In this document: positions 1 to 64,000 of the stretch, in pieces | How the letters are laid out: every line of letters starts with the position of its first letter | Position numbering within the stretch: position 1 is the stretch's first letter | Source: Chlorobiota bacterium | GTDB lineage: Bacteria > Bacteroidota > Ignavibacteria > OLB7 | Reading direction: 5' to 3' | DNA: 64,000 nucleotides | Assembly (NCBI GenBank): GCA_016788565.1 | Contig: JAEUSP010000069.1 | Location: 1-64,000 of the forward strand | Notes under the pieces: generated by a model | Database searches by the model: none | Seen by the model: only the letters and a program-made list of their open reading frames with translations | What the model was told of the DNA's origin: nothing | Program-made: the position numbers and the translations under genes

Positions 1-1159
1 TCCGCAGCCGGGAAACGTTGCTCCCTTTATGAATTGCCAGCACCGAAATCGGGCGGATGTTGTTCCCCTGTTTTTCCTGCTCCCGCGTATCTACGGCGGC
101 CAGCACACGAATCGTCCGCTGGTCGGCTTGTGCGGCCGGGGCCAAGGGGTTCGGCGCAACAGCGGCCGGGCGCGGTGGCGCGTCAATGCTTTGCGCTGCC
201 GCCCCACTGCTTCCGGCAGAAAGCGAAAAATCTGGGAGGGGAGGGGGAACCAGCGGAGCGATTGGAGCATCAACAAGGCTATCCACCACCGGGTTGGCTG
301 ATTCAGTTTCGCTCTCAGTTTCAGCGCCAACTTCAGTTGAAATTTCAATCTCACTTTCGCTCGCAATTTCAGCTTCGGTTTCCGTCTCTACCTCACTCTC
401 AACCTCGGTTTCGCTCACACTCTCAACTTCACTCACACTCTCAGCTTCATTCTCACTCTCAACTTCACTCACACTCTCAGCTTCACTCACAATCTCAACT
501 TCACTCACACTCTCAACTTCGCTCACACTCACACTCTCAGCTTCTCGCGCAATCTCAACTTTACTCACACTCTCAGCTTCGCTCGCAACCTCAGTTTCAC
601 TCACAACCTCAGTTTCACTCACAACCTCAGTTTCACTCACAACCTCAGTTTCACTCACAACCTCAGTTTCACTCACAACCTCAGCGGCTGGCTGGCTGGC
701 ATCGGGCTTTGGGGCAACGGCATCGTTTTGCGCAATCAGCAGCGGAATCGGAATCAGCGATTGTGCATGGGCGGTGTCGCTTGGGGAATCGGCAATGCGG
801 GCAAAGGGGGAAATGGGACGCTGAAGCTGAGTAACGCCCCCACCGCTCCGCTCCTGGCCGCTGGCATCGTGCGATTGATGAAGGATTTGCTGGTGAAGCT
901 CCTGCAAGTGTGGCGCGCCGGTGCGGCGGTATCCATCGCGCAGGACGTTGGCGGCACGGTCGCGCTGGCCCATCGCAAGAAAAATTTGCGAAAGGATCAT
1001 GTAGCCCGCAATCTGGTCAGGGAAATAGACCAGCCCTTGCCGGCAGACCTCCATTGCTTGCTGAAGGGAGCCATCGGCAAGAAGCTGTTGCGCTTCGTGC
1101 GGGAATAACGATGAAGGACGGACCGCCCCGGGTCGGCGGCGTGATTCGGAGACCAACAT
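1..1159 (-). CDS. TPR-repeat protein with long acidic Ser/Glu/Val repeat linker (partial, runs off left edge)
   Basis: The minus strand is open from an ATG at 1159 down to base 1 (386 codons, no stop), so the C-terminus lies outside the window. Residues about 18-75 read as TPR helices (HEAQQLLADGSLQQAMEVC, then YFPDQIAGYMILSQIFLAMG, then RDRAANVLRDGY). A Pro/Ala linker follows, then about 130 residues (bases ~690-300) of acidic repeats dominated by EVVSET and SVSEVE units, encoded by an 18-bp tandem repeat. A second Pro/Ala-rich stretch follows, then a more ordinary sequence (TIRVLAAVDTREQEKQG, then NIRPISVLAIHKGSNVSRLR). I infer an assembly or scaffold-type protein with a flexible charged spacer; no enzymatic motif is visible. 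Plus-strand reading frames here (Ser/Leu/Thr-rich) are shadows of the repeat. It is divergent from rsfS across a 124-bp gap. Confidence 0.75.
   Translation of the reverse strand, partial: MLVSESRRRPGAVRPSSLFPHEAQQLLADGSLQQAMEVCRQGLVYFPDQIAGYMILSQIFLAMGQRDRAANVLRDGYRRTGAPHLQELHQQILHQSHDASGQERSGGGVTQLQRPISPFARIADSPSDTAHAQSLIPIPLLIAQNDAVAPKPDASQPAAEVVSETEVVSETEVVSETEVVSETEVVSETEVASEAESVSKVEIAREAESVSVSEVESVSEVEIVSEAESVSEVESENEAESVSEVESVSETEVESEVETETEAEIASESEIEISTEVGAETESETESANPVVDSLVDAPIAPLVPPPLPDFSLSAGSSGAAAQSIDAPPRPAAVAPNPLAPAAQADQRTIRVLAAVDTREQEKQGNNIRPISVLAIHKGSNVSRLR
587..676. repeat. 18-bp tandem repeat (5 perfect copies) inside the TPR gene
   Basis: On the plus strand the unit AACCTCAGTTTCACTCAC is repeated five times without change from 587 to 676. 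Degenerate versions extend to about 320. The unit is six codons long, so copy-number change would keep the minus-strand frame and only alter the length of the EVVSET linker. Confidence 0.9.
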
Positions 1160-1283
1160 GGCGGCAAGATTACGAAAAGCGGCTGAACCCGCGTTCACGC
1201 GGCTTGTTCAATTCTGCATTTGCTCACCATCTCACCGATTTTGACTTCGCCAAAACCACAGTTTGCCGTATTCTTGCGGCCTT

Positions 1284-1685
1284 ATGGACGAAACACACAA
1301 CACCGAAAGCCCCTTGCAGCACCAACGCCACCCCAAGACGATTGCCCGTTGGTGCGCCGAAGGGATGATTGAGAAGAAGGCGAAGGATATCATCATCATG
1401 GATATCCGTGGGCTGACCGACATCGCCGATTTTTTTGTGGTCTGCTCCGCCGACAGCGACACCCAACTTCGCGCCATTGCCGACAGCGTGATGGACACCA
1501 TGCGGGAGTACGACATCAAGCCCTACCGCACCGAAGGGTGGCAGGGGGAACAGTGGATTATTCTGGATTTTGTTGAGGTGGTGGTTCACGTTTTCTACAA
1601 GGAAGCGCGGGATTTCTACAAGATTGAGCGGATTTGGTCCGATGCAAAAATTGAGAAGGTGGTGGATGCCCCCGCTGGGGAGTGA
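1284..1685 (+). CDS. rsfS: Ribosomal silencing factor RsfS (YbeB/Iojap family)
   Basis: This 133-residue protein is typical of RsfS, which binds ribosomal protein uL14 on the 50S subunit and blocks joining of the 30S subunit when nutrients are scarce. The family signatures are clear: KKAKDIIIMDIRGLTDIADF near residue 35, FVVCSADSDTQLRAIADSV, then the GWQGEQWIILDFVEVVVHVF block near the C-terminus. I start at the ATG at 1284; an in-frame TTG at 1263 only adds seven unconserved residues. No clear Shine-Dalgarno precedes it. It may be cotranscribed with the ArgRS-like gene 41 bp downstream. RsfS is usually about 105-120 residues, so the N-terminus is slightly extended. Confidence 0.95.
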   Translation: MDETHNTESPLQHQRHPKTIARWCAEGMIEKKAKDIIIMDIRGLTDIADFFVVCSADSDTQLRAIADSVMDTMREYDIKPYRTEGWQGEQWIILDFVEVVVHVFYKEARDFYKIERIWSDAKIEKVVDAPAGE

Positions 1686-1726
1686 AGCCGGGTGAAGAAT
1701 CGAGCCACCGCAACCAGCGATAATTG

Positions 1727-2488
1727 ATGATCCGCACGCTTATCCTGGAAGCCTTGTGGGCTGCGGTGTGCAATCACAACCCTGCGGCCCCGAAATCCTC
1801 CCTGAACCTCTATTTCCCGAGGCATTCGGCGGCAATCCACGCGCGCAGCAACACCCCGCTGATGTTGGCTGGGCACGACGGCTTGGAACTGATGTTGGTT
1901 GCCAAAAAAATTCAAGCGCAATTAGCGGAAGAATGGGAAGATCAGTTCAGCACGGCCGTCACCCCGCGCGGAGCGTTGGCTTTTCGATTGAGCGATTCCT
2001 ACATCTGGAGCCATGCCACAGAAGGAGTGCGGCGGTGGTTGCCGGAGGCAATCAATCAAGCCATTGCATCCCGCGGTGCGGCCGCCAGTTCCCCGTTGCT
2101 TCCCAGCGAACTGCTTCAAATCATCCAGTTATCCATTACTCACCTTGATGGAGTACTGCTGTTGCTGGCCAGCCAAAAACTTCCGCGAACCACCAACGAC
2201 GACGGACTCAGTGATGGTTGGCATCTTCCCCCCTCCCCTTCCAACTCACTTCTCACCCCCTTGCTCGGATCGCTGCTGTTGCTGCCAGAACATCTATCAC
2301 AAGAGGGAAGGTTGCCGGGACAATCATTCAAGGTTGCAATTCAGCATCTGTTGCAGCAGTTCAACAACTACCGCTCGGCAAACCCAATACTTGGCGGGGA
2401 AAGGGCTACACAGGAAGCCGTGGCCGGCAGCTTTGCGCTGCTGCTGGAAGGGCTGCGGTTGGTGGGGGATTTGGAGCTATGCTCTTGA
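1727..2488 (+). CDS. ArgRS-like protein without catalytic core (N-terminal domain plus DALR-like domain)
   Basis: The protein has 253 residues. Residues ~1-95 resemble the N-terminal (Add-1) domain of arginyl-tRNA synthetase: a helical start, a block with DGLELMLVAKKIQAQLAEEW, then ALAFRLSDSYI, which matches the GFINFRLSD-type ending of that domain. The C-terminal ~100 residues resemble a DALR anticodon-binding helix bundle, ending FNNYRSANPIL then SFALLLEGLRLVGDLELC, like the ArgRS C-terminus. No HIGH or KMSKS motif lies between them, so aminoacylation is not expected. The family similarity is by eye, so the name is tentative. It follows rsfS closely, which hints at a translation-related role. 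Start: ATG 1727 (a TTG lies directly before it). Confidence 0.5.
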   Translation: MIRTLILEALWAAVCNHNPAAPKSSLNLYFPRHSAAIHARSNTPLMLAGHDGLELMLVAKKIQAQLAEEWEDQFSTAVTPRGALAFRLSDSYIWSHATEGVRRWLPEAINQAIASRGAAASSPLLPSELLQIIQLSITHLDGVLLLLASQKLPRTTNDDGLSDGWHLPPSPSNSLLTPLLGSLLLLPEHLSQEGRLPGQSFKVAIQHLLQQFNNYRSANPILGGERATQEAVAGSFALLLEGLRLVGDLELCS

Positions 2489-2510
2489 ATTGAGTAACCT
2501 TTAACCCATA

Positions 2511-2559
2511 AAGCAGCAAAGCGATGAAGGCAATCAATACCTTCATCGCTTTGCTGCTT
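2511..2559. terminator. Bidirectional terminator hairpin
   Basis: A perfect 20-bp inverted repeat (2511-2530 with 2540-2559, arm AAGCAGCAAAGCGATGAAGG) has a 9-nt loop. It is A-rich on one side and T-rich on the other, and it lies between the converging ends of the ArgRS-like gene (+) and the nuclease gene (-). Confidence 0.85.
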
Positions 2560-2568
2560 TCTGTTCAA

Positions 2569-3381
2569 TTATGCCCACGTAAGCCCAAGTTTTTCCTGGG
2601 CATCCTTCAGGTGCTTCCGGTCAATGAACAAACGGTTCTCAGGCAGAATTTTGAAATACTCCTCCGGCAGGTACAATCGCCCTTTGGAAATATCCGCACA
2701 GTGACGCTTTGGGCCGTTGGATTTTTTGGAGGCGGTGTCCACAAGATTCCGGAATTCATAGCCGGCCAGCAACAACGGGTCGCTCCAAATCCCACGCTCA
2801 TTTTTTCGCGCTGTGGCCACAGCCTTTTGCAGCTTGATGATGTCTTCCCGCCGCGGAAGGTTCGGGTAAATCAAGTAATTGATCACCCACCCTTGCTCGG
2901 CTAACATCAGGTTGAACGTCTTCCGCTGTGTGGCACTTTCCTCCATTGGGGCAACATAAGCAAGCAGCCGCTGGAAACGGTCGAAGGGTTCGCTGCCGAT
3001 GGTGATATGAACTTTCCTGCGGTATCGCTCCTTCTCGGGGTCGAACTGGAGCAGCTCCTTTGCTAACGCATCGTAGGCATCGCGCGATTTCTCCCCCCAT
3101 TCCATCTGGCGCGTTCCGGCTTGGCCGTCTAACTTTGGCGTTAGATACTCCCGAAGCTGAGGAGCAAAAACTTCAGGGCGTTTGGTGAGTAATTCCGAAA
3201 GGGCTTTGTCTTGGCCGGATGGCTTGCGGTTGCCGGGGTAGTGAACCTCCGGCGCATCCACGTTCACCATTCGGATGTTGAGCGAGACGGTTGGCGTGTC
3301 GCCGTCGGTTGGGGTTCCGCCCCAGCGGGCAGCGCCCAAGTGTTCGCGGTTCAGCGATTCTACGGTAATCTTCAGTGGCAT
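2569..3381 (-). CDS. Staphylococcal nuclease-like (SNase/thermonuclease) protein
   Basis: This 270-residue protein carries the SNase OB-fold blocks in order. They are LNIRMVNVDAPEVHYPG (the Arg and the Asp/Glu of the calcium and catalytic site), then RDAYDALAKELL, then DRFQRLLAYV (second catalytic Arg), then LMLAEQGWVINYLIYPN, then ATARKNERGIWSDP near the end of the fold. About 60 residues are inserted between the first and second blocks, and about 50 residues follow the fold. I see no signal peptide, so it may act inside the cell, which is unusual for thermonucleases. ATG 3381 is chosen because AAGGAG lies about 8 nt upstream; the longer frame from 3492 adds non-conserved residues. The family cleaves DNA and RNA non-specifically with calcium. 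Confidence 0.8.
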   Translation of the reverse strand: MPLKITVESLNREHLGAARWGGTPTDGDTPTVSLNIRMVNVDAPEVHYPGNRKPSGQDKALSELLTKRPEVFAPQLREYLTPKLDGQAGTRQMEWGEKSRDAYDALAKELLQFDPEKERYRRKVHITIGSEPFDRFQRLLAYVAPMEESATQRKTFNLMLAEQGWVINYLIYPNLPRREDIIKLQKAVATARKNERGIWSDPLLLAGYEFRNLVDTASKKSNGPKRHCADISKGRLYLPEEYFKILPENRLFIDRKHLKDAQEKLGLTWA

Positions 3382-3496
3382 GGCGGAACTCCTTGAAAGT
3401 ATTGTGAAACTGGGGGGAAGTATGCTTCCCCCCCAGCAATGGAATTCGCAGTAAACAATCACATCCCACCGCAGGCCGCGGCCCTTCAGCAACCTG

Positions 3497-3991
3497 TTAT
3501 CGCAGCCGCGCCGAGAACGTTCCGCCCTTGATATCGAAGGTTTTGGAAGCGTTCTTGGTGTCGGTTAAAGTTGCCGAAAACGTGCCGTCAACGATGCTGC
3601 CGTTGCTGTCGGTAAGGGTTAGCGTGCAGTGCCCTTTCAGCGGTTCGCAGATGGTTGTTGTTGTGTCGGTTCCGTTGATCTCGATGTAGGTGATGCTGAT
3701 GTCAGGGTCCTTGAAGGTAATTGGGAAGGAACCGTTATCAATGTCGTGGGTGAACGAAAGGGTCATCGTTCGTGTTGGCGTGCCGGTGGTTGTGCCGCCA
3801 AACCGCCCCAGTTTTGTGGCGGGGTCGTAGCTGGCAACCGCTGGTTGGAACGTGAAGGTCACTTCTGTTCCGTTGATCTTTGCCACCAACTCACTCCCCG
3901 AACCAACGCCGGGCCCGGTGGAGTTGTCGGCGCAAGCCGAAATCAGAAGAAGCGAAAGCCCCGCAAGGCTGAGAAAGATGGAACGAATCAT
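3497..3991 (-). CDS. DUF6252-like lipoprotein
   Basis: This is a 164-residue exported lipoprotein with signal peptide and lipobox (LSLLLISAC, Cys at about residue 20). After a short Ser/Gly linker there is a beta-rich domain starting ELVAKINGTEVTFTFQP and ending GTFSATLTDTKNASKTFDIKGGTFSARLR. That is the pattern of DUF6252-type small lipoproteins of Bacteroidota, whose function is unknown. The second DUF6252-like gene in the window (41818-42294) has the same layout. A heptamer repeat array lies directly upstream, from just before the start codon. Confidence 0.7.
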   Translation of the reverse strand: MIRSIFLSLAGLSLLLISACADNSTGPGVGSGSELVAKINGTEVTFTFQPAVASYDPATKLGRFGGTTTGTPTRTMTLSFTHDIDNGSFPITFKDPDISITYIEINGTDTTTTICEPLKGHCTLTLTDSNGSIVDGTFSATLTDTKNASKTFDIKGGTFSARLR

Positions 3992-4003
3992 GGAGTTGGT
4001 AGT

Positions 4004-4171
4004 CGGTTATCGGGAATCGGGTTTCGGGAATCGGTTATCGGGAATCGGGTTTCGGGAATCGGTTATCGGGAATCGGTTGTCGGGAATCGGGTTTCGGGAA
4101 TCGGTTGTCGGGAATCAGGCTTCTGACAACTGACAACTGACAACTGACAACTGACCAATGACCAATGACTT
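4004..4171. repeat. Heptanucleotide tandem array, 24 units in one register
   Basis: From 4004 the sequence divides into 7-mers: CGGTTAT, CGGGAAT, CGGGTTT, CGGGAAT and so on (16 units of the form CGGNNNT to 4115). CAGGCTT follows, then CTGACAA four times, CTGACCA, ATGACCA and ATGACTT. The 7-nt register does not slip where the unit type changes from CGGNNNT to CTGACNN. The array occupies nearly the whole gap between the lipoprotein and glycosyltransferase genes. Confidence 0.9.
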
Positions 4172-4181
4172 TTGAATCATC

Positions 4182-5024
4182 TCACCGTATCTGCTCCCAC
4201 TCCTTAGAAACCGCTTTGCCGGAGAAGATGACCGACAGCGCGTTCACGGTCCATTCCCACAACACGCGAAGATAGCCGTAGCGGCGGAAACGGCGAGGGG
4301 ATTCATGTACCATCAACTCCGCACGGTGGCCAATGGTTCCCAGCCGGGTCAGCCGTTTGTACAGGTCGAAATCCTCGCCGGCAACCATGCCGTTATCGTA
4401 ACCGCCAGCGTTCACAAAGGCATCACGGTGGATCACTTGGCACTCACCCCGCCCCATCCCCAAACCGATCACGTTCAAAAAACGGACGTAGCGGTTGAAG
4501 AACCCGTGAAATAATCGGTCGCTGAGTTGGCGCTCTTCCGGGGCAATCTCAACCGGGCAGGCGTAGGCAACAACGCGGCGGCGGTTGTCCGAAGAATTCT
4601 CCGCAGAGTTTTCAGCAATCTGCCGCAAAGCCTGCAGAAATTTCTGCGGGTTTTTTGGCACCGTGTCGGCATTGATAAACACCAGCAACGCGCCACGCGC
4701 AAGCTGGGCCCCACGGTTGCGCCCTTCGGCGATTGTTTGGCGGCGTGGTTCGGTGTGGCGGGCAACCAGATCGGCACACTGCTGGGCAATCAGCGGGGTG
4801 CCATCGCTGCTACCGCCGTCGCTGACGATCAGCTCCATCCCGTAGCGTTCGCGTAGCTGCGGGGGGAAGCAACCAAGCGTCCGCTGGATCAATTTCTCCT
4901 CATTCAATGCGGGAACAATGATGCTAATCAGTGGCTTCCCGACCGGAGTGGGTGTTCCCTGGGCTGGCTTCCACCCTGGCGTTTCAGTTGCCTGGATTGT
5001 TTCGTGGGTAACGTCGGTTGGCAT
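4182..5024 (-). CDS. Family 2 glycosyltransferase
   Basis: This 280-residue protein has a GT-A fold start (LISIIVPALNEEKLIQRTL, residues ~32-50), VSDGGSSDGT, the EGRNRGAQLARGALLVFINADT block containing the metal-binding NAD(T) motif in place of DxD, and GGYDNGMVAGEDFDLYKRL with the acceptor-side ED. A hydrophobic C-terminal segment may attach to the membrane. It should transfer a sugar from a nucleotide- or dolichyl/polyprenyl-linked donor; the acceptor cannot be told from the sequence. The ~30-residue N-terminal tail is not part of the fold. It resembles the TIGR04283 group. It is transcribed away from the sirtuin gene. Confidence 0.85.
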   Translation of the reverse strand: MPTDVTHETIQATETPGWKPAQGTPTPVGKPLISIIVPALNEEKLIQRTLGCFPPQLRERYGMELIVSDGGSSDGTPLIAQQCADLVARHTEPRRQTIAEGRNRGAQLARGALLVFINADTVPKNPQKFLQALRQIAENSAENSSDNRRRVVAYACPVEIAPEERQLSDRLFHGFFNRYVRFLNVIGLGMGRGECQVIHRDAFVNAGGYDNGMVAGEDFDLYKRLTRLGTIGHRAELMVHESPRRFRRYGYLRVLWEWTVNALSVIFSGKAVSKEWEQIR

Positions 5025-5219
5025 CGGTTCAGCAATGTCCGTTCATCAGTGAAAGAAAGGGGAGGGGAATAACCCAAAGAATTAGTTAGCGCAGTGTTCT
5101 TGGCAGGCAACATACTTTCCCGCCCTCTGCCGAACAAGCCGTAACTTGCGCCACGTTGTTCACGATTGCGGGATTGCTCCCCACCAACTTTTACCTCACT
5201 CTCAACTCACACATTCATC

Positions 5220-5966
5220 ATGCAGCCATCCAACACTCTTCTTCAACGCCTTGCCAATGCCCGGTTGGTGGTGGTGTTCACCGGGGCCGGTGTCAGTGCC
5301 GAAAGCGGTATTTCCACCTTCCGTTCGCCGGACGGGTTGTGGGCAAAATTCAGCCCGCAGGAGCTTGCCAACGTTGACGCTTTTTTGCGCAACCCGCAGC
5401 TTGTTTGGGAATGGTACCAAGCCCGCCGCCAAGCCATGACGCAGGCCCAGCCAAACGCTGGCCATCGCGCCATTGCCGCTCTGGAAACGCTGATCCCGAA
5501 GGTTGTGGTCATCACCCAAAACATTGATGGCCTTCACGCCCGCGCCGGGTCGGGCGATGTGATTGAGCTTCACGGAAGCGCGCTCCGCAATTTCTGCATC
5601 CAGTGCCGCCGCCGCTACGATGACCCCGCGTTGTTAACGCTGCAAGAAGTCCAGCAATGCCAGTGCGGTGGGTTCATCCGCCCCGATGTTGTTTGGTTTG
5701 GCGAGATGCTTCCCGCCGACGCTGTGGAGCGCGCGTGGCAGCTTGCCGCCGAAGCAACGGTCCTTTTCTCGGTTGGCACTTCATCGCTGGTGTGGCCGGC
5801 GGCTGAGTTGCCGTTTGTGGCTTTGGAGAATGGGGGATACGTGGTTGAGATCAACACCGAAACAACCCCGCTAACCCCGAAGGCCCACGAACATCTCCCA
5901 TTCCCCAGCGGAGCCGTGCTGCCGGAGATTGTGGGGATGTTGAGAACGATGAAAGAGGAGGGATGA
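5220..5966 (+). CDS. cobB: Sirtuin-family NAD-dependent protein deacylase
   Basis: This 248-residue class III deacylase removes acyl groups from lysines using NAD+, releasing nicotinamide and O-acyl-ADP-ribose. It has the NAD-binding motif GAGVSAESGISTFRSPDGLW, the TQNIDGLH motif, the catalytic His in VIELHGS, a zinc-binding set CIQC...CQCG, then RPDVVWFGEMLP and GTSSLVWPAAELP. The length is normal for bacterial CobB. I start at ATG 5220; an earlier in-frame ATG at 5166 adds a Thr/Ser-rich, non-conserved extension. It converges with the aminotransferase gene with a gap of 17 bp. Confidence 0.95.
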   Translation: MQPSNTLLQRLANARLVVVFTGAGVSAESGISTFRSPDGLWAKFSPQELANVDAFLRNPQLVWEWYQARRQAMTQAQPNAGHRAIAALETLIPKVVVITQNIDGLHARAGSGDVIELHGSALRNFCIQCRRRYDDPALLTLQEVQQCQCGGFIRPDVVWFGEMLPADAVERAWQLAAEATVLFSVGTSSLVWPAAELPFVALENGGYVVEINTETTPLTPKAHEHLPFPSGAVLPEIVGMLRTMKEEG

Positions 5967-5983
5967 AAGGAAATGGGAAATGC

Positions 5984-7138
5984 TCACAACGTCTTCCGAA
6001 TTTCCCGCAGCCCAGCCAGCAGCCGCTCAACATCTTCCCAGGTGTTGTAGCCCTGCACAGCAATCCGAATTGCCCAGCGGCCTTGCCAGGGGAAGGTGGG
6101 AATCTCCACCAGATGCTCGCTGAACAACCGTGAGTGAAGCAGGTCGCCGGGCAGACCTTCCGGCAGCAGGAACGCGCTCATCTGCCGGAACCATTGGCGG
6201 TCGTCGGGGCAGATCGGGGTGGCATCTAACGCGGCGGCAATTTCTGGGCGCGCCTGCCGCACAATCTGGTGGCACCCCTCGGCCACCGCTGGCCAATCGT
6301 TCTCCCCAAAAAACTGGATTGCCGCCGGAACCGAAAGCGGGGCCGAGATGTCGCTGGTTCCGCCGTACTCCAAGTAATCCAAAAACTGAGATCCCTTGCT
6401 GAACGGCCCGTTCCACCCCCAGCTTATCACCAACGGCTCCAGCTGTTCTTGCAACTCGCGTCGGGCGTACAGAAACGCAGCCCCTTTTGGCGCGCACAGC
6501 CACTTGTGAAGATTCCCCGTGTAGAAATCAGCGTCCAATTCCCGAAGGTCCAGCGGCAGTTGCCCGGGAACGTGGGCACCATCCACCACCGTGATAATTC
6601 CGCGCTGGCGGGCAATCTGGCAAAGCTGGGGGACGGGGAAGGTAAGCCCCGTTGGCGAGGTGATGTGGCTGATAAATATCACCCGCGTTTGTGGCGTAAT
6701 CTGGGCAACGAACCGCTCCAAAAAATCATCGTGCGTTGTCACCGGAACCGGAATTTCAACAGCCCGATAGCTGAACCCTTGCTTGCCGGAAAGGAACCTC
6801 CAGATGTTGTCGCAAGCGCCGTACTCATGGTTGGTGGTCAGCACCTCATCCCCCGCGCCAAGCTGAAGCGAACGGGCCACAATGTTCACCCCGGTGGTTG
6901 CGTTGGTGATATAGACCAAGTCATCGGGGTCGGCATTCAGAAACTGCCCCAACTCCATCCGCGATTGGCGAAGCAACTCCGGGGCGCGGCGGCCCAAAAA
7001 ATCTACTGGCTCCAGCTCAAGCTCGCGTTGCCATTTTTGGTAGCGTTCAAACACGGGGCGGGGGGTTGCGCCAAAGGAGCCATGGTTCAGGAATGCAACA
7101 TCGGGGCGAAGAAGGAACTGGGAACGGAGATTGTTCAT
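5984..7138 (-). CDS. PLP-dependent class V aminotransferase (isopenicillin N epimerase-like)
   Basis: This 384-residue fold-type I PLP enzyme begins FLNHGSFGATPRPVFERY, typical of the CefD / cysteine desulfurase branch. It has ITNATTGVNIVARSL (phosphate cup), HITSPTGLTFP, VVDGAHVPGQLPLDL (the Asp that contacts the pyridine N) and NLHKWLCAPKGAAFLY, where the Lys forms the Schiff base. The CefD-like group includes epimerases, ergothionase-like lyases and cysteine lyases, so the substrate is unknown. It lies directly downstream of the four lipoprotein paralogues on the same strand. Confidence 0.85.
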   Translation of the reverse strand: MNNLRSQFLLRPDVAFLNHGSFGATPRPVFERYQKWQRELELEPVDFLGRRAPELLRQSRMELGQFLNADPDDLVYITNATTGVNIVARSLQLGAGDEVLTTNHEYGACDNIWRFLSGKQGFSYRAVEIPVPVTTHDDFLERFVAQITPQTRVIFISHITSPTGLTFPVPQLCQIARQRGIITVVDGAHVPGQLPLDLRELDADFYTGNLHKWLCAPKGAAFLYARRELQEQLEPLVISWGWNGPFSKGSQFLDYLEYGGTSDISAPLSVPAAIQFFGENDWPAVAEGCHQIVRQARPEIAAALDATPICPDDRQWFRQMSAFLLPEGLPGDLLHSRLFSEHLVEIPTFPWQGRWAIRIAVQGYNTWEDVERLLAGLREIRKTL

Positions 7139-7197
7139 GGTGTGGAATGAGTTTGTGATGAAGAGCAGTGTGGTTGATCTGATTCCTGCCGCCGCCG

Positions 7198-7599
7198 TTA
7201 CGGATAGGTGAGCGATTGCACAGTGGAAAACTGGTCGTTGCAGATATCCACCACCACCTTCCCGCCGCCAAACGCTTTTTCGGAAACCTGCCGCGCAATC
7301 GGGCGGACGGTGTCAAGGATTGCAGGGCTGTTCAGCATCGCTTCCTGGGCAACCAACCGGACGTGAGGAATCGAGCGCAAGCGATCCAGCTGCGCCGAAG
7401 TCTTCCCCCCTTCGCGGTAGAATCCGGCGGCGGTCAGAACATCCACAACCTTCCAAACTTCGGTTTCGGTGACGTTGGCGGTGTAGTAAAAATCGCCACC
7501 GTTGATCTCTAATTTTTTCCCAACGTCGGCGGCCTGCTGGACGCAGGCAGCGCAGAGCAGCGGAAGCAGCAACGCACAGAAAGCGGAAGGAAATTTCAT
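7198..7599 (-). CDS. Lipoprotein, single YYTxxVTE domain (paralogue 4 of 4)
   Basis: This 133-residue lipoprotein (lipobox LLPLLCAAC) carries one copy of a ~95-residue domain found in four consecutive genes here. The shared pattern is a start like GGDFYYTANVTETEVWKVVD, a glycine near AGFYREG, SAQLDRL, a basic beta-strand HVRLVAQ, and an end VVVDICNDQFSTVQSLT. This copy is the most diverged: the usual AEAKKL helix is replaced and the QLDK motif is weaker. Function is unknown. ATG 7599 is preferred over TTG 7611. The promoter region contains a MITE-like element (7647-7782) only 48 bp upstream of the start. Confidence 0.75.
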   Translation of the reverse strand: MKFPSAFCALLLPLLCAACVQQAADVGKKLEINGGDFYYTANVTETEVWKVVDVLTAAGFYREGGKTSAQLDRLRSIPHVRLVAQEAMLNSPAILDTVRPIARQVSEKAFGGGKVVVDICNDQFSTVQSLTYP

Positions 7600-7646
7600 C
7601 GGCTGAATCAACGTGATGTTGGAGATAGTGGAGAGATGTTGGGAAA

Positions 7647-7782
7647 TATATTCGGCGCAAATTGGTTTGCGAAACTCTACTCAGCCAGGTGCGCTATGGA
7701 TTCGCTCCGCAGGCCTTCGGCTCCCGCTTTCGCGGGAATGACAGTGATTGAGTTTTTCGCAAACCACTCTGTTTGGAGTATA
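7647..7782. mobile_element. MITE-like element, copy 1 (with 20-bp internal insertion)
   Basis: This is bounded by TATATTC...GGTTTGCGAAA at the left and an inverted TTTCGCAAACCA...GAGTATA at the right. It matches copies at 9199, 27261, 33913 and 38582. About 20 extra bases (GCTCCGCAGGCCTTCGGCTC) interrupt the central CCCGCTTTCGCGGG hairpin. It sits in the gap between two lipoprotein paralogues. Confidence 0.85.
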
Positions 7783-7846
7783 GAACGTGCGGCCTGCTTC
7801 AGCAACGGGGCAGGCCGCACATTGTTGGTTTGGCGCAAGCCCGCGA

Positions 7847-8263
7847 TTAGGCTGGTTGCTCGGCAGCGGCGGTGGTGATGGTCTGCTTGGTTTCCAGCGT
7901 TTCGTTGCAGATATCCACCACAATTTTTGCGTTGCCGAACACCTCTTTGGAAAGCTCGGCACCAATCGGCGTAAACAGCTCGATGGATTTCGGGCTGGTT
8001 TGGTACTCCTCCTTCACCACAAACCGAACGTGTGGCGTGCCATCCTTCTTGTCAAGCTGCACGGTGCGGGTCTCGGTGTCGTCGAAGTATCCCTGCGCCA
8101 GCAAGTAGTCCCCCAGCTTCTTGGCTTCGGCCTCGGTGACGTTTTCGGTGTAGTACAGTTCCCCTTTTTTGAACTCCAGTTTTGTGCCATAGTTGGCGCA
8201 TCCGGCAAGCGCAAGCATTGCCAGCACCGCCATCATTCCTTGTGCCAATCGTGTTGTTTTCAT
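7847..8263 (-). CDS. Lipoprotein, single YYTxxVTE domain (paralogue 3 of 4)
   Basis: This 138-residue lipoprotein (lipobox LAMLALAGC) has the best-conserved single copy of the repeated domain: KGELYYTENVTEAEAKKLGD, GYFDDTET, TVQLDKKDGTPHVRFVVKEE, FTPIGAELSKEVFGNA and KIVVDICNETLETKQTI. ATG 8263 has a purine-rich GGGGG site upstream; the much longer reading frame to 8521 runs back into the previous gene and is not used. I know similar uncharacterised proteins from Planctomycetes and Bacteroidota, but no function. It is probably anchored in a membrane and faces the periplasm. Confidence 0.85.
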   Translation of the reverse strand: MKTTRLAQGMMAVLAMLALAGCANYGTKLEFKKGELYYTENVTEAEAKKLGDYLLAQGYFDDTETRTVQLDKKDGTPHVRFVVKEEYQTSPKSIELFTPIGAELSKEVFGNAKIVVDICNETLETKQTITTAAAEQPA

Positions 8264-8339
8264 TGGCGTAGTCCCCCTTTGCAGAAGATGTGATTGTGTG
8301 ATGTACAGCCCGCACAAAGCAGCGTTGTGAAGCCTGAGT

Positions 8340-9131
8340 TTATTTTTTGGCAGTTGAGTCGGCCCGGCTTGTCGCCGGTGGAGCCGCAGGGATGACTTGG
8401 ATAGTTGCCCAGTCAATGTTGTGCAACGTGCGGAAGTCAAGGTCGCACAGGTGGACCTCCACCGGCGCGCCCCCAAACACCTGGCTGGATAGCTGCGCGC
8501 CAAAGGCCCGGCAAGTGGCAATGTAATCGGGGTCCTTCGCTTTTTGCGGAAGCACCATGATCCGGAATTGCCAAGTGGTGTTCTGAAGGTTCAGCTGTGC
8601 GGTGATGGAGTTCTTTCCGGTGAAGCCTTGCGCCATCAGGAAGGTCCGCAGCCGCTCGGCAACCACAGGCTTGATGGTGCTGGTGAAAAACAGATCACCC
8701 TGCCCCATGCTTAACCGTGTGCCGTGGTTTGGTTGGGGGATTGTTTTTACGGTGTTCAAGCCGTCGTCGCACATCTGGATCTCCACCCGTTGGTCATCCA
8801 ACAGCTTGGATAACTCCATTGCAACGGCGCGGCGCATGCTGGAAATCACTTGATTATCGCTCCCTTCCAGCACCGAATCAGCGAAATTGGCGCGGAACAG
8901 ATAGGTTCCGTTCTGCTTATCCAACTGCACAATTTTGTGGCGCGTGCCATCAAAGTAGTTCTGCTTTGCCAGATAGTTTGCCACCCGCTGCGCTTCGTCG
9001 GGGCGGACGCTGTCGGTGTAGAAAAACTCCCCATCGTTCAAGGGAATATCAAGCTGGTTGCCACGGTTGGAGCAACCAACCAAGCACAGCAACAACAGCG
9101 GAAGCAGGAGCGGAAAAAGGAATCGTTGCAT
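8340..9131 (-). CDS. Lipoprotein with two tandem YYTxxVTE-type domains (paralogue 2 of 4)
   Basis: This 263-residue lipoprotein (lipobox LLLLCLVGC) has two copies of the domain seen singly in its neighbours. Domain 1 starts DGEFFYTDSVRPDEAQRVAN and ends VEIQMCDDGLNTVKTI. Domain 2 starts QGDLFFTSTIKPVVAERLRT and ends VEVHLCDLDFRTLHNI. Each ends with the CD..F/L.T motif, so there is one cysteine per domain at the same place. A Pro/Ala tail follows. The function is unknown. A MITE-like copy (9199-9314) occupies the region just upstream of the start. Confidence 0.85.
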   Translation of the reverse strand: MQRFLFPLLLPLLLLCLVGCSNRGNQLDIPLNDGEFFYTDSVRPDEAQRVANYLAKQNYFDGTRHKIVQLDKQNGTYLFRANFADSVLEGSDNQVISSMRRAVAMELSKLLDDQRVEIQMCDDGLNTVKTIPQPNHGTRLSMGQGDLFFTSTIKPVVAERLRTFLMAQGFTGKNSITAQLNLQNTTWQFRIMVLPQKAKDPDYIATCRAFGAQLSSQVFGGAPVEVHLCDLDFRTLHNIDWATIQVIPAAPPATSRADSTAKK

Positions 9132-9198
9132 AGGTAGGAAGTTGGAGAAATCGGAGCGATCCCGGGGGAAGATGCGGCTTCCCCCGCGCGATCAGAAA

Positions 9199-9314
9199 TA
9201 TACTCGGCGCACATTGGTTTGCGAAACTCTACTCAGCTAGGTTCGCTATGGATTCCCGCTTTCGCGGGAATGACAGTGATTGAGTTTTTCGCAAGCCACT
9301 CTGTTTGGAGTATA
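9199..9314. mobile_element. MITE-like element, copy 2
   Basis: A 116-bp element with ends TATACTC and GAGTATA, inner terminal repeats GGTTTGCGAAA/TTTCGCAAGCCA and a central hairpin ATTCCCGCTTTCGCGGGAAT. It has the same orientation as copy 1, and the two copies bracket the genes at 7847 and 8340. Confidence 0.9.
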
Positions 9315-9335
9315 GCTTCAAAAACGGCTCGGTTT

Positions 9336-10163
9336 TTAGCTGTTGGGCTTCTTTGTTGTTGGTTGTTTTGCGGCATCGGCCGGGGCCGCCGGGGCTGCCG
9401 CTGCGGTTGCCGAATCCCCTTTCACCACACGCACCGTTTTGAACAGCAGGTTGCACAGGTGTATCTCCACCGGCTTGTTCCCCATGGCTGCGGTCAGCCC
9501 CTGGGCGAACTTCTGGCTGCGCTGCAAAAAGTCAGGATTGTTCTCTGTTCCGCTTTTCACCATGATGCGGAAGGCGTAACGTCCATCGCTCCCTTTTTGC
9601 AACTGTGCCGTTTCCGGGCTTTTGCCGAAGTACCCAATTTTCACCAAGTAGCTGCCAACGGTTTTGGCTTCGTCGGGGGTGATGTTGTTGCCGATGTACA
9701 GGTCGCTTGAGCCAAACCCAACACGCCGCCCGTAGTAGGTTGGGGGGAAGGTTTTCAGGGTGTTGAAATCATCATCGCAAAGATCAATCTGGACCTTGCC
9801 ATCGTTAAACGCCAGTTTGGAGAGCTGGAGGTTGTAGTTGATAAGCCAAACTTTGAACGTCGGATCGTTCACTTTGCCGGCATCCTCCACCAAGCGGAAT
9901 TTCCAGAGTGCCCCGGCTTTATCAAGCTGCGCTTTCCATTCTTTATCAGTAAAGTGGCTTGATTTCTGGAGCGTTTCCGCCAGTTTTTTGGCTTCGTCTT
10001 CGGTGACGTTTTCGGTGTAGTACAGCGTCCCTTTCCCAACCTCTAGCTCCTTGCCATGCTTGCTGCATCCGCTAGCAGCAATGCCAAGCAGCAACAGCAG
10101 GCCAAGGATAGTGGTGGAACGGAAAACCAAAGCGGACCGCGCCGCACTTGTCAGATTCTGCAT
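9336..10163 (-). CDS. Lipoprotein with two tandem YYTxxVTE-type domains (paralogue 1 of 4)
   Basis: This 275-residue lipoprotein (lipobox LLGIAASGC) is a two-domain member of the local family. Domain 1 runs from KGTLYYTENVTEDEAKKLAE to VQIDLCDDDFNTLKTF; domain 2 runs from SSDLYIGNNITPDEAKTVGS to VEIHLCNLLFKTVRVV. The tail is rich in Ala, Pro and Lys. It is the first gene of the four-gene same-strand series (9336, 8340, 7847, 7198). With two double and two single versions side by side, local duplication followed by domain fusion or loss is the simplest explanation. Confidence 0.85.
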   Translation of the reverse strand: MQNLTSAARSALVFRSTTILGLLLLLGIAASGCSKHGKELEVGKGTLYYTENVTEDEAKKLAETLQKSSHFTDKEWKAQLDKAGALWKFRLVEDAGKVNDPTFKVWLINYNLQLSKLAFNDGKVQIDLCDDDFNTLKTFPPTYYGRRVGFGSSDLYIGNNITPDEAKTVGSYLVKIGYFGKSPETAQLQKGSDGRYAFRIMVKSGTENNPDFLQRSQKFAQGLTAAMGNKPVEIHLCNLLFKTVRVVKGDSATAAAAPAAPADAAKQPTTKKPNS

Positions 10164-10429
10164 GATGACGATCTGGAAAAATTGAGTATGTATGTGTGCC
10201 GTAGGCTTCTGCTGGATAGCCCATCAAGCCGCGAATTTAGAGCCTACGGGGGAAAGGGGGAAGGATAAAGTGTAAATGATGTGGAACCACTATAGAAGTC
10301 ATCGCTACCAAATCATAGACTTGCCCCACGTTGTAGTCACCCCCACCGGCAAGTGTAATCGGGGGGGAATAGATTGTTGTTGTTCGCCAAATCAACGGCG
10401 CGACACAACCAATATCTACACACCGGGCC
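10164..10429. other. Divergent intergenic region
   Basis: This 266-bp gap between the divergent lipoprotein gene (10163, -) and the outer-membrane protein gene (10430, +) should hold both promoters. I see no repeat, hairpin or RNA gene in it. Confidence 0.5.
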
Positions 10430-12364
10430 ATGAGCATTGCTGCAACACAACAACGATTTCTGAACGCCGCTTTCGGCGCGCTGATGCTGCTTCTTGTTGG
10501 CGGAGTTACTCCGTCGGTTATCATGGCTCAGGAAACTGAACCACCCGTTTCCACAACTGAAACTCACGACCACCACCACGATGCCGACACCACCACGGCC
10601 GATGTGACGGAGGGCGCAACCGAAGAAGCCAGCGAAGAATCTGGCACGGAATCACGCCCCGCATTCATCCAATTTCATGGCAGCGCAAGCCTGAGTGCCG
10701 ATGCCTACGATTGGTCGGCTACCTCACCCACTTTCCGCCCAAGAATGCCGGAATCGTTCCTCCAACTGATGATGAACAGCGAACTCCGCATCGGTGAGTT
10801 CTTCACCCTCCCGTTCAACATCATGGTCTCGCCACAGCAAACCAACGTCACCACACCCTGGGCGGCAAACCAGTCTATTGGCCAGTTTTTGGCTAACCAG
10901 ATGAACACCATCAGCATTGCCCCAAAGTATGGCTGGGCGCAACTCTACATCGGCAGCCACACCCCCGGATATTCCGAACTCACCTTCGGCGATGTCCAGG
11001 TGTTCGGCGGCGGGATTGACTTGCGCCCGGGCAAGTTCCGTTTCAGCGCGTCGGCAGGGATTGCGCAACGCGGCGTGGAGGTGGACACCGCCCAGGGAAT
11101 GCGCGGAGCCTACGAACAACACGCATTCCTTGCCCGCATCGGCTACGGCGATGAAACCGACGAACGCCAAGTGAGCTTTGCCGTGAACATCGCACGGATG
11201 CAGGACGACACCAACAGCATCCACAACGTTCTGCAGAAAATCCAGATTGAACTTCCCGACTCTGTTGATTCATCGGTGTTTCTGAAACCGGCCCCCATCT
11301 TCACCCGCCACGACCTGATGCCAACACCAACCGAAGGGGCCTCGCTCTCGTTCAGCTGCCGCGTTCCGTTTGGCGAAGGCTTCTCGTTCATGGGGGAAGC
11401 CGCCACCACCAACTTCACCCGCGACCTGAGTGCCGAAGCCATTGATGATGAAATCCCCCTGCTCAGCGATGTGATGCAGCAACGCATCTCCTCACGGATT
11501 GATTACGCCGTAAGCGGGTCGGTGGGGTTCAACCGGCCAGAGTATGGGATTGCTGTGAAAGGCTTGCTGATTGGCCCCGGCTTTGTTGCGCTTGGCTACC
11601 CGCAGATGCAGGCCGACCGCCAAGACATCACCGTGAACCCACGGCTGAACTTGTTTGAAAACCGCTTGAACATCACCGGGGCAATCGGCCAGCGGACCAA
11701 CAACCTTTCCGGCACAAAAGCCGAGACCTCCAACCAGTTGATCGGGACCGCCACCATCTCGGCACAGGTGATGGAGTCGCTGAGCATAGATGCCAACTAC
11801 AACAACATGGGGATGACCACCAACAACCGGATAGATACGTTCCGCATTCACAACGTGACCCAGTCGTACAGCATCACGCCAACCTACGTTCTTGCTGGCG
11901 AGGAGATGACGAACACCTTCAGCGCAACGTTCGGGGTGGATACGTACAACGATTACAACATCATCTCCGGCCCGGAGAACAACACCCAAACGCAAACGAT
12001 AGCGGCCACGTGGGGGATGACCTTGAAAGAGTTCCCGTTGAACACAACGGTGGCCTTGAACAACACCCACCAAGCAATGGCGTTCAACGACGTGACGATC
12101 AACAGCGCGACGGTGGCGGTGGGATACGCCTTTGCCGAAGGGCGTTTGCGGCCATCGGTGACGGCAGGTTGGAGCGGAAGCAGCATTGGCCAGGAGGAGA
12201 ACACGCGAATTTCGGCACGGCTTGGCGTGCAGTGGGAAGCCACCGACTGGATGACGCTAAGCCTTAGCGCCAGCACCGACCGCAACAGCTACACCGGAAC
12301 AACCACCGCCGCCGGCGATGCCACCGAGAACTATCTGCAGACATCGCTTTCAACACGGTTCTAA
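10430..12364 (+). CDS. Large outer-membrane beta-barrel-like protein
   Basis: This is a 644-residue exported protein. A signal peptide is followed by an acidic, His-rich linker (THDHHHDADTTTADV, residues ~45-60, then many Glu). The rest is rich in alternating polar and aromatic/hydrophobic residues and ends LQTSLSTRF with a terminal Phe, as in outer-membrane barrels that use the BAM machinery. No TonB box or plug is visible. It is the first of three large exported proteins on this strand (with 12609-18272 and 19208-21238), so a joint surface function is likely. It is followed by its own terminator. The product is not a recognised family to me. Confidence 0.65.
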   Translation: MSIAATQQRFLNAAFGALMLLLVGGVTPSVIMAQETEPPVSTTETHDHHHDADTTTADVTEGATEEASEESGTESRPAFIQFHGSASLSADAYDWSATSPTFRPRMPESFLQLMMNSELRIGEFFTLPFNIMVSPQQTNVTTPWAANQSIGQFLANQMNTISIAPKYGWAQLYIGSHTPGYSELTFGDVQVFGGGIDLRPGKFRFSASAGIAQRGVEVDTAQGMRGAYEQHAFLARIGYGDETDERQVSFAVNIARMQDDTNSIHNVLQKIQIELPDSVDSSVFLKPAPIFTRHDLMPTPTEGASLSFSCRVPFGEGFSFMGEAATTNFTRDLSAEAIDDEIPLLSDVMQQRISSRIDYAVSGSVGFNRPEYGIAVKGLLIGPGFVALGYPQMQADRQDITVNPRLNLFENRLNITGAIGQRTNNLSGTKAETSNQLIGTATISAQVMESLSIDANYNNMGMTTNNRIDTFRIHNVTQSYSITPTYVLAGEEMTNTFSATFGVDTYNDYNIISGPENNTQTQTIAATWGMTLKEFPLNTTVALNNTHQAMAFNDVTINSATVAVGYAFAEGRLRPSVTAGWSGSSIGQEENTRISARLGVQWEATDWMTLSLSASTDRNSYTGTTTAAGDATENYLQTSLSTRF

Positions 12365-12402
12365 CATGAAGGCTGGTAGAGAGTGAGAGTTGTGAGATGC
12401 TA

Positions 12403-12439
12403 AGAAGCCACCGCAGCAATACGCAGTGCGGTGGCTTCT
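12403..12439 (+). terminator. Intrinsic terminator hairpin
   Basis: AGAAGCCACCGCA (12403-12415) pairs perfectly with TGCGGTGGCTTCT (12427-12439) across an 11-nt loop, 38 bp after the stop of the outer-membrane protein gene. The T-tract is poor. Confidence 0.75.
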
Positions 12440-12608
12440 TGCGTATCTCAACTCATCGGGTTGGCAACCGGTTGCATACCAAATCCACGTCCCCACGCTT
12501 CTTCCAACCCCCTTGTGTAGTTGCCACCCCCCGTTTTTGTAATCCTTGCCGATTACCTTGATAGCAAATGAACAACCGACACAACCACAACAACGCCTTC
12601 TTCCAACA

Positions 12609-15600
12609 ATGAAGGATTTTATGAACTTCATCGCGCGCCGTTTCGGCTTCCTGATTGCGGCAATGGTGCTTGCCGCCACCGCTGCCGTTGCACAATCGCA
12701 GCTGCGGATGACGCTGACGATTGCACCAAAACCAAGCCCGTACCTTTCCGATTGGTCGTCGAAAAAGGAGACGGCAATCCTGACGGTTATCAACAGTGGA
12801 CAAAGCACGGTGATGGCCAAAATTGATGCGCAGGTTTCGCTGAACGGCACGCTGAAAGCACAAACCAAATATGCTTCGATGCCAATCATTGCTATCCCCA
12901 CCGGGGTGAGCACTTTTTTGGCCGACCAGATTATCCCCGCCGGAGCCGTCAGTTTTCAGGGAGGGGTGGATCAAACGGCAATCAAAACCGGAATGCTTCC
13001 GGCGGGAAATTATCAACTGTGTGTCAGTCTTCTGGCCGCCAACAGCCCTACCAACAAACTGGTGGAGCTTCCGGTGTGTAAGGCGTTTGTGCTGACAAGC
13101 TATCAGCCGCCAATGCTGCAGTTGCCAACCAACAAAGCAATCGTGAACAGCAACGTCCGCCCAACATTCCATTGGACCCCGGTCACGCCAACCCCTACCG
13201 GGAAAGTGCGCTACCAAGTGGTGGTGTTCCAGGTGATGCAAGGGCAAACCCCGGCGCAAGCATTCAAAAGCAACAAGCCAATTTTGGACCGCGATGCCAC
13301 GCTTCCAACCCAGATGCTGTGGCCAGCCGATATCCCCTTCCCCGCAGCAGCAACCCAGTTTGTTTGGAGCGTTCGCGCCTACGACGCACAGAACAAACCG
13401 ATTGGCGAGCCAGACGGCTACGCCACACCATTTTCCTTTACCACCGTGAAAGGTGGTGGCGGCGGAAGCGACACAACGCATGGGCCAATCACCCAGCAAG
13501 GCAACCCAACCGACACCGTTCGCGGAAAGGGCTGGCCCTCATCAGGGCATCAAGGGGGGGGGACGACCGCTGGTGGTGGGCCGCTTCCCAACTTCCAGGA
13601 CCCCTACGAAGGGCAACCGAAGAAGGACCTTCCGTTCAGCGGCATGGTGCGCAACGCCACCACCAACGCCCCGATGTCGGCGGCAACGGTGGAGTTCCGC
13701 TACGTGAAGCAAACGATCTTTGGATACCAGCCGTACGGTTCCACATTCTCCACCGTCACCGACCCCAACGGCAAATTCCGATTTATAGCGGTGAAGGCAC
13801 CAACGTTCTTCATGCTGACAATCAAGAAAAACGGCTTCAAAACCGTGACGCAGATTGGCGCGCAGTACAAAATTGAATCGGCAATCAACGATTACTTGGT
13901 GCTGCTGCAACCCCGCACCATGGCCATGATCGGTCTGGCCGAAGACCTGCTGACAAAGAAGAATATCCGCAATGCAGTGGTGGAGCTTTGGCGGCGGCCA
14001 ATCGGGTGGTGCTCGGCTTGCCCGGCGGGCCAACAAGGTGGGCCGCAAAGCCTTATCCCAACGCTGGTTGCTTCCACAAAAACGATGGACTTTGGTGGCA
14101 GCGATACCGCAGCACAAGGGGGCGTTGTCACCGCCCTATCAATGCGGTTCTGGGGGAACTCACTCTACATGCTGAACAACGGGACCTTCGTTCTGGAGAA
14201 CATTCCGTGGTGGGATAACTACTTCATCAAAATCAAACACCCGCGCTACCAGACCGAGGAGATTTACCACGTTGCGCCAACCGTCAACGACACCATCAAC
14301 TTGGGCATCGTGAAAGTGAAGGCGAAGCGCGGGACGATTAAGGTGACGGTGCTGGATAAAATCCCGAACAAGGGTTTGGTTGGCGCAACCGTGCGGGTCT
14401 TCCCCGATGTGGCCGCCAACCCGCCAGCAAACGTTGCCGCACCAAACGGGCAAGCAAACTCGGGCGGGGGATACAACGCCTCGGCTGGGAACTTGCCGAT
14501 GCAAGGGCAATACGCAGCCTACGCCCAGACTGTGGCCAATGGCGGTGCGTATGTTCCAGCCGGTGGGATGGTTGGCCCGCAAGGGGCGCAGTCTGGCGGT
14601 TACGGCGGCGCGGCCGTTGGCGGGTGGATTGATGCCTCGGCAGGGTGGGGCGTGCCGGGCGGCACCGGTGGGGTGCAGCTTGCACCCGAAAAAATGCCCG
14701 ACATCCCGGCAATCGCCACCGGCATCACCGATGCCAGCGGCAAGGTGACGCTGACCAACATCCTGGTGAACGACCCAGATCAGCCAACCGACCGCTACTC
14801 CATCTGGGTCCGCACCACCGGCTACACCGATGCGTGGAAACCAGTGCGGCTAACGGTGAACGGCGAAACAAAAGAAGTGACGATCAAGCAAGATTCCGCC
14901 AAAGGATTTATCCACGGAACCGTGCGCGACAAACTGGCAAATAAGCCGGTTGGCAACGCAAAAGTGGAGCTGGTGAAGAAGGTGAACAACAAGGACACCA
15001 CCGTGATGACCATCAGCACCAACCCCGATGGGACGTACACACTCTATCCGGTGAAACTTGGCACCTACCAGAAAATTAAATTTTCGGCAGCCGGATATGC
15101 TCCACAAGAAAAGCCGGGGCCAATCCAGATATCCAACGGGACCGACGTAACGGCCAGTGCGGAGCTAACCCGCGACAAAGGGAAAATCCACGTGACCGTC
15201 TTTGCAATCAACGGTGCCGACACAATCAACGCCCACGGTGCATTCATCCGTTCCGACAGCGTTTCATCAATCTCGGCTGTCACCTCTATCACCGGCACAC
15301 TGATTGAAAATGTGCCAACAGGAGCGGTCAATGTGGTGGCATCCTACCCAATGTACCTTGACCAATCAACAGTGGTCAACGTGGCGAAAGATCAGACGAA
15401 GACCGTGAAGATCTATCTAAAAAAACCGAATGGGGAGGTCAACATCACGGTGAAGGATAGCCTCACCGGCAACTTCTTGACAAACGCCACGGTGAGCATT
15501 GGCGGAAAAACCGAAAAGACCAACGCCGCAGGGTTGGCGATCTTTAAGGGGCTTGCGCTGGGGCAACTGAACTTTTCGGTGATGGCCGACACCACCGGCG

Positions 15601-18272
15601 GCTTTGACTACAAGCCATTCAGCGCCGCCAAAGTCATCAATGAAGGCTTCAACTCACCAGTAATAGTGAAGATGGTGGCTGGCGCGCGGATTTATGGCAA
15701 GGTGACAAAGAAAGTTGGTGGCGGGCCGATTGATTCGGCATCGGTATCGCTGATTGGTGTGCCGGGCGTGTCGGCAAAAACCAACGCCGCTGGCGATTAC
15801 GTCCTGCGCAACGTCCCCACCGGGGTGAAGCTGAACGTGAGCGTGAGCAAACCAAAATTCATTTCGGGAAAAACCGAGGTGCTGCCGCTGCAGAAAGGTC
15901 AGCAGAAAAAGAACGTAGATTTTTCCCTGGCCGATTCCCCGATTGACTCCGCCTACGGTTTTGCAATCATCCTGGACACCATCACCGATGCCCAAGCGGG
16001 GAACAAGTACCTGAAAGGGAAGTTCAAAGTGCCGGACAATCTGATGTTCAAAGCGGGAACATCCAACAGCTCGTTCGAGTTCAAGTTCGACAACTTGGAG
16101 GTGGACGGAACCACCATGAAACCGGTTGCCGTTGCCTACTACTTCCCCTACAGCGAAATGCCCATCAGTATCTTCAAGGCGTTGGACGCAAAGCTCTCCG
16201 GCGGCGAAGACTTCCTGAAAGTGGAGTACGACACGGTGCTGAAAACCGGGGCAATCCGTGGGAAGGAGTTGCAGTTGCTGCCGTTCATTCCCAAAATCCT
16301 TCCCGGCTCGCAATGGATTCCGGAGAAATTAAGCGATGGCGCAACCGCTGCCGGTGCTTACTCCAAATCGCTTGGCTTCTGGGGCGACGGCGCGTTCCAC
16401 GGCGGAACGGTCTTCAAGGTGACAAGCAACGAAGTGGAGGTGAATATGTGGGGCTTCAAAGTGGCGGTGGATTACACCAAAACCACATTCGACACCACCG
16501 GCTTCAAGTACGTCGGGTCGCTCACGATTCCGAAGATCAACAAGACGATCAAAATCTCCATGCTCCAATTCAAAAACCACGGCACTGCCGCAGCCATGGA
16601 TTTGCAGTTCGAGCAAGTAAAGCTGGATATGACCACACCGTTCGAGATTGACCTGAAAGCGTTCAAGTTTTCCGACACCTCGTTCATCTGGAACCAGCAA
16701 GGGATCATCGCTGGCGGCTACGTGACGCTGACAAAACTTGGCAACCGGAAATTCCGGTTCGAGAACATGTTCATCAGCAAGGAAGGGAAGTTCATGGGGG
16801 TGCAGGTGAAGATGGATCCGGGAACGCCGCCGCTGAACGTGTTGGGCGCGCAGTTCACCCTTTCCATGCTTGGCTTCGGAACCAACCCTGCCGATACCAC
16901 AAAAAGCGGACCGAACCAGGGGCAGATAAAACCGGAGAACCATTACTTCACCTTCAGCGGCAAGCTGCTGATTCCGCAGCTCAGCAAACCGATTGAGTTC
17001 CAGAACCTGATCTACAACGACACCGGCAGCTTCTACGGGACCATTGCTTTCAACCAATCGGTGAAGTTGATGAACGTGGTGACGTTCGACCTTCAGTCCA
17101 TCGAGTTCGGGTTCGACGCGGCCAAGCAGAAGAAATTCATCTTCGTGAAAGGGGGCGTTGCCTTCAGCATCCCGCTGCTGAGCGTGCAAGCCGGGAACGT
17201 CCGAATCTTTGAAGACAAGACCTTCTCCATTGAGAAAATCGGCTTCGGTTTCAATGCTGGCCCGGTGAAGGTTTCGCTGTCGGCACAATGGAGCGACACC
17301 GCGTTTGGAGGTAGCGGAATGCTGGAGGTCCAGCCGGTGCTTTCGGTGGCGGGTGAGTTCTACTACAAGGACGGCAACAACTGGAAGATCAAAATTGCGG
17401 CGAACATCCCGCCGATACCGATTGGCCCGGTGGCAATCACTGGCGTATCAGGAATGCTGGCGCGGAACAACGGATACTGGGCGTTTGGCTTCGGCGGGTC
17501 GGTGGCAACGGCTGCCGGAAAAGAGTCCATGGAGCTTACGGTCCAGGTGACGGTGGAGACCACACCGAACGGCCCAATCATCCAAGGCGATGCGTGGCTG
17601 AAAACCCTGGGCGTGCAGATTGGCGAAGCCCACATCGTGATTGACATTCCACAAAAACGCTTTGCCGGGTCGGTCCAGTTTGGGCTGAACAAAAGCGGCG
17701 TGAAGGTGACAGCGTTCATTGACTTCGAGGTGAAAGCTGGGGTCTATTGGTTCGTTGGCGGCGGCGCAACCTTCACCTTCCCGATGATCGCCGCGCTGCA
17801 AGTGCAAGCGTTCGTTGGCAAGAACTATCAGGGCTTCAAGCACGAGCTGCCGGTGATGTTCCACCCCGATAACGAAACGCTGAACGGATTCCACATGGAT
17901 GCCAGCATGGTCTATCCAAAAATTGGAAAGGACGGCGATGTCTTCCATCTGGAGTTCGGCTACTACCTGTTCGGCGCAATTGACTGGAACGGCAACTTTG
18001 CCGGCGGTATCAAAGTCTCCGGCAACGCCTCACTGGATTTGTGGGTGGTTGGCTTCACAGCAAATGTGGAATTGCAAGCGGCAATCCAATACAAAAACAG
18101 CCTGCTGAAATTCCACGGCAACGCCAAGTTCAACGCCAAAGCGTGGATCTGGCCCTGCGATGCCAACAGCTCCTGCGACGACCTCTGCAAGTTCTGCCCC
18201 TGCATCACCGCAGTGGTTGACTACGCGGGGAACAAAGGCTGGGAGTTCGATTTCTCGCTGGGTTGCGATTAA
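12609..18272 (+). CDS. Giant secreted protein with CarboxypepD-regulatory-like repeats
   Basis: This 1,887-residue exported protein has a signal peptide ending near AVAQ. Residues ~30-300 form an N-terminal region with Ig-like strands (FHWTPVTP, FVWSVRAYD), resembling TANFOR-type N-termini. A Gly/Ser/Thr-rich linker follows. Several CarboxypepD_reg-like beta-sandwiches come next, each with the pattern G.V.....P...A.V........T...G.Y.L..V (e.g. MVRNATTNAPMSAATVEFRY, IHGTVRDKLANKPVGNAKVE, IYGKVTKKVGGGPIDSASVS). A Gly/Ala/Tyr-rich insertion lies at ~610-690. The last ~750 residues form repeated amphipathic strands rich in GF, FKV and KLG motifs. The extreme C-terminus is Cys-rich (CDANSSCDDLCKFCPC). 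No type IX sorting domain is present at the end. ATG 12609 precedes the signal peptide; the longer frame from 12546 is unlikely. I infer a structural cell-surface protein. Confidence 0.75.
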   Translation: MKDFMNFIARRFGFLIAAMVLAATAAVAQSQLRMTLTIAPKPSPYLSDWSSKKETAILTVINSGQSTVMAKIDAQVSLNGTLKAQTKYASMPIIAIPTGVSTFLADQIIPAGAVSFQGGVDQTAIKTGMLPAGNYQLCVSLLAANSPTNKLVELPVCKAFVLTSYQPPMLQLPTNKAIVNSNVRPTFHWTPVTPTPTGKVRYQVVVFQVMQGQTPAQAFKSNKPILDRDATLPTQMLWPADIPFPAAATQFVWSVRAYDAQNKPIGEPDGYATPFSFTTVKGGGGGSDTTHGPITQQGNPTDTVRGKGWPSSGHQGGGTTAGGGPLPNFQDPYEGQPKKDLPFSGMVRNATTNAPMSAATVEFRYVKQTIFGYQPYGSTFSTVTDPNGKFRFIAVKAPTFFMLTIKKNGFKTVTQIGAQYKIESAINDYLVLLQPRTMAMIGLAEDLLTKKNIRNAVVELWRRPIGWCSACPAGQQGGPQSLIPTLVASTKTMDFGGSDTAAQGGVVTALSMRFWGNSLYMLNNGTFVLENIPWWDNYFIKIKHPRYQTEEIYHVAPTVNDTINLGIVKVKAKRGTIKVTVLDKIPNKGLVGATVRVFPDVAANPPANVAAPNGQANSGGGYNASAGNLPMQGQYAAYAQTVANGGAYVPAGGMVGPQGAQSGGYGGAAVGGWIDASAGWGVPGGTGGVQLAPEKMPDIPAIATGITDASGKVTLTNILVNDPDQPTDRYSIWVRTTGYTDAWKPVRLTVNGETKEVTIKQDSAKGFIHGTVRDKLANKPVGNAKVELVKKVNNKDTTVMTISTNPDGTYTLYPVKLGTYQKIKFSAAGYAPQEKPGPIQISNGTDVTASAELTRDKGKIHVTVFAINGADTINAHGAFIRSDSVSSISAVTSITGTLIENVPTGAVNVVASYPMYLDQSTVVNVAKDQTKTVKIYLKKPNGEVNITVKDSLTGNFLTNATVSIGGKTEKTNAAGLAIFKGLALGQLNFSVMADTTGGFDYKPFSAAKVINEGFNSPVIVKMVAGARIYGKVTKKVGGGPIDSASVSLIGVPGVSAKTNAAGDYVLRNVPTGVKLNVSVSKPKFISGKTEVLPLQKGQQKKNVDFSLADSPIDSAYGFAIILDTITDAQAGNKYLKGKFKVPDNLMFKAGTSNSSFEFKFDNLEVDGTTMKPVAVAYYFPYSEMPISIFKALDAKLSGGEDFLKVEYDTVLKTGAIRGKELQLLPFIPKILPGSQWIPEKLSDGATAAGAYSKSLGFWGDGAFHGGTVFKVTSNEVEVNMWGFKVAVDYTKTTFDTTGFKYVGSLTIPKINKTIKISMLQFKNHGTAAAMDLQFEQVKLDMTTPFEIDLKAFKFSDTSFIWNQQGIIAGGYVTLTKLGNRKFRFENMFISKEGKFMGVQVKMDPGTPPLNVLGAQFTLSMLGFGTNPADTTKSGPNQGQIKPENHYFTFSGKLLIPQLSKPIEFQNLIYNDTGSFYGTIAFNQSVKLMNVVTFDLQSIEFGFDAAKQKKFIFVKGGVAFSIPLLSVQAGNVRIFEDKTFSIEKIGFGFNAGPVKVSLSAQWSDTAFGGSGMLEVQPVLSVAGEFYYKDGNNWKIKIAANIPPIPIGPVAITGVSGMLARNNGYWAFGFGGSVATAAGKESMELTVQVTVETTPNGPIIQGDAWLKTLGVQIGEAHIVIDIPQKRFAGSVQFGLNKSGVKVTAFIDFEVKAGVYWFVGGGATFTFPMIAALQVQAFVGKNYQGFKHELPVMFHPDNETLNGFHMDASMVYPKIGKDGDVFHLEFGYYLFGAIDWNGNFAGGIKVSGNASLDLWVVGFTANVELQAAIQYKNSLLKFHGNAKFNAKAWIWPCDANSSCDDLCKFCPCITAVVDYAGNKGWEFDFSLGCD

Positions 18273-18294
18273 CACAACTGATCCATCCACACAC

Positions 18295-18330
18295 AACGCC
18301 CGCAGCATCGCCACCGATGTTGCGGGCGTT
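18295..18330 (+). terminator. Terminator-like hairpin after the giant gene
   Basis: AACGCCCGCAGCATC (18295-18309) pairs with GATGTTGCGGGCGTT (18316-18330) over a 6-nt loop, 22 bp after the stop codon; there is one G-T pair and no T-run. Confidence 0.75.
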
Positions 18331-18337
18331 GGTGTGA

Positions 18338-18407
18338 AATGTCGAATGTCGAATGTCGAATGTCGAATGTCGAATGTCGAATGTCGAATGTCGAATGTCG
18401 AATGTTG
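18338..18407. repeat. Heptamer array AATGTCG x10
   Basis: Nine perfect AATGTCG units (18338-18400) plus AATGTTG follow the terminator hairpin directly. The unit differs from the CGGNNNT and CTGACNN arrays elsewhere, but the 7-nt period is the same. Confidence 0.95.
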
Positions 18408-18440
18408 AATAGAAGAAAGGGGGTGGAGTTTTTACCGAAC

Positions 18441-18493
18441 CCAGCCCTCCGCTCATGCTGAGCCCCGTCGAAGTATGAGCGGAGCCACCGAAC
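18441..18493. repeat. Dispersed inverted-repeat element (CTCATGCTGAG/CTTCGAC type), copy 1
   Basis: A 53-bp block with the partial palindrome GCTCATGCTGAG...GAAGTATGAGC, ending CCACCGAAC. It is nearly identical to 18760-18812 and present inverted at 27413-27462. The core is a type of repeat I recognise from many unrelated bacterial genomes. Confidence 0.85.
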
Positions 18494-18759
18494 CCCGAAG
18501 CCACTAAAGCCCCGAATGGGGCGACAGCCAGCATAGCCCAATGGCGTAATTGGGGATCGTGACAGCATTTCGGTTGCATAGCCCCGTAGTGGGCGGAAGA
18601 ATGGCTGGTGCGGATGAACTCTGTCGCCCCATCCGGGGCTGTGGGTTGGTGGTGTGCGCAATGTTCCCAGGGCTTACGCCGCTGGGCTATGTGACTACCG
18701 CCCCATTCGGGGCTAAGAATGGGAACCCTCCTATCGTCCAACCCGCCACCATTGCAAAT

Positions 18760-18812
18760 CCAGCCCTCCGCTCATGCTGAGCCCCGTCGAAGTATGAGCC
18801 GAGCCACCGAAC
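18760..18812. repeat. Dispersed inverted-repeat element, copy 2
   Basis: This matches 18441-18493 base for base except for one change in the GAGC(G/C)GAGCC segment. Both copies share the preceding CCAGCCCTCC. Confidence 0.85.
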
Positions 18813-19027
18813 GGCGAGGCTCTCTTCTTCGCCATCGCCCCGACGGGTCGGGGTCTTTGACAAGGAGCGATTAGCGACGTGGCACCGCGAAGCAGCGGCG
18901 AAGCCCATCTCGCGGCCAGCAGTGTGTCCGATGACTTCCCAGGAACCCGCGAGATCGCTTCGTCGAAGACTCCTCGCGATGACAGAGGGATGCGCGGAGC
19001 AATGACGGGGTGTGAGTTCGGAAAAAT

Positions 19028-19104
19028 TTTCCCGCCCCCCGATTCCCGCCCCCCGATTCCCGATCCCCGACTCCCGATCCCCGACTCCCGATCCCCGACT
19101 CCCG
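19028..19104. repeat. Heptamer array (reverse-strand CGGNNNT type), 11 units
   Basis: Units ATTCCCG, CCCCCCG, ATCCCCG and ACTCCCG alternate in strict 7-nt register. On the minus strand they read CGGGAAT, CGGGGAT and CGGGAGT, the same unit family as the arrays at 4004 and 26281. Confidence 0.9.
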
Positions 19105-19207
19105 CCTTCTGTAGTCCCTTCCCCCCCATTCTGTAATTACTGCGGAATAGATTGGTAGCAGTTCAATCAGCACATATCACAATCCATGAACTTCCGTTCA
19201 TCGAGCT

Positions 19208-21238
19208 ATGAATTTCAACACCGCAATCCGCATATCTGTTCTGCTGCTGCTTGCCGCATGGCTGGCACCAGCAGCCAACGCCCAGGATGAGCCACGGGCA
19301 AAAGCGTTCTCCTCACCCGATGGGAACGTCATCTTGTTCGGTGAGTCCCGGCTCTATCACCCCGGCGCGCCCGTCGGCGGGAAAGGCTGGATAGGATTCA
19401 ACATCTACCGCCGTGCCGAAGGGGAATCCGATTTCCGAAAAATCAACCCAACACCAGTAAGCCGCGCCGCCACCCTTGCCGATGCCGAACGCGAACATGG
19501 CCACGTCCTGGACTTGATCACCCTGGCTCTTGATAAAAAATCGCGCGACGAAGCCTGGAAAATGTTCCAAGCAAACAGCCAGCAGGCAATCAAACTCTCC
19601 ATCTTCAATCTAGAGTTGCAGGAAGTCCTGGGGATGCTCTACCGCGACCGCGACGTTGAAGCCGGGAAGCGTTATGAGTACTCCATCACCTTCGTCAACA
19701 AGGCCGGCGATGAATCCAGACGAGCCGGACCGATTGCCGTTGCCTACGGAACACCTGCTTCGGCAGGCTTGGGGCCGGTTAACGTGAAGGCGTTGGAACA
19801 GCAGGGGAAAATTGAGGTAACGTGGGAGCAGAACCCAGCCGATGTTGGCGCGTTCACCTATCGGGTTTATCGTGCGGTGGATTCCGCAAGCCACTACGCC
19901 AAGCTGAACCACCGCGACCTTCTGATGATTGCCCCAGAAGACAAACCCGGGCAAGGCGCGTTCACCGACACCGGCTTGATTGACGACCACACCTACTGGT
20001 ACGCCGTGGCCTCGGTGGATTTTGTTGGCAACGAAAGCCGCCGCGTGATCATCAAGGCAACACCCAGCGATAAGGTCCCGCCACCAACGCCAGGGCCAAT
20101 CGTTGCGCAACCATCCGGGCTTGGAATTTTGGTGACGTGGACGCCCCCGGTTGCCGATGACCTTGCCAGCTACGACATCTACCGCAGCACCAACTCCGAT
20201 TCGCTCTTCCAGAAAATCAACGACGACGCAGTTCCGGCAACCGACACCATGTACGAGGACCGGAAGGCAATGCCGAACATGCAGTACTTCTACCGCATGG
20301 TCTCGATTGACCGCGCCGGAAACAGTTCCGAACAGAGCGCGCACGCCATTGGCTACTACCGCAATTTCCGCCCGCCGTTGCCGCCGCAGTACGTGGCCGC
20401 AACCGGAAACCAGCAAGGGGTGCGGATTGAGTGGGAACCGAACGACGAGCCGGACCTGCAAGGATACTTCGTCTATCGCTCCGAAAGCCTGAACGGTGAG
20501 CTGACCCAAGTCTCGCAGCTTCTCAGCAAGGACACCAATTTCTATCAGGATAGCGACTCACACCTTTCCTCAAGGGCAACCTACTGGTATTTGGTGCAGG
20601 CCATCAACTACTCTGGATTTGTCAGCCGCTACTCCGTCCCAACCGCAGCGCGCCCCGAGATTCAGGAGCTTCCGCTGGCCCCGCTGACGTTCCGTGGTTG
20701 GTCCGAGACGTATGGCAACCGGTTGTTCTGGGGGGAATCCAACGACAACATCGCCAACGACATCATCATTGAGCGCGCCCCGGCAGCAACCGAGAAATGG
20801 GAGCGTGTGGCGGTTCTTCCGGTTGAGACCGGGACGTTCACCGACACCACCGCCGAGGGAGATGTGGAGTATCTGTACCGAATTCGCGCGCTCAGCGATT
20901 ACGGAGTTGAGGGGATGGCAACGCAGAATATATCCATGACCCGCTACCTGCGTCCGCTGCCGCCGCCCGGCAGCCTGATGGCAACCAAAGCCGATGATGG
21001 AGCAAGGTTAGAATGGGATCCTGCGTTGGATGAGCGGGTAAGCGGTTACGTGATCTACCGCAAAACAGGGAAGGAGAAGGCCGAGCGGATTTCCGAAACG
21101 GCGTTGCCAGCCGGAATCAGAACATTCAACGACCAGACGATTGAGCGGGGGAAGATTTACTTCTACTCGGTAGCCGCGATTGACCGCAACGGACGCGAAA
21201 GCCTTGACCGCGCAGAGTTGATGTACGAACTCCCGTAA
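19208..21238 (+). CDS. Secreted multi-FN3-domain protein
   Basis: This 676-residue exported protein (signal peptide ending ANAQ) carries about five fibronectin type III repeats. Each has the W..p....V..Y.IYR......F..I pattern, e.g. GKIEVTWEQNPADVGAFTYR, GILVTWTPPVADDLASYDIY, GVRIEWEPNDEPDLQGYFVY and GARLEWDPALDERVSGYVIY, followed by the YWY.V.A.D..G.ES motif. The first ~150 residues before the repeats also contain GFNIYRRAEGESDF. It ends in the last FN3 with no sorting domain. It is a likely periplasmic or surface partner of the giant protein upstream. A strong hairpin follows. Confidence 0.8.
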   Translation: MNFNTAIRISVLLLLAAWLAPAANAQDEPRAKAFSSPDGNVILFGESRLYHPGAPVGGKGWIGFNIYRRAEGESDFRKINPTPVSRAATLADAEREHGHVLDLITLALDKKSRDEAWKMFQANSQQAIKLSIFNLELQEVLGMLYRDRDVEAGKRYEYSITFVNKAGDESRRAGPIAVAYGTPASAGLGPVNVKALEQQGKIEVTWEQNPADVGAFTYRVYRAVDSASHYAKLNHRDLLMIAPEDKPGQGAFTDTGLIDDHTYWYAVASVDFVGNESRRVIIKATPSDKVPPPTPGPIVAQPSGLGILVTWTPPVADDLASYDIYRSTNSDSLFQKINDDAVPATDTMYEDRKAMPNMQYFYRMVSIDRAGNSSEQSAHAIGYYRNFRPPLPPQYVAATGNQQGVRIEWEPNDEPDLQGYFVYRSESLNGELTQVSQLLSKDTNFYQDSDSHLSSRATYWYLVQAINYSGFVSRYSVPTAARPEIQELPLAPLTFRGWSETYGNRLFWGESNDNIANDIIIERAPAATEKWERVAVLPVETGTFTDTTAEGDVEYLYRIRALSDYGVEGMATQNISMTRYLRPLPPPGSLMATKADDGARLEWDPALDERVSGYVIYRKTGKEKAERISETALPAGIRTFNDQTIERGKIYFYSVAAIDRNGRESLDRAELMYELP

Positions 21239-21256
21239 AGCACCGCACAACGGATA

Positions 21257-21284
21257 ATTGTCAATTATCCATTGTCCATTGTCA
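21257..21284. repeat. Short heptamer array (ATTGTCA type)
   Basis: The four units ATTGTCA, ATTATCC, ATTGTCC and ATTGTCA are in 7-nt register just after the FN3 gene. Confidence 0.75.
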
Positions 21285-21296
21285 ACTACCAATGGC

Positions 21297-21341
21297 CCTG
21301 CACAGCCCTTCCGAAGCCGAGTGGTTTCGGAGGGGCTGTGC
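21297..21341. terminator. Long hairpin between convergent genes
   Basis: GCACAGCCCTTCCGAA pairs with TTTCGGAGGGGCTGTGC around a short spacer. It lies between the convergent FN3 gene and GNAT gene. A bidirectional terminator is the likely role, although there is no T-run. Confidence 0.7.
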
Positions 21342-21358
21342 GCTTATCTCTGCACCGG

Positions 21359-21838
21359 TCAATGTGGGTTGAGTTGTTTCCGAAACACCGCCAGAGGATG
21401 CCCTTGGTGCTCTATCTGTTCAAGAAGCTCCCAGCCGTTCCGCTGCAACAGCGATTGGCTGGTGGCCGTGCCACAGTAGATGAAACCAAACCCTAACCGC
21501 TCGGCTTCCTGCTCCAACGCACGCAGCAGTTGCGCCCCAACTCCGCCCCCTCGTTTGGATGCTTTCACCAACCCAGCCGCTGCCCAGGGGGAAAGATGAC
21601 GGTGGGAAGCGATGGACTCCGATTTCAATGCCGCCACACCGCAAAGCTCACCCTGGTGAAAGGCCACGATCCCAACCGGTAAGCGGTCTGTTCTGGCAAA
21701 TGCAGCAAGGTCGGCTTGGGCGTTTCCTGGGCCACCCTTCCCGTAGTATTCCGGCCATTCTATTTCGAACCATTCGCGCAACTCCGAAAGAACCTCTGGG
21801 TGGTTGGCAAGCGGAGCGATGTGGAGATTTTGGATCAT
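21359..21838 (-). CDS. GNAT-family N-acetyltransferase
   Basis: This 159-residue protein has a GNAT layout: an N-terminal helix region, the beta-strand pair GIVAFHQGELCGVAALKSE, LSPWAAAGLVKASKRGGGVG with the acetyl-CoA pyrophosphate loop (R..G.G..L), ALEQEAERLGFGFIYCGTAT, and ending NGWELLEQI. It transfers an acetyl group from acetyl-CoA to an unknown amine. ATG 21838 is chosen; the upstream alternative at 21865 adds nine unconserved residues. The stop of the PhnD-PhnC fusion gene lies 42 bp upstream on the same strand, so the two genes may be cotranscribed. Confidence 0.8.
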   Translation of the reverse strand: MIQNLHIAPLANHPEVLSELREWFEIEWPEYYGKGGPGNAQADLAAFARTDRLPVGIVAFHQGELCGVAALKSESIASHRHLSPWAAAGLVKASKRGGGVGAQLLRALEQEAERLGFGFIYCGTATSQSLLQRNGWELLEQIEHQGHPLAVFRKQLNPH

Positions 21839-21879
21839 TATAGACCTACGGAACGGGCTTGGCAATGGGCCGGGTGAGC

Positions 21880-23778
21880 TTACAATCGGTGCAATTCTTC
21901 GTTTTCCATCCGGTAAATCGCCTCGATGATTTCTGGCGTTAGCTCATCCGGCTTGCCGTCGAATGCGACCTCACCTTTGCGGAAGGCGATGATCCGGTCG
22001 GCATAGCGGCGGGCAAGCTCCAGCACGTGAAGGTTCACAATCACCGTGATAGATTCTTGGCGGTTGAACCGCTGCAAAATCTGCAACACCACCTCGCTCA
22101 GTTTCGGGTCCAGCGAAGCCATTGGCTCGTCGGCAAGGATCACGTTTGGTTGCTGGGCCAATGCGCGGGCAATGGCCACACGCTGCTGCTGCCCGCCGCT
22201 TAATCGGTCGGCGCGGTTGTTCAGTTTGTCGGCCAGACCCACCTGGGTCAGATACCGCACCGCAAGCTGGCGATCTTGGCGTGAGTAACGGCCAATCATG
22301 GAGTTGAACCAGCCGGTGCGGCTAAGCCGTCCGGTCAGAACGTTTTGCAGCACGGTGATGGTTTTCACCAAGTTGAATTGCTGGAACACAAACCCCACTT
22401 GCCGCCGGACCTCAACAATCTGTGCACCAGCCGCGTGGGTGATATCCTTCCCGTTAAACAGCAGCGTCCCGGCCGATGGCTCGTTCATCCGATTTAAGCA
22501 GCGGAGGAAGGTAGATTTCCCCGCCCCGGATAGCCCAATCACCGCAATAAATTCCCCGCGATTGATCTCCAGATTCACCCCGCGCATCGCCGTGAACTCA
22601 CCCCCCTTGCTGTCGCGATAGACCACCGAAAGATTCTGGAGCAGATACTGGGCGGTGCTGCTGTTGGCTGGCGCGGCAGCCCCGGCTGAAGTTTCCCGCA
22701 CTAATGCGCGGCGGTTGCGGCGTTCGCGTAGGGTTAGCCAGGTTAGGGCAATCACGCCAGCCACCAAGCCAATCGCCAGCACGATGTAGGAGATCATCGC
22801 ATTCTTGGCACGTTCCTGCTGGCGTTGGTTGGCTTTGGCAGCCGAGGCACTATCAGTTGGCGCGCCCTCCCCCGACCTCACTTTTCCGGTGATGTCCAAG
22901 TTCATCAGTTCGGCGGCGCGGCGCACGGGGTCGTAGTCGGCACTGGTGGCGGGGATCATGGCATCAACGTGGTACATCTGCTGCATCAAGGCTTTCCCTG
23001 CCGAATCAGCAGTAAGGCTTTGCACAGCCGCCGTGACCTTCCGAACAAGCTGCGGGTAGGCATCCAGCATGAATTGCGAGGTGGCCATGTTATCCCCGGG
23101 AATGGGGGGTGAAAAAAATATTGGCCGCACCTTCCGGTTGTAGGCTCCATCGCCAAGCTGAGTCCACGATCCACTTTCCCCCAACGTGTCGTTGCAGTAG
23201 GTGGCCCCGGCCGCAATCGTCCCGTTGATGACCGAGAGCACCACCTTATCGTGCCCCCCGGCAAACGTCTGCTTCCCGAAGTAGGTGTCGGGGTCAATCC
23301 CCAGCGATTTCAGCGCGGCCTTTGGATAGATATGGCCGCTGGTGGAGGTGGGGTCCACCCACGCAATCTCCTTCCCTTTCAAATCGGCCAACGTCCGGTA
23401 GCTGCTGTCGGCGTTCACGATGATGCAGCCGTAGTAGTAGGGGCGACCGCGCCGCTCGGCTTTTAGCAGCACGCGGGCATCGGCAATTTTTTCGGCGAAG
23501 ATGTAGGTGAGCGGGGCAAAGAAGGCGAAGTCAATCGTGCGCCCGCGCAAGGCTTCCACCAGGCCGCTGTAGTCGTGGGCCACAAACATCTTCACCGGGA
23601 TTCCTGCACGCTGGCCAATCATCTGCGCCAGGAGGTCAGCATTCTTCTGCACGTTCTCGGCCCGCTCGGATGGGTTCAGCCCAATCACAATTTCCCGCTT
23701 CGGTTCCGGCGGCTGTGCGCCGGCGGTCCCCAGCGTTAGAATCAGGAGGAAGAATGCTTTCAGAAATCGTTGCAGCAT
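21880..23778 (-). CDS. Fused phosphonate-type binding protein - TM helix - ABC ATPase (PhnD-PhnC)
   Basis: This 632-residue protein joins two subunits that are normally separate. Residues 1-21 are a signal or anchor helix. Residues ~29-305 are a PhnD-type solute-binding domain (REIVIGLNPSE, TIDFAFFAPLTYIFAEK, ADLKGKEIAWVDPTSTSGHI). Residues ~328-350 are one membrane helix (ISYIVLAIGLVAGVIALTWL). Residues ~376-632 are a PhnC-type ATPase with Walker A GLSGAGKST (~415), Q-loop VFQQFNLV, signature LSGGQQQR (~526) and Walker B VILADEP. The topology is consistent: binding domain outside, ATPase inside. No PhnE permease gene lies near it. The substrate could be phosphonate, phosphite or another oxyanion. 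Confidence 0.85.
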   Translation of the reverse strand: MLQRFLKAFFLLILTLGTAGAQPPEPKREIVIGLNPSERAENVQKNADLLAQMIGQRAGIPVKMFVAHDYSGLVEALRGRTIDFAFFAPLTYIFAEKIADARVLLKAERRGRPYYYGCIIVNADSSYRTLADLKGKEIAWVDPTSTSGHIYPKAALKSLGIDPDTYFGKQTFAGGHDKVVLSVINGTIAAGATYCNDTLGESGSWTQLGDGAYNRKVRPIFFSPPIPGDNMATSQFMLDAYPQLVRKVTAAVQSLTADSAGKALMQQMYHVDAMIPATSADYDPVRRAAELMNLDITGKVRSGEGAPTDSASAAKANQRQQERAKNAMISYIVLAIGLVAGVIALTWLTLRERRNRRALVRETSAGAAAPANSSTAQYLLQNLSVVYRDSKGGEFTAMRGVNLEINRGEFIAVIGLSGAGKSTFLRCLNRMNEPSAGTLLFNGKDITHAAGAQIVEVRRQVGFVFQQFNLVKTITVLQNVLTGRLSRTGWFNSMIGRYSRQDRQLAVRYLTQVGLADKLNNRADRLSGGQQQRVAIARALAQQPNVILADEPMASLDPKLSEVVLQILQRFNRQESITVIVNLHVLELARRYADRIIAFRKGEVAFDGKPDELTPEIIEAIYRMENEELHRL

Positions 23779-23870
23779 TGCAGAACGGACGGTTGTGAAT
23801 TGCGTTGTGGAAAAAAATGAGATTGCGTGCGCTTCCGCGTACAGAACGTGAGCGAACGACGATACTCCAA

Positions 23871-23911
23871 CTCTCTTTTCTCCCCTCTGTGTTCTCTGTG
23901 CCTCTGTGGTT
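23871..23911. repeat. Solo copy of the CACAGAG repeat (end of the GxxExxY cassette)
   Basis: On the minus strand it reads AACCACAGAGGCACAGAG, then AACACAGAGGGGAGAAAAGAGAG. This matches both ends of the GxxExxY cassette at 63369-63414 and 63861-63915. It lies between the ComM and PhnD-PhnC genes, with no nuclease gene attached. Confidence 0.8.
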
Positions 23912-23928
23912 CTTTCTCTGCTCCCCGG

Positions 23929-25470
23929 TCACACATTCCAAAACTGGCGGTCAAGGCTGCGGTATTGGATTGCTTCGGAAAGATGCTCGGGGCGGATTGT
24001 TTCGTCGCCGGCAAGGTCGGCAATGGTGCGGGCAACTTTCAGGACCTTATCGTAGGCGCGGGCCGATAATCCCAACCGTGACATCGCCAGCTTCAGAAGC
24101 TCCTGCCCGGCGGTGTCCAGCGCGCAATGTTCGCGGATATCGCGCGAGGTCATGTCGGCATTTTTGAAGGCATCAGTCCTTCCGCTGAAACGCTCGGTCT
24201 GTTTCTGGCGCGCGGCCACCACCCGCTGGCGAACCTCTGCCGAACTTTCGCCGCTCCGTTTCGATGCCAGCTCCTGGTACTTCACGGCGGCAACCTCAAT
24301 GTGGATATCAATCCTATCCAGCAACGGCCCGCTGATCTTGGACATGTACCGCTGAATCTGCTGCGGTGTGCAGGTGCACTCGGCGTTCGGGTTGCCGAAG
24401 TTTCCGCAGGGGCAAGGGTTCATGCTGGCCACCAACATGAAATTGCAGGGGAAAGTGAGGCTCAGTTTTGTGCGCGAGATGGTGATCTTGTTGTCCTCCA
24501 GCGGCTGGCGCATCACCTCCAACACATTCCGCGCAAACTCCGGCAGTTCATCCAAAAACAGCACGCCGTGGTGTGCCAGCGAGATTTCCCCCGGGCGCGC
24601 AATCCCCATTCCCCCGCCAACCAACGCGGCATCGCTGATGGTGTGGTGAGGGCTGCGGAAGGGGCGCGCTGTCACCAACGCGGTGCCGTGCGGAAGGATG
24701 CCAGCCACCGAATGGATTTTCGTCGTCTCCAACGCCTCGTCGAACGCCATTGGCGGAAGCAGTGTGGGCATCCGTTTTGCGATCATCGTTTTCCCCGCGC
24801 CGGGGGGGCCAACCATAATCACGTTGTGCCCGCCAGCCGCGGCAACCTCGAACGCACGTTTCACATTTTCCTGGCCTTTCACATCCGACACATCCACGCC
24901 GAACTCATTCCCCGAAGCAAATAATTCCTGGCGGTTGACAGTGTGGGGAGCGATGGGGGATAGGTCGCTGAGGTAGTCGGCAACCTCACGCAGGGTGGTG
25001 GCGGGGATCGTCTCAAGCTCCTCCACCAGTGCCGATTCGTCGGCGTTATCACGCGGGAGGATGATGCGGCGGATTCCGTTTTGCCGCGCGGCCAACGCCA
25101 CCGGAAGCACACCGTGAACAGGGCGCAACGCACCGTCCAACGCCAGCTCACCCAGCACCAACGTGTCGCGCAGCGGTTCGGCAGGAATTTGCCCGGTGGC
25201 GGTTAGAATGCCCAGCGCGATTGGCAGATCGAACGCCGAACCCTCCTTGCGGATGTCGGCAGGGGCAAGGTTCACGGTGAACTTTTTTGCCGGAACGCCC
25301 AGCCCGCTGTTCTTGATTGCTGCCGTCACCCGCTCGCGGCTTTCCCGCACGGCGTTGTCCGGCAGGCCCACGATGGTGAAGGAATACATCTGGTTTTCAA
25401 CGTGGGTCTCGATCTCAACAAGGAAAGCGTTGATCCCAACATTGCTGGCCGAACGAAGCTGCGAAAACAT
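23929..25470 (-). CDS. comM: YifB/ComM family Mg-chelatase-like AAA+ ATPase
   Basis: This 513-residue protein is full length for the family. The N-terminal region has the ribosomal S5-like/ChlI domain ([21 protein letters not shown] at the start, [14 protein letters not shown]). The AAA+ core has Walker [10 protein letters not shown], Walker [11 protein letters not shown] and sensor NPCPCGNFG. The C-terminal part is [15 protein letters not shown] then [19 protein letters not shown]. ComM is a hexameric helicase that extends branch migration during natural transformation in gammaproteobacteria. Its presence suggests competence or related recombination but does not prove it. The next gene upstream on this strand is the FMN reductase, separated by a strong hairpin. 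Confidence 0.95.
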
Positions 25471-25630
25471 GGGCAGTGTGCAGATAGAGTGTGTGAAGGA
25501 TATTCAGGGAAACAGGGGAGCACGGATCGGGCTGTGCGCGCGCGCCGGTGTTGTTGGCGCGGAAAATAGTGGTGAACGGAGGAACCGCCAGCGGGGGTGG
25601 CGAAAAAAAAATGGGGGCAGCAAAAAGACA

Positions 25631-25678
25631 GCGATGACCGAAGGTGAGGTTCTACCGGAATTCACCTTCGGTCATCGC
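25631..25678. terminator. Perfect 17-bp hairpin
   Basis: GCGATGACCGAAGGTGA (25631-25647) pairs with TCACCTTCGGTCATCGC (25662-25678) around a 14-nt loop. It lies just after the stop of the FMN reductase gene (-), so it is most likely its terminator, although no U-run follows. Confidence 0.7.
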
Positions 25679-25700
25679 CGTGCGGGAATCAGTTGATGTT

Positions 25701-26270
25701 TCAGGCAGAGGCAGCCGCGGCGTGCAATGCTTTGGCCATGCTCACATACCCTCTCACGGTCGTTTCCAAGCGTGTGATGTGTGGTGGATCGGTCAGCCGC
25801 CCATGTTCATCGAAGGCTTTTTGGGCCGATGACAACGCATACATATCTGGATAGATCAGCAGCCCGTTTCCTTCCAACGGAATCCGCAGTTGCCACAGCC
25901 CACGAATGCCGCCAACCACCGACGTGGAAGCCGCCATCAGCAAGCCGTGCCGCCCACGGAACGGCGTTGGCTTTGCTCGCGATGCCCAATCAATCGCGTT
26001 TTTCAGCGCGCCCGAAATGGAGTAATTGTACTCCGGCGCGGCAATCATAATCCCGTCGGCGGCGGTGATGCGGCGCACCAGTTCCTGCGCCCCGGGCGGA
26101 AGCCCATACTCCGCCTCGATGTCGCCGTTGTACAGCGGCATCTCGAACTCGTGGAAGTCGGCCACATCCACCGTCGCGCCCGCGTCGCGGGCAATTTCTA
26201 CGGCAAGGTTCAGCAGCTTTTTGTTCTGTGATTCGCGCCGCAACGATGCGGCAAATGCAAGAATGTTCAT
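25701..26270 (-). CDS. NADPH-dependent FMN reductase family protein
   Basis: This 189-residue flavodoxin-like reductase has the phosphate-binding start ILAFAASLRRESQNKKLL, a PLYNGDIEAEYGLP segment and the AAPEYNYSISGALKNAIDW motif typical of ChrR/YieF-type quinone reductases. KPTPFRGRHGLLMAAST follows. It probably reduces quinones, azo compounds or metals using FMN and NAD(P)H. Together with the nearby pirins and YceI proteins it fits a redox or quinone stress neighbourhood. The upstream region is a heptamer array, so its promoter is not obvious. Confidence 0.9.
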   Translation of the reverse strand: MNILAFAASLRRESQNKKLLNLAVEIARDAGATVDVADFHEFEMPLYNGDIEAEYGLPPGAQELVRRITAADGIMIAAPEYNYSISGALKNAIDWASRAKPTPFRGRHGLLMAASTSVVGGIRGLWQLRIPLEGNGLLIYPDMYALSSAQKAFDEHGRLTDPPHITRLETTVRGYVSMAKALHAAAASA

Positions 26271-26280
26271 GGTTGGGAAT

Positions 26281-26385
26281 CGGTTGTCGGGAGTCGGTTG
26301 TCGGTTGTCGGGAATCGGTTGTCGGGAGTCGGTTGTCGGGAGTCGGGAGTCGGGAATCGGTTATCGGGTTTCGGAAATCAGTTAC
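26281..26385. repeat. Heptamer array CGGNNNT, 15 units
   Basis: CGGTTGT, CGGGAGT, CGGGAAT, CGGTTAT, CGGGTTT and CGGAAAT units run in unbroken 7-nt register for 15 units, ending CAGTTAC. The array starts 10 bp upstream of the FMN reductase start codon. Confidence 0.9.
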
Positions 26386-26439
26386 TTGAGTGCCATTAGC
26401 AATCTCACTCAAAGAAAAATTTCACTCTCTTCTTTGCAA

Positions 26440-26474
26440 CTGACTACTGACCACTGACCACTGACTAATGACCC
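26440..26474. repeat. Heptamer array CTGACNN, 5 units
   Basis: The units CTGACTA, CTGACCA, CTGACCA, CTGACTA and ATGACCC are in register. This unit family also follows the CGGNNNT array at 4123. The 261-bp gap 26271-26531 holds only these two arrays. Confidence 0.85.
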
Positions 26475-26531
26475 ATGGCTTACCTCAGTTACCGGGTTTC
26501 GGGAATTGATTGTGGGGAATGCCGAAGTGCA

Positions 26532-27230
26532 TTAGGGAAGATCGAACAAAAGTATTTCGGCAGGGGTGGTTGCGCGCAGTTGCAGCGCGGTTTCGTCGCT
26601 GATTGCTGCGCCGTCGCCGGCGGACATGGGGATGCCGTTCAGTTCAATATCGCCACGCACCACTTGGGCGTAAGCGTGCCGCCCGGTTGGCAAGTTGTGG
26701 GCAACCTGAGCCCCTTCATCCAGGATTGCCGAGTAGAGTTCAACGTTCTGCTGAATCGCCACCGAACCATCGCGCCCGCTGCGGGTGGCGATTGGAGCAA
26801 GCCGGTTGGTGCGTTCTTCGGCGGTGAACATTTTCTGGGCGTAGCTGGGTTCGCCGCCGGCGCGTTCCGGCAGCAGCCATATCTGCAGAAAGTGAACGGG
26901 TTCGGTGTTGCTGGCATTGTACTCACTGTGAGTAACGCCCCGCCCCGCGCTCATCCGCTGAAGCTCACCCGGGCGAATCACGGAGTTGTTTCCCATGCTG
27001 TCGCGGTGTTCCAAGCCTCCTTGGATCACGTAGGTGATAATCTCCATATCGCGGTGCCCATGCGTTCCGAAGCCTTCGCCGGGCCCCACGCGGTCTTCGT
27101 TAATCACCCGCAGCACACGGAAGCCCATCTGGCTGGGGTCGTAGTAGTTGGCAAAGGAGAACGTGTGGTACGTGTTCAGCCAGCCATGATCGGCATGGCC
27201 CCGTTGGTTGCTTGCTCGAATCGTAATCAT
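26532..27230 (-). CDS. Pirin family protein (YhhW-type)
   Basis: This 232-residue bicupin is the short pirin type. It has the metal-site motif FGTHGHRDMEIITYVIQGGLEHRDS (His, His, Glu ligands), the PGELQRMSAGRGVTHSEYN motif and FLQIWLLPE. YhhW-type pirins act as quercetin 2,3-dioxygenases in vitro and are often induced by redox stress. The in vivo substrate is unknown. A MITE-like copy starts 30 bp upstream of the start codon, so the promoter is either inside it or supplied by it. Confidence 0.9.
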   Translation of the reverse strand: MITIRASNQRGHADHGWLNTYHTFSFANYYDPSQMGFRVLRVINEDRVGPGEGFGTHGHRDMEIITYVIQGGLEHRDSMGNNSVIRPGELQRMSAGRGVTHSEYNASNTEPVHFLQIWLLPERAGGEPSYAQKMFTAEERTNRLAPIATRSGRDGSVAIQQNVELYSAILDEGAQVAHNLPTGRHAYAQVVRGDIELNGIPMSAGDGAAISDETALQLRATTPAEILLFDLP

Positions 27231-27260
27231 ACTGGCAAATTTTTATGGTTCAACTAAAAT

Positions 27261-27376
27261 TATACTCCAAACAGAATGGTTTGCGAAAAACCTAGTCGTT
27301 GTCATTCCCGCGAAAGCGGGAATCCATAGCGAACCTAGCTGAGTAGAGTTTCGCAAACCAATTTGCGCCGAGTATA
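27261..27376. mobile_element. MITE-like element, copy 3 (opposite orientation)
   Basis: This starts TATACTCC...GGTTTGCGAAA and ends TTTCGCAAACCA...GAGTATA. Its centre is ATTCCCGCGAAAGCGGGAAT. It is inverted relative to copies 1, 2 and 5 and lies 30 bp upstream of the short pirin gene. Confidence 0.9.
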
Positions 27377-27412
27377 GCGTGCGAAGGGTGAGGTGGGGCA
27401 TCGGCTGTTTCT

Positions 27413-27462
27413 CGGTTCGGTGCCCCCGCTCATACTTCGACGGAACTCAGCATAAGCGGGGG
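27413..27462. repeat. Dispersed inverted-repeat element, copy 3 (inverted)
   Basis: The reverse complement contains GCTTATGCTGAG...GTCGAAGTATGAGC and CACCGAAC, matching the copies at 18441 and 18760. It lies 36 bp from MITE-like copy 3, so repeats are clustered here. A short ATTCAAC heptamer run follows at ~27525-27545, just after the stop of the long pirin gene. Confidence 0.8.
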
Positions 27463-27543
27463 CGATGTTCAGTTGCGGCCTCTGTCTCTCCTATTCCCCA
27501 CTCGGCTCCCACGCTTCATTCGTCATTCAACATTCAACATTCA

Positions 27544-28395
27544 TCACTCCACCAACACTCCCATCTTCCCCATCTTGTAATCCCTGAACGCCTCCAGAAT
27601 CTGGGTGGTGTCGTTCATCACAAACGGGCCGTGGGTGACGATTTCTTCGTTGAGCGGCTCCCCCGTCATCAGCAATGCGCGGGTTGGCTCAAGTGCTGTG
27701 AACCCAACTCCATCGCCGTTGTTGTTGAATGCCACCAAGTTTTTTTCGATCACCGTTCCAACTTCATCAATCTGGATGCTTCCGCTCAGCAAGTAAAGGA
27801 AGGCGTTGTGCGATGCCGGGATTGGGAAGAAGATTGCTCCCCCCGGTTCGGCTTGAATGGTGATGGAGTTCACCGGACTGAGTGTTGGAATCGGCCCGTT
27901 CAACCCAAGCATCTGGCCGGTGATGACGTTAAAGTGTACGGTTCCATCGGCGTTGGTGCCGGATGGAGTTTCTTCTTTGGTCAGTGGGTAGTAGCTGGGC
28001 TGGTCCAGCTTGTGGGCTGCGGGGGTGTTCACCCACAGCTGGATCAGCTCGTTGAAATGCTCCACCGGGCGTTCGCTGTGGACCACCCCCATACCGGCGT
28101 TCATCCATTGCGTTCCGCCGGCGTGGACGGTGCTGTCGTTTCCCCGGCTGTCGCGGTGGCGCAATCCCCCTTCAAACAGGAACGTTACCGGGGCAAAACC
28201 ACGGTGCGGATGTGGCCCCACACCAGCATGGCGTAAATCCATGGTGGGGTCCACGTTCATCACGCCGTGGTGCAGCAGGATAAACGGGTCCAGGTACTCA
28301 AGCTCCTGCGAGGGCAAGGGCTGGCGGATGGGGATTCCCCCCATGTCGAATGTGCGTGCGGGGGCAACGGTTGCTACGGTGCGGTTCGTGTTCAT
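27544..28395 (-). CDS. Pirin family protein (long form)
   Basis: This 283-residue protein has the standard pirin N-terminal cupin: DPFILLHHGV, GVGPHPHRGFAPVTFLFEGGLRHRDS (metal ligands His, His, then GGTQWMNAGMGVVHSE), and ELIQLWVNTPAAHKLDQPSY. A second cupin contains FLYLLSGSIQI. ATG 28395 starts the conserved part; the longer frame to 28476 is not used. Pirins are iron-binding bicupins often linked to redox stress and sometimes to regulation of pyruvate metabolism. It lies directly downstream of the cytoplasmic YceI gene on the same strand. Confidence 0.9.
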   Translation of the reverse strand: MNTNRTVATVAPARTFDMGGIPIRQPLPSQELEYLDPFILLHHGVMNVDPTMDLRHAGVGPHPHRGFAPVTFLFEGGLRHRDSRGNDSTVHAGGTQWMNAGMGVVHSERPVEHFNELIQLWVNTPAAHKLDQPSYYPLTKEETPSGTNADGTVHFNVITGQMLGLNGPIPTLSPVNSITIQAEPGGAIFFPIPASHNAFLYLLSGSIQIDEVGTVIEKNLVAFNNNGDGVGFTALEPTRALLMTGEPLNEEIVTHGPFVMNDTTQILEAFRDYKMGKMGVLVE

Positions 28396-28510
28396 AAATA
28401 CTCTGGCTTGGATAGTGTGAATGATAGATGCCAACAATGGAGTACAGCAAGGTGCTTGGTAAGAAGAGGGGCGCAATGCCCCTCACTCTTTCAACAATGA
28501 CGTTCGATGT

Positions 28511-29065
28511 TTACCCTTTCACCAGCGAGACGGAAGCGACAAGTTTGACATCATCGGCAACCACCACGCCGCCGGCTTCGGTGATCGCGCTCCACATCAG
28601 GCCAAACTCCTTCCGGTTGATTTTTCCCTGCAGAGTAAAGCCTGCGCGAAGGTTTCCGTAGTGATCCACGGCCAACCCACCGAACTCAACATCCAACGTC
28701 ACCGGCTTGGTGATGTCGCGGATGGTCAAGTTGCCATGCAGCTTGTAGTTCTCGTCGTCCAGCTTCTGCATGGAGGTGCTGGCAAAGCTCAGTTGCGGGA
28801 ACTGGTCGGCAGCAAAGAAGTCATCCGAACGGAGGTGAGCGTCGCGCTGCTCGTTGCGGGTGTTGATGGTGGCAACGTCGGCGGTAAGGCTAACGCTGGC
28901 CGTTGCGAAGTCATCCCCTTCGGTTGTGGCGTTGATGCTGAAATTCTGGAACTCGCCAGTTACGGTCGAGATCATCATGTGGCGCACTTTGAATTGCAGT
29001 TCGCTGTGCGAAAGGTCAAGATTCCACGATGTGGTTGCTGGTGCGGATACAATGCTCTGTTCCAT
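28511..29065 (-). CDS. YceI family protein (no signal peptide)
   Basis: This 184-residue lipocalin-like YceI protein begins WNLDLSHSELQFKVRHMMIS and has the family motifs GEFQNFS, RNEQRDAHLRSDDFFAADQFPQLSF, NLTIRDITKPVTLDVEFGG and INRKEFGLMWS. YceI proteins bind polyisoprenoids or ubiquinone-like amphiphiles in a beta-barrel. Most are periplasmic, but this copy lacks a signal peptide. It sits between a pirin and a second, exported YceI. Confidence 0.95.
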   Translation of the reverse strand: MEQSIVSAPATTSWNLDLSHSELQFKVRHMMISTVTGEFQNFSINATTEGDDFATASVSLTADVATINTRNEQRDAHLRSDDFFAADQFPQLSFASTSMQKLDDENYKLHGNLTIRDITKPVTLDVEFGGLAVDHYGNLRAGFTLQGKINRKEFGLMWSAITEAGGVVVADDVKLVASVSLVKG

Positions 29066-29190
29066 GGTCGTTTTTCCGGTTACGTGTTTATGATGTTGAT
29101 TGTCCTGCGTTCTTTTTCAGTTCTCTTTCCGTTCTGCCTCTTCCGCTCCTTCCGCGTTGCGCCGCAACGGCTGGCGATGCCCAGGGCTGA

Positions 29191-29844
29191 TTACAGCCCT
29201 GTTGATCCGAACAGCTGCGCTTTCACCGAAATCATCTCACCAACTTTGCTCCCGATTGTCCCGCGCGAACCGGCTACGTTGTAGTCCTTCAGCGAGACGT
29301 TGAACTCGGCAGTGATGGAGATCAAATCGCCCGGTGCGCGTTTGCGGCTTACCGCGCTTTCATCAATGTAGGTTAGGGTGAAGGGGACGGTCAGCTGCTT
29401 GGTGACACCGTGCATGGTGAAGTTTCCGGTGGCTTTGCCGGTGGCTTTGTTCCCCGCAACCGTCACGTTGCTGACCGAAGTGATTGCAAACGTGATGGTT
29501 GGGAACTGCGCCGCATCCAGCCAGGACGCACCGCGGATATGCTCATCGCGCATGTTGTTCCCCGATTTGAAAGTAGCCACTTGCGTGCTGATTGTCCCGC
29601 GAATCGTTGCGGCGTTCGTTGGGTCCAGCGTCAGTGTGCCGGTTACTCCGTCGGCAGTCCCCTGGATTTTTTCTAACGGAGCGTCGCTGTTCCAAGTGAA
29701 TTGGTTTTTCCCGACTTTATCGCTCAGTTTTACAGTCTTTGCTCCACGAGCTTTTTTGGAAAGTGGCTGCGCGCTAAGGGTGGCGCTGGCTAATGCCATC
29801 ATGCCAACAAGAAGGGCGGCGGTTGCGATGCGTGCGATGTTCAT
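29191..29844 (-). CDS. YceI family protein (exported)
   Basis: This 217-residue protein has a signal peptide (residues 1-25, ending LSAQ) followed by a YceI-type barrel: GVTGTLTLDPTNAATIRGTI, GNNMRDEHIRGASWLDAAQFPTITF, GNFTMHGVTKQLTVPFTLTYI, and VSLKDYNVAG. ATG 29844 is chosen because the frame from 29892 only adds residues before the signal peptide. A palindrome nearly identical to the one in front of the MarR gene lies ~77 bp upstream, so MarR control is likely. Confidence 0.9.
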   Translation of the reverse strand: MNIARIATAALLVGMMALASATLSAQPLSKKARGAKTVKLSDKVGKNQFTWNSDAPLEKIQGTADGVTGTLTLDPTNAATIRGTISTQVATFKSGNNMRDEHIRGASWLDAAQFPTITFAITSVSNVTVAGNKATGKATGNFTMHGVTKQLTVPFTLTYIDESAVSRKRAPGDLISITAEFNVSLKDYNVAGSRGTIGSKVGEMISVKAQLFGSTGL

Positions 29845-29920
29845 TTGGATGTTGTTTGGATAAGTTTTTTTGAGTGTTATGCAGAGTTGCAATCACGATG
29901 ACGATTTGATTGTTATCTCG

Positions 29921-29940
29921 ATTGTTGTTGCAACAGATAT
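29921..29940. promoter_or_regulatory. Putative MarR operator upstream of yceI
   Basis: ATTGTTGTTGCAACAGATAT contains the same TGTTGCAAC core as the palindrome in front of the MarR gene. It lies between the end of the MarR gene and the start of the exported YceI gene. Confidence 0.5.
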
Positions 29941-29955
29941 TTCGGTAAATTTTTT

Positions 29956-30423
29956 TTAGCCGACATCGTTGTAGATCTGCTCGCAGATTCGGGAAAGCGT
30001 TGCGCAATCGGCCTCGTTCACGCGGCTGCTAAAGTTATCGGCATGTTGCTGCAACGCGCTGTCCATGGAGTCCAGCACCTGCAGGCCCTTTTGGGTGATT
30101 TTGGTAATCACCACCCGGCGATCCTCGGTGGAGCGGGCGCGCTCAGCAAAGCCTTCCCGCTCCAGCGCGTCCAGCCGGCGGGTGACATCGGGGGAGGGGT
30201 GGATCATCCGCACGGCAATCTCACCGCAAGGATGCCCCGATTCCCCGGCACCCTTCAGGATGCGAAGGATGTTGTACTGCTGGTGGGTGATTCCGAACCC
30301 CGCACACAGCCGGTCCATCGTCCCTTCAAGGAAGCTGGCGGCAACCAACAAATTCAGCATCGCCTCCTGATGAAGGCTCTGGAATCGCGATTGCTTCAGC
30401 CGTTGTTTCAGTTTCTCTCCCAT
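29956..30423 (-). CDS. MarR family transcriptional regulator
   Basis: This 155-residue winged-helix regulator has the MarR layout: LEGTMDRLCAGFGITHQQYNILRILKGAG (N-terminal helices and start of the DNA-binding domain), HPCGEIAVRMIHPSPDVTRRLDALEREGFAERARSTEDRRVV (recognition helix and wing), then TQKGLQVLDSM and a dimerisation helix. ATG 30423 is chosen; 30465 adds residues overlapping the operator region. It heads the run marR-yceI-yceI-pirin-pirin (all minus) and probably represses itself and at least the first yceI in response to a redox-active or quinone-type ligand. Confidence 0.9.
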   Translation of the reverse strand: MGEKLKQRLKQSRFQSLHQEAMLNLLVAASFLEGTMDRLCAGFGITHQQYNILRILKGAGESGHPCGEIAVRMIHPSPDVTRRLDALEREGFAERARSTEDRRVVITKITQKGLQVLDSMDSALQQHADNFSSRVNEADCATLSRICEQIYNDVG

Positions 30424-30449
30424 GACGGATGCAAATATAGTCAAAGACA

Positions 30450-30469
30450 ATAGTCGTTGCAACAACTAT
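30450..30469. promoter_or_regulatory. Putative MarR autoregulatory operator
   Basis: ATAGTCGTTGCAACAACTAT is a near-perfect 20-bp palindrome, 27 bp upstream of the marR start codon. MarR proteins commonly bind 16-20-bp palindromes overlapping their own promoter. The copy at 29921-29940 shares the core. Confidence 0.65.
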
Positions 30470-30944
30470 TTTTCAATGGGGCATTTTTTTTCTGTCAGTG
30501 GTCAGTGGTCAGTCGTCAGTTGCAAGAGTTAATTCGGCATTTGGCATTCCCTGAATGGATTGTGGTCATTAGTCAGTGGTCAGTTGCAAGAACCAATTTG
30601 ATTTTTGGCATTCGACATTCGGCACTGTATGGTTCCCGATTATTGGCGGCTGATTCTTTCACGCAATCGTTTTATTCCACCGCCGCAACCAGCATGGAAC
30701 TTTCGGCGCAAGGTTGGTGTAGCTGTGGGGCACGTTGCGCGGGCGGGGGCGTGTGTGGAAGCGGGTGCAGTTCGGGTATTTGCTTCCCCCTTTTCCTTCC
30801 GTACTTTCGCGCTTCGCAATTCGGAATTCGGAATAGCAGGGTAGGCTTTGTGAGTAGGCTTTGTCGGTCGCGCACCAATGCACCCAACGTGCGGCACTGC
30901 TTCCGTTCCCCGCTGGCGGGTTCAACTAAATTTCCAAATCAATC
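30470..30944. other. Intergenic region with heptamer-like repeats
   Basis: GTCAGTG/GTCAGTT units lie at ~30494-30521 and GTCATTA, GTCAGTG and GTCAGTT at ~30565-30585. CATTCGA/CATTCGG units follow near 30610. The rest, up to the peptidase gene, contains no gene I can support; the plus-strand frame across it translates the repeats. Confidence 0.7.
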
Positions 30945-33908
30945 ATGAAGAACTTTTCTCGTAGGTCACGACTGCTGCTGTGGTTCGTTGCGGCAATCTC
31001 CATCGTGCAGGTTCCAGGCCTGCAAGCAAAAGGGGGGAACACCGCCCCGGCAAAGAAGCCTGCGCCCGACTACAAATTCACCAGCGTTCCCGGCGACCCG
31101 CTGAAGACGCGCATCTACACGCTGGGCAATGGGCTGACGGTGATGCTTTCGGTAAACCGCGACCAGCCGCGAATCTACACCTACATTGCCACACGCGCCG
31201 GAAGCAAAAATGACCCGGCCACCAACACCGGATTGGCGCACTACCTTGAGCATCTGCTGTTCAAGGGAACCGACCGCTACGGCACGCAAGACTACGCAAA
31301 AGAACAACCGTTGCTTGAGCAGATTGACGCGCTGTACGAACGCTACAACAAAACCACCGACCCCGCCGCCCGGGGCGCGATCTACCACGCGATTGATTCG
31401 GTAAGTGGGGTGGCCGCCAAGTACGCAATCCCGAACGAGTACGACCGGATGATCGGTGCGATTGGTGGCTCGGGGTCCAACGCGTTCACGTCGTTCGAGG
31501 TGACGGCCTACGAGAACGAAATCCCCAGCAACCAACTTGCCAACTGGCTAACGATTGAGGGGGAACGATTCCGCAATCCAATCCTGCGGCTGTTCCATAC
31601 CGAGCTTGAAGCGGTGTATGAGGAGAAGAACATTTCGCTGGATGACGACAACAACCGTGCGGGGGAAGAATTTCTGGCCGCCTTATTTCCCAAGCATCAG
31701 TACGGAACGCAAACCACCATCGGGACTACTCAGCATTTGAAAAATCCTTCGCTGAAAGCAATCCGCGACTACTACAAAAGCTGGTACGTGCCGAACAACA
31801 TGGTGGTGATCCTTGCCGGCGATTTCGACCCCGATGAAGCAATCCGAACAATTGATAAAAACTTCAGTTGGATGCAGCCAAAGCCCACCCCAACATTCAC
31901 CGTGGCGCAGGAATCCCCCATTACTTCGCCAGTGATCCGCACGGTGATGGGGAAAGATGCCGAAAACCTCACCCTCGGTTTCCGCTTCCCCGGCGCGCTT
32001 ACCAACGATGCCATGCTGATGGAAATGGTAGATCTGCTGCTGGCCTACAAAGGCGCAGGGATGATTGACCTGAACCTGAAAAAAGCGCAGAAAGTGTTGG
32101 ATGCTGGCAGCGGAGTTTATACACTGAAAGACTACTGCGTTCACCAGCTAACCGGCTCCCCCAAAGCAGGGCAAAGCCTTGAGGAAGTTCGCGACTTGCT
32201 GTTGCAGCAGATTGAGGCGGTGAAAGCGGGGAGCTTCACTCAGGAAGATTTAACCGCCATCCTGCGGAATGTTGAAGCCGACCAGATGCGCCAACGCGAA
32301 AGCAATCCCGGGCGTGCTGGCTGGATGTTGGATGCCTTCATCTTGGGGGAAAAGTGGGAGGATAGAGTTGCCAAAACCGAACGGATGAAGAAGGTGACAC
32401 GCCAGCAGCTTATTGACTTTGCACGCAAGAATTACAGCAACAACTACGTGATTGTCTATAAACGGCAAGGGGAGAACAACCAAGTGGAGAAAGTGGAGAA
32501 GCCGGCAATCACCCCGGTGGATCTGAACCGCGAAGCTGTTAGCCCATTTGCCGAGAAAGTGATGTCGGCACAGCCGTCCGCAATCAAGCCGGTGTTTGTG
32601 GATTACCAGCATGACATTGCCCGCACCAAGCTGGCCAACGGGGCCGAGATGCTATCGGTGGCCAACACCGAGAACAACTTGTTCACCCTTACATGGATGT
32701 TCGAGCTTGGCCGCCGCAACAGCCGCACCTTCCCCACCGCCGCCAGCTACATGAAGCTGATTGGTGCCGACACAATGAGCGCGGCAACCCTTGCCCGCAA
32801 GTTCTTCGCGCTTGGTTGCAGCTTCAACATCGGCGTTGGCGACGACCGCATCAGCATCAGCGTCAGCGGCTTGCAGGAGAATATGAACCCGGCATTGGAC
32901 TTGCTCCGCACGCTGATTGAAAAAGCACAACCGAACCAAACCGCGCTGGATAACATGGTGAAGCGCGAGTTAAAAAGCCGCGCCGATGCCAAGTTAGACA
33001 AAGGGACTATCCTGTGGGGCGGGTTGTACAGCCATGCCATGTACAACGGCAAAAACCCGTTCAACGACCGCCTTTCCGAAACCGAGTTGCGGGGGCTGAA
33101 GGCCGAAGACCTTGTGCGGCAAATCCAATCGCTTCCTGGGTATCGGTACACGTTGCTCTACTACGGCCCGGCAAAAAATGAGGAAGTAGCAAAAAGCGTG
33201 GCGCAGCACATGGTGATGAGCAAAACCTTGAAAGACCCGCCGAAGCCGTTCGAGTACGACCGCCGCGAGATGAAGGAGAATATCGTCTATGTTGCCAACT
33301 ATCCCGACATGGTGCAGGCCGAACTGATTTGGGTGCGGAAAGCGGGGGCGTTCGATAAAACCATTGTGCCAACTGCCGAGATGTTCAACCAGTATTTCGG
33401 TGGCGATATGTCGTCGGTGGTGTTCCAGACAATTCGTGAGTCGAAGGCGTTGGCGTACAGCACCAGCGCAGGGTTCCAGACCCCAGACCGGAAGGAAGAC
33501 CCGAACTACATCACCGCTTACGTTGGCACCCAAGTTGATAAAATGCCGGAAGCAATTGTTGGAATGAATGAGTTACTGACGACGCTTCCGGCATCCGACG
33601 GTGCGTTCCAAGTTGCGCGGGAATCTATGCGAAGCAAACTGGAAACGCAGCGGGTGACAAAAATGGGAATCCTGTACAGCTACCTTGATGCGCAGCGAAT
33701 GGGCTACACCACCGACAGCCGCCGCGACCTGTATCAGGCGCTGGACAACATCAGCTTTTCCAAAATTGAAGCCTTCCACCGCAAGCAGTTCAGCGGCCAG
33801 CCCTATGCCTACTGCGTGCTTGGCGACACCAGCAAAATGGATATGGAAGCCTTGCGGAAATTAGGCCGTGTGGAGTTGGTTCCGATGGAGGAATTGTTCG
33901 GCTACTAA
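30945..33908 (+). CDS. M16 family metallopeptidase (insulinase/pitrilysin-like), exported
   Basis: This 987-residue protein has a signal peptide (to about LQAK) and two M16 halves. The N-terminal half carries the inverted zinc motif H99-Y-L-E102-H103 (in GLAHYLEHLLFKG), with the third ligand Glu likely in the ELEAVYEEKN segment. It also has the NNMVVILAGDFDP motif. The second half (from about residue 545) is zinc-free, starting IARTKLANGAEMLSVANTENN and containing the RGLKAEDLVRQIQSLPGYRY and YFGGDMSSVVFQTIRESKALAYS segments. It probably degrades peptides in the periplasm. A MITE-like element has landed between its stop codon and its terminator. Confidence 0.9.
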   Translation: MKNFSRRSRLLLWFVAAISIVQVPGLQAKGGNTAPAKKPAPDYKFTSVPGDPLKTRIYTLGNGLTVMLSVNRDQPRIYTYIATRAGSKNDPATNTGLAHYLEHLLFKGTDRYGTQDYAKEQPLLEQIDALYERYNKTTDPAARGAIYHAIDSVSGVAAKYAIPNEYDRMIGAIGGSGSNAFTSFEVTAYENEIPSNQLANWLTIEGERFRNPILRLFHTELEAVYEEKNISLDDDNNRAGEEFLAALFPKHQYGTQTTIGTTQHLKNPSLKAIRDYYKSWYVPNNMVVILAGDFDPDEAIRTIDKNFSWMQPKPTPTFTVAQESPITSPVIRTVMGKDAENLTLGFRFPGALTNDAMLMEMVDLLLAYKGAGMIDLNLKKAQKVLDAGSGVYTLKDYCVHQLTGSPKAGQSLEEVRDLLLQQIEAVKAGSFTQEDLTAILRNVEADQMRQRESNPGRAGWMLDAFILGEKWEDRVAKTERMKKVTRQQLIDFARKNYSNNYVIVYKRQGENNQVEKVEKPAITPVDLNREAVSPFAEKVMSAQPSAIKPVFVDYQHDIARTKLANGAEMLSVANTENNLFTLTWMFELGRRNSRTFPTAASYMKLIGADTMSAATLARKFFALGCSFNIGVGDDRISISVSGLQENMNPALDLLRTLIEKAQPNQTALDNMVKRELKSRADAKLDKGTILWGGLYSHAMYNGKNPFNDRLSETELRGLKAEDLVRQIQSLPGYRYTLLYYGPAKNEEVAKSVAQHMVMSKTLKDPPKPFEYDRREMKENIVYVANYPDMVQAELIWVRKAGAFDKTIVPTAEMFNQYFGGDMSSVVFQTIRESKALAYSTSAGFQTPDRKEDPNYITAYVGTQVDKMPEAIVGMNELLTTLPASDGAFQVARESMRSKLETQRVTKMGILYSYLDAQRMGYTTDSRRDLYQALDNISFSKIEAFHRKQFSGQPYAYCVLGDTSKMDMEALRKLGRVELVPMEELFGY

Positions 33909-33912
33909 CCCT

Positions 33913-34028
33913 TATACTCCGAACAAAGTGGTTTGCGAAAAATCTAGTCGTTGTCATTCCCGCGAAAGCGGGAATCCATAGCGCACCTAGCTGAGTAGCG
34001 TTTCGCAAACCAATTTGCACCGAGTATA
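33913..34028. mobile_element. MITE-like element, copy 4 (opposite orientation)
   Basis: A 116-bp copy starting 5 bp after the M16 stop codon. The ends are TATACTC and GAGTATA, the inner repeats GGTTTGCGAAA/TTTCGCAAACCA, and the centre ATTCCCGCGAAAGCGGGAAT. The terminator hairpin follows 17 bp later, so the element separates the gene from its terminator. Confidence 0.9.
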
Positions 34029-34045
34029 ATTGATGAAGCACTACG

Positions 34046-34079
34046 CAGCGGCACACAGCCAACAAGTTGTGTGCCGCTG
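34046..34079 (+). terminator. Terminator-like hairpin after the M16 gene
   Basis: CAGCGGCACACA (34046-34057) pairs perfectly with TGTGTGCCGCTG (34068-34079) around a 10-nt loop. Confidence 0.7.
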
Positions 34080-34174
34080 TGCGTTTGCGCGAAGCCGCCC
34101 AGCCGCCCTCGCTGACTCCCCTCACCCCCCGCCCTCTCCCAAACTAATGGAGTTACTGGTTGCCTCACCGCCGA

Positions 34175-34262
34175 AGTGAAGAGTGAAGAGTGAAGAGTGA
34201 AATGAAGCCAAAGCCGGCAACTCACCACTGACTACTGACTACTGACTACTGACCAATGACCA
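34175..34262. repeat. Two heptamer arrays (AGTGAAG x4 and CTGACTA/CTGACCA x5)
   Basis: AGTGAAG units run 34175-34202. CTGACTA (three units), CTGACCA and ATGACCA run 34228-34262. The last unit contains an in-frame ATG (34256) for the DUF4153 gene. A CCCCTCACCCCCCGCCC motif precedes them at ~34118-34134. Confidence 0.85.
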
Positions 34263-34354
34263 CTGCCACCCAAATCCCGCAGTTGCCACCTTATCTTTGC
34301 AAGGCTTGTGCAGAGAAATCACAAGCCAACTCAACTCCATCAACTTTTGGCATC

Positions 34355-36175
34355 ATGGCGCTTCCCTCAATCGAGCATGTACTGAATTCCGCTACGGTAA
34401 CGTTGCGGCGGTTTCCGTTGGTGTTGCTTTCATCGGCCAGCGCGGCCGCTGCGGTGATGTCCGACACCGACGACCATCGCATCATCGCGGTGCTGGGGCT
34501 GGGGATTTCCCTGCTGTTCGCCATTGCCACCACTGCCCAGCGGCGCGGCTGGAAACCGGCAACAACAACCGGGGCGAACGTTCTGGGCGTGGGGTTCCTG
34601 CTACTCTATTTTTTCTCGCTTCCAACCGGCGATCTTCAGCTACCTGATGCTATCCGGTTAGCCTTGCTTTTTTTGGTGACGCACTTGCTGTGCGCCTTCG
34701 GCCCGTTTGTTGGGAAGGGGTTTGGGAACGGATTCTGGAAGTACAACCAAACGCTGTTTCTGCGCGCACTTACTGCCGCGCTGTTCAGCGTAACGCTGTA
34801 CGCAGGGCTTGGGCTTGCGGTGCTGGCTGCCGATAAATTGTTGGAGTTCGAGCCGTATAAAGACATCTACCGGGATTTGTTCTGCCTGCTTGCTGGGGTG
34901 TTCAACACGTGGTTTTTTCTTGCCGGCGTTCCCAACCCCGTTGATGCCTTGCCCGATTCCAGCGACTACCCCAAAGGGCTGAAAATTTTCAGCCAGTATG
35001 TGTTGATTCCGTTGGTTGGTATTTACGCGGCTATTCTGTACATCTACTCCGCAAAAATTCTTGTCAGCTGGTCGTGGCCCATCGGGTGGACTTCCATGCC
35101 GGTGTTCATTTTTTCGGTTGCGGGGATTTTAGCATTCCTCCTACTCTATCCAATTCGCCAGCGCGACGAAGAACGCTGGATAGCCACCTACTCACGCTGG
35201 TTTTTCTATCTGTTGTTGCCGCTCACTTCGCTTCCGGTGCTGGCAATGTGGCAGCGCATTGGCGATTATGGCATCACCGAGCAACGCTACTTGGGGTTGG
35301 CGTTGGCATTTTGGCTTGCGGGCTTGGCGGTGTTGATGATCCTAACGCGGCAACGTGGCATTCGTGTGATCCCCGTCAGCCTGTGCGTGATTGCTGCTGC
35401 GGCAGCGTTCGGCCCCTGGAGCGCGACCAGCGTCAGCATTGCCAGCCAGACAGCCCGGTTGGAACAAATTCTGATTCAGGACAGCCTGTTGACGGATGGG
35501 AAAATATCCCCCACAGCCCCCGCGCCCGACCCAAACCACACCTCAGATATTCAAGGATTGATCTCCTTTTTGCGGGAGCGTGAGGGACTGGATGAAGTGC
35601 GAGCATGGTTTGGCCCCAACGCAGGAACGATGACCGCCGAACAGATACGGGCACAGTTAGGAGTGGCGTATGGATACGAGTCGGATAGCCAATCCACCCG
35701 CCCTATCTGGAAAACGCTCCAGCTTGAACACACTGGCAATGAAAGGCACCCGATTGATGTTGAAGGTTTCAGCATCTACCTCCGTTTGCAAAGCCATAAA
35801 TCCACCGAGCAGCAAACGCGATTCGGCCTGATTCGATTTGACCAGGAGCGGGGGATGATATCGCTGGCAACGGTAGCGGGTGAGGTGGTGGAGTTGAGCC
35901 TTGCCGAGCGGGCATTGCAGATTGCCGATACCGTCAGAACAGGAGCATTGCCAACAACCGATTTCCAATCTGACCGGGAAAGAATAACAGTGCGATTAGA
36001 AGATATCCTGGTGGAATTACCAAGCCAGCAAGCGGGAACACCATTGTGGGTGATGGAGGGAGCGGCTGGCGGGCGAGCCATCCGCTGCATCGTGCGCACG
36101 CTAAACGCCTCCATCGCCCCCGAAGGCCGCCAAGCACGGATCCGTGATCTGGATGTGGATGTGTTGGTGAGGTGA
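34355..36175 (+). CDS. DUF4153 domain-containing membrane protein
   Basis: This 606-residue integral membrane protein has about ten hydrophobic helices in the first ~370 residues (e.g. VLLSSASAAAAV, LLLYFFSLP, LALLFLVTHLLCAF, VLIPLVGIYAAILYIYSA, AFLLLYPIRQRDEERW), the DUF4153 pattern. A soluble C-terminal region of ~230 residues follows (LISFLREREGLDEVRAWFGP onward). The function of DUF4153 is unknown. The start is uncertain. ATG 34355 begins just before the first helix; an in-frame ATG at 34256 lies inside a heptamer repeat and would add 33 residues with two cysteines. It converges on the TOPRIM gene with 7 bp between. Confidence 0.8.
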   Translation: MALPSIEHVLNSATVTLRRFPLVLLSSASAAAAVMSDTDDHRIIAVLGLGISLLFAIATTAQRRGWKPATTTGANVLGVGFLLLYFFSLPTGDLQLPDAIRLALLFLVTHLLCAFGPFVGKGFGNGFWKYNQTLFLRALTAALFSVTLYAGLGLAVLAADKLLEFEPYKDIYRDLFCLLAGVFNTWFFLAGVPNPVDALPDSSDYPKGLKIFSQYVLIPLVGIYAAILYIYSAKILVSWSWPIGWTSMPVFIFSVAGILAFLLLYPIRQRDEERWIATYSRWFFYLLLPLTSLPVLAMWQRIGDYGITEQRYLGLALAFWLAGLAVLMILTRQRGIRVIPVSLCVIAAAAAFGPWSATSVSIASQTARLEQILIQDSLLTDGKISPTAPAPDPNHTSDIQGLISFLREREGLDEVRAWFGPNAGTMTAEQIRAQLGVAYGYESDSQSTRPIWKTLQLEHTGNERHPIDVEGFSIYLRLQSHKSTEQQTRFGLIRFDQERGMISLATVAGEVVELSLAERALQIADTVRTGALPTTDFQSDRERITVRLEDILVELPSQQAGTPLWVMEGAAGGRAIRCIVRTLNASIAPEGRQARIRDLDVDVLVR

Positions 36176-36182
36176 GGAAAAA

Positions 36183-36806
36183 CTAGAGAAGTGGGAGCAG
36201 AAACAAGCGTTGTATCCAGCTAATCAATTCCTGAGCTGGTTGGGCATTGGCATCAAAGGAATTTGCTTTCACAGCTACACTAAATAGCTGTCCTGGTTGC
36301 TCTTGCCAAGCTAAATAGGTGTATGTGGTTGCTTTACTATTGTGTGTTGATGAGAAAAGGCGTTCTGGGAGTTCCTCCACACAACGTTGTGCATACGCCC
36401 ACAGCACATTTTCGCTTGGAATAAGCATCTGCAAAAAATCTTCCAACATTCCTGATTTTTTATTGTTGGGCATCAACCAAACGCCAATTCGGGGCTTGCC
36501 TGATTGTTCAATTATTGTCCCCAATGCATTAGGCTGAGATGGGATGCTTGTATATCCACACTTTTGAAGAATATCACATAATGCTTGCCAACGTCCGTTG
36601 AGACTTGCATCAGTATCCACAAGAATTCCAAGGCACTCAAGATCGCTGGCATCAATTTCTACATCTAATTCCCTGCGCAATTTTTCCCAGCCTTGTTTAT
36701 CCTTAATTCTGAAGGAGTTCTTAGGTACAGCATGATGCTCTAATAAAGCATACAGCAGATGCTCATCGTTTTTCCCTTCCACTAACAACACATTTTTTGT
36801 ACTCAT
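36183..36806 (-). CDS. DUF3226-type TOPRIM-domain protein (putative nuclease subunit)
   Basis: This 207-residue protein starts VLLVEGKNDEHLL (Glu10) and has LGILVDTDAS (Asp64 and Asp66): the Glu and DxD of a TOPRIM metal site. It then has VWLMPNNKKSGMLEDFLQMLIP, the DUF3226 hallmark. Its start overlaps the 3' end of the ATPase gene by 4 bp, so the two are translationally coupled and probably form a complex. TOPRIM domains paired with AAA_15/21-type ATPases occur in OLD nucleases and the PARIS defence system, where the TOPRIM subunit is the toxic nuclease. The role here is inference. Its base composition is more A+T-rich than its neighbours. Confidence 0.8.
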   Translation of the reverse strand: MSTKNVLLVEGKNDEHLLYALLEHHAVPKNSFRIKDKQGWEKLRRELDVEIDASDLECLGILVDTDASLNGRWQALCDILQKCGYTSIPSQPNALGTIIEQSGKPRIGVWLMPNNKKSGMLEDFLQMLIPSENVLWAYAQRCVEELPERLFSSTHNSKATTYTYLAWQEQPGQLFSVAVKANSFDANAQPAQELISWIQRLFLLPLL

Positions 36807-37753
36807 CGAATTTCAATTAATTCATTTGTGGCAATGGATAGGCGGCGTGCATCGAACAACGTAGAGGTTACTTCATCGCCATGTTTTTCCAGACGAACAA
36901 CAAGCCCATCATCAAATCCCTCCTTTGCAACAGCATTTTGAAACCCTTCAATGCAATCCCAGCTATGGGTAGTGGCAAACACTTGGATATTAAGTTGTTG
37001 CGCTATCCTAAAAATTAGTTGCCACATATCTGGCTGGACGCTGTAATGTATCCCGCTTTCAATTTCATCCACCAACAGGAAACCATTATCGGCATTTGCT
37101 AACGCAAGGGCAAACACAAACATTCGCATCATCCCCTCCCCTACGCTGCGCAGTGGTACAGGGATGTTGGTCCCGTTCATCCGAACAAACGGTACACGCC
37201 GACCTGCATAAGTCCCGCCACGTGCTTGGCTGGCAATCATATTTACATCAGCAATACTAGGCTCGATAATTCTTAAAGCCTCCAGTAAATAATCTTGGCG
37301 TTCGGTTAAGGCGATAGCATCCCAAGCCTGCTCAATTTCGTGAGGTGACAGCCCGCCCACAGGAATAATGATGTGGGCGCGGGGCGTACCATTCCGCGCA
37401 CCTGTGTCAATGCTAAACGTCATGGGGGATTCAACCGAACCAATACTTATTTCCAATGGATTGTTGGAAGAAAGCGTAGGCCGATTAAAGAATAGATGCC
37501 GTACTGAGTTGTTGTAATCCAATTCTTTTGGATCATAGTGGGCTTGGCGTTCTTCGTTCCGTTCTCGAAGAATGCCCGACTCAACGTATTTATTCCAATC
37601 GCTTGCATACAGCCACAACGCCTCTAACAGCGAAGTCTTACCAACGCTATTTTTTCCAACAATTAGGTTAACTCGCTGAAGATTTTCAATCCGGAGATGC
37701 TGGAATCCCCGGAAGCCTTTAATCTCTAACGACGGGAGTAATAACTGACTCAT
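36803..37753 (-). CDS. AAA_21/OLD-type ABC-like ATPase, partner of DUF3226
   Basis: This 316-residue ATPase is of the SMC/ABC-like OLD class. It has Walker A GKNSVGKT (33-40), the signature SVGEGMMRM (from 203), Walker B GFLLVDEIESGIH (ending at ~235) and the switch His in FATTHSWDCIEGF (~259-271). The start LEIKGFRGFQHLRIENLQRVNLIVG is typical of this class. At 316 residues it is shorter than OLD proteins and has no nuclease domain of its own; that function appears to be carried by the overlapping TOPRIM gene. I propose a two-gene OLD-like or PARIS-like defence module. It could also be a regulator of another TOPRIM function. Confidence 0.85.
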   Translation of the reverse strand: MSQLLLPSLEIKGFRGFQHLRIENLQRVNLIVGKNSVGKTSLLEALWLYASDWNKYVESGILRERNEERQAHYDPKELDYNNSVRHLFFNRPTLSSNNPLEISIGSVESPMTFSIDTGARNGTPRAHIIIPVGGLSPHEIEQAWDAIALTERQDYLLEALRIIEPSIADVNMIASQARGGTYAGRRVPFVRMNGTNIPVPLRSVGEGMMRMFVFALALANADNGFLLVDEIESGIHYSVQPDMWQLIFRIAQQLNIQVFATTHSWDCIEGFQNAVAKEGFDDGLVVRLEKHGDEVTSTLFDARRLSIATNELIEIR

Positions 37754-37857
37754 AAGTTGATTCTGTGTTGAGAAGAAGATACAACCAATGCCCCTCAGAA
37801 TTACCCATCAATCAAAATAGCTTGAACAACAGGTATCAACAACAACCACAAACAACC

Positions 37858-38295
37858 CTACAACACCCCAGATAAATGATCCAGCCCCCGTTCCAAGCGG
37901 TCGTGAAGGATGCGGGATTTTATGGCGGTTTCTATCAGCCGTGCGCGCTCGCGGTCGGCGCGGGCAATGGTGAGCGTCCGCTGAACATCGCCGCTTCCTG
38001 GGATTTCAGCAAAGGCGGCAAGGGTGCGGGCAGAAAGGATAAACCGTGCCGGGCGAATCAGCGATTCTTTCAGCTCAACACTGTCCAGCGACTCAATCGG
38101 CAACTGAACAACCTGCACCCCGGTGCTGCTTTCTTCCACCCCCCGCGAACTCATCACCGAATGATTCTGCCGAAACTCTATCACCACCCCCTCTACTTCC
38201 AAGCGTAAAATCCCCTTTACCTGAGTGCTGATGACCTCGTTACCGTTCATGGTGTCGAACGCAATCGTGAAGGGAAGAACTGTGAGGTCAATCAT
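37858..38295 (-). CDS. Hypothetical protein, 145 residues
   Basis: The protein is mostly beta-strand in character in its first 75 residues (MIDLTVLPFTIAFDTMNGNE, then GILRLEVEGVVIEFRQ). A basic helix at the C-terminus follows (LTIARADRERARLIETAIKSRIL). It has no signal peptide. I do not recognise a family. It lies upstream of the ATPase/TOPRIM pair on the same strand with a 104-bp gap, so it may or may not be part of the module. Confidence 0.55.
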   Translation of the reverse strand: MIDLTVLPFTIAFDTMNGNEVISTQVKGILRLEVEGVVIEFRQNHSVMSSRGVEESSTGVQVVQLPIESLDSVELKESLIRPARFILSARTLAAFAEIPGSGDVQRTLTIARADRERARLIETAIKSRILHDRLERGLDHLSGVL

Positions 38296-38749
38296 GGCTG
38301 TTGGTTGTTGCTGTTGGACTGCATCTGGACTGCATCGGCAAACTACGCTAAAGGGTTTGGAGTGAGCAAGAAGGAGTAACTTTCCTGCATAGGTTGAAAA
38401 CTGAAGTATCCGATCTCCATCAAGATCACTGTGCCAAGAAGAGGCTCGGTATTCGCAGAAGAAGACTCATCTGTGACCAAGTTGAAGGTGTAACAGGAAA
38501 TTGAGAATTACCAAGGGGCCAAGACGAGTAGAGTTTACAATCTACCATGCGCTGAGGTGCAATTCCCCCAATTTGCCCATTTATACTCGGCGCAAATTGG
38601 TTTGCGAAACTCTACTCAGCCAGGTGCGCTATGGATTCCCGCTTTCGCGGGAATGACAGTGATTGAGTTTTTCGCAAGCCACTCTGTTTGGAGTATAACG
38701 CGAAGACTTTCTATATTTCTGGAGGAATTCTCACAGTTGCTATCATTCC
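38296..38749. other. Divergent intergenic region holding a MITE copy
   Basis: This 454-bp gap between divergent genes holds MITE-like copy 5 close to the TonB receptor start. The remaining ~285 bp next to the 145-residue gene show no gene or repeat that I can see. Confidence 0.6.
38582..38698. mobile_element. MITE-like element, copy 5
   Basis: A 117-bp copy in the same orientation as copies 1 and 2, with ends TATACTC/GAGTATA, inner GGTTTGCGAAA/TTTCGCAAGCCA repeats and a central CCCGCTTTCGCGGG hairpin. It ends 51 bp upstream of the TonB receptor start. Confidence 0.9.
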
Positions 38750-41080
38750 ATGAAGATTAATCAAAGGCTACGAACAACCTTTTTTCTGGCCGCATTGCTT
38801 GCTTATTCCGCTCACGCTCAGGAGCCTACTGGCCAGCCTTTGCAGGATCAATCAACGCCATCAACCACACGGGTCAGCATCACTGGACAAGTAGTGACCA
38901 GCATCACCCAACAACCGATTTCCGGTGTCACTGTAAAAGTGGTAGGAACCACGCGCGGCGCGGTCAGCCGCCCCGATGGAACATTTCAAGTGACCGACAT
39001 CCCTGCTGGAACCTACCAAATCCGCTTTTCCTCCGTTGGCTACGAACCTGTTGTAAAAACTGACGTGGTGGTATACAATGTTCGCCCAGCAACACTACTG
39101 GTGGAGATGAACGAACGGACAGCACAGGCGGAGGAGATCACCGTCCGTTCTGAGCTATTCCAACGCCGCAATGACCGAATCACCAGCGTACAGACATTAG
39201 GAAACGAGGAAATTCGCCGGGTTCCGGGGGGATTTGAGGATGTTGTTCGGGCAATCAGCACGCTTCCCGGCGTGGCCCAAGTCTCCAATGGGCGGAATGA
39301 TCTTCTGGTACGGGGTGGTGCTCCATCGGAAAATCTTTACCTGATTGATAACATCGAATCGCCAAACATCAACCACTTCGGCTCACAAGGAGCAGGGGGA
39401 GGCCCTCTATCGTTTGTGAATCTTGATTTTGTGCAAAACATCACATTCTCCACTGGCGGTTTTGGCACAAAGTATGGCGATAAAATTTCCAGCGTACTGG
39501 ATATTGATCTTCGTGATGGACGCGAGGATCGTACCGGAGGGAAGGCTACCATCTCGGCATCGCAGTTTGGGCTAAACCTTGAAGGTCCGGTGGTAGATGG
39601 AGGAAGCTACCTATTCTCAGCACGCCGCAGTTACCTTGATTTTATCTTCAAGGCTGCTGGTTTCTCCTTCGTGCCGGAGTATTGGGATTTTTTCGTAAAG
39701 GCGAACTACCGACTTGGGGGGAACGATCAGATCTCGGGCTTGGCAATCGCTGCTATTGATCGAGTGGTCTTCTTTAACGATGACCAAGATGACCGTTTCG
39801 ACAACTCACGCATTCTTGACAACAGCCAAGATCAGATTGTAGCAGGTGTCACTTGGAAGCACTTGTTCAGTAGCGGCTATCTGAACACTACCCTTGGCCG
39901 AACCCGTATCAGCTACGCTTTTGCCCAAAGCGATACTCTGCTGCAACCGATCTTCCGTAATACTTCATTGGAGGACGAACTGAACCTTCGGGTAGATGCT
40001 GATTTCTTGATGGAAAACGGAATGGAGTTGGCGGTTGGCGGGCAAGCAAAAACCATTCAGTTCCAGTCAGAAATTACCCTGAATCAATCGGGGGTTCCAA
40101 CTCTAGATATTCGCCCAGAAGATCGTTTCTACAAGGGGGGGCTGTATGCCCAAATTTCGCAGCCGCTGTGGGAAGGGGGGCGGGTAAACGTTGGTGGACG
40201 GGTGGATTACTTCAGTGGGATTGATACGAAGGTCTATCCATCGGCGCGTTTTGCTTTTACGCAGGCGTTAGATGGACAATCGAACATCAACCTGAGCGCA
40301 GGGCGGTATTATCAATCGCCATCCTATATCTGGCTGGCAGCCAACAGCGCAAACCGTTCCCTAAATAGCATCCGCACCGATGTTGGCGTAATTGGGCTTG
40401 ACCGTACCTTCCGCGAAGACCTGAAGGTAAGCATAGAAAGCTACTACAAACGGTACAGCAATTATCCAGCAAGCATTGGCCGAACATTTCTTGTGCTGGC
40501 AAACACCGGGGCAAATTTTGGCGGGGTTGATGAAGGGTTCGCATCGTTTGGGCTTGAACCACTTGCCAGCGCAGGAACCGGGCTGGCATACGGAGCGGAG
40601 TTATTAATCCAGAAGAAATTATCGGAAGTGAAATGCTATGGGGTGATCAGCCTTGCATACGGACGCAGTTTTTTTACTGCAATTGATGGCATCAAGCGGC
40701 CAAGTAATTTTGACCAGCAAGTGATTTTTAACATCAGTGGCGGCTATCAGTTTGCAAAAAACTGGGAGTTCGGGTTGAAGTTCCGATTTGCCAGCGGACG
40801 ACCATTTACCCCAGTAGATTCCACCGGAGACCCCAGTTTCGGCTATCAAGTGACAAGCCAGTACAATACCCAACGTCTTGATGCTTCGCACGCGCTGGAC
40901 ATCCGCATTGATAAACGGTGGCCATTCGAGAACCTTAATCTTATCACCTACATTGACGTGCAAAACGTGTATAACCGTCAGAACCCCGCACCCCCACGTT
41001 ACGATGCCCGGCTACGGGGTCCAGCCGACGACAGCACCATTGGGTTGCTCCCTTCGATTGGGATAAGTCTAGAGTTCTAA
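38750..41080 (+). CDS. TonB-dependent receptor with N-terminal carboxypeptidase-regulatory-like domain
   Basis: This 776-residue outer-membrane transporter has a signal peptide (ending SAHAQ). The CarboxypepD_reg-like domain (ITGQVVTSITQQPISGVTVKVVGTTRGAVS..GTFQVTDIPAGTY) follows at ~45-120. The plug (FEDVVRAISTLPGVAQVSNGRNDLLVRGGAPSENLYLIDNIESP) is at ~165-220, followed by a 22-strand barrel. It ends LLPSIGISLEF with a terminal Phe. This is the SusC-like architecture without a SusD partner; the ligand is unknown. The base composition is more A+T-rich than the window average, as in the ATPase/TOPRIM pair. Confidence 0.9.
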   Translation: MKINQRLRTTFFLAALLAYSAHAQEPTGQPLQDQSTPSTTRVSITGQVVTSITQQPISGVTVKVVGTTRGAVSRPDGTFQVTDIPAGTYQIRFSSVGYEPVVKTDVVVYNVRPATLLVEMNERTAQAEEITVRSELFQRRNDRITSVQTLGNEEIRRVPGGFEDVVRAISTLPGVAQVSNGRNDLLVRGGAPSENLYLIDNIESPNINHFGSQGAGGGPLSFVNLDFVQNITFSTGGFGTKYGDKISSVLDIDLRDGREDRTGGKATISASQFGLNLEGPVVDGGSYLFSARRSYLDFIFKAAGFSFVPEYWDFFVKANYRLGGNDQISGLAIAAIDRVVFFNDDQDDRFDNSRILDNSQDQIVAGVTWKHLFSSGYLNTTLGRTRISYAFAQSDTLLQPIFRNTSLEDELNLRVDADFLMENGMELAVGGQAKTIQFQSEITLNQSGVPTLDIRPEDRFYKGGLYAQISQPLWEGGRVNVGGRVDYFSGIDTKVYPSARFAFTQALDGQSNINLSAGRYYQSPSYIWLAANSANRSLNSIRTDVGVIGLDRTFREDLKVSIESYYKRYSNYPASIGRTFLVLANTGANFGGVDEGFASFGLEPLASAGTGLAYGAELLIQKKLSEVKCYGVISLAYGRSFFTAIDGIKRPSNFDQQVIFNISGGYQFAKNWEFGLKFRFASGRPFTPVDSTGDPSFGYQVTSQYNTQRLDASHALDIRIDKRWPFENLNLITYIDVQNVYNRQNPAPPRYDARLRGPADDSTIGLLPSIGISLEF

Positions 41081-41535
41081 TGCTAACGTTTTTCATTGAT
41101 ACTTCGGAACCAAAAGTTTGCGGGTAGTCAGATTTTTCAACGGATGATAGCAGGTGCATCCCTCCTCGTTCTCGAAGAAGGAATCCATACTCGACCTCCA
41201 TTTCAAGCTCTTCGCCTACTACTACAACCGTACTGCTGTCAGTTAAAGAATTTCTTTACCCGAAAATCTCCTCACCCCGGTATGTTGCTGCCCTGCATGG
41301 ATTTCCGCCTTCGCGGGAATGACAGTGATTAGGGTTCTCGCAGACCACTTTCATTGGAGTAGAAATCATCCCTTGACCCGATGACTGCAAAAATCACCCC
41401 AGGAACTCACCCCATCGGGTGATGCGGCTCACCCTTGTTGGGGGCTACGTTTGTACCTGTCAGCCAAACAGAACAACGCGCTACGCGGCGGCTGGCACGG
41501 CAACACAACAAGAACGAGCAACCAACCCGATAACC
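41081..41535. other. Intergenic region with a degenerate MITE remnant
   Basis: The region ~41281-41362 keeps CTGCATGGATTTCCGCCTTCGC, GGGAATGACAGTGATT, CGCAGACCACTTTCATTGGAGTA, that is, the right half of the MITE-like element with several changes and no recognisable left end. Otherwise nothing is visible apart from the promoter of the next gene. Confidence 0.6.
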
Positions 41536-41775
41536 ATGGACAACACAACTCACACCGGCAAAAACTACACGATTCGTATTCGCGAAAAACTGGATCGGCG
41601 GTGGGAGGAGTGGTTCAATGGAATGTCGCTGGCCACCGATTCGGAAGGGACTCTGCTGACGGGGATATTGCCAGATCAATCGGCACTGCATGGCATTATT
41701 GCAACCATCCACCGTTTGGGCTTGCAGTTGGTTGCCATTGTTCCGCAGGATGATGCCGATTCGCCACAACAGTAA
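41536..41775 (+). CDS. Small conserved hypothetical protein (79 residues)
   Basis: The sequence is of a type I recognise as widespread but unnamed: YTIRIREKLDRRWEEWFNG in the first half, then LLTGILPDQSALHGIIATIHRLGLQLVAI. It looks like a two-strand, two-helix domain. It is followed after 42 bp by the DUF6252-like lipoprotein gene. The start at ATG 41536 gives the conserved length; the reading frame from 41419 adds 39 unconserved residues. Confidence 0.65.
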   Translation: MDNTTHTGKNYTIRIREKLDRRWEEWFNGMSLATDSEGTLLTGILPDQSALHGIIATIHRLGLQLVAIVPQDDADSPQQ

Positions 41776-41817
41776 ACACCACCAACAACTATCATACTTG
41801 AAGGAGAACATCCACCG

Positions 41818-42294
41818 ATGAAACGCCACCACACTCTTCTTGCAGCGCTGATGCTGCTTGTTGCAGCCGCCACACTTACCGGCTGCCTTGATGACGAGAA
41901 TCCCCACAGCCCCACCGCCACACGGCTGTTGGCCGCCAACATTAACGGAACCGATTGGAGCGCGACCTCACCATCGGCCACCCGAATTGTTCCGCCAGCG
42001 GCCACCACGGTTGTGGGTTCCGGCGCGGATATCCAACTGACGCTGAATATCGCCGCAGCCGCTACCGGCACGTATCAATTAGGGGGAACAACGCACGTGG
42101 CACTCTGCAGGTACAACGGCAAGGAGTTCACCACAAACCGGGCTGGCGCAAGCGGATCCATCACCATTACCGCCTACGACGAAGCCACAAAACTGCTAAC
42201 CGGAACCTTCACCTTCACGGCCCGCACCGCCGCCGGCGATAGCCTCACCGTCAGCAGCGGACGGATTGTGAATGTGAAATGGGCCGAGCAGTAA
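41818..42294 (+). CDS. DUF6252-like lipoprotein
   Basis: This 158-residue lipoprotein (lipobox AATLTGC) has a beta-rich domain starting LLAANINGTDWSATSP and ending TGTFTFTARTAAGDSLTVSSGRIVNVKW. It is the second DUF6252-like protein in the window; the first is at 3497-3991. Both have the INGT(D/E) start and the ..GTFSA../..GTFTFTA end. The function is unknown, and it is probably anchored in the outer membrane. Confidence 0.75.
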   Translation: MKRHHTLLAALMLLVAAATLTGCLDDENPHSPTATRLLAANINGTDWSATSPSATRIVPPAATTVVGSGADIQLTLNIAAAATGTYQLGGTTHVALCRYNGKEFTTNRAGASGSITITAYDEATKLLTGTFTFTARTAAGDSLTVSSGRIVNVKWAEQ

Positions 42295-42865
42295 CCCAGT
42301 ATCACCCCGGCAGCACCTCATCACAACAGTAGGCCACACAACGGAAGGAACGCCCAGCGGCTTGGGAAATCTTGAGAGAGAGAATGAGAGAATGAGAGAG
42401 TGATTATCCCAAGCCACATCACCCACCACCACATCACAGCCGCGTGCGGCGCGCCACCACCCAACCCGCACGCAGCGCACCCCCCCAACCCAATGCGTAC
42501 ACCAAACCGCAGGGGCAACGTAGGCTTATGCAGACCAGCCTGCCTGCCCCTGCGGGGGCTGAACGACACAACACACAAACGAAGAGAGCCATGCAAAAAG
42601 AAACTACAGAAAACCAGCAACCAGCAACAGAGCCTCAGCGGCAATCGGCCAGCATCCGGCAGACGATAATTGTGATTCAACGGAGGGATAGCACTTGGGG
42701 AGCGGCTGAAGTGCGGTAGGGGGGGGGAAACGCGGTAATCAGAACGCCGACAGTATATTTCGCGGCGGAGAAGCAGGGGGAAGCCCTTGCTCCGCTTTCA
42801 ACTGCTTCGGCGGCAGATGCGTTGCGCCGTCAGCTTTTCCTCATCCACAACTTCGGATTCCTCCC
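42295..42865. other. Intergenic region without a gene
   Basis: This 571-bp region holds an AGAGAATGAG-type purine run (~42372-42400), a CACC/CATC-rich stretch and a run of Gs near 42720. I see no gene, RNA or element that I can name. It must contain the promoter of the LuxR-type regulator. Confidence 0.5.
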
Positions 42866-45571
42866 TTGCAGTCGCTTCTAAAAACCAAGCTGTTTGTTGT
42901 CCGCCCGCAACCACGAATTGTCCGGCGCCAGCAGGCCGGAAGGCGCATTGACCAGTTACCCCAGCATCGTCTGACGCTGGTCTCGGCCCCGCCGGGGTTC
43001 GGCAAAACCACCTTGCTTGGCGCGTGGATTCAACGCACCAGCTTCCCAACCGCATGGGTATCTCTGGATAGTGGCGACAACGATCCACACCGTTTTTTTT
43101 CCTACTTGACGGAGGCTCTATCAATGCTGCATCCGCAGGTTGGGGAGGCTGCACGCCAGGCATTGCAACTAAACCGCACGCCTCAGCCCGAGGCAATCCT
43201 CACCTCACTGCTCAACGATATTGCCACCATCACCACCCCCTTCCTGTTGGCGTTCGATGATTACCACGTGATTGAGCAACCGGCCATCCACGAAGCCTTG
43301 CTGTTTCTGCTGGAACACTCCCCTGCGATTCTTCACGTTGCCATCACCACACGGGTGGACCCGCCGATACCGCTGGCGCGGTTCAGGGTTCGCGGGCAGT
43401 TGTTGGAGATTCGTGCGGCGGACCTTCGATTCAGCACCGATGAAGTTGGGGAGTTCTTCAATGGGATGATGGAGTTGGGGTTATCGGAAGCGAATCTTGC
43501 TCTGCTTCAGCAAAAAACTGAGGGCTGGGCGGCTGGGCTTCACATGGCCGCGCTTAGCCTGCATGGCCGCCAGGATACCGATCATTTTATTGAGGAGTTC
43601 AGCGGGGCCGACCGCTACATCCTGGATTACTTGCTGGAGGAAGTGATACGCCAGTTGCCCGATGAAACCCAGCGAATGATTGTGCAGCTTTCCTTGCTGG
43701 AACGGTTCTGCGCGCCGCTGTGCGAAGCCGTCACCGGAAGCCAGAACGGCGTGGAGTTGCTGGAACAGCTTGAGCGCGCAAACCTGTTTCTAATCTCCTT
43801 GGATAACCGCCGCCAGTGGTATCGCTACCACCACCTGTTTGCCGACCTGCTGCAACACCGAATGAGCGGCCAGGCCCAGGAAGTTTCCGGTGTGCACATG
43901 CGCGCTGCACACTGGTTTGCCGAGCAAAACCTTCTGCGTGAAGCGGTTGGCCACGCAGTCAGTAGCGGCGATGACCAGACGGTGGCCAGCATCGCCCAAC
44001 ATTTCTGGACACGGCTCCCCTCCGAAACCACAGGGCTGCTGGAAGAAGTGCTGCAAGTGATTCCCCCGGCAATCATCCAAACCCGCCCCAAACTGCTGAT
44101 GCTGCAAGGGTGGGCACATGCGTTTGGATACCAGATTGAAAGCGCGGCCGAATCCATGAGCCTGCTGACCGCACTGTTGAACGAAACCAGCGAAGCAATA
44201 GCCGCCGAAGATCTGCAGGAGCTGCAAGGGCAGATGCACAGCCTGCTGGCGGTCATCGCGCGCGAGTCGAACAAGGCTGCCGAGACGATTCATCATGCGA
44301 AGGAGGCAATCCGCCTGACACCGGAGCGCGCACCGGGGACACCGGGCTACATGTGGCTAACAACGCACGGCCTGTTTTATGTGCTGCAAGGGGATGCCCA
44401 CCATGCCGAAGGGAACGTCCGCCAAGCGATGGAGTGCTTCCAGCGTGGGGTGGCCTACGCCAACCGAACCAAGGATTATCATGCCATGTACATTGCCCTG
44501 TGCGACCGCGCCCGCGAGCAACTTCGGCTGGGGGAGTTGGCCGCAGCAATGGCTTCGATTGACGAGGCCGAGCAGACCATCAACATTGTCCCGAAGATGC
44601 TTTCGCGGGCAACGCTTCAGTATGATGTCCAGGCAGAAATTTGTTTTGAACGGGGGGAGTTCCAGCAATCCAAACACGCAACCGAATCGGCACGGGTAAT
44701 GAACGACAACCGCCGCCCGCTTATCACTATCCAGGGGAACAAGCGGCTGTTTTACATCAGCGTGATGCAGGGGGATTGGGGGGCTGCCGAGCGGCTGATC
44801 GCCGAAAACGAATCCATCACCTTGCCGGCATACTCGGCCCGTTTTGTTTCCATCATTGAGTTGATGCGGGCCGAGCGCGACCTGCATCGCCAGAACCACG
44901 CTGCGGTGCGGGATTGGATTGAGCGGTTTTTTGGTGAGCAAAGCGGTCAGGTTCCGCAACGCAATTACTTCATGCGTTCGTTGGAGCAACTGTTCCACAT
45001 CCGCGCCCTGATTGTGCTGGGTGAGCTGGGCAAAGCCGAAGCCTTCATCGAGCCATTGCTTGCCGAGTTTGAGGAGCGCGGACTGATCCCCTATGTGCTT
45101 CGGTTGTTGGCGATGCGGGCAATACTGCACCAAGCGAACGGCCAGCAAGAGCGCGCGTTCGACCAGCTTGGCGAAGCATTGCGGCGGGGCGCGGCCGAAG
45201 GGTTTATCGCGCCGTTTGCCGAGCTACGCGACCATGTTGGGAAGCTGCTGACCCAGCATCGGCGCGCACCACGGCGGCGCGACGGTGTGCGGGAATCATA
45301 CCTGAACGCAGTCTGCACCGCTTGCGGCGTGGATGCCCCAATCGCCGCCACCCAACAGGAGCGGGGCGATGGTGAGATTATCCCGCTGACAAACCGTGAG
45401 TTGGAGATTCTTCAGTTAATGGCGCAAGGATTTTCCAACCGTGAGATTGGGGAGCGGCTGTATGTTTCGATGAACACCATCAAAACACACATTGCCAACC
45501 TGTTGGATAAGCTGGAGGCTGGCAATCGAATCGAGGCAATCACGCGGGCGCGGCAGGCTGGGGTGCTGTAG
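42866..45571 (+). CDS. LuxR-family STAND regulator (MalT/LAL-type)
   Basis: This 901-residue protein has a large ATP-binding LuxR layout. A P-loop (SAPPGFGKTTLL, ~40-51) and Walker B with FLLAFDDYHVI (~127-138) form the NTPase domain. A winged-helix/arm region follows, then a long TPR-like sensor (~350-780). The C-terminal HTH is LTNRELEILQLMAQGFSNREIGERLYVSMNTIKTHIANLL. It should bind an inducer through the TPR arm, assemble with ATP and activate target promoters. The start is TTG 42866 with LLKTKLF, the usual start of this family. Targets are unknown; the adjacent glycosyltransferase is convergent, so no operon is evident. Confidence 0.9.
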   Translation: MQSLLKTKLFVVRPQPRIVRRQQAGRRIDQLPQHRLTLVSAPPGFGKTTLLGAWIQRTSFPTAWVSLDSGDNDPHRFFSYLTEALSMLHPQVGEAARQALQLNRTPQPEAILTSLLNDIATITTPFLLAFDDYHVIEQPAIHEALLFLLEHSPAILHVAITTRVDPPIPLARFRVRGQLLEIRAADLRFSTDEVGEFFNGMMELGLSEANLALLQQKTEGWAAGLHMAALSLHGRQDTDHFIEEFSGADRYILDYLLEEVIRQLPDETQRMIVQLSLLERFCAPLCEAVTGSQNGVELLEQLERANLFLISLDNRRQWYRYHHLFADLLQHRMSGQAQEVSGVHMRAAHWFAEQNLLREAVGHAVSSGDDQTVASIAQHFWTRLPSETTGLLEEVLQVIPPAIIQTRPKLLMLQGWAHAFGYQIESAAESMSLLTALLNETSEAIAAEDLQELQGQMHSLLAVIARESNKAAETIHHAKEAIRLTPERAPGTPGYMWLTTHGLFYVLQGDAHHAEGNVRQAMECFQRGVAYANRTKDYHAMYIALCDRAREQLRLGELAAAMASIDEAEQTINIVPKMLSRATLQYDVQAEICFERGEFQQSKHATESARVMNDNRRPLITIQGNKRLFYISVMQGDWGAAERLIAENESITLPAYSARFVSIIELMRAERDLHRQNHAAVRDWIERFFGEQSGQVPQRNYFMRSLEQLFHIRALIVLGELGKAEAFIEPLLAEFEERGLIPYVLRLLAMRAILHQANGQQERAFDQLGEALRRGAAEGFIAPFAELRDHVGKLLTQHRRAPRRRDGVRESYLNAVCTACGVDAPIAATQQERGDGEIIPLTNRELEILQLMAQGFSNREIGERLYVSMNTIKTHIANLLDKLEAGNRIEAITRARQAGVL

Positions 45572-45586
45572 TGCTGGCACAAAACA

Positions 45587-46591
45587 TCAGGAAGCATCCC
45601 GTTCTTTTTTCACCGGCTTCACCCGGCGCAGATTCATGGTGGCAAGCAGCCAGCGCCAGTGCTGAAGCAATCGGCGCAGCGGGATCACTTTGCGGTTGGC
45701 CAGAACGGGGACAAGGCCTTTTACTCCATCAGCAATTCCCCGCAGCACTTCGGCAGCATCCTTTGGCCTTCCTTTCAGCAGCGGCAGAACCACCCAGCGG
45801 GCGATGTGCAGTTCGTACATCAACACCGCTACCGGAATGGGAAGGTGGCGGAAGGAGTTCCACAAATCGTTGCGGGCAACCATGCGATAGACCCGTTGCG
45901 GAGCAAAGGCACGTGGCGCGCTTCGGTGCACCACGGCATACGCTGGATGCAGAACCGTCGGGATGTCGTGATACAGCAGCAGCAATGCCAACCCATGTTC
46001 CTCTCCCCCCCAAAACAATCGCTCATCATAACCGGTTGTTTGTTGGATTGCTTCGCGCCGGAAACACATCCCTGCTCCCACCACAATCGCCGCCTGGAAC
46101 CCACCATTCCCCAAACGATGACGCGCAACCTGTGCCGGGTCGCCAAACTCCAGCAGTCCCGAAAAAGCGTTGTAGCAGTAAAAGCAAAGCCCGCCAAACC
46201 GTGGGTTCGCTGTTAGGAACTCCACCACACCACGCAGCGTTTCGGGGCGTTCTGGCGCGCTGTCGTCGTCGAACATAAAAATGAATTGGGCGGTGCTTGC
46301 CAGCATCACCCGATTGCGGGCAACGGGACCCTGGTTTGTGGGAAGTTCTATCACCCGAACCCGCGCCCCATATCGCTCGCGAACGCTCTGTGGTGTTCCG
46401 TCGCTGCTGGCATTATCAATCACGGTGATCTGCAATCGCTCGGGCGGATACTCACTGGCCAGCAAAATCTCAATCGTCTGCAGCGTCTCGGCAGCGCGAT
46501 TGAAACTGAGTATCCCAACCTCGATGTCGGGCAACTGATCGTCGGGAATGGTAGCGGGAGCGTTGTGCATGATTGGGCTGGATGGCAGCAT
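45587..46591 (-). CDS. Family 2 glycosyltransferase
   Basis: This ~334-residue GT-A enzyme has DIEVGILSFNRAAETLQTIE, VIDNASSDGT, NQGPVARNRV, and FMFDDDSAPE, where DDD supplies the metal-binding DxD. Then come VVGAGMCFRREAIQQTTGYDE and LFWGGEEHGLALLL with the acceptor-side E. The last 100 residues are hydrophobic and basic. It is probably a rhamnosyl- or similar transferase for surface glycans. Starts at GTG 46609, ATG 46591 and ATG 46570 are all possible; none has a clear ribosome site. It is divergent from feoA. Confidence 0.85.
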   Translation of the reverse strand: MLPSSPIMHNAPATIPDDQLPDIEVGILSFNRAAETLQTIEILLASEYPPERLQITVIDNASSDGTPQSVRERYGARVRVIELPTNQGPVARNRVMLASTAQFIFMFDDDSAPERPETLRGVVEFLTANPRFGGLCFYCYNAFSGLLEFGDPAQVARHRLGNGGFQAAIVVGAGMCFRREAIQQTTGYDERLFWGGEEHGLALLLLYHDIPTVLHPAYAVVHRSAPRAFAPQRVYRMVARNDLWNSFRHLPIPVAVLMYELHIARWVVLPLLKGRPKDAAEVLRGIADGVKGLVPVLANRKVIPLRRLLQHWRWLLATMNLRRVKPVKKERDAS

Positions 46592-46744
46592 TGCTGTGGC
46601 AAGATACACCCTTGCCGCAATCCATTACAGGGCGTTTCCTTACCCCACGGTTCCTTGCCGAACTGCTACCAGTGGCGTATGTTAGATCAAGTCTGAATAA
46701 ACAGCAGTGCAATTTCTGCTCCGCTCTTCTCGCTTCCAGAATCC

Positions 46745-46984
46745 ATGCCCTCTTCCGCATCAGTACCGCTTGTCAAACTCCGCAAAGGTGACCATGGGGT
46801 AATCCTGACGCTGCCAAAGCAGGCCGAACTGCGGTCGCAGTGCATCCGGCTGGGGATTTGTGTTGCGGCCCAAGTCCGCTGCAGCCAGCGGCTTCCCGGG
46901 GGGACGATTATCATCGAGATTGGGCGGCAAGAAATCGCCATCGGCAAAGCACTGGCAGGGGAGATTGAGGTGAACGTAGAGTAA
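46745..46984 (+). CDS. feoA: FeoA-domain protein
   Basis: This 79-residue SH3-like FeoA protein has the pattern L..L..G..G.I......(V/A).....LGI......V......PGG.IIIEIGRQEIAIG..LA..I.V. FeoA regulates or stabilises the FeoB Fe(II) transporter. It lies 45 bp upstream of feoB on the same strand. No Fur box is apparent to me in the 153-bp gap to the divergent glycosyltransferase gene. Confidence 0.9.
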   Translation: MPSSASVPLVKLRKGDHGVILTLPKQAELRSQCIRLGICVAAQVRCSQRLPGGTIIIEIGRQEIAIGKALAGEIEVNVE

Positions 46985-47029
46985 CAAGCGGGGGGCTATT
47001 TCCCCGAACACTGATTCCCAAAAACCGCC

Positions 47030-49087
47030 ATGAACAACCTAACGCCGGACGAAATCACCGAAATCCTTCCTCACCGCGGACACCGCCACCACGGGACCGG
47101 CGCGGCAGCATTTCTGGAGCAAGGGAAGACGCGGCTGGTGCTGGTTGGGAATCCGAACGTCGGCAAGTCCATGTTCTTTAACTACTTGACTGGGCTGTAC
47201 GTTGATGTCTCCAATTTCCCCGGAACAACGGTTGAGGTCTCGCACGGGGACCACCCCAAGTATGCCGTGTACGACACCCCAGGCATTTACGGCGTTAGCT
47301 CATTCAACGACGAAGAGCGCGTCGCGCGCGACATCATCCTTGAAGGCGACCTGATTCTGAATGTGGTGGATGCTGTTCATCTGGAACGCGACCTGTTCCT
47401 GACGTTGCAGCTGATTGACATGGGGAAGAAGATGATCGTCTGCCTGAACATGATGGATGAAGCCAAAAGCCGTGGGCTGGCAATCAATGTCCAAGAGCTT
47501 TCGGCGCGATTAGGCGTTCCGGTGCTTCCCACCACTGCAATCCACAAAACCGGCTTCGACCGGATGGAGGAACAGCTTGCCCAAGCCTGTGTTGGCAACT
47601 CCGAGTCATCGCTTCATCGCCGGCTGCATGAACTGCTGAACCGCGTGGGATCGCAGGCGGAAGCGTTGATGGTGCTGGAAGGCGACTCCATCATTGCCGA
47701 ACGCCACGGCGTTCCCCCGGGGGATGAGCGCGAGCAGATTTACGTGGAGCGGCGCAACCGCGTGAACCGCTTGCTGGATAAAGTCGTCACGGCCACCGAA
47801 CAGAAGCACTCAATCTCGGCAACATTGGGGCGGTACGCCACCAGCCCGTGGCTGGGGTTTCCGTTTTTGGCTGTTATTCTGTACGCTCTTTATCTGTTCG
47901 TGGGGACCTTCATCGCTGGTGATGTGGTGGATCTGACGGAAGGGACAATCGGCAATCGGATGTTTGAACCCTGGGTGAAAGATCACGTTGCAGCCTGGAC
48001 CGCAACCGACATTGTGGTGGAGAAAGTTGGCGAAGACGCTGCCGGCGAAGAGATCACCCTGGCCACACGCACCTTCAATTTCCCGGAAGGAACCGATGCC
48101 AACCCGGCACTGTTGCAGCAGATGGATAGCTTCCGCGACGGGGGAACCAACAACCTCCGCTACAACTTTAGCAGCCCCTGGGCGGTGATTTTTTTTGGCG
48201 AGTTCGGAGCCTTCTCGATGACCGTCACCTATCTGCTGTTTTTGCTGCTGCCGTTGGTGTTGGGGTTCTATCTGTCGTTGTCGTTGCTGGAAGATTCCGG
48301 CTACTTACCTCGGCTGGCAACGTTTGTGGACAGAGCGTTAACCATGCTTGGCTTGAACGGGCGTGCAATCATCCCGCTGATTTTGGGGTTCGGCTGCGTG
48401 ACGATGGCCACCATCACCACGCGGCTGCTTGGGACCGACCGTGAGAAGCGAATCGCCACCACCATTCTCCAGTTTGCCATTCCCTGTTCGGCCCAGCTTG
48501 CGGTGATTGCCGCGCTGCTGGCCACCGCCGGAACCGGGGCCACGTTGGTGTATGTTGCGGTAATCCTGACGGTGTTTATCACGATTGGAACAGTGCTGGA
48601 TAAAACGCTTCCCGGAACTTCCTCACCACTGTTGCTTGACCTTCCCCCCATGCGGCTTCCCCGCGCACGCAACGTGCTGCAAAAAACATGGGTGAAGACG
48701 TTGGCGTTTATGAAAGAAGCAACTCCATGGTTTTTTATCGGAGCGTTGGCGGTCTCGATTCTGCAAGTCACGGGGTTGTTGCAGCAGTGGGTGGATATTC
48801 TTGCCCCCATCACCACCGGCTGGCTGAAGCTCCCCGCCGAAGCATCACAAGCGTTTGTGATGGGGTTGGTTCGCCGCGATTTTGGCGCGGCTGGGCTGTA
48901 CGAAATGGCACTCACCCCCATGCAAGTGGTGGTGGCATTAACCACCATCACCCTGTTCGTTCCCTGCATTGCCTCGCTGATGGTGATGCTGAAAGAACGT
49001 GGCACTCGCGAAGGGTTGGTTATCTGGATTGGAAGTTGGATTCTGGCGTTTGGGGTTGGTGGGCTGGTAGCACTGGTGGTGATCTAA
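47030..49087 (+). CDS. feoB: Ferrous iron transporter FeoB
   Basis: This 685-residue protein has an N-terminal G domain with G1 GNPNVGKS (40-47), G2 PGTTVEV, G3 DTPG and G4 NMMD. A GDI-like helical domain follows. The first membrane helix starts LGFPFLAVILYALYLFVGTF, then comes an extended periplasmic segment (~315-385: VVEKVGEDAAGEEITLATRTF and so on). Two Gate-type blocks follow (around LGFGCVTMATITTRLLG and VMGLVRRDFGAAGLY), the second containing a conserved Arg-Arg-Asp. It imports Fe(II) across the inner membrane. The order feoA-feoB-Cys-rich gene suggests one operon. Confidence 0.95.
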   Translation: MNNLTPDEITEILPHRGHRHHGTGAAAFLEQGKTRLVLVGNPNVGKSMFFNYLTGLYVDVSNFPGTTVEVSHGDHPKYAVYDTPGIYGVSSFNDEERVARDIILEGDLILNVVDAVHLERDLFLTLQLIDMGKKMIVCLNMMDEAKSRGLAINVQELSARLGVPVLPTTAIHKTGFDRMEEQLAQACVGNSESSLHRRLHELLNRVGSQAEALMVLEGDSIIAERHGVPPGDEREQIYVERRNRVNRLLDKVVTATEQKHSISATLGRYATSPWLGFPFLAVILYALYLFVGTFIAGDVVDLTEGTIGNRMFEPWVKDHVAAWTATDIVVEKVGEDAAGEEITLATRTFNFPEGTDANPALLQQMDSFRDGGTNNLRYNFSSPWAVIFFGEFGAFSMTVTYLLFLLLPLVLGFYLSLSLLEDSGYLPRLATFVDRALTMLGLNGRAIIPLILGFGCVTMATITTRLLGTDREKRIATTILQFAIPCSAQLAVIAALLATAGTGATLVYVAVILTVFITIGTVLDKTLPGTSSPLLLDLPPMRLPRARNVLQKTWVKTLAFMKEATPWFFIGALAVSILQVTGLLQQWVDILAPITTGWLKLPAEASQAFVMGLVRRDFGAAGLYEMALTPMQVVVALTTITLFVPCIASLMVMLKERGTREGLVIWIGSWILAFGVGGLVALVVI

Positions 49088-49117
49088 GCTGAAACCCCGC
49101 GATCAATCGGCACAACA

Positions 49118-49393
49118 ATGTTCGGCAAAAAGAAATCAACAACCGCCCCGCAGCAACCGGAACAGGTTCCTATCCCGATTTCCATCCCGATACTGAACGG
49201 GCAGGCGGTGCTAACGCTGGATGAGCAGTTGGAGCTTGAAACGCGCAACTGCCCCACATGCGGCTACGTCATCACCAACCCGATGAACGACCGCTGCCCC
49301 CGCTGCTTTGGCCTGGTTCCGTTAAGCGAACACACCAACTGCGGCGAGTGCTCGCACCAAGGAAATTGCACCTACGCCGGGCGGACGCACTAA
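49118..49393 (+). CDS. Cys-rich zinc-ribbon-like small protein in the feo operon
   Basis: This 91-residue protein is charged at the N-terminus (MFGKKKSTT). It carries CPTC, CPRC, CGEC and a final Cys within the last ~45 residues (CPTCGYVITNP, RCPRCFGLVPL, NCGECSHQGNC). The arrangement could bind Zn or an Fe-S cluster. It starts 30 bp after the feoB stop and 3 bp before the MFS gene, so it probably belongs to the feo operon. It occupies the position that FeoC has in enterobacteria but is not similar to FeoC. No function is known. Confidence 0.75.
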   Translation: MFGKKKSTTAPQQPEQVPIPISIPILNGQAVLTLDEQLELETRNCPTCGYVITNPMNDRCPRCFGLVPLSEHTNCGECSHQGNCTYAGRTH

Positions 49394-49396
49394 GCC

Positions 49397-50641
49397 ATGC
49401 CAACCGATTCTTCCTCGCTTCTTTCCCGCCGGTTCCCTGCGCTGACGCACCGCGACTTCCGGTTGCTCTGGTTTGGGCAGATCGTTTCCATCGCCGGATC
49501 GCAGATGCAGAACGTGGCAATCTTCTACCAGATTGACGCGATTACTCACTCCAAAACAATGCTGGCGTTGGTGGGGCTTGTTCGGTTTGTTCCGATTGTG
49601 GTGTTTGCGCTGATTGGCGGCGTGGTGGCCGATGCACGCAACCGCCGTGGGATCATGTTCATCACCCAAAGCCTGATGATGGCCTCGGCAATCGGGCTTG
49701 GACTTGTCACCATGTTGGGCAGCGGCTTGGATGCGTGGACTCACTCCTGGATCATCCTTGGGCTAACCGGCCTTACCGCTGCGGCAGCCGCGTTCGACAA
49801 CCCCGCACGCCAAGCACTGATCCCCAACCTTGTCCCCCCGGAGCATCTTCCGAACGCGGTGAGCTTAAACACCACCATGTTCCAAGCGGCAATGATTATC
49901 GGGCCGGCGATGGCTGGGGTGCTGATTGGGCAAGTGGGGGTGAAAGGGGTCTATTGGATTAACGCTTCCACCTTCCTTGCGGTGATTGCCGCGCTGCTGC
50001 TGATGCGTGTTGTGGAGCAACACAGCTCCGAACGGCCCCAGATCAGCATGGCCGCAATGCTGGAAGGGCTGAAGTTCGTCCGCCGCGCCAGGGTGATTTA
50101 CTCCACCATGCTGCTCGATTTTTTCGCCACCTTCTTCTCCTCGGCCACCGCGTTGCTGCCAGTGTTCGCGCGCGAGGTACTGCATGTTGGGCCGGAGAAG
50201 TTAGGAATCCTGTACGCTGCCGAAGCGGTTGGTTCGCTGCTGGCGGGGATTGTGATGTCGTCGCTGGGTGATATTCGGCGGAAGGGGTGGGTGCTGCTTT
50301 GGTCGGTGGCGGCGTATGGCGCGGCCACGGCCATCTACGGTTTCTCGGCAGATTACTGGTTGTCGTTGCTGATGCTTGGGTTGGTGGGGGTGGGGGATTC
50401 GATCAGCACAGTGCTGCGGGTTTCCATCCGCCAACTGTTCACGCCGGATCATATTCGGGGCAGAATGACCTCGGTCAATATGATCTTTTTTATGGGCGGC
50501 CCACAGCTTGGGAACATGGAGGCGGGATTGCTGGCGGCTGCGGTCGGCGCGCCGATGTCGGTGGTGATTGGTGGGATTGCAACGGTGCTTCTGGTGGCTT
50601 TCACCGCGTGGCGATTTCCGGAGTTACGGAATTATGATTAA
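49397..50641 (+). CDS. MFS transporter (EntS/MFS_3-like)
   Basis: This 414-residue protein has about 12 membrane helices. It has the FRLLWFGQIVSIAGSQMQ start typical of the MFS_3 branch, motif A-like GGVVADARNRRGIM between helices 2 and 3, and a second-half start RVIYSTMLLDFFATFFSS. MFS_3 members export siderophores, macrolides or other small molecules. It begins 3 bp after the Cys-rich gene and so is likely cotranscribed with feoAB. The substrate is unknown. Confidence 0.9.
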   Translation: MPTDSSSLLSRRFPALTHRDFRLLWFGQIVSIAGSQMQNVAIFYQIDAITHSKTMLALVGLVRFVPIVVFALIGGVVADARNRRGIMFITQSLMMASAIGLGLVTMLGSGLDAWTHSWIILGLTGLTAAAAAFDNPARQALIPNLVPPEHLPNAVSLNTTMFQAAMIIGPAMAGVLIGQVGVKGVYWINASTFLAVIAALLLMRVVEQHSSERPQISMAAMLEGLKFVRRARVIYSTMLLDFFATFFSSATALLPVFAREVLHVGPEKLGILYAAEAVGSLLAGIVMSSLGDIRRKGWVLLWSVAAYGAATAIYGFSADYWLSLLMLGLVGVGDSISTVLRVSIRQLFTPDHIRGRMTSVNMIFFMGGPQLGNMEAGLLAAAVGAPMSVVIGGIATVLLVAFTAWRFPELRNYD

Positions 50642-50680
50642 GCCGGGGAAGCGGGGTGTTGGCGGGTGAGATTCACCAGG

Positions 50681-51124
50681 CTATTCTTCCTGCAAATGCT
50701 TAATCATCCGGAGTAGGTTGCTGTGGTTGGTGGCGGTGGTGTAATCAACATCATCCATCACCAAGTGGATGATATGAACCCCCAAGCCGCCGCGCCGCAT
50801 TTGCTCGAAGTAGCGGTTCATATCCAACTGTGGTAGCCCTTTGGGATTGAACGTTTTACCACGGTCGGTCAGGGAAATCACAAAGGAATCCTCCGATGTG
50901 CTGATCTCGAACTCGAACGACTGCGAGGGGTCGCCACCGTAGGAATGTTTGATGATGTTCGTGCAGGCTTCGTCAACGGCCAGGGCAAGCTGAAATGCGG
51001 TTTGCTCATCGAAGCCGAAGCGTAACGCCTCGGCCTCCACAATCTCACGGATGTGGTTTAGCTCTTCGGTGCGTGTTGGAACGTCTTGCCGGAAGCAGAT
51101 AGTATGATTGGGCTTGTTCTGCAT
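50681..51124 (-). CDS. Anti-sigma factor kinase (RsbW/SpoIIAB-like ATPase)
   Basis: This 147-residue protein is a HATPase_c_2 (GHKL) domain. The N-box is AFQLALAVDEACTNIIKHSY, the G1 is ISLTDRGKTFNP (DxG), and the end has RRGGLGVHIIHLVMDDVDY (G2-type GLG). RsbW-type proteins bind a sigma factor and phosphorylate a STAS antagonist. ATG 51124 is chosen, just after the STAS gene stop (7 bp), so they are one operon. The sigma factor it would bind is not in the window. Confidence 0.9.
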   Translation of the reverse strand: MQNKPNHTICFRQDVPTRTEELNHIREIVEAEALRFGFDEQTAFQLALAVDEACTNIIKHSYGGDPSQSFEFEISTSEDSFVISLTDRGKTFNPKGLPQLDMNRYFEQMRRGGLGVHIIHLVMDDVDYTTATNHSNLLRMIKHLQEE

Positions 51125-51131
51125 GCTGCTG

Positions 51132-51497
51132 TTAGCCAATCGTCTCGTTAGGCTCGATGAACCGTTGCCGTGCTTGGTGCTCGTCATCGTAAATCTCATA
51201 CAGCATCGGGAACCCTAACAGGTCGAAGACGTTATAGACTTTTGGCGACATCCCCGCCAGCTTGATATCCCCCTGATTGCCACGAACGTCCTCGATAAAC
51301 GCCATAAACACCCCCAACCCCGCGCTGGAGATATAGGTGAGGTCCCGAAAATTGACAATGATGTTGTAGTTCTGGTCGCTGACCAACCGCTGCAAGGTTT
51401 GCTCAAGCTGGGGCGCGGTGTGGGCATCCAGATATCCGTTAAGGTCAACAACCTGCGTGGGCGGATTGTCGCGGATGGCTACCGTAAACTGGCTCAT
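51132..51497 (-). CDS. Anti-sigma factor antagonist (STAS domain)
   Basis: This 121-residue STAS protein has VVDLNGYLDAHTAPQLEQTL, then IIVNFRDLTYISSAGLGVFMAFIEDV with the phosphorylatable Ser (ISSAG), and DIKLAGMSPKVYNVFDLLGF. The phosphorylated form is inactive and the dephosphorylated form binds the anti-sigma kinase. It is encoded between the kinase and phosphatase genes. ATG 51497 starts the conserved part; the earlier frame overlaps the phosphatase gene. Confidence 0.9.
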   Translation of the reverse strand: MSQFTVAIRDNPPTQVVDLNGYLDAHTAPQLEQTLQRLVSDQNYNIIVNFRDLTYISSAGLGVFMAFIEDVRGNQGDIKLAGMSPKVYNVFDLLGFPMLYEIYDDEHQARQRFIEPNETIG

Positions 51498-51535
51498 GTT
51501 GTTGCTGTTGAAAAAGAAAAGTTCATTCTGAAGAA

Positions 51536-53650
51536 CTACCGCCACCGAAGCACAACCAGTGTGCTGTCATCTACAAGGCTTTCGCCGTCGGTAAACTTAT
51601 TGATTCCCTGGAAGATTGCATCACGCATTTCTTGGCTGGAGGGCTGGGCGGCGGCTTGCTCCACAATCATCCGCAATCGTTCGTACTCTAGCTCCTCTCC
51701 CTCAGGGTTTCTGGCTTCGGGAAGCCCGTCGCTGAAGAATATGGCGTAATCCCCTCGCTCAAATTTCACCACTTCCTCCTGCAAAACACGTTGGAACAAT
51801 GCTGGCTTGGCAATTCCCAAGCCGATTCCGGGCGACCGTGTGAACCGCGCCTTCCCTTGCTGCACCACCAACGTGGGGCAGTGGCCGGCGCGGGCAATCC
51901 GAAGCGTCCGCTCTTCATCAATAATTTGCACACAGGTCATGGTGACAAACCAACGGTTGTCAATCGTTCCGTGCAAGGCGTGGTTCACCTTTGTCAAGAA
52001 TTCTTTTGGCGTTGCGCAGGCCCCGGAAAAGGCTTGCACAATCCCCTTCACCATCCCCATGTAGAGCGCGGCGCTGGCCCCTTTTCCGGAAACATCGGCC
52101 ACCACAATCCCGATGGTGTGGTCGCTGAAGGCAAGGGTGTCGTAGTAATCGCCCCCCACAATGCTGGCCGGTTCCGATTCGGCATGGACTTCGTGGAAAA
52201 CGCTGTTCGGCATGGTTTTGGGAAGCAGTTGCAGCTGAAGCGTGCGGGCAATCAGCATCTCCTGCTCGAACCGTTCCCGCTCGAACGAGCGTTGGATCAG
52301 TCGCGATTGCTCGATGGCCAGCGCAATCTGGTGCGCGACGACTTCAAGGATCGTCAGATGCTCGCGGTCGAACCCGAAGACTTGCTCCTTGGCCACAAAC
52401 AATGTTCCAATCAGCTTGTTGCCGGAACGAAGCGGGGCCGCCGCAACGGAGCGAAGTGCGCGGGTTGTTCCGTTTTTCAGCGCCCAACGCCCTTCTCCGG
52501 TTTGGCCAATCATCTCCACCCGTTCGTTGTTTCGCACCGCTTCGCCGATGGTGTGCTGGCGTGTGGCGCGCGCGTTCATCAACGCTTGGGCGACGGTTGC
52601 CGGAAGTTTCGGCGAAGTGCCGTACAGCAGTTCGCGGGTTCCCCCCTCGCCCAACTCAATCCACGCAGCCTGGCTTCGGGTGACATCGCAGGTAATGGCG
52701 ATTGCGGTGTCGGTAAGGTCCTTGCTGTCGAACGATTCGGTAAGAAGCCGCGCAAAGTTTGCCAGCGAACTCACCTCGATATTCCGCCGGTCAATCGCCT
52801 CGGCGGTGGGAAGCGCAAGCATGGCATTAAAGAACACCGTTACCTGGGTCACCAGCATCGAGACGATGATGCCGAACGTGAGCGAAAGCAGCCCTGGGAA
52901 GAATGCGTAGAGCGACGAAGCCATTTCGGTGCTTTCCGGCATCAGCGGAATGCAGGCGATTCCCCCCACAAGTGCCCACCCTAACAGTTTCTGTTTTTGC
53001 CGCTTCCGCAAGTTCACAATCCAGCCACCCCGCACCGAAAGCAAAAAAGCCATTACCCCCAGCATCCCACTTAACACGTAGGAGACTTCGCGGACATCTT
53101 GCAAATCGCCAAAGAAGGCCACGAATATCGGGATCACCACCAGCACAGCAAGGCCGTAGGAGTAGCCAAGCGCAATTTTAGACGGAGCCAATTTTGAGCG
53201 GTAGCGGTACAGTCGCAACACCCCTTCGGCAACCAGCGGGACCGCAACGTAGGCCACCAACGCCACCAACCGCCCAACAATGAAGGACCAGATATTGGTC
53301 AGCGTGCGGTAGTCATTGGAAGTAAAAATCACCAAATATGCAATCAGCCCACAGATGCCGGCGGCGGCAGTAATCAGGGTGATCTGAACGTAGGTTTCGT
53401 AGGCTTCGTTATCGCTGGCGATATCTTCCGGCTGAAATAATCGGGCAGCAAAGGGGAGGAATCCAAACAGCGGGAACAGAGTGCGGAAGAAGCCATGACC
53501 GGCATCTAACGGGTCGGTAAAATTCAGCGTGGCAAGGTCGTACAGCAGCACGCAAACCCAGGCGGCAACAATCGCCACGATTGAAACCGCACGGCTCCAT
53601 CGTGGCAGTTCAATAGTTCTGGACAGAAATTTTTGCCTGGTTTTGCTCAT
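51536..53650 (-). CDS. SpoIIE-type PP2C phosphatase with membrane helices and GAF domain
   Basis: This 704-residue protein has six to eight N-terminal membrane helices (~20-270), a GAF domain (~290-450: SLANFARLLTESFDSKD to EVVAHQIALAIEQSRL), a linker helix, and a SpoIIE/RsbU-type PP2C phosphatase. The phosphatase motifs are GGDYYDTLAFSD and GIVVADVSGKGASAALYMGM, RIARAGHCPTLV, GIGLGI, FFSDGLPEARN, and the final DDSTLVVLRW. It should dephosphorylate the STAS antagonist in response to a signal sensed by the membrane or GAF part. It is the first gene of the three-gene partner-switching operon. Confidence 0.9.
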   Translation of the reverse strand: MSKTRQKFLSRTIELPRWSRAVSIVAIVAAWVCVLLYDLATLNFTDPLDAGHGFFRTLFPLFGFLPFAARLFQPEDIASDNEAYETYVQITLITAAAGICGLIAYLVIFTSNDYRTLTNIWSFIVGRLVALVAYVAVPLVAEGVLRLYRYRSKLAPSKIALGYSYGLAVLVVIPIFVAFFGDLQDVREVSYVLSGMLGVMAFLLSVRGGWIVNLRKRQKQKLLGWALVGGIACIPLMPESTEMASSLYAFFPGLLSLTFGIIVSMLVTQVTVFFNAMLALPTAEAIDRRNIEVSSLANFARLLTESFDSKDLTDTAIAITCDVTRSQAAWIELGEGGTRELLYGTSPKLPATVAQALMNARATRQHTIGEAVRNNERVEMIGQTGEGRWALKNGTTRALRSVAAAPLRSGNKLIGTLFVAKEQVFGFDREHLTILEVVAHQIALAIEQSRLIQRSFERERFEQEMLIARTLQLQLLPKTMPNSVFHEVHAESEPASIVGGDYYDTLAFSDHTIGIVVADVSGKGASAALYMGMVKGIVQAFSGACATPKEFLTKVNHALHGTIDNRWFVTMTCVQIIDEERTLRIARAGHCPTLVVQQGKARFTRSPGIGLGIAKPALFQRVLQEEVVKFERGDYAIFFSDGLPEARNPEGEELEYERLRMIVEQAAAQPSSQEMRDAIFQGINKFTDGESLVDDSTLVVLRWR

Positions 53651-53702
53651 GGGGCGGGCTTCTTCGGCAGCGTGTGGGAAAGGTTGCGCGGGGGATAGGG
53701 AG

Positions 53703-53739
53703 CTGAGGTAAGAACCGAATCAACTCAGTTCTCACCTCA
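53703..53739. terminator. Imperfect hairpin
   Basis: TGAGGTAAGAACCGA and TCAGTTCTCACCTCA can pair with a few mismatches. It lies between the end of the DUF4920 gene and the phosphatase gene (both minus), where a terminator is expected. Confidence 0.5.
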
Positions 53740-53757
53740 CCCCTTGCAATGCTCTGG

Positions 53758-54345
53758 TTACTCTACAATCATCACTCCATCGGCCACCATGGTGATAACC
53801 GATTGCGGGCCAGTAATCTCTTCCGGCTTGGGGCCATTTTTTGATTCCTCGGCGTAATGCTTGGCAACGTCTTCTTCAATCACCTCACGCTTCACCACCC
53901 CTTGCAGATAGACGGTACGCTCGTGCGAGTCCTTGGGCACAAAAAAGCCGTAGTCTTTGAACGTCACCCGCATGGTTCCGGCGTTATCGGTCACCACCAG
54001 CCAGCATCCTTTTTTCATGCAGACATCGGTGATGGTTCCGCGAACAAGAACGGTTTGGCCAAACTTTGCGGTGTCCTGCATTGCCGCGCTAACGGTGACG
54101 GCTGTTGCGGGGTCAATCGTAATTGGCGCGCCGAACGCCCGTTTGGCAGCGGTGTCGGCAAGGGCGTTCACAACTGTGGTCGGCGGGGGAAGCAAATCGG
54201 GATTGCCATTGGACGAAAAGCTGGTTGGCACCGATATCAGTGCCAGCAGTGTCGCGATTGAGTAGAGTACCATGCGGTTGACAAAAGTTTTTTTCAGATG
54301 TTCCCCAAACCGTCGGAAACGGGAAACGCTGCGTGTAATCGCCAT
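53758..54345 (-). CDS. DUF4920 domain-containing exported protein
   Basis: This 195-residue protein has a hydrophobic segment at ~26-45 (VLYSIATLLALISVPTSFS), then the DUF4920 pattern. That pattern is AFGAPITIDPATAVTVSAAM, GQTVLVRGTITDVCMKKGCWLVVTDNAGTMRVTFKDYGFFVP, and TVYLQGVVKREVIEEDVAKHYAEES. DUF4920 is an OB-like domain with a conserved KGCW motif found mainly in Bacteroidota; its function is unknown. The start could instead be ATG 54273 (MVLYS), which would put the signal peptide at the N-terminus. Confidence 0.85.
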   Translation of the reverse strand: MAITRSVSRFRRFGEHLKKTFVNRMVLYSIATLLALISVPTSFSSNGNPDLLPPPTTVVNALADTAAKRAFGAPITIDPATAVTVSAAMQDTAKFGQTVLVRGTITDVCMKKGCWLVVTDNAGTMRVTFKDYGFFVPKDSHERTVYLQGVVKREVIEEDVAKHYAEESKNGPKPEEITGPQSVITMVADGVMIVE

Positions 54346-54537
54346 TTTTGGCCTGCTTGCGCCTCCATCGTTTCCAGCAATCGGGAGTGGTTTTCAGACT
54401 CTCACATTGTCTGCGTGGGGCAAAATGGTAATTTTTCGGTTGCTGTCTTCCAGACCTGTCCAAAACTGCCATAGTTTACGGTACGGAAACGATGCCGCAG
54501 CCGGGTTCTACAACTCATGAAATTGAGAAAGTGATTT

Positions 54538-54936
54538 ATGCCACGTCGAGTAAAGCAAACGAAGTACATCACACTGGCCAACATGTGCGAGTTGTGTGCC
54601 AATCCAACAAAATTTGAACTGTTGGGCGAAGCCGCAGGGCAAGAAGAAGGGAAACGTTGGGCCAAATGTTCCAAATGCCACCACACAATGATGATTGATA
54701 TGTTGGTGGTGGAAGGTGAAAAACGGAGCACAAGAAAAGAAGTCACCGTTGCCGTGGAAGATTGCGTCCCATACTCCCCACGCCAGATTTACACCGTTGG
54801 CGATGCCATTTACCACAAGGCATGGGATGACGTTGGAACCGTCATCAGCAAAGAACTGACCTCCAAAGGGGGACAAGCCATTGTCGTCTCCTTCAACAAG
54901 GTTGGCGAAAAGCGGCTGATTGAAAATTTAGTCTGA
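54538..54936 (+). CDS. Zinc-ribbon protein with CarD-like C-terminal domain
   Basis: This 132-residue protein has a CELC...CSKC pair (spaced ~28 residues) for a zinc ribbon at ~17-50. The C-terminal ~55 residues read YTVGDAIYHKAWDDVGTVISKE...IVVSFNKVGEKRLIE, like a CarD or Tudor-type SH3 fold that binds RNA polymerase in CarD. The family is not named to my knowledge. It probably has a transcription-related role. A strong promoter is not visible in the 192-bp divergent gap upstream. Confidence 0.6.
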   Translation: MPRRVKQTKYITLANMCELCANPTKFELLGEAAGQEEGKRWAKCSKCHHTMMIDMLVVEGEKRSTRKEVTVAVEDCVPYSPRQIYTVGDAIYHKAWDDVGTVISKELTSKGGQAIVVSFNKVGEKRLIENLV

Positions 54937-55087
54937 GAACTCAGTCTGATCTGGGGCAGCCATTTCGGTATGGCCGCGCCCCACACTGCATATCTACGCC
55001 ATGTGGCAACCAGCAATGCTGCTGCCCACTGCCACAAGGAACTGTTTCCGTGAACACTCTATTCGATCCAAAGGGAGGTGAAATAGC

Positions 55088-55282
55088 TTGATCGGAGTGA
55101 CCATCCAAGAAGGTGAGTCCATTGACCGCGCACTGCGGCGCTTCAAGAAAAAATATGAGCGCGCAGGGGTGATTAAGGAGTACAAGCGCCGCACGGCCTT
55201 TACAAAGCCATCTATCAACAATCGCATGGCCCGCCTGAAGGCAATCCGCCGCCAGTTGCGCATCTCGCGCGAGATGGAGTAA
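55088..55282 (+). CDS. rpsU: Ribosomal protein bS21 (TTG start)
   Basis: This 64-residue protein is typical bS21: IGVTIQEGESIDRALRRFKKKYERAGVIKEYKRR, followed by a basic tail. The start is TTG 55088, fixed by the strong Shine-Dalgarno GGGAGGTGA with 6 nt spacing. bS21 is needed for initiation on leadered mRNAs. In some Bacteroidota relatives it helps to occlude the anti-SD, so a strong SD on its own gene may be a feedback signal; this is inference. Confidence 0.95.
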   Translation: MIGVTIQEGESIDRALRRFKKKYERAGVIKEYKRRTAFTKPSINNRMARLKAIRRQLRISREME

Positions 55283-55431
55283 CAACAACACAGCCATCGA
55301 ACGCGGCCAACAGCGAAGCAGGAACCAGAGTGCAACCCTGCATGGTTTATTGCTTTGCCGCAAGCGTTCTGGTGCGCTGATGTAGCCTCCGCTGCGGTTT
55401 CCAGAACCGTCTTTCCGCACACTCAACAGGA

Positions 55432-55761
55432 ATGAGCGAACAAAGGAGTCAAAGCGGTATGAATGATTTTGAGCAGAACTCCAACGACCAGCCTCCGCCA
55501 CAAGCGGTGGAGCGGTTGGTCACCAAAGGGAAAAGCGTGCTTGACCTCTGTATCGAACGGAACAAGCTGCTGTGCGTGAAGGGATTTATTGATTGCCAGA
55601 TTGAACGTGGCGGCGATTACGTCCGCGTGGTGGAGCAGATGGTTGGGCACATTGATGCCGAGCTTCAGCACACCACCGACCGCCACCGCCGCAAGCTGCT
55701 GATGGATCTTCAGGGATACGCAGCCCAGCAACTTCAAGCTGCCTCAGAAATTCCGGCATAA
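55432..55761 (+). CDS. Hypothetical protein, 109 residues
   Basis: The protein is mostly helical: a Gln/Asn/Pro-rich start, then VERLVTKGKSVLDLCIERNKLLCVKGFIDCQIERGG, and a C-terminal helix with HIDAELQHTTDRHRRKLLMDL. Three cysteines are present, but I see no family motif. It follows rpsU by 149 bp on the same strand. A convergent terminator hairpin (55798-55834) follows. Confidence 0.55.
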   Translation: MSEQRSQSGMNDFEQNSNDQPPPQAVERLVTKGKSVLDLCIERNKLLCVKGFIDCQIERGGDYVRVVEQMVGHIDAELQHTTDRHRRKLLMDLQGYAAQQLQAASEIPA

Positions 55762-55797
55762 CACGCATACGCCATTATCATAAAAACCTAACGCCAC

Positions 55798-55834
55798 AAT
55801 GGCCGCATGAAGCCCAATGCTTCTTGCGGCCATT
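55798..55834. terminator. Bidirectional terminator hairpin
   Basis: AATGGCCGCATGAAG (55798-55812) pairs with CTTCTTGCGGCCATT (55820-55834) with one mismatch and a 7-nt loop, between the 109-residue gene (+) and the Wzc gene (-). Confidence 0.75.
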
Positions 55835-55856
55835 GCTTATCAAGGCTTCCGCCAAG

Positions 55857-58403
55857 CTATCCCTTCAACTTCGGCTGCTCTTCGGTTTGGTGGCCGTTGG
55901 CGATTGCTTTGGCGCGGCGGTCTTTCCGGCGGCTTGCCTCCTCTTGCTCTTCTATTCCGCCGTAATAGTTGTAGTAGCGGTAGTAACGGTAGTACTTGTA
56001 CGAAGCCGAGCCGTAGGTCTGCGACACGTCGAAGTCGTTCAGCACCACGCCAAGCAGTGGGGTGTTCACCCGCTCCAGCCCCTCGCGCGATTTCTCCAGA
56101 AACTCCATCTTGGTTTTGTGCGCCCGCACCACAAGGATTGTGGTGTCGGTCATCGTGGAAAGGATCATGGCATCGGTCACCGCCCCAATCGGTGGCGAGT
56201 CAATCAGGATCATGTCGTAATCTTTCTCAAGATCATTCAACAGCTCACGCATCCGGCGCGAGCCGATCAGCTCCGACGGGTTTGGGGGGATCGAGCCGGA
56301 GCTAAGAATATCAAGGTTGGGGATGCCGCTGGGGCGGATTGCTTCATCCAACCGTGCCATTCCGATTAGGCAGTTTACCAAGCCTGGCTCGCGCGGGAAT
56401 CCGAACACCGAGTTCTGAGTGGGGCGGCGCAAGTCGCAATCAATCAGCAAGGTGCGTGCGCCGCTTTGCGCAAGGGTGATTGCCAAGTTGGTGCTGGTGG
56501 TGGATTTCCCTTCTTGCGGAACCGAGCTTGCCACCAGGATTTTCCGCACCGGTTCCTCGATTGCCGCAAACTGCACGGCGGTGCGCAGCGAACGGTAGGA
56601 TTCTGAGATGGGAGCCTTCGGCTGGATGTGGGTGATAAGGTGGGAAGAAGCACGCCCGTTCAGCCGCACAGCCAATGGGTCATCCTTGCCGATGTCATAA
56701 TTCAGCATTGCTTCAGGGATCAACGGAATTGCCGTCAGCACCGTGAAGCCGTGCTTCTCCAGATCATCGGGGGAGTGGACGGTGGTGTCGCTGTAGGCCA
56801 GCAGCAACGCAATCCCCACGCCGATTGCCAAGCCCAGAAATGCGCCAGTCAGGATATTCGCGGTGCGGTTGGGGCTAACCGGTTTCAGCACCGGTTGGGC
56901 ATCTTCAAAGATGCGTGCGGTGGAGGTCACGGATTGCTCTTCCAGCACTTTCTTGTTGTACTCATCCAGCATATTCTCGTACATCTTTGCCGATGCTGAT
57001 TTCTCACGCATTAACCGATCCACATCCATTTGCTGCTGTGGCACTGCCGACATTTGGGAGACAACTTGCGCACGCGCAGCATTGATTGCCGCGCTTTGCG
57101 CACGCAAGGCTTGCAGCGCAATCTCATCTTCAAAAATTTGCTGGCGCAGATTCCCCAACGGTGCGGTTGGCAGTTCCCCCTGTTTTGCGGTGGTCATCAA
57201 CGTTCCCACGTTGGAGTTCTTCATCCGCGCCACCACTGGCGATAGCTGCGACTCCAGCAGCGTCATCTGGTCGGCAATCACTTTCTTTCTTTGGTCGTAG
57301 GCAACTTTGCTGGCACCATCGAACGGAACGGAGAGCATCAAGTCACGCTCCGTCTTCAGCCGTGCAATCTCGGTTTGAAGTTGCGAGGCATAGACCCAAT
57401 CGCCGGAAGCAAATTCTTGGGCAAATGCCGTATCTACCGCTTGGTATTGCTGCTTGGCTTCTTGCAGCTTGCGGGCCAGTGTGGTGCTTTGGATTTGCGT
57501 TTGCGAGGCATCGTTATCTAACTTCGATTTGGCCTGCACAAGGTCATTGGCCTGCATATCCAAACCCAGGATATTTTTCGATTCCAGATAATCCTTCAGG
57601 TGCAGCTCGATAATCGCTAACGAGTCTCGCACCTTCTCCATTTTATCGGCCACGAACTGGCGGATTTGGGTGGCCTTGCGGCTGTTCTGATCCTTGTTAT
57701 CCTTGATATAAACTTCGGCGAAGGTGTTGGCAATCAGCGCCGCCTCGTTCGGGTCCCCGGTGCGTGTCACCACCTGAATAACGTCGGCATCTTTCGATGG
57801 CTTCACTTCGATAATCCGGCGAAGGCTTTCCACAAGGGCATCTATCACACGGTTTTGCCGCTCGGGATTTCTGTTTTCCGCGCTACTCAATCCGCCATAT
57901 TGTGCTTCAACCGTGGTGAGCAACGGAAGCACCGTTTGCCGTTTGATGGTATCGGTGAACCGCAACGCTATCAGCCGGGTTGCCGTTTTCTCGAAGATCG
58001 GGCGCGAGGTCAGGATTTGCAGTTCCTTCTTCAACTCACGGTCGGTGTTGTTCCAGTAGGTGGGGTTGTTCAGCAGCCCGATGCTTTGATCTTTCTCATT
58101 CACCAAAATCTGCAGCGAGGACTCATAGATGAACGGCAGTGAGTAGGTGTACCATGCGGCCAGCGAACCCATCACAATCAGGCACGCCAAAATGATCCAT
58201 TTCCCGCGCCACAGCAGCCCCACATAATCCAGCCATTGCAGCCGGTTCTTCTTCTCCTCCACGTCGCGAAGCGTCCGCTGAAGCCGAACCATGTCGGTGT
58301 TGTAGGGCTGCGGACGCACAGGGGAAAACTGCCCAGTTCGTGATGGAAGCCGTGACTGGCCGTTCCCGTTTTCGCCGTACTGGAAATAATCGTTTGATGC
58401 CAT
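55857..58403 (-). CDS. Polysaccharide biosynthesis tyrosine autokinase (Wzc/GumC-type)
   Basis: This 848-residue protein fuses the Wzz-type chain-length regulator and the BY-kinase. TM1 is at ~70-90 (KWIILACLIVMGSLAAW). A long periplasmic coiled-coil region follows. TM2 is at ~535-560 (NILTGAFLGLAIGVGIALLLAY). The cytoplasmic kinase has Walker A SVPQEGKSTTS, Walker A' LLIDCDLRRPTQ and Walker B DMILIDSPPIG. A Tyr cluster (YKYYRYYRYYNYY) near the C-terminus is the autophosphorylation site. It controls export or assembly of a surface polysaccharide. The methyltransferase upstream is on the same strand; no Wza-type pore or polymerase is in the window. Confidence 0.95.
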   Translation of the reverse strand: MASNDYFQYGENGNGQSRLPSRTGQFSPVRPQPYNTDMVRLQRTLRDVEEKKNRLQWLDYVGLLWRGKWIILACLIVMGSLAAWYTYSLPFIYESSLQILVNEKDQSIGLLNNPTYWNNTDRELKKELQILTSRPIFEKTATRLIALRFTDTIKRQTVLPLLTTVEAQYGGLSSAENRNPERQNRVIDALVESLRRIIEVKPSKDADVIQVVTRTGDPNEAALIANTFAEVYIKDNKDQNSRKATQIRQFVADKMEKVRDSLAIIELHLKDYLESKNILGLDMQANDLVQAKSKLDNDASQTQIQSTTLARKLQEAKQQYQAVDTAFAQEFASGDWVYASQLQTEIARLKTERDLMLSVPFDGASKVAYDQRKKVIADQMTLLESQLSPVVARMKNSNVGTLMTTAKQGELPTAPLGNLRQQIFEDEIALQALRAQSAAINAARAQVVSQMSAVPQQQMDVDRLMREKSASAKMYENMLDEYNKKVLEEQSVTSTARIFEDAQPVLKPVSPNRTANILTGAFLGLAIGVGIALLLAYSDTTVHSPDDLEKHGFTVLTAIPLIPEAMLNYDIGKDDPLAVRLNGRASSHLITHIQPKAPISESYRSLRTAVQFAAIEEPVRKILVASSVPQEGKSTTSTNLAITLAQSGARTLLIDCDLRRPTQNSVFGFPREPGLVNCLIGMARLDEAIRPSGIPNLDILSSGSIPPNPSELIGSRRMRELLNDLEKDYDMILIDSPPIGAVTDAMILSTMTDTTILVVRAHKTKMEFLEKSREGLERVNTPLLGVVLNDFDVSQTYGSASYKYYRYYRYYNYYGGIEEQEEASRRKDRRAKAIANGHQTEEQPKLKG

Positions 58404-58570
58404 GTTCAGAAACTACACTCCTGGGCGTGATAGCCCGGCGGCAATATAGGGCGAAACAGCGATTGAAGAACCACGCTCACCGCTACCTCCACCTCCACCA
58501 TCACCGCCGCCATCACCGCCGCCAGGCTTGGCTGCGTGGGGATGTTTCGGGGCCACCCAACCAACATCCT
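58404..58570 (-). other. Gly-rich short open frame between methyltransferase and Wzc genes (uncertain)
   Basis: The minus strand has an open frame here that ends just before the wzc start. It includes VAPKHPHAAKPGGGDGGG and GGGGGSGERGSSIAV, encoded by a (CCGCCATCA)-type repeat. It has no good start codon (GTG or TTG only) and no ribosome site. It could be a small Gly-rich protein, a C-terminal readthrough of the methyltransferase region, or noncoding. I list it only as an open frame. Confidence 0.25.
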
Positions 58571-59278
58571 TTACTCCTTTCTCCAAATCGCCAGCAAGTT
58601 TGTTCGGAACCGCTGGAATGGCGTTGGGCGGGTGGCAAGGTGCCAAGCATAAAACAGCAGAAAGATGGGCCGGCGGGTATAGTTGGCATCTTGCAAAAAA
58701 TCCAACCGAACAAGGCGCAACGCAGGGTGAACCTCACGCATGGCCCTGGGGGTGTTTAGCCGGTGAAATGTTGGCATCACATCCACTTCCCGCACACGGA
58801 ACAACGTCCGCAGCAGCGCATTTTTCAGGCGGAAGGGGAGCAACCGGGGAAGGGCAATAAAGGGGCTGTGAGTGTTTGTTGTCAGCACCATCACATGGCC
58901 GCCGGGCTTCAGCACACGCACAATTTCGCCGAAGCTGCCGGCGATGTCGGGCAGATGCTCGGCAACAAAACGGAGGGTGATAAGGTCGGCACTGGAATCG
59001 GGAAAGGGGAGCTTGCTTGGCTCCATCAACACAAACGTTGCGCTGCTTGGATGTTCGGGGGGAACGATGTCGGTTCCGGTTGCGCTGGCCGCACGGTGGC
59101 CGTACTCCTGCACCAGAGTGTTGGCCCCGCACCCAACATCAATCCAGACGGAGTGCTTCTGAAGCATCCCACAAATTGCGTCCGCCCAAACTTCCCAGCG
59201 GTGGCGGAATGTGGGGTCGGTACGTTGGACAATCCGGTCGGACCACTGGCGATTGATTGTGTGGGAGCTGTTCGTCAT
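58571..59278 (-). CDS. Class I SAM-dependent methyltransferase
   Basis: This 235-residue Methyltransf_11-type protein has motif I WIDVGCGANTLV, the acidic post-I VPPEHP/ATGTDIV region, motif II LPFPDSSADLITLRFVAEHL (with the VAEHLPD motif) and motif III VLKPGGHVMVLTTN. The C-terminal half is basic and hydrophobic (RLLPFRLKNALLRTLF, RRPIFLLFYAWHLATR). With the Wzc kinase on the same strand it may modify a polysaccharide or its lipid carrier. The substrate is unknown. Confidence 0.9.
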   Translation of the reverse strand: MTNSSHTINRQWSDRIVQRTDPTFRHRWEVWADAICGMLQKHSVWIDVGCGANTLVQEYGHRAASATGTDIVPPEHPSSATFVLMEPSKLPFPDSSADLITLRFVAEHLPDIAGSFGEIVRVLKPGGHVMVLTTNTHSPFIALPRLLPFRLKNALLRTLFRVREVDVMPTFHRLNTPRAMREVHPALRLVRLDFLQDANYTRRPIFLLFYAWHLATRPTPFQRFRTNLLAIWRKE

Positions 59279-59511
59279 GCGGAAAATCTACTCACTTCCA
59301 GAAGATGAAAAAGAAAAGGAATATCAACTACTCACTGTTTTTGCGCCTCACTCTTCTCCTGTATCTTGCCGCAACTTCTGGCTGAAGGCTGCCGTAGCGG
59401 CGCGCCATTGTGCCGACGGCGCACGCGCAATCCAGGCCACGCAGCGGCGCGGCACAAACCGATCCCACGAACAACCAACGAACTTCACTTTCCTTTTTTT
59501 TGGAGCAGGCA

Positions 59512-60564
59512 ATGGAAATGGACAACGCACAAAACATCCGCAAACACAAAATCAAATTCCCCGAGATCAGCTCGCGCTCCTGGGAACATCCCGCCGACCG
59601 GGCCGCGCTGACAACCTTGCGGAAAGTTCCCGGGCTTGATTTACTGCTGCAAAAACTTATCGGCGCCACCACCGAGCGCTCCATCCGGCTGGTCTCCCTT
59701 GCATCGGCTGTTCGCGTCACCGAGCGGCAGTTCGGGAAAGTTAGCCTGCTGTTCGATGAAGCCTGCGGCATCCTTGATGTGAAGCAGAAACCGGAGCTGT
59801 TCGTCTCCCAAAGTCCGTTTCTGAATGCCGGGGCAATTGGTGTCGAACGCCCCTTCATCGTCCTGAACTCCTCCTTGCTTGATTCCCTGAACGAAGAAGA
59901 ACTGCTGGCCGTGATGGCCCACGAACTTGGCCACTGCCTAAGCGGCCATGTCCTCTACAAAACATTACTGGCGTTGCTGATTCGATTTTCGGTGTTCGCC
60001 AGCAACATCCCGCTGGGGAACGCCTCCATCATTGCCATTATCGCGGCCCTGCGGGAGTGGGATCGGAAAAGTGAGTTAAGCGCCGACCGCGCCGAAATTC
60101 TGGTGGTCCAGGACCCCAACGTCAGCTACGCACTGCTGATGAAAATGGCTGGTGGCCGCCATATCGAACAGATGGATTACAACGAGTTCTTCCTGCAAGC
60201 TGCCGAGTACGAAAAAGGGGGGACAATCCTTGATGGTGTTTTCAAACTGCTGAACCTGATCGGCCAAACGCACCCCTTCCCGGTGATCCGGCTAACGGAG
60301 TTGAAGGGGTGGGTGGATAGCGGAGCCTACGGGAAAATTTTGGCGGGTGAGTACGTCCGCCGCGACCAAGAGAAGAACGCCAGCGCGCGCGACGACATCC
60401 GTGACGCAGCCGACCAGTACAAGGAGGACATCAACAACTCCCAGGACCCGTTAGCCGAAACCCTTCGCAACGCCGCCACCAACATGGGGGAAACCGCCGG
60501 CGAGATGGGGAAGAAAGCCAAAGAGGTGTTCGACTCCATTTTTGGAAATGGAGGGAAGAAGTAG
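59512..60564 (+). CDS. M48 family metallopeptidase
   Basis: This 350-residue protein has HELGH (137-141) as the zinc site and a second Glu in the RKSELSADRAEILV segment, as in M48 peptidases (HtpX/Ste24-related). A hydrophobic helix (TLLALLIRFSVFASNIPL) follows the zinc motif. The C-terminal ~70 residues are highly charged, with coiled-coil character (RDDIRDAADQYKEDINNS, MGKKAKEVFDSIFG). ATG 59512 is chosen because GGAG lies 6 nt upstream; the earlier frame from 59410 is unlikely. It probably degrades misfolded membrane or cytosolic proteins. Confidence 0.85.
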   Translation: MEMDNAQNIRKHKIKFPEISSRSWEHPADRAALTTLRKVPGLDLLLQKLIGATTERSIRLVSLASAVRVTERQFGKVSLLFDEACGILDVKQKPELFVSQSPFLNAGAIGVERPFIVLNSSLLDSLNEEELLAVMAHELGHCLSGHVLYKTLLALLIRFSVFASNIPLGNASIIAIIAALREWDRKSELSADRAEILVVQDPNVSYALLMKMAGGRHIEQMDYNEFFLQAAEYEKGGTILDGVFKLLNLIGQTHPFPVIRLTELKGWVDSGAYGKILAGEYVRRDQEKNASARDDIRDAADQYKEDINNSQDPLAETLRNAATNMGETAGEMGKKAKEVFDSIFGNGGKK

Positions 60565-61021
60565 ATCACGAAAGTGAGGTAAACGGGGGGGGGGGAGCAT
60601 CCGCTCCTTCATTTCGCTGCTGTGAGTTGTTTTTCAATTATTCATTTCACTGTGCCGGATAGCAATGCTGATCCGGCACAGTTTTTTTTACGCATGTGGG
60701 GTTCGCGGGCGAAGAAAGCCATCTGATGCCCCACCCGCCTCTCTGCTGGATTGTGATGATCGTAGCAATCAGAGCAATCGAAGCCTGTTGATCCCGTTTT
60801 GATTTTCTGCTGCCCGCTAACTGTAATTGAGCCAGATATTTTGGGAACGTGGGCTGTAACTTTGCCCGGGTGTGGCGGTTCATCGAACGGCACCTGCCAA
60901 GCTGCTTCCCAAAAACGCGCAAGGCGATTCCTACCGTGCCTTCCACAAAGCAGCCTTTCCTTTGCGTTCAACACACAGTTCCGATAAACTCAACATCTTA
61001 CTCAGTACGGAGGAACGTCCC
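60565..61021. other. Intergenic region with terminator
   Basis: This 457-bp gap has a G-run at ~60586-60596 and a strong terminator (60649-60689). About 330 bp then contain no gene, repeat or RNA that I can see, and must hold the promoter of the T9SS cargo gene. Confidence 0.55.
60649..60689 (+). terminator. Intrinsic terminator with U-run
   Basis: ACTGTGCCGGAT (60649-60660) pairs perfectly with ATCCGGCACAGT (60671-60682), followed by TTTTTTT. Confidence 0.9.
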
Positions 61022-63277
61022 ATGAAGCAATGGCTTCGCAGTCGGTGGTTTTTCCGCAGCATCCTGATGACGCTGTGGGGGGTGATTGCTGCAATCCCAG
61101 CATTGGCTGATGCGCCAGCCGCGCCCGTCGAGCTAAGCGCGAACGTTATCGTCACCCCGAACGCACCACAGCAGGTGGTGCTGCTGCAATGGTATCCCGC
61201 AAAGGAGGGGGCCGCCCCCGTCGGGTATCGGGTGTATGCTGCCATGCCAAGCAGCAGCGGCGAACTGCAATTCAAGATGATTACCGAAACGGAGAAAACA
61301 CAGGCTGAGGTTTATGGCCTTGCCCCCGGCACGTACGTCTTCTACGTCACTGCGTTCAACTCTGTTGGCGAAAGCAAGGAGAGCAACTGGGCACGGGTCT
61401 ATCTGGAAGAAAAGCCGAAGGAAGCAATTTGGTTTGTGACCGAGCCGAAACGCGAAGTAGAGCTTGGCGGTGTCTATCGCTACGAATCGCAGGCCCTGGC
61501 GCAGGGGAAGGAGCTGATTGAGTATCTGGTGCAAGAAGCCCCGCTGGGCGCGCCAATCCCCTACGCAGCGGACATTGCTGTAGATGCAAAAACCGGCGTT
61601 GTGGAGTGGCAACCAAACGCTGCCGGAACCTACGCCGCCCAGTTGGTTGCGCGGCTTGTGAGCGACACCACCGTGTTTGCCACGCAGATTTTAATCATCA
61701 CCGTCACGGCTCCGCCATGCGCCACAATCAGCGGCACAGTGAAAAACAAAGCAGGCGAGCCGGTGCGCCAAGCATGGATTGTGGCCGTCAGTGCCGACGA
61801 CAACGGCCCGAACTGGCGGGTCAGCCACGACGGCCCAGTGAAGAACGGAGAGTATGAGTTGAAAGTCCAGGAAGGAACCTACGTTCTGTACGTGAAAGCT
61901 GAGTTGGGCCCGGTGTGGTATCCAAACGCTTTTGATGTTGGGCAGGCCCAGCGGGTCGCAATCAAGTGTGGCGATGCGTTCGTGGCCAACTTCACGGTGG
62001 AAGCTCCGCCGGAGCCAAAGTATAGCGTGGTGGCGGGCCGCGTCACCGCAAAAGCCGATGGCAAGCCGGTGATGGCGGTTGTGCAGTTTATGCCGCGCAA
62101 CAGCAACGGCAAACCAAGCGACCCAAACACCCCCGGGACATCGGCAGGCTACGCAGCCCGCACCGATGCCGAAGGCTTCTACAACATTGAGCTTCCCGAC
62201 CTCACCAGCTACATCGCCTACGCCTCCGCGATGAACAGCGAATATCTGCCGCAATACTTCGATCACGTTGCCACGCCAACCGAGGCCACACCGCTCACGA
62301 TTCCGCACAACGGCGGGGCGGTGAATTTTGCGCTGGAATCAACGCCGGCCTACAACACCAGCCTAAGCGGAACCGTGCGCGACAGTGCCGGGAACGGAAT
62401 CGCTGGGCGCGTGGTGGCAATGCAGCTTGATGCCGGCCCGAACGGCGGAATCACCACAACCGAATACGCCCGCGCCGCCAACACCGAGAAAGATGGAACC
62501 TACCGGATCAGCAATATCCGTCCGGGGAAGTATGTGTTGCTGGCAATTCCCGCAACCCGCGACTTCGTCCCCGGCTACTACGTTGCTGGCCAAGTTGCCG
62601 CCCGTTCCTGGAAGGAAGCAACGATTGTGGGGGTGGGAGAGATCATGCCAGCGGTGGAGTACGACATCACCGTGCAAAGCCGCAACGGGATGAAGGGATA
62701 TGCCAAGCTGGAAGGCTACGTGAAAGGGACACCGGGGAAGAGTAAATCAACCGGTGGCTTTGCTGAGGTGGATGCCGTGCCGGGGACGCTGGTGGTGGCG
62801 ATTGACCCGAACGGGAACGTGAGCGACTACACCTTCAGCGACCCAACCGGGTGGTTCCAACTGAACGAGCTTGCTGCGGCCCAGTACACCATCATGGCCG
62901 ACAAAGTGGGTTACACCTCCTTCGTCTCCACCACCGAACTCGATTACGACAAACGCTCGGCAGTGGAAATGGAGGTCCCGATGAGCAAGCAAACCAGCAG
63001 TGTGGAAGATGACCCAGCGGCCACGGGATTGAGCCTGAGCGCGTATCCAAACCCAACATCTGGGAACGTCAGTGTTAGCTTCAGTGCGGTTGCGGGAAGC
63101 GGGGAACTGAGCATTATCAACACCGTAGGGGAGACGATGCTGGCAATGCCGCTGAACGTTGTTGATGGCCTCAATGCCGTCACGCTTGATGCTTCAACGC
63201 TTGCCGAGGGCTTGTACTTCGTCCGGCTGAACGGTGGGCGGCTGAACGAAACCGGGGCGTTTGTGGTGATGCGGTAA
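61022..63277 (+). CDS. Secreted T9SS cargo protein with FN3, CarboxypepD-like repeats and type A sorting domain
   Basis: This 751-residue protein has a signal peptide (ending LADA). An FN3-like domain follows (APVELSANVIVTP to VTAFNSVGESKESNW), then a putative-Ig region (~150-235), then CarboxypepD_reg-like repeats (ATISGTVKNKAGEPVRQAWI, VVAGRVTAKADGKPVMAVVQ, NTSLSGTVRDSAGNGIAGRV). The C-terminal ~80 residues are a type A T9SS domain: LSAYPNPTSGNVSVSFSA, ELSIINTVGE, AVTLDASTLAEGLYFVRL. It should be exported through the Por system and anchored or released at the surface. GGAGG lies 8 nt before ATG 61022; the longer frame is not used. Confidence 0.95.
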   Translation: MKQWLRSRWFFRSILMTLWGVIAAIPALADAPAAPVELSANVIVTPNAPQQVVLLQWYPAKEGAAPVGYRVYAAMPSSSGELQFKMITETEKTQAEVYGLAPGTYVFYVTAFNSVGESKESNWARVYLEEKPKEAIWFVTEPKREVELGGVYRYESQALAQGKELIEYLVQEAPLGAPIPYAADIAVDAKTGVVEWQPNAAGTYAAQLVARLVSDTTVFATQILIITVTAPPCATISGTVKNKAGEPVRQAWIVAVSADDNGPNWRVSHDGPVKNGEYELKVQEGTYVLYVKAELGPVWYPNAFDVGQAQRVAIKCGDAFVANFTVEAPPEPKYSVVAGRVTAKADGKPVMAVVQFMPRNSNGKPSDPNTPGTSAGYAARTDAEGFYNIELPDLTSYIAYASAMNSEYLPQYFDHVATPTEATPLTIPHNGGAVNFALESTPAYNTSLSGTVRDSAGNGIAGRVVAMQLDAGPNGGITTTEYARAANTEKDGTYRISNIRPGKYVLLAIPATRDFVPGYYVAGQVAARSWKEATIVGVGEIMPAVEYDITVQSRNGMKGYAKLEGYVKGTPGKSKSTGGFAEVDAVPGTLVVAIDPNGNVSDYTFSDPTGWFQLNELAAAQYTIMADKVGYTSFVSTTELDYDKRSAVEMEVPMSKQTSSVEDDPAATGLSLSAYPNPTSGNVSVSFSAVAGSGELSIINTVGETMLAMPLNVVDGLNAVTLDASTLAEGLYFVRLNGGRLNETGAFVVMR

Positions 63278-63303
63278 TCTGCATATTCTCCGTCGTAAAC
63301 AAA

Positions 63304-63354
63304 ACAACGGCATGGCAAGGATGATGAAACCTTGCTGTGCCGTTGTTTGTTTTT
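63304..63354 (+). terminator. Intrinsic terminator with U-run
   Basis: ACAACGGCATGGCAAGG pairs with CCTTGCTGTGCCGTTGT (one mismatch), followed by a T-rich run, 26 bp after the T9SS gene stop. Confidence 0.85.
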
Positions 63355-63368
63355 TCGGGGGGGGAATG

Positions 63369-63915
63369 AACCACAGAGACACAGAGGTCACAGAGGGGGG
63401 AGAAGAGAGGGGAGGTTATAGGATGATTCTGCGAATTCCATTTTTTAGGGCAGCGACGTTAAAGTTGATGAGAAGGCCGAGCTGAAGACCAGTTATCCGA
63501 AGGTATGTCATAAGCTGTGCCTCGAATAATGGGGTGATGCCGTCGGTGGCTTTTAGCTCAACAACCACTTTGTTGCGAACGATGAAATCCGCACGATAGG
63601 CAACCTGAACGTCGCTCCCTTTATACAGGAAAGGCAAAGCTACTTGCTGCGTAAATGGAATATGCCTAAGTGATAATTCGCGCGCCAAACAGGCTTGATA
63701 CGCTGACTCTAACAACCCCGGTCCAATAATTTTATGGACTTCAATTGCTGCTCCAATCACCTCGCGGGTTGTCTCGGAAGCATAGCCATCGCCTGCAAAC
63801 TCAGCAATCAGATACTCATCCATATCTACACACCTTTTTCGCCAAAAGTATGGATAATCCCCTTCTCTCTTCTTCTCTCTTTTCTCCCCTCTGTGCTCTC
63901 TGTGTCTCTGTGGTT
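63369..63915. mobile_element. GxxExxY-nuclease cassette bounded by CACAGAG inverted repeats
   Basis: Left end (63369-63414) reads AACCACAGAGACACAGAG, GTCACAGAG, then a GGGGAGAAGAGAG purine run. The right end (63915 back to 63861, minus strand) reads the same AACCACAGAGACACAGAG, AGCACAGAG, then GGGGAGAAAAGAGAG. The two ends are therefore ~46-55-bp inverted repeats around the GxxExxY gene. The left repeat ends at the gene's stop codon. A solo copy of the repeat lies at 23871-23911. I see no target-site duplication. Confidence 0.75.
63416..63823 (-). CDS. GxxExxY family protein (PD-(D/E)XK nuclease superfamily)
   Basis: This 135-residue protein has the family motif G36-L-L-E39-S-A-Y42. The core ADFIVRNKVVVELKA has Asp79, Glu89 and Lys91, the PD-(D/E)XK catalytic set, and it ends [19 protein letters not shown]. 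The family is placed in the PDDEXK_3 group; its biological role is unknown. ATG 63823 starts the conserved part. The longer frame from 63925 would translate the right inverted repeat (RHREHRGEKREKKREG) and is not used. It lies wholly between two inverted CACAGAG-type repeats, which suggests that gene and repeats move together. Confidence 0.85.
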   Translation of the reverse strand: MDEYLIAEFAGDGYASETTREVIGAAIEVHKIIGPGLLESAYQACLARELSLRHIPFTQQVALPFLYKGSDVQVAYRADFIVRNKVVVELKATDGITPLFEAQLMTYLRITGLQLGLLINFNVAALKNGIRRIIL

Positions 63916-63937
63916 TTTTTTTCAAGCCAACGTGACG

Positions 63938-64000
63938 TTATCCCCCCTGTCCCGCTCCCCCGCCGCCACTATTACCGCCGCCGCCACTACCACCGCTCCC
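63938..64000 (-). CDS. Glycine-rich C-terminus of a gene running off the right edge
   Basis: The minus strand is open from the window edge to a TAA at 63938-63940. The last 20 residues are GSGGSGGGGNSGGGGAGQGG. Only the tail is visible. The GxxExxY cassette lies 22 bp downstream of the stop. Confidence 0.5.
   Translation of the reverse strand, partial: GSGGSGGGGNSGGGGAGQGG

Follow-up and report, generated by a model that had tools for sequence, protein, structure and literature searches.

A GxxExxY nuclease gene between inverted heptamer arrays: an apparently unreported nuclease-plus-repeat element

Introduction

In REP/RAYT (TnpA_REP) systems one small gene lies between two inverted repeats. 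The REPs are scattered between genes, with tens to hundreds of copies per genome, single and as inverted doublets. Their copy number is linked to the RAYT gene, and the repeat type follows the protein type (PMC2817692, PMC8266576). Rpn/YhgA-like PDDEXK proteins are, according to their abstracts, small PD-(D/E)XK nucleases linked to DNA mobility; a flanking cognate repeat is not described in these abstracts (PMC5350276). STRR-type repeats of cyanobacteria and Beggiatoaceae are arrays of the heptamer TAACTGA (PMC4679880).

The literature search covered open-licence PMC papers. Nearest to the pairing described here are the REP/RAYT and Rpn papers. GxxExxY is mentioned in this literature, never in connection with repeats; the repeat words are absent, and a GxxExxY-repeat pairing is not described.

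The locus compared here lies in the window, the whole 64,000-nt stretch of DNA analysed, from a genome designated G000. It comprises the following features.

63369..63415, plus strand: left arm, 3' of the gene; heptamer array AACCACAGAG-A-CACAGAG-GT-CACAGAG with purine-rich tail, up to the stop codon
63416..63823, minus strand: GxxExxY / PDDEXK_3 nuclease gene, 135 codons, ATG at 63823
63856..63915, minus strand: right arm, 5' of the gene; inverted copy of the left arm, inside a 169-aa frame

Results

Nuclease gene and protein

The GxxExxY family is annotated by motif only. The window gene clearly belongs to it and has an intact active site; it matches PF13366 (2.4e-41, 141 bits, curated cut-off 22), its only Pfam match, and TIGR04256 (2.2e-42, 144 bits, curated cut-off 35). 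Its length of 135 codons agrees with the initial annotation; the true start is likely the ATG at 63823, with AAAGGTG just upstream. The stop codon (63416-63418) follows the left repeat immediately, so that the repeat does end exactly there, as had been noted. The longest open frame at the locus has 169 aa (63416-63925) and starts inside the right repeat (MKKKPQRHREHRGEKREKK...); since it begins within the right arm, its basic N-terminus is translated repeat. Read-through of this kind accounts for the long annotated N-termini of GxxExxY proteins, as earlier proposed, and explains a frequent annotation error in which the repeat is translated as an N-terminal extension.

The active site is of the type E...D...ExK. 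The annotated residues D79, E89 and K91 are present. D79 does not vary among 103 relatives, and E39, E89 and K91 are each kept in 90% or more of them, a conservation indicating that selection maintains a working enzyme. One cysteine occurs in the 135 aa. The AlphaFold2 model (pLDDT 92) has the predicted fold of a PD-(D/E)XK nuclease, with Cas4 nuclease SSO0001 (4ic1) as the nearest solved fold (Z 9.7 over 100 residues; Foldseek E 1.7e-3). No sequence relatives were found in the PDB. There is no match to PADLOC models at E 0.1, so by PADLOC the protein does not belong to a known anti-phage defence system, and none to PHROGs. Phage or plasmid cargo was ruled out, relatives being absent from all 50,697 phage records and present in just 8 of the 72,556 plasmid records.

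Inverted arms in the window

The inverted CACAGAG repeats reported around the gene are borne out: the arms (63369-63428 and 63856-63915) are 60 nt long, 78% complementary and 427 nt apart. Both contain AACCACAGAGACACAGAG and a purine-rich inner half. The gene has a flank-to-flank inverted score of 34; the 99th percentile of 568 control ORFs is 18. The locus does not fit a DDE insertion sequence or its MITE in that no DDE transposase lies between the arms; the sole gene there is the PD-(D/E)XK nuclease. Between the left arm and the T9SS-type gene upstream lies a strong terminator-like inverted repeat with 24-nt arms (63297-63353).

Arms of GxxExxY genes across phyla

The survey comprised 108 distinct GxxExxY loci from the window's own genome, its own phylum, Chloroflexota with other bacteria, and Pseudomonadota (the phylum of the Rhodocyclales genome G150). 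The own phylum is probably Bacteroidota, to judge from type-9-secretion-like C-termini. The loci are the best-scoring family members, some from sister species. The common motif of the arms is the heptamer C-R-C-R-R-A-K (CACAGAG, CGCAAAG, CACGAAG, CACGGAT and others). At least two inward heptamers on both sides were present at 63 of the 108 genes and at none of 1,103 control ORFs: 2/4 in the own genome, 28/50 in the own phylum, 11/25 in Chloroflexota and others, 22/29 in Pseudomonadota. At least one on each side was found at 84/108 genes and 43/1,103 control ORFs. Heptamers in the wrong orientation occurred at five of the 108 loci. When flank-to-flank inverted similarity was scored without any motif, 35 of the 54 genes from the own phylum exceeded the 99th percentile of the 568 control ORFs (MWU p = 3e-32). 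Inverted repeats are therefore far more frequent at GxxExxY genes than at controls. The initial statement that these genes commonly carry the repeat holds for frequency but not for spelling, the motif being a CRCRRAK array and not CACAGAG alone.

About one fifth of the 108 loci have another motif or no clear one. Loci without CRCRRAK often have other inverted arms, e.g. CACATAG in Flavobacterium. GxxExxY genes of Prevotellaceae and Muribaculaceae (L044 3001-3336, L045 3001-3336) lie between directly repeated elements, GGCGGATTAAGCGGATTATAAAGATT ... AATTCGCCGACA, which have inverted ends of their own, a different arrangement. At the Pseudomonadota loci L214-L241 many GxxExxY genes are co-directional inside housekeeping operons, at trpD-trpC, upstream of a dihydroorotase-like gene and upstream of a sufC-like gene. 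Locus L363 (G076:C1:794600-796800) is a tandem array; every unit of ~300 bp contains a CGCAAAG heptamer array and a ACATAGACACATAG motif.

Arm anatomy and heptamer spelling

Each arm has 2-4 modules, spaced 8-10 nt start to start (mode 9). Similarity between arms starts sharply at TTAAC|CRCRRAK and is absent further outward. Heptamer positions agree between the two arms (0.81-1.00 in the first module), spacers much less (~0.5), a pattern that a binding site would give but a mere palindrome would not.

Spelling was compared with a tree of 90 proteins, using 200 free and 200 within-phylum shuffles. Heptamer base 7 (G / not G) changes twice on the protein tree against 20.7 changes expected; the shuffle minima are 17 (free) and 16 (within-phylum). 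The tree mixes phyla, with 12 changes of phylum label. Most T-type loci form one clade (98% support) that spans two phyla. Covariation with the tree also holds for bases 2, 4 and 5 (17, 11 and 16 changes vs 29.0, 20.6 and 24.9 expected). Because base 7 follows the protein tree despite the mixed phyla, the nuclease probably reads the heptamer; this agreement is the strongest evidence for reading by the nuclease itself, and the spelling as a whole probably reflects its DNA recognition. T106/N, I110/A, L37/F, S40/K, R77/F-Y, N122/G and a gap at N128 separate the base-7 groups, as candidates only, since any clade difference would show up.

Dispersed copies in the genome of the window

A pattern search for the strict core CACAGAG[AG]CACAGAG gave 86 distinct copies in the 4.58-Mb genome. 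Only two flank the window gene; 84 lie elsewhere. One copy without a gene lies in the window itself.

~23870..23911, minus strand: solo repeat copy without gene (pattern match 23894-23908; locus L079)

The repeat unit is ~45-60 nt long, gaagagaaagAACCACAGAGrCACAGAGnnCACAGAGggaagaaagagag. Copies are mostly single; the remainder pair up as inverted copies, in either orientation and mostly with 30-80 nt between them, and some of these pairs fold as long hairpins (z -7.2). L003, a second GxxExxY gene in G000, lies between inverted copies of a different repeat, GTTCACGCAAAGACGCAAAG...CACGCAAAG, a family that also has a solo copy in the genome. A further GxxExxY gene (L004) has AGGATT-type repeats upstream.

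Genome G148 (JADZEY010000075.1), a MAG labelled Armatimonadetes, is ~84-88% identical to G000 over long syntenic stretches; its public label is probably wrong. Seven of the eight repeat sites with both flanks found in G148 are vacant there (~84-88% identity), which shows turnover of the repeat, with exact junctions not placeable because the intergenic DNA is too diverged. The nuclease gene itself is at the orthologous place in G148 (L035).

Other heptamer repeats of the STRR kind occur in G000, GTCAGTT/GTCAGTG and CTAATGA (loci L096-L115), with 17-18 matches per word in a 400-kb sample. In the window they lie at 4129-4157, 26439-26466, 30494-30521 and 34227-34254. A search of G000 for XisH as partner gene of these repeats gave no match; the controls gave none either. 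Another dispersed intergenic repeat, CTCCGCTCATGCTGAGCC-CGTCGAAGTATGAGCG, has ~15-18 matches in the 400-kb sample and lies on L101 at ~5200-5240, 6190-6230 and 9780-9820. Dispersed repeats such as this one probably caused two high control scores in the inverted-flank test.

Copy number and presence of the gene

Excess copies were defined as at least five copies of CRCRRAGNCRCRRAG over a reversed-pattern control. In the own phylum (148 genomes) 27 of the 75 genomes with the gene had them, as did 2 of the 73 without it (Fisher 1.4e-7); in a second phylum sample (200 genomes) the figures were 25 of 32 with the gene and 8 of 168 without it (p = 7.5e-19). Both p-values overstate independence, because genomes within each group are related. 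The Spearman coefficient of the copy excess is 0.57 in the own-phylum sample. The highest copy number in the second sample is 357. Among its seven gene-bearing exceptions, G300 and G294 have T- or C-type heptamers and G311 a 1-nt spacer, and were missed because these are invisible to the CRCRRAGNCRCRRAG pattern. Many copies with no gene detected occur in G193, G264, G275 and G312; several such genomes may be incomplete MAGs or have lost the gene.

Site histories

At trpE-trpG, in the family of G150, the gene and both arrays are present in G150, G365, G410, G400, G359 and G432. In at least 12 relatives the junction is tight and lacks both gene and arrays. In some relatives (L262, L251) the gap holds a different small gene, for a DUF4160-like protein, which may make the junction a hot spot for insertion.

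At trpD-trpC, in the family of G169, three states occur: empty, a gene-less two-arm palindrome, and gene with arms. The empty state has tight junctions of 7-27 nt (13 loci read); empty alleles carry no heptamer array, here or at trpE-trpG. The palindrome state (~87-136 nt, no gene) occurs in G348, G444, G276, G161, G447, G443 and G308. Gene-length inserts with arms occur in G169, G252, G450, G288 and G458 (intactness read in some only); G196 and G316 have broken nuclease genes. The arm spelling varies by genome (CACGAAG, CACAAAG, CGCAGAG), while within most loci both arms are spelled alike. In the closest pair of an empty and a palindrome locus the flanks are 90.5% identical, and the junction is not exactly placeable because the intergenic spacer is too different.

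At other sites, internally deleted or truncated genes lie between arms in G176, G284 and G204, and hairpin doublets of the repeat occur in G025, G275 and G156. No offset or length stood out as a target-site duplication in 43 elements, none with a clean recent empty site, and no fresh insertion of the element was seen among the sites compared. From the sequences, the site states would fit gain of the whole unit, followed by decay of the gene inside lasting arms.

The empty sites sought in relatives thus exist at trpE-trpG and trpD-trpC, with gene and arms gone together. This joint presence and absence upholds part of the initial proposal that gene and repeats spread as one unit; the 84 of 86 copies that lie apart from the gene and the common gene-less two-arm copies speak against the remainder. 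They point to a repeat family with a partner gene, not to a cassette that only moves whole.

Discussion

The pairing of nuclease and repeat is very likely real and cognate, as judged from the comparisons above. The window gene with its arms is probably one member of a REP-like two-component family of nuclease and heptamer repeats. That the nuclease actively spreads or homogenises the repeats is favoured with moderate confidence. The small PD-(D/E)XK nuclease would recognise CRCRRAK arrays with modules ~9 nt apart, presumably one heptamer per monomer at about one helical turn. The array flanks its own gene in inverted orientation and also exists as many gene-less copies, single or palindromic. 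Cleavage by the nuclease would fall at the arms or close to them, probably as a hairpin or paired complex; host repair would then copy or re-insert the cut element or palindrome. Repeats may thereby be mobilised or homogenised in cis and in trans. Dead nuclease genes would decay within the arms and leave gene-less palindromes. TnpA_REP is thought to mobilise REPs in a comparable way. A lone PD-(D/E)XK nuclease can cut, but to our knowledge has no known way of joining DNA. The main weaknesses of an active role are the want of a target-site duplication, of a witnessed insertion and of a joining activity.

The arrays may instead be operator or docking sites regulating the gene itself or others, the repeats being spread by an unrelated route. 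Arrays directly upstream of the start, sense-direction insertions in operons of Pseudomonadota and specificity covarying with the protein would all suit such a role; it is nevertheless unlikely in view of an equally good inverted array after the stop codon, of conserved catalytic residues, and of gene-less palindromes without an evident regulated gene, also in gene-less genomes. A homing-type drive, with solo arrays or empty alleles as targets of the cut and the arms as homology through which recombination copies the gene, is in agreement with arms that equal the dispersed copies and with empty and full alleles at the same site. Copies far outnumber genes, however (84 solo in G000, ~340 in some genomes), and under homing more of these copies should have been filled; homing also leaves multiplication of the target repeat unexplained, and the empty trp sites have no array. 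Homing of this type is therefore improbable, and nothing in the data points specifically to the homing- or TnpB-type function suggested initially.

It is very unlikely that another transposase or a host process (e.g. slippage, hairpin repair) makes the repeats, with the nuclease as cargo or acting against hairpins. Cargo would not give a heptamer spelling that tracks the cargo's protein tree across phyla, and flanking is too frequent, in several phyla, even though neither target-site duplication nor joining activity is evident, palindromes fold strongly as single strands and repeats persist without the gene in some genomes. Operator, homing and cargo models can each be entertained but explain less than a REP-like two-component family. 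In the broadest form of that preferred reading, put forward with slightly better than even confidence, GxxExxY nucleases serve a class of bacterial interspersed repeats that spans phyla and is so far undescribed, as a PD-(D/E)XK counterpart of REP/RAYT, each clade reading its own spelling (e.g. base 7 = G or T) and mobilising or homogenising arms, palindromes and its own gene.

A common gene family of no known function thereby gains a concrete, testable role, and a dispersed repeat class of many genomes a likely partner enzyme. If the nuclease does mobilise the repeats, a DNA repeat is spread by a stand-alone PD-(D/E)XK nuclease. The protein clades paired with heptamer spellings are a natural data set on DNA reading by a minimal nuclease.

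Comparison with known systems

With Cas4 and other RecB-like PD-(D/E)XK nucleases the protein shares the fold only. Unlike Cas4, it has no Fe-S cysteines (one Cys vs a four-cysteine cluster) and no CRISPR context. Rpn/YhgA-like proteins belong to a different Pfam family, PF04754. STRR-type repeats are likewise intergenic heptamer arrays, sporadic across phyla, but are direct tandem arrays of a different word with no proven partner gene.

REP/RAYT is the closest counterpart. In both, a gene lies between two inverted copies of a dispersed repeat that is abundant, intergenic and found as inverted doublets (86 copies in G000; doublets in G025, G275, G156); copy number is linked to the gene, and spelling follows the protein. 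The enzyme differs, being a PD-(D/E)XK nuclease and not a Y1 HUH tyrosine transposase (PF01797), and the repeat lacks the GTAG or CGTC tag that marks REPs, consisting of an array of 2-4 heptamer modules that ends TTAACC. The nuclease-plus-repeat element is apparently widespread and unreported. Each known repeat-enzyme kind considered fails at a defining feature. In architecture and behaviour the element matches the REP/RAYT partnership, but with an unrelated enzyme.
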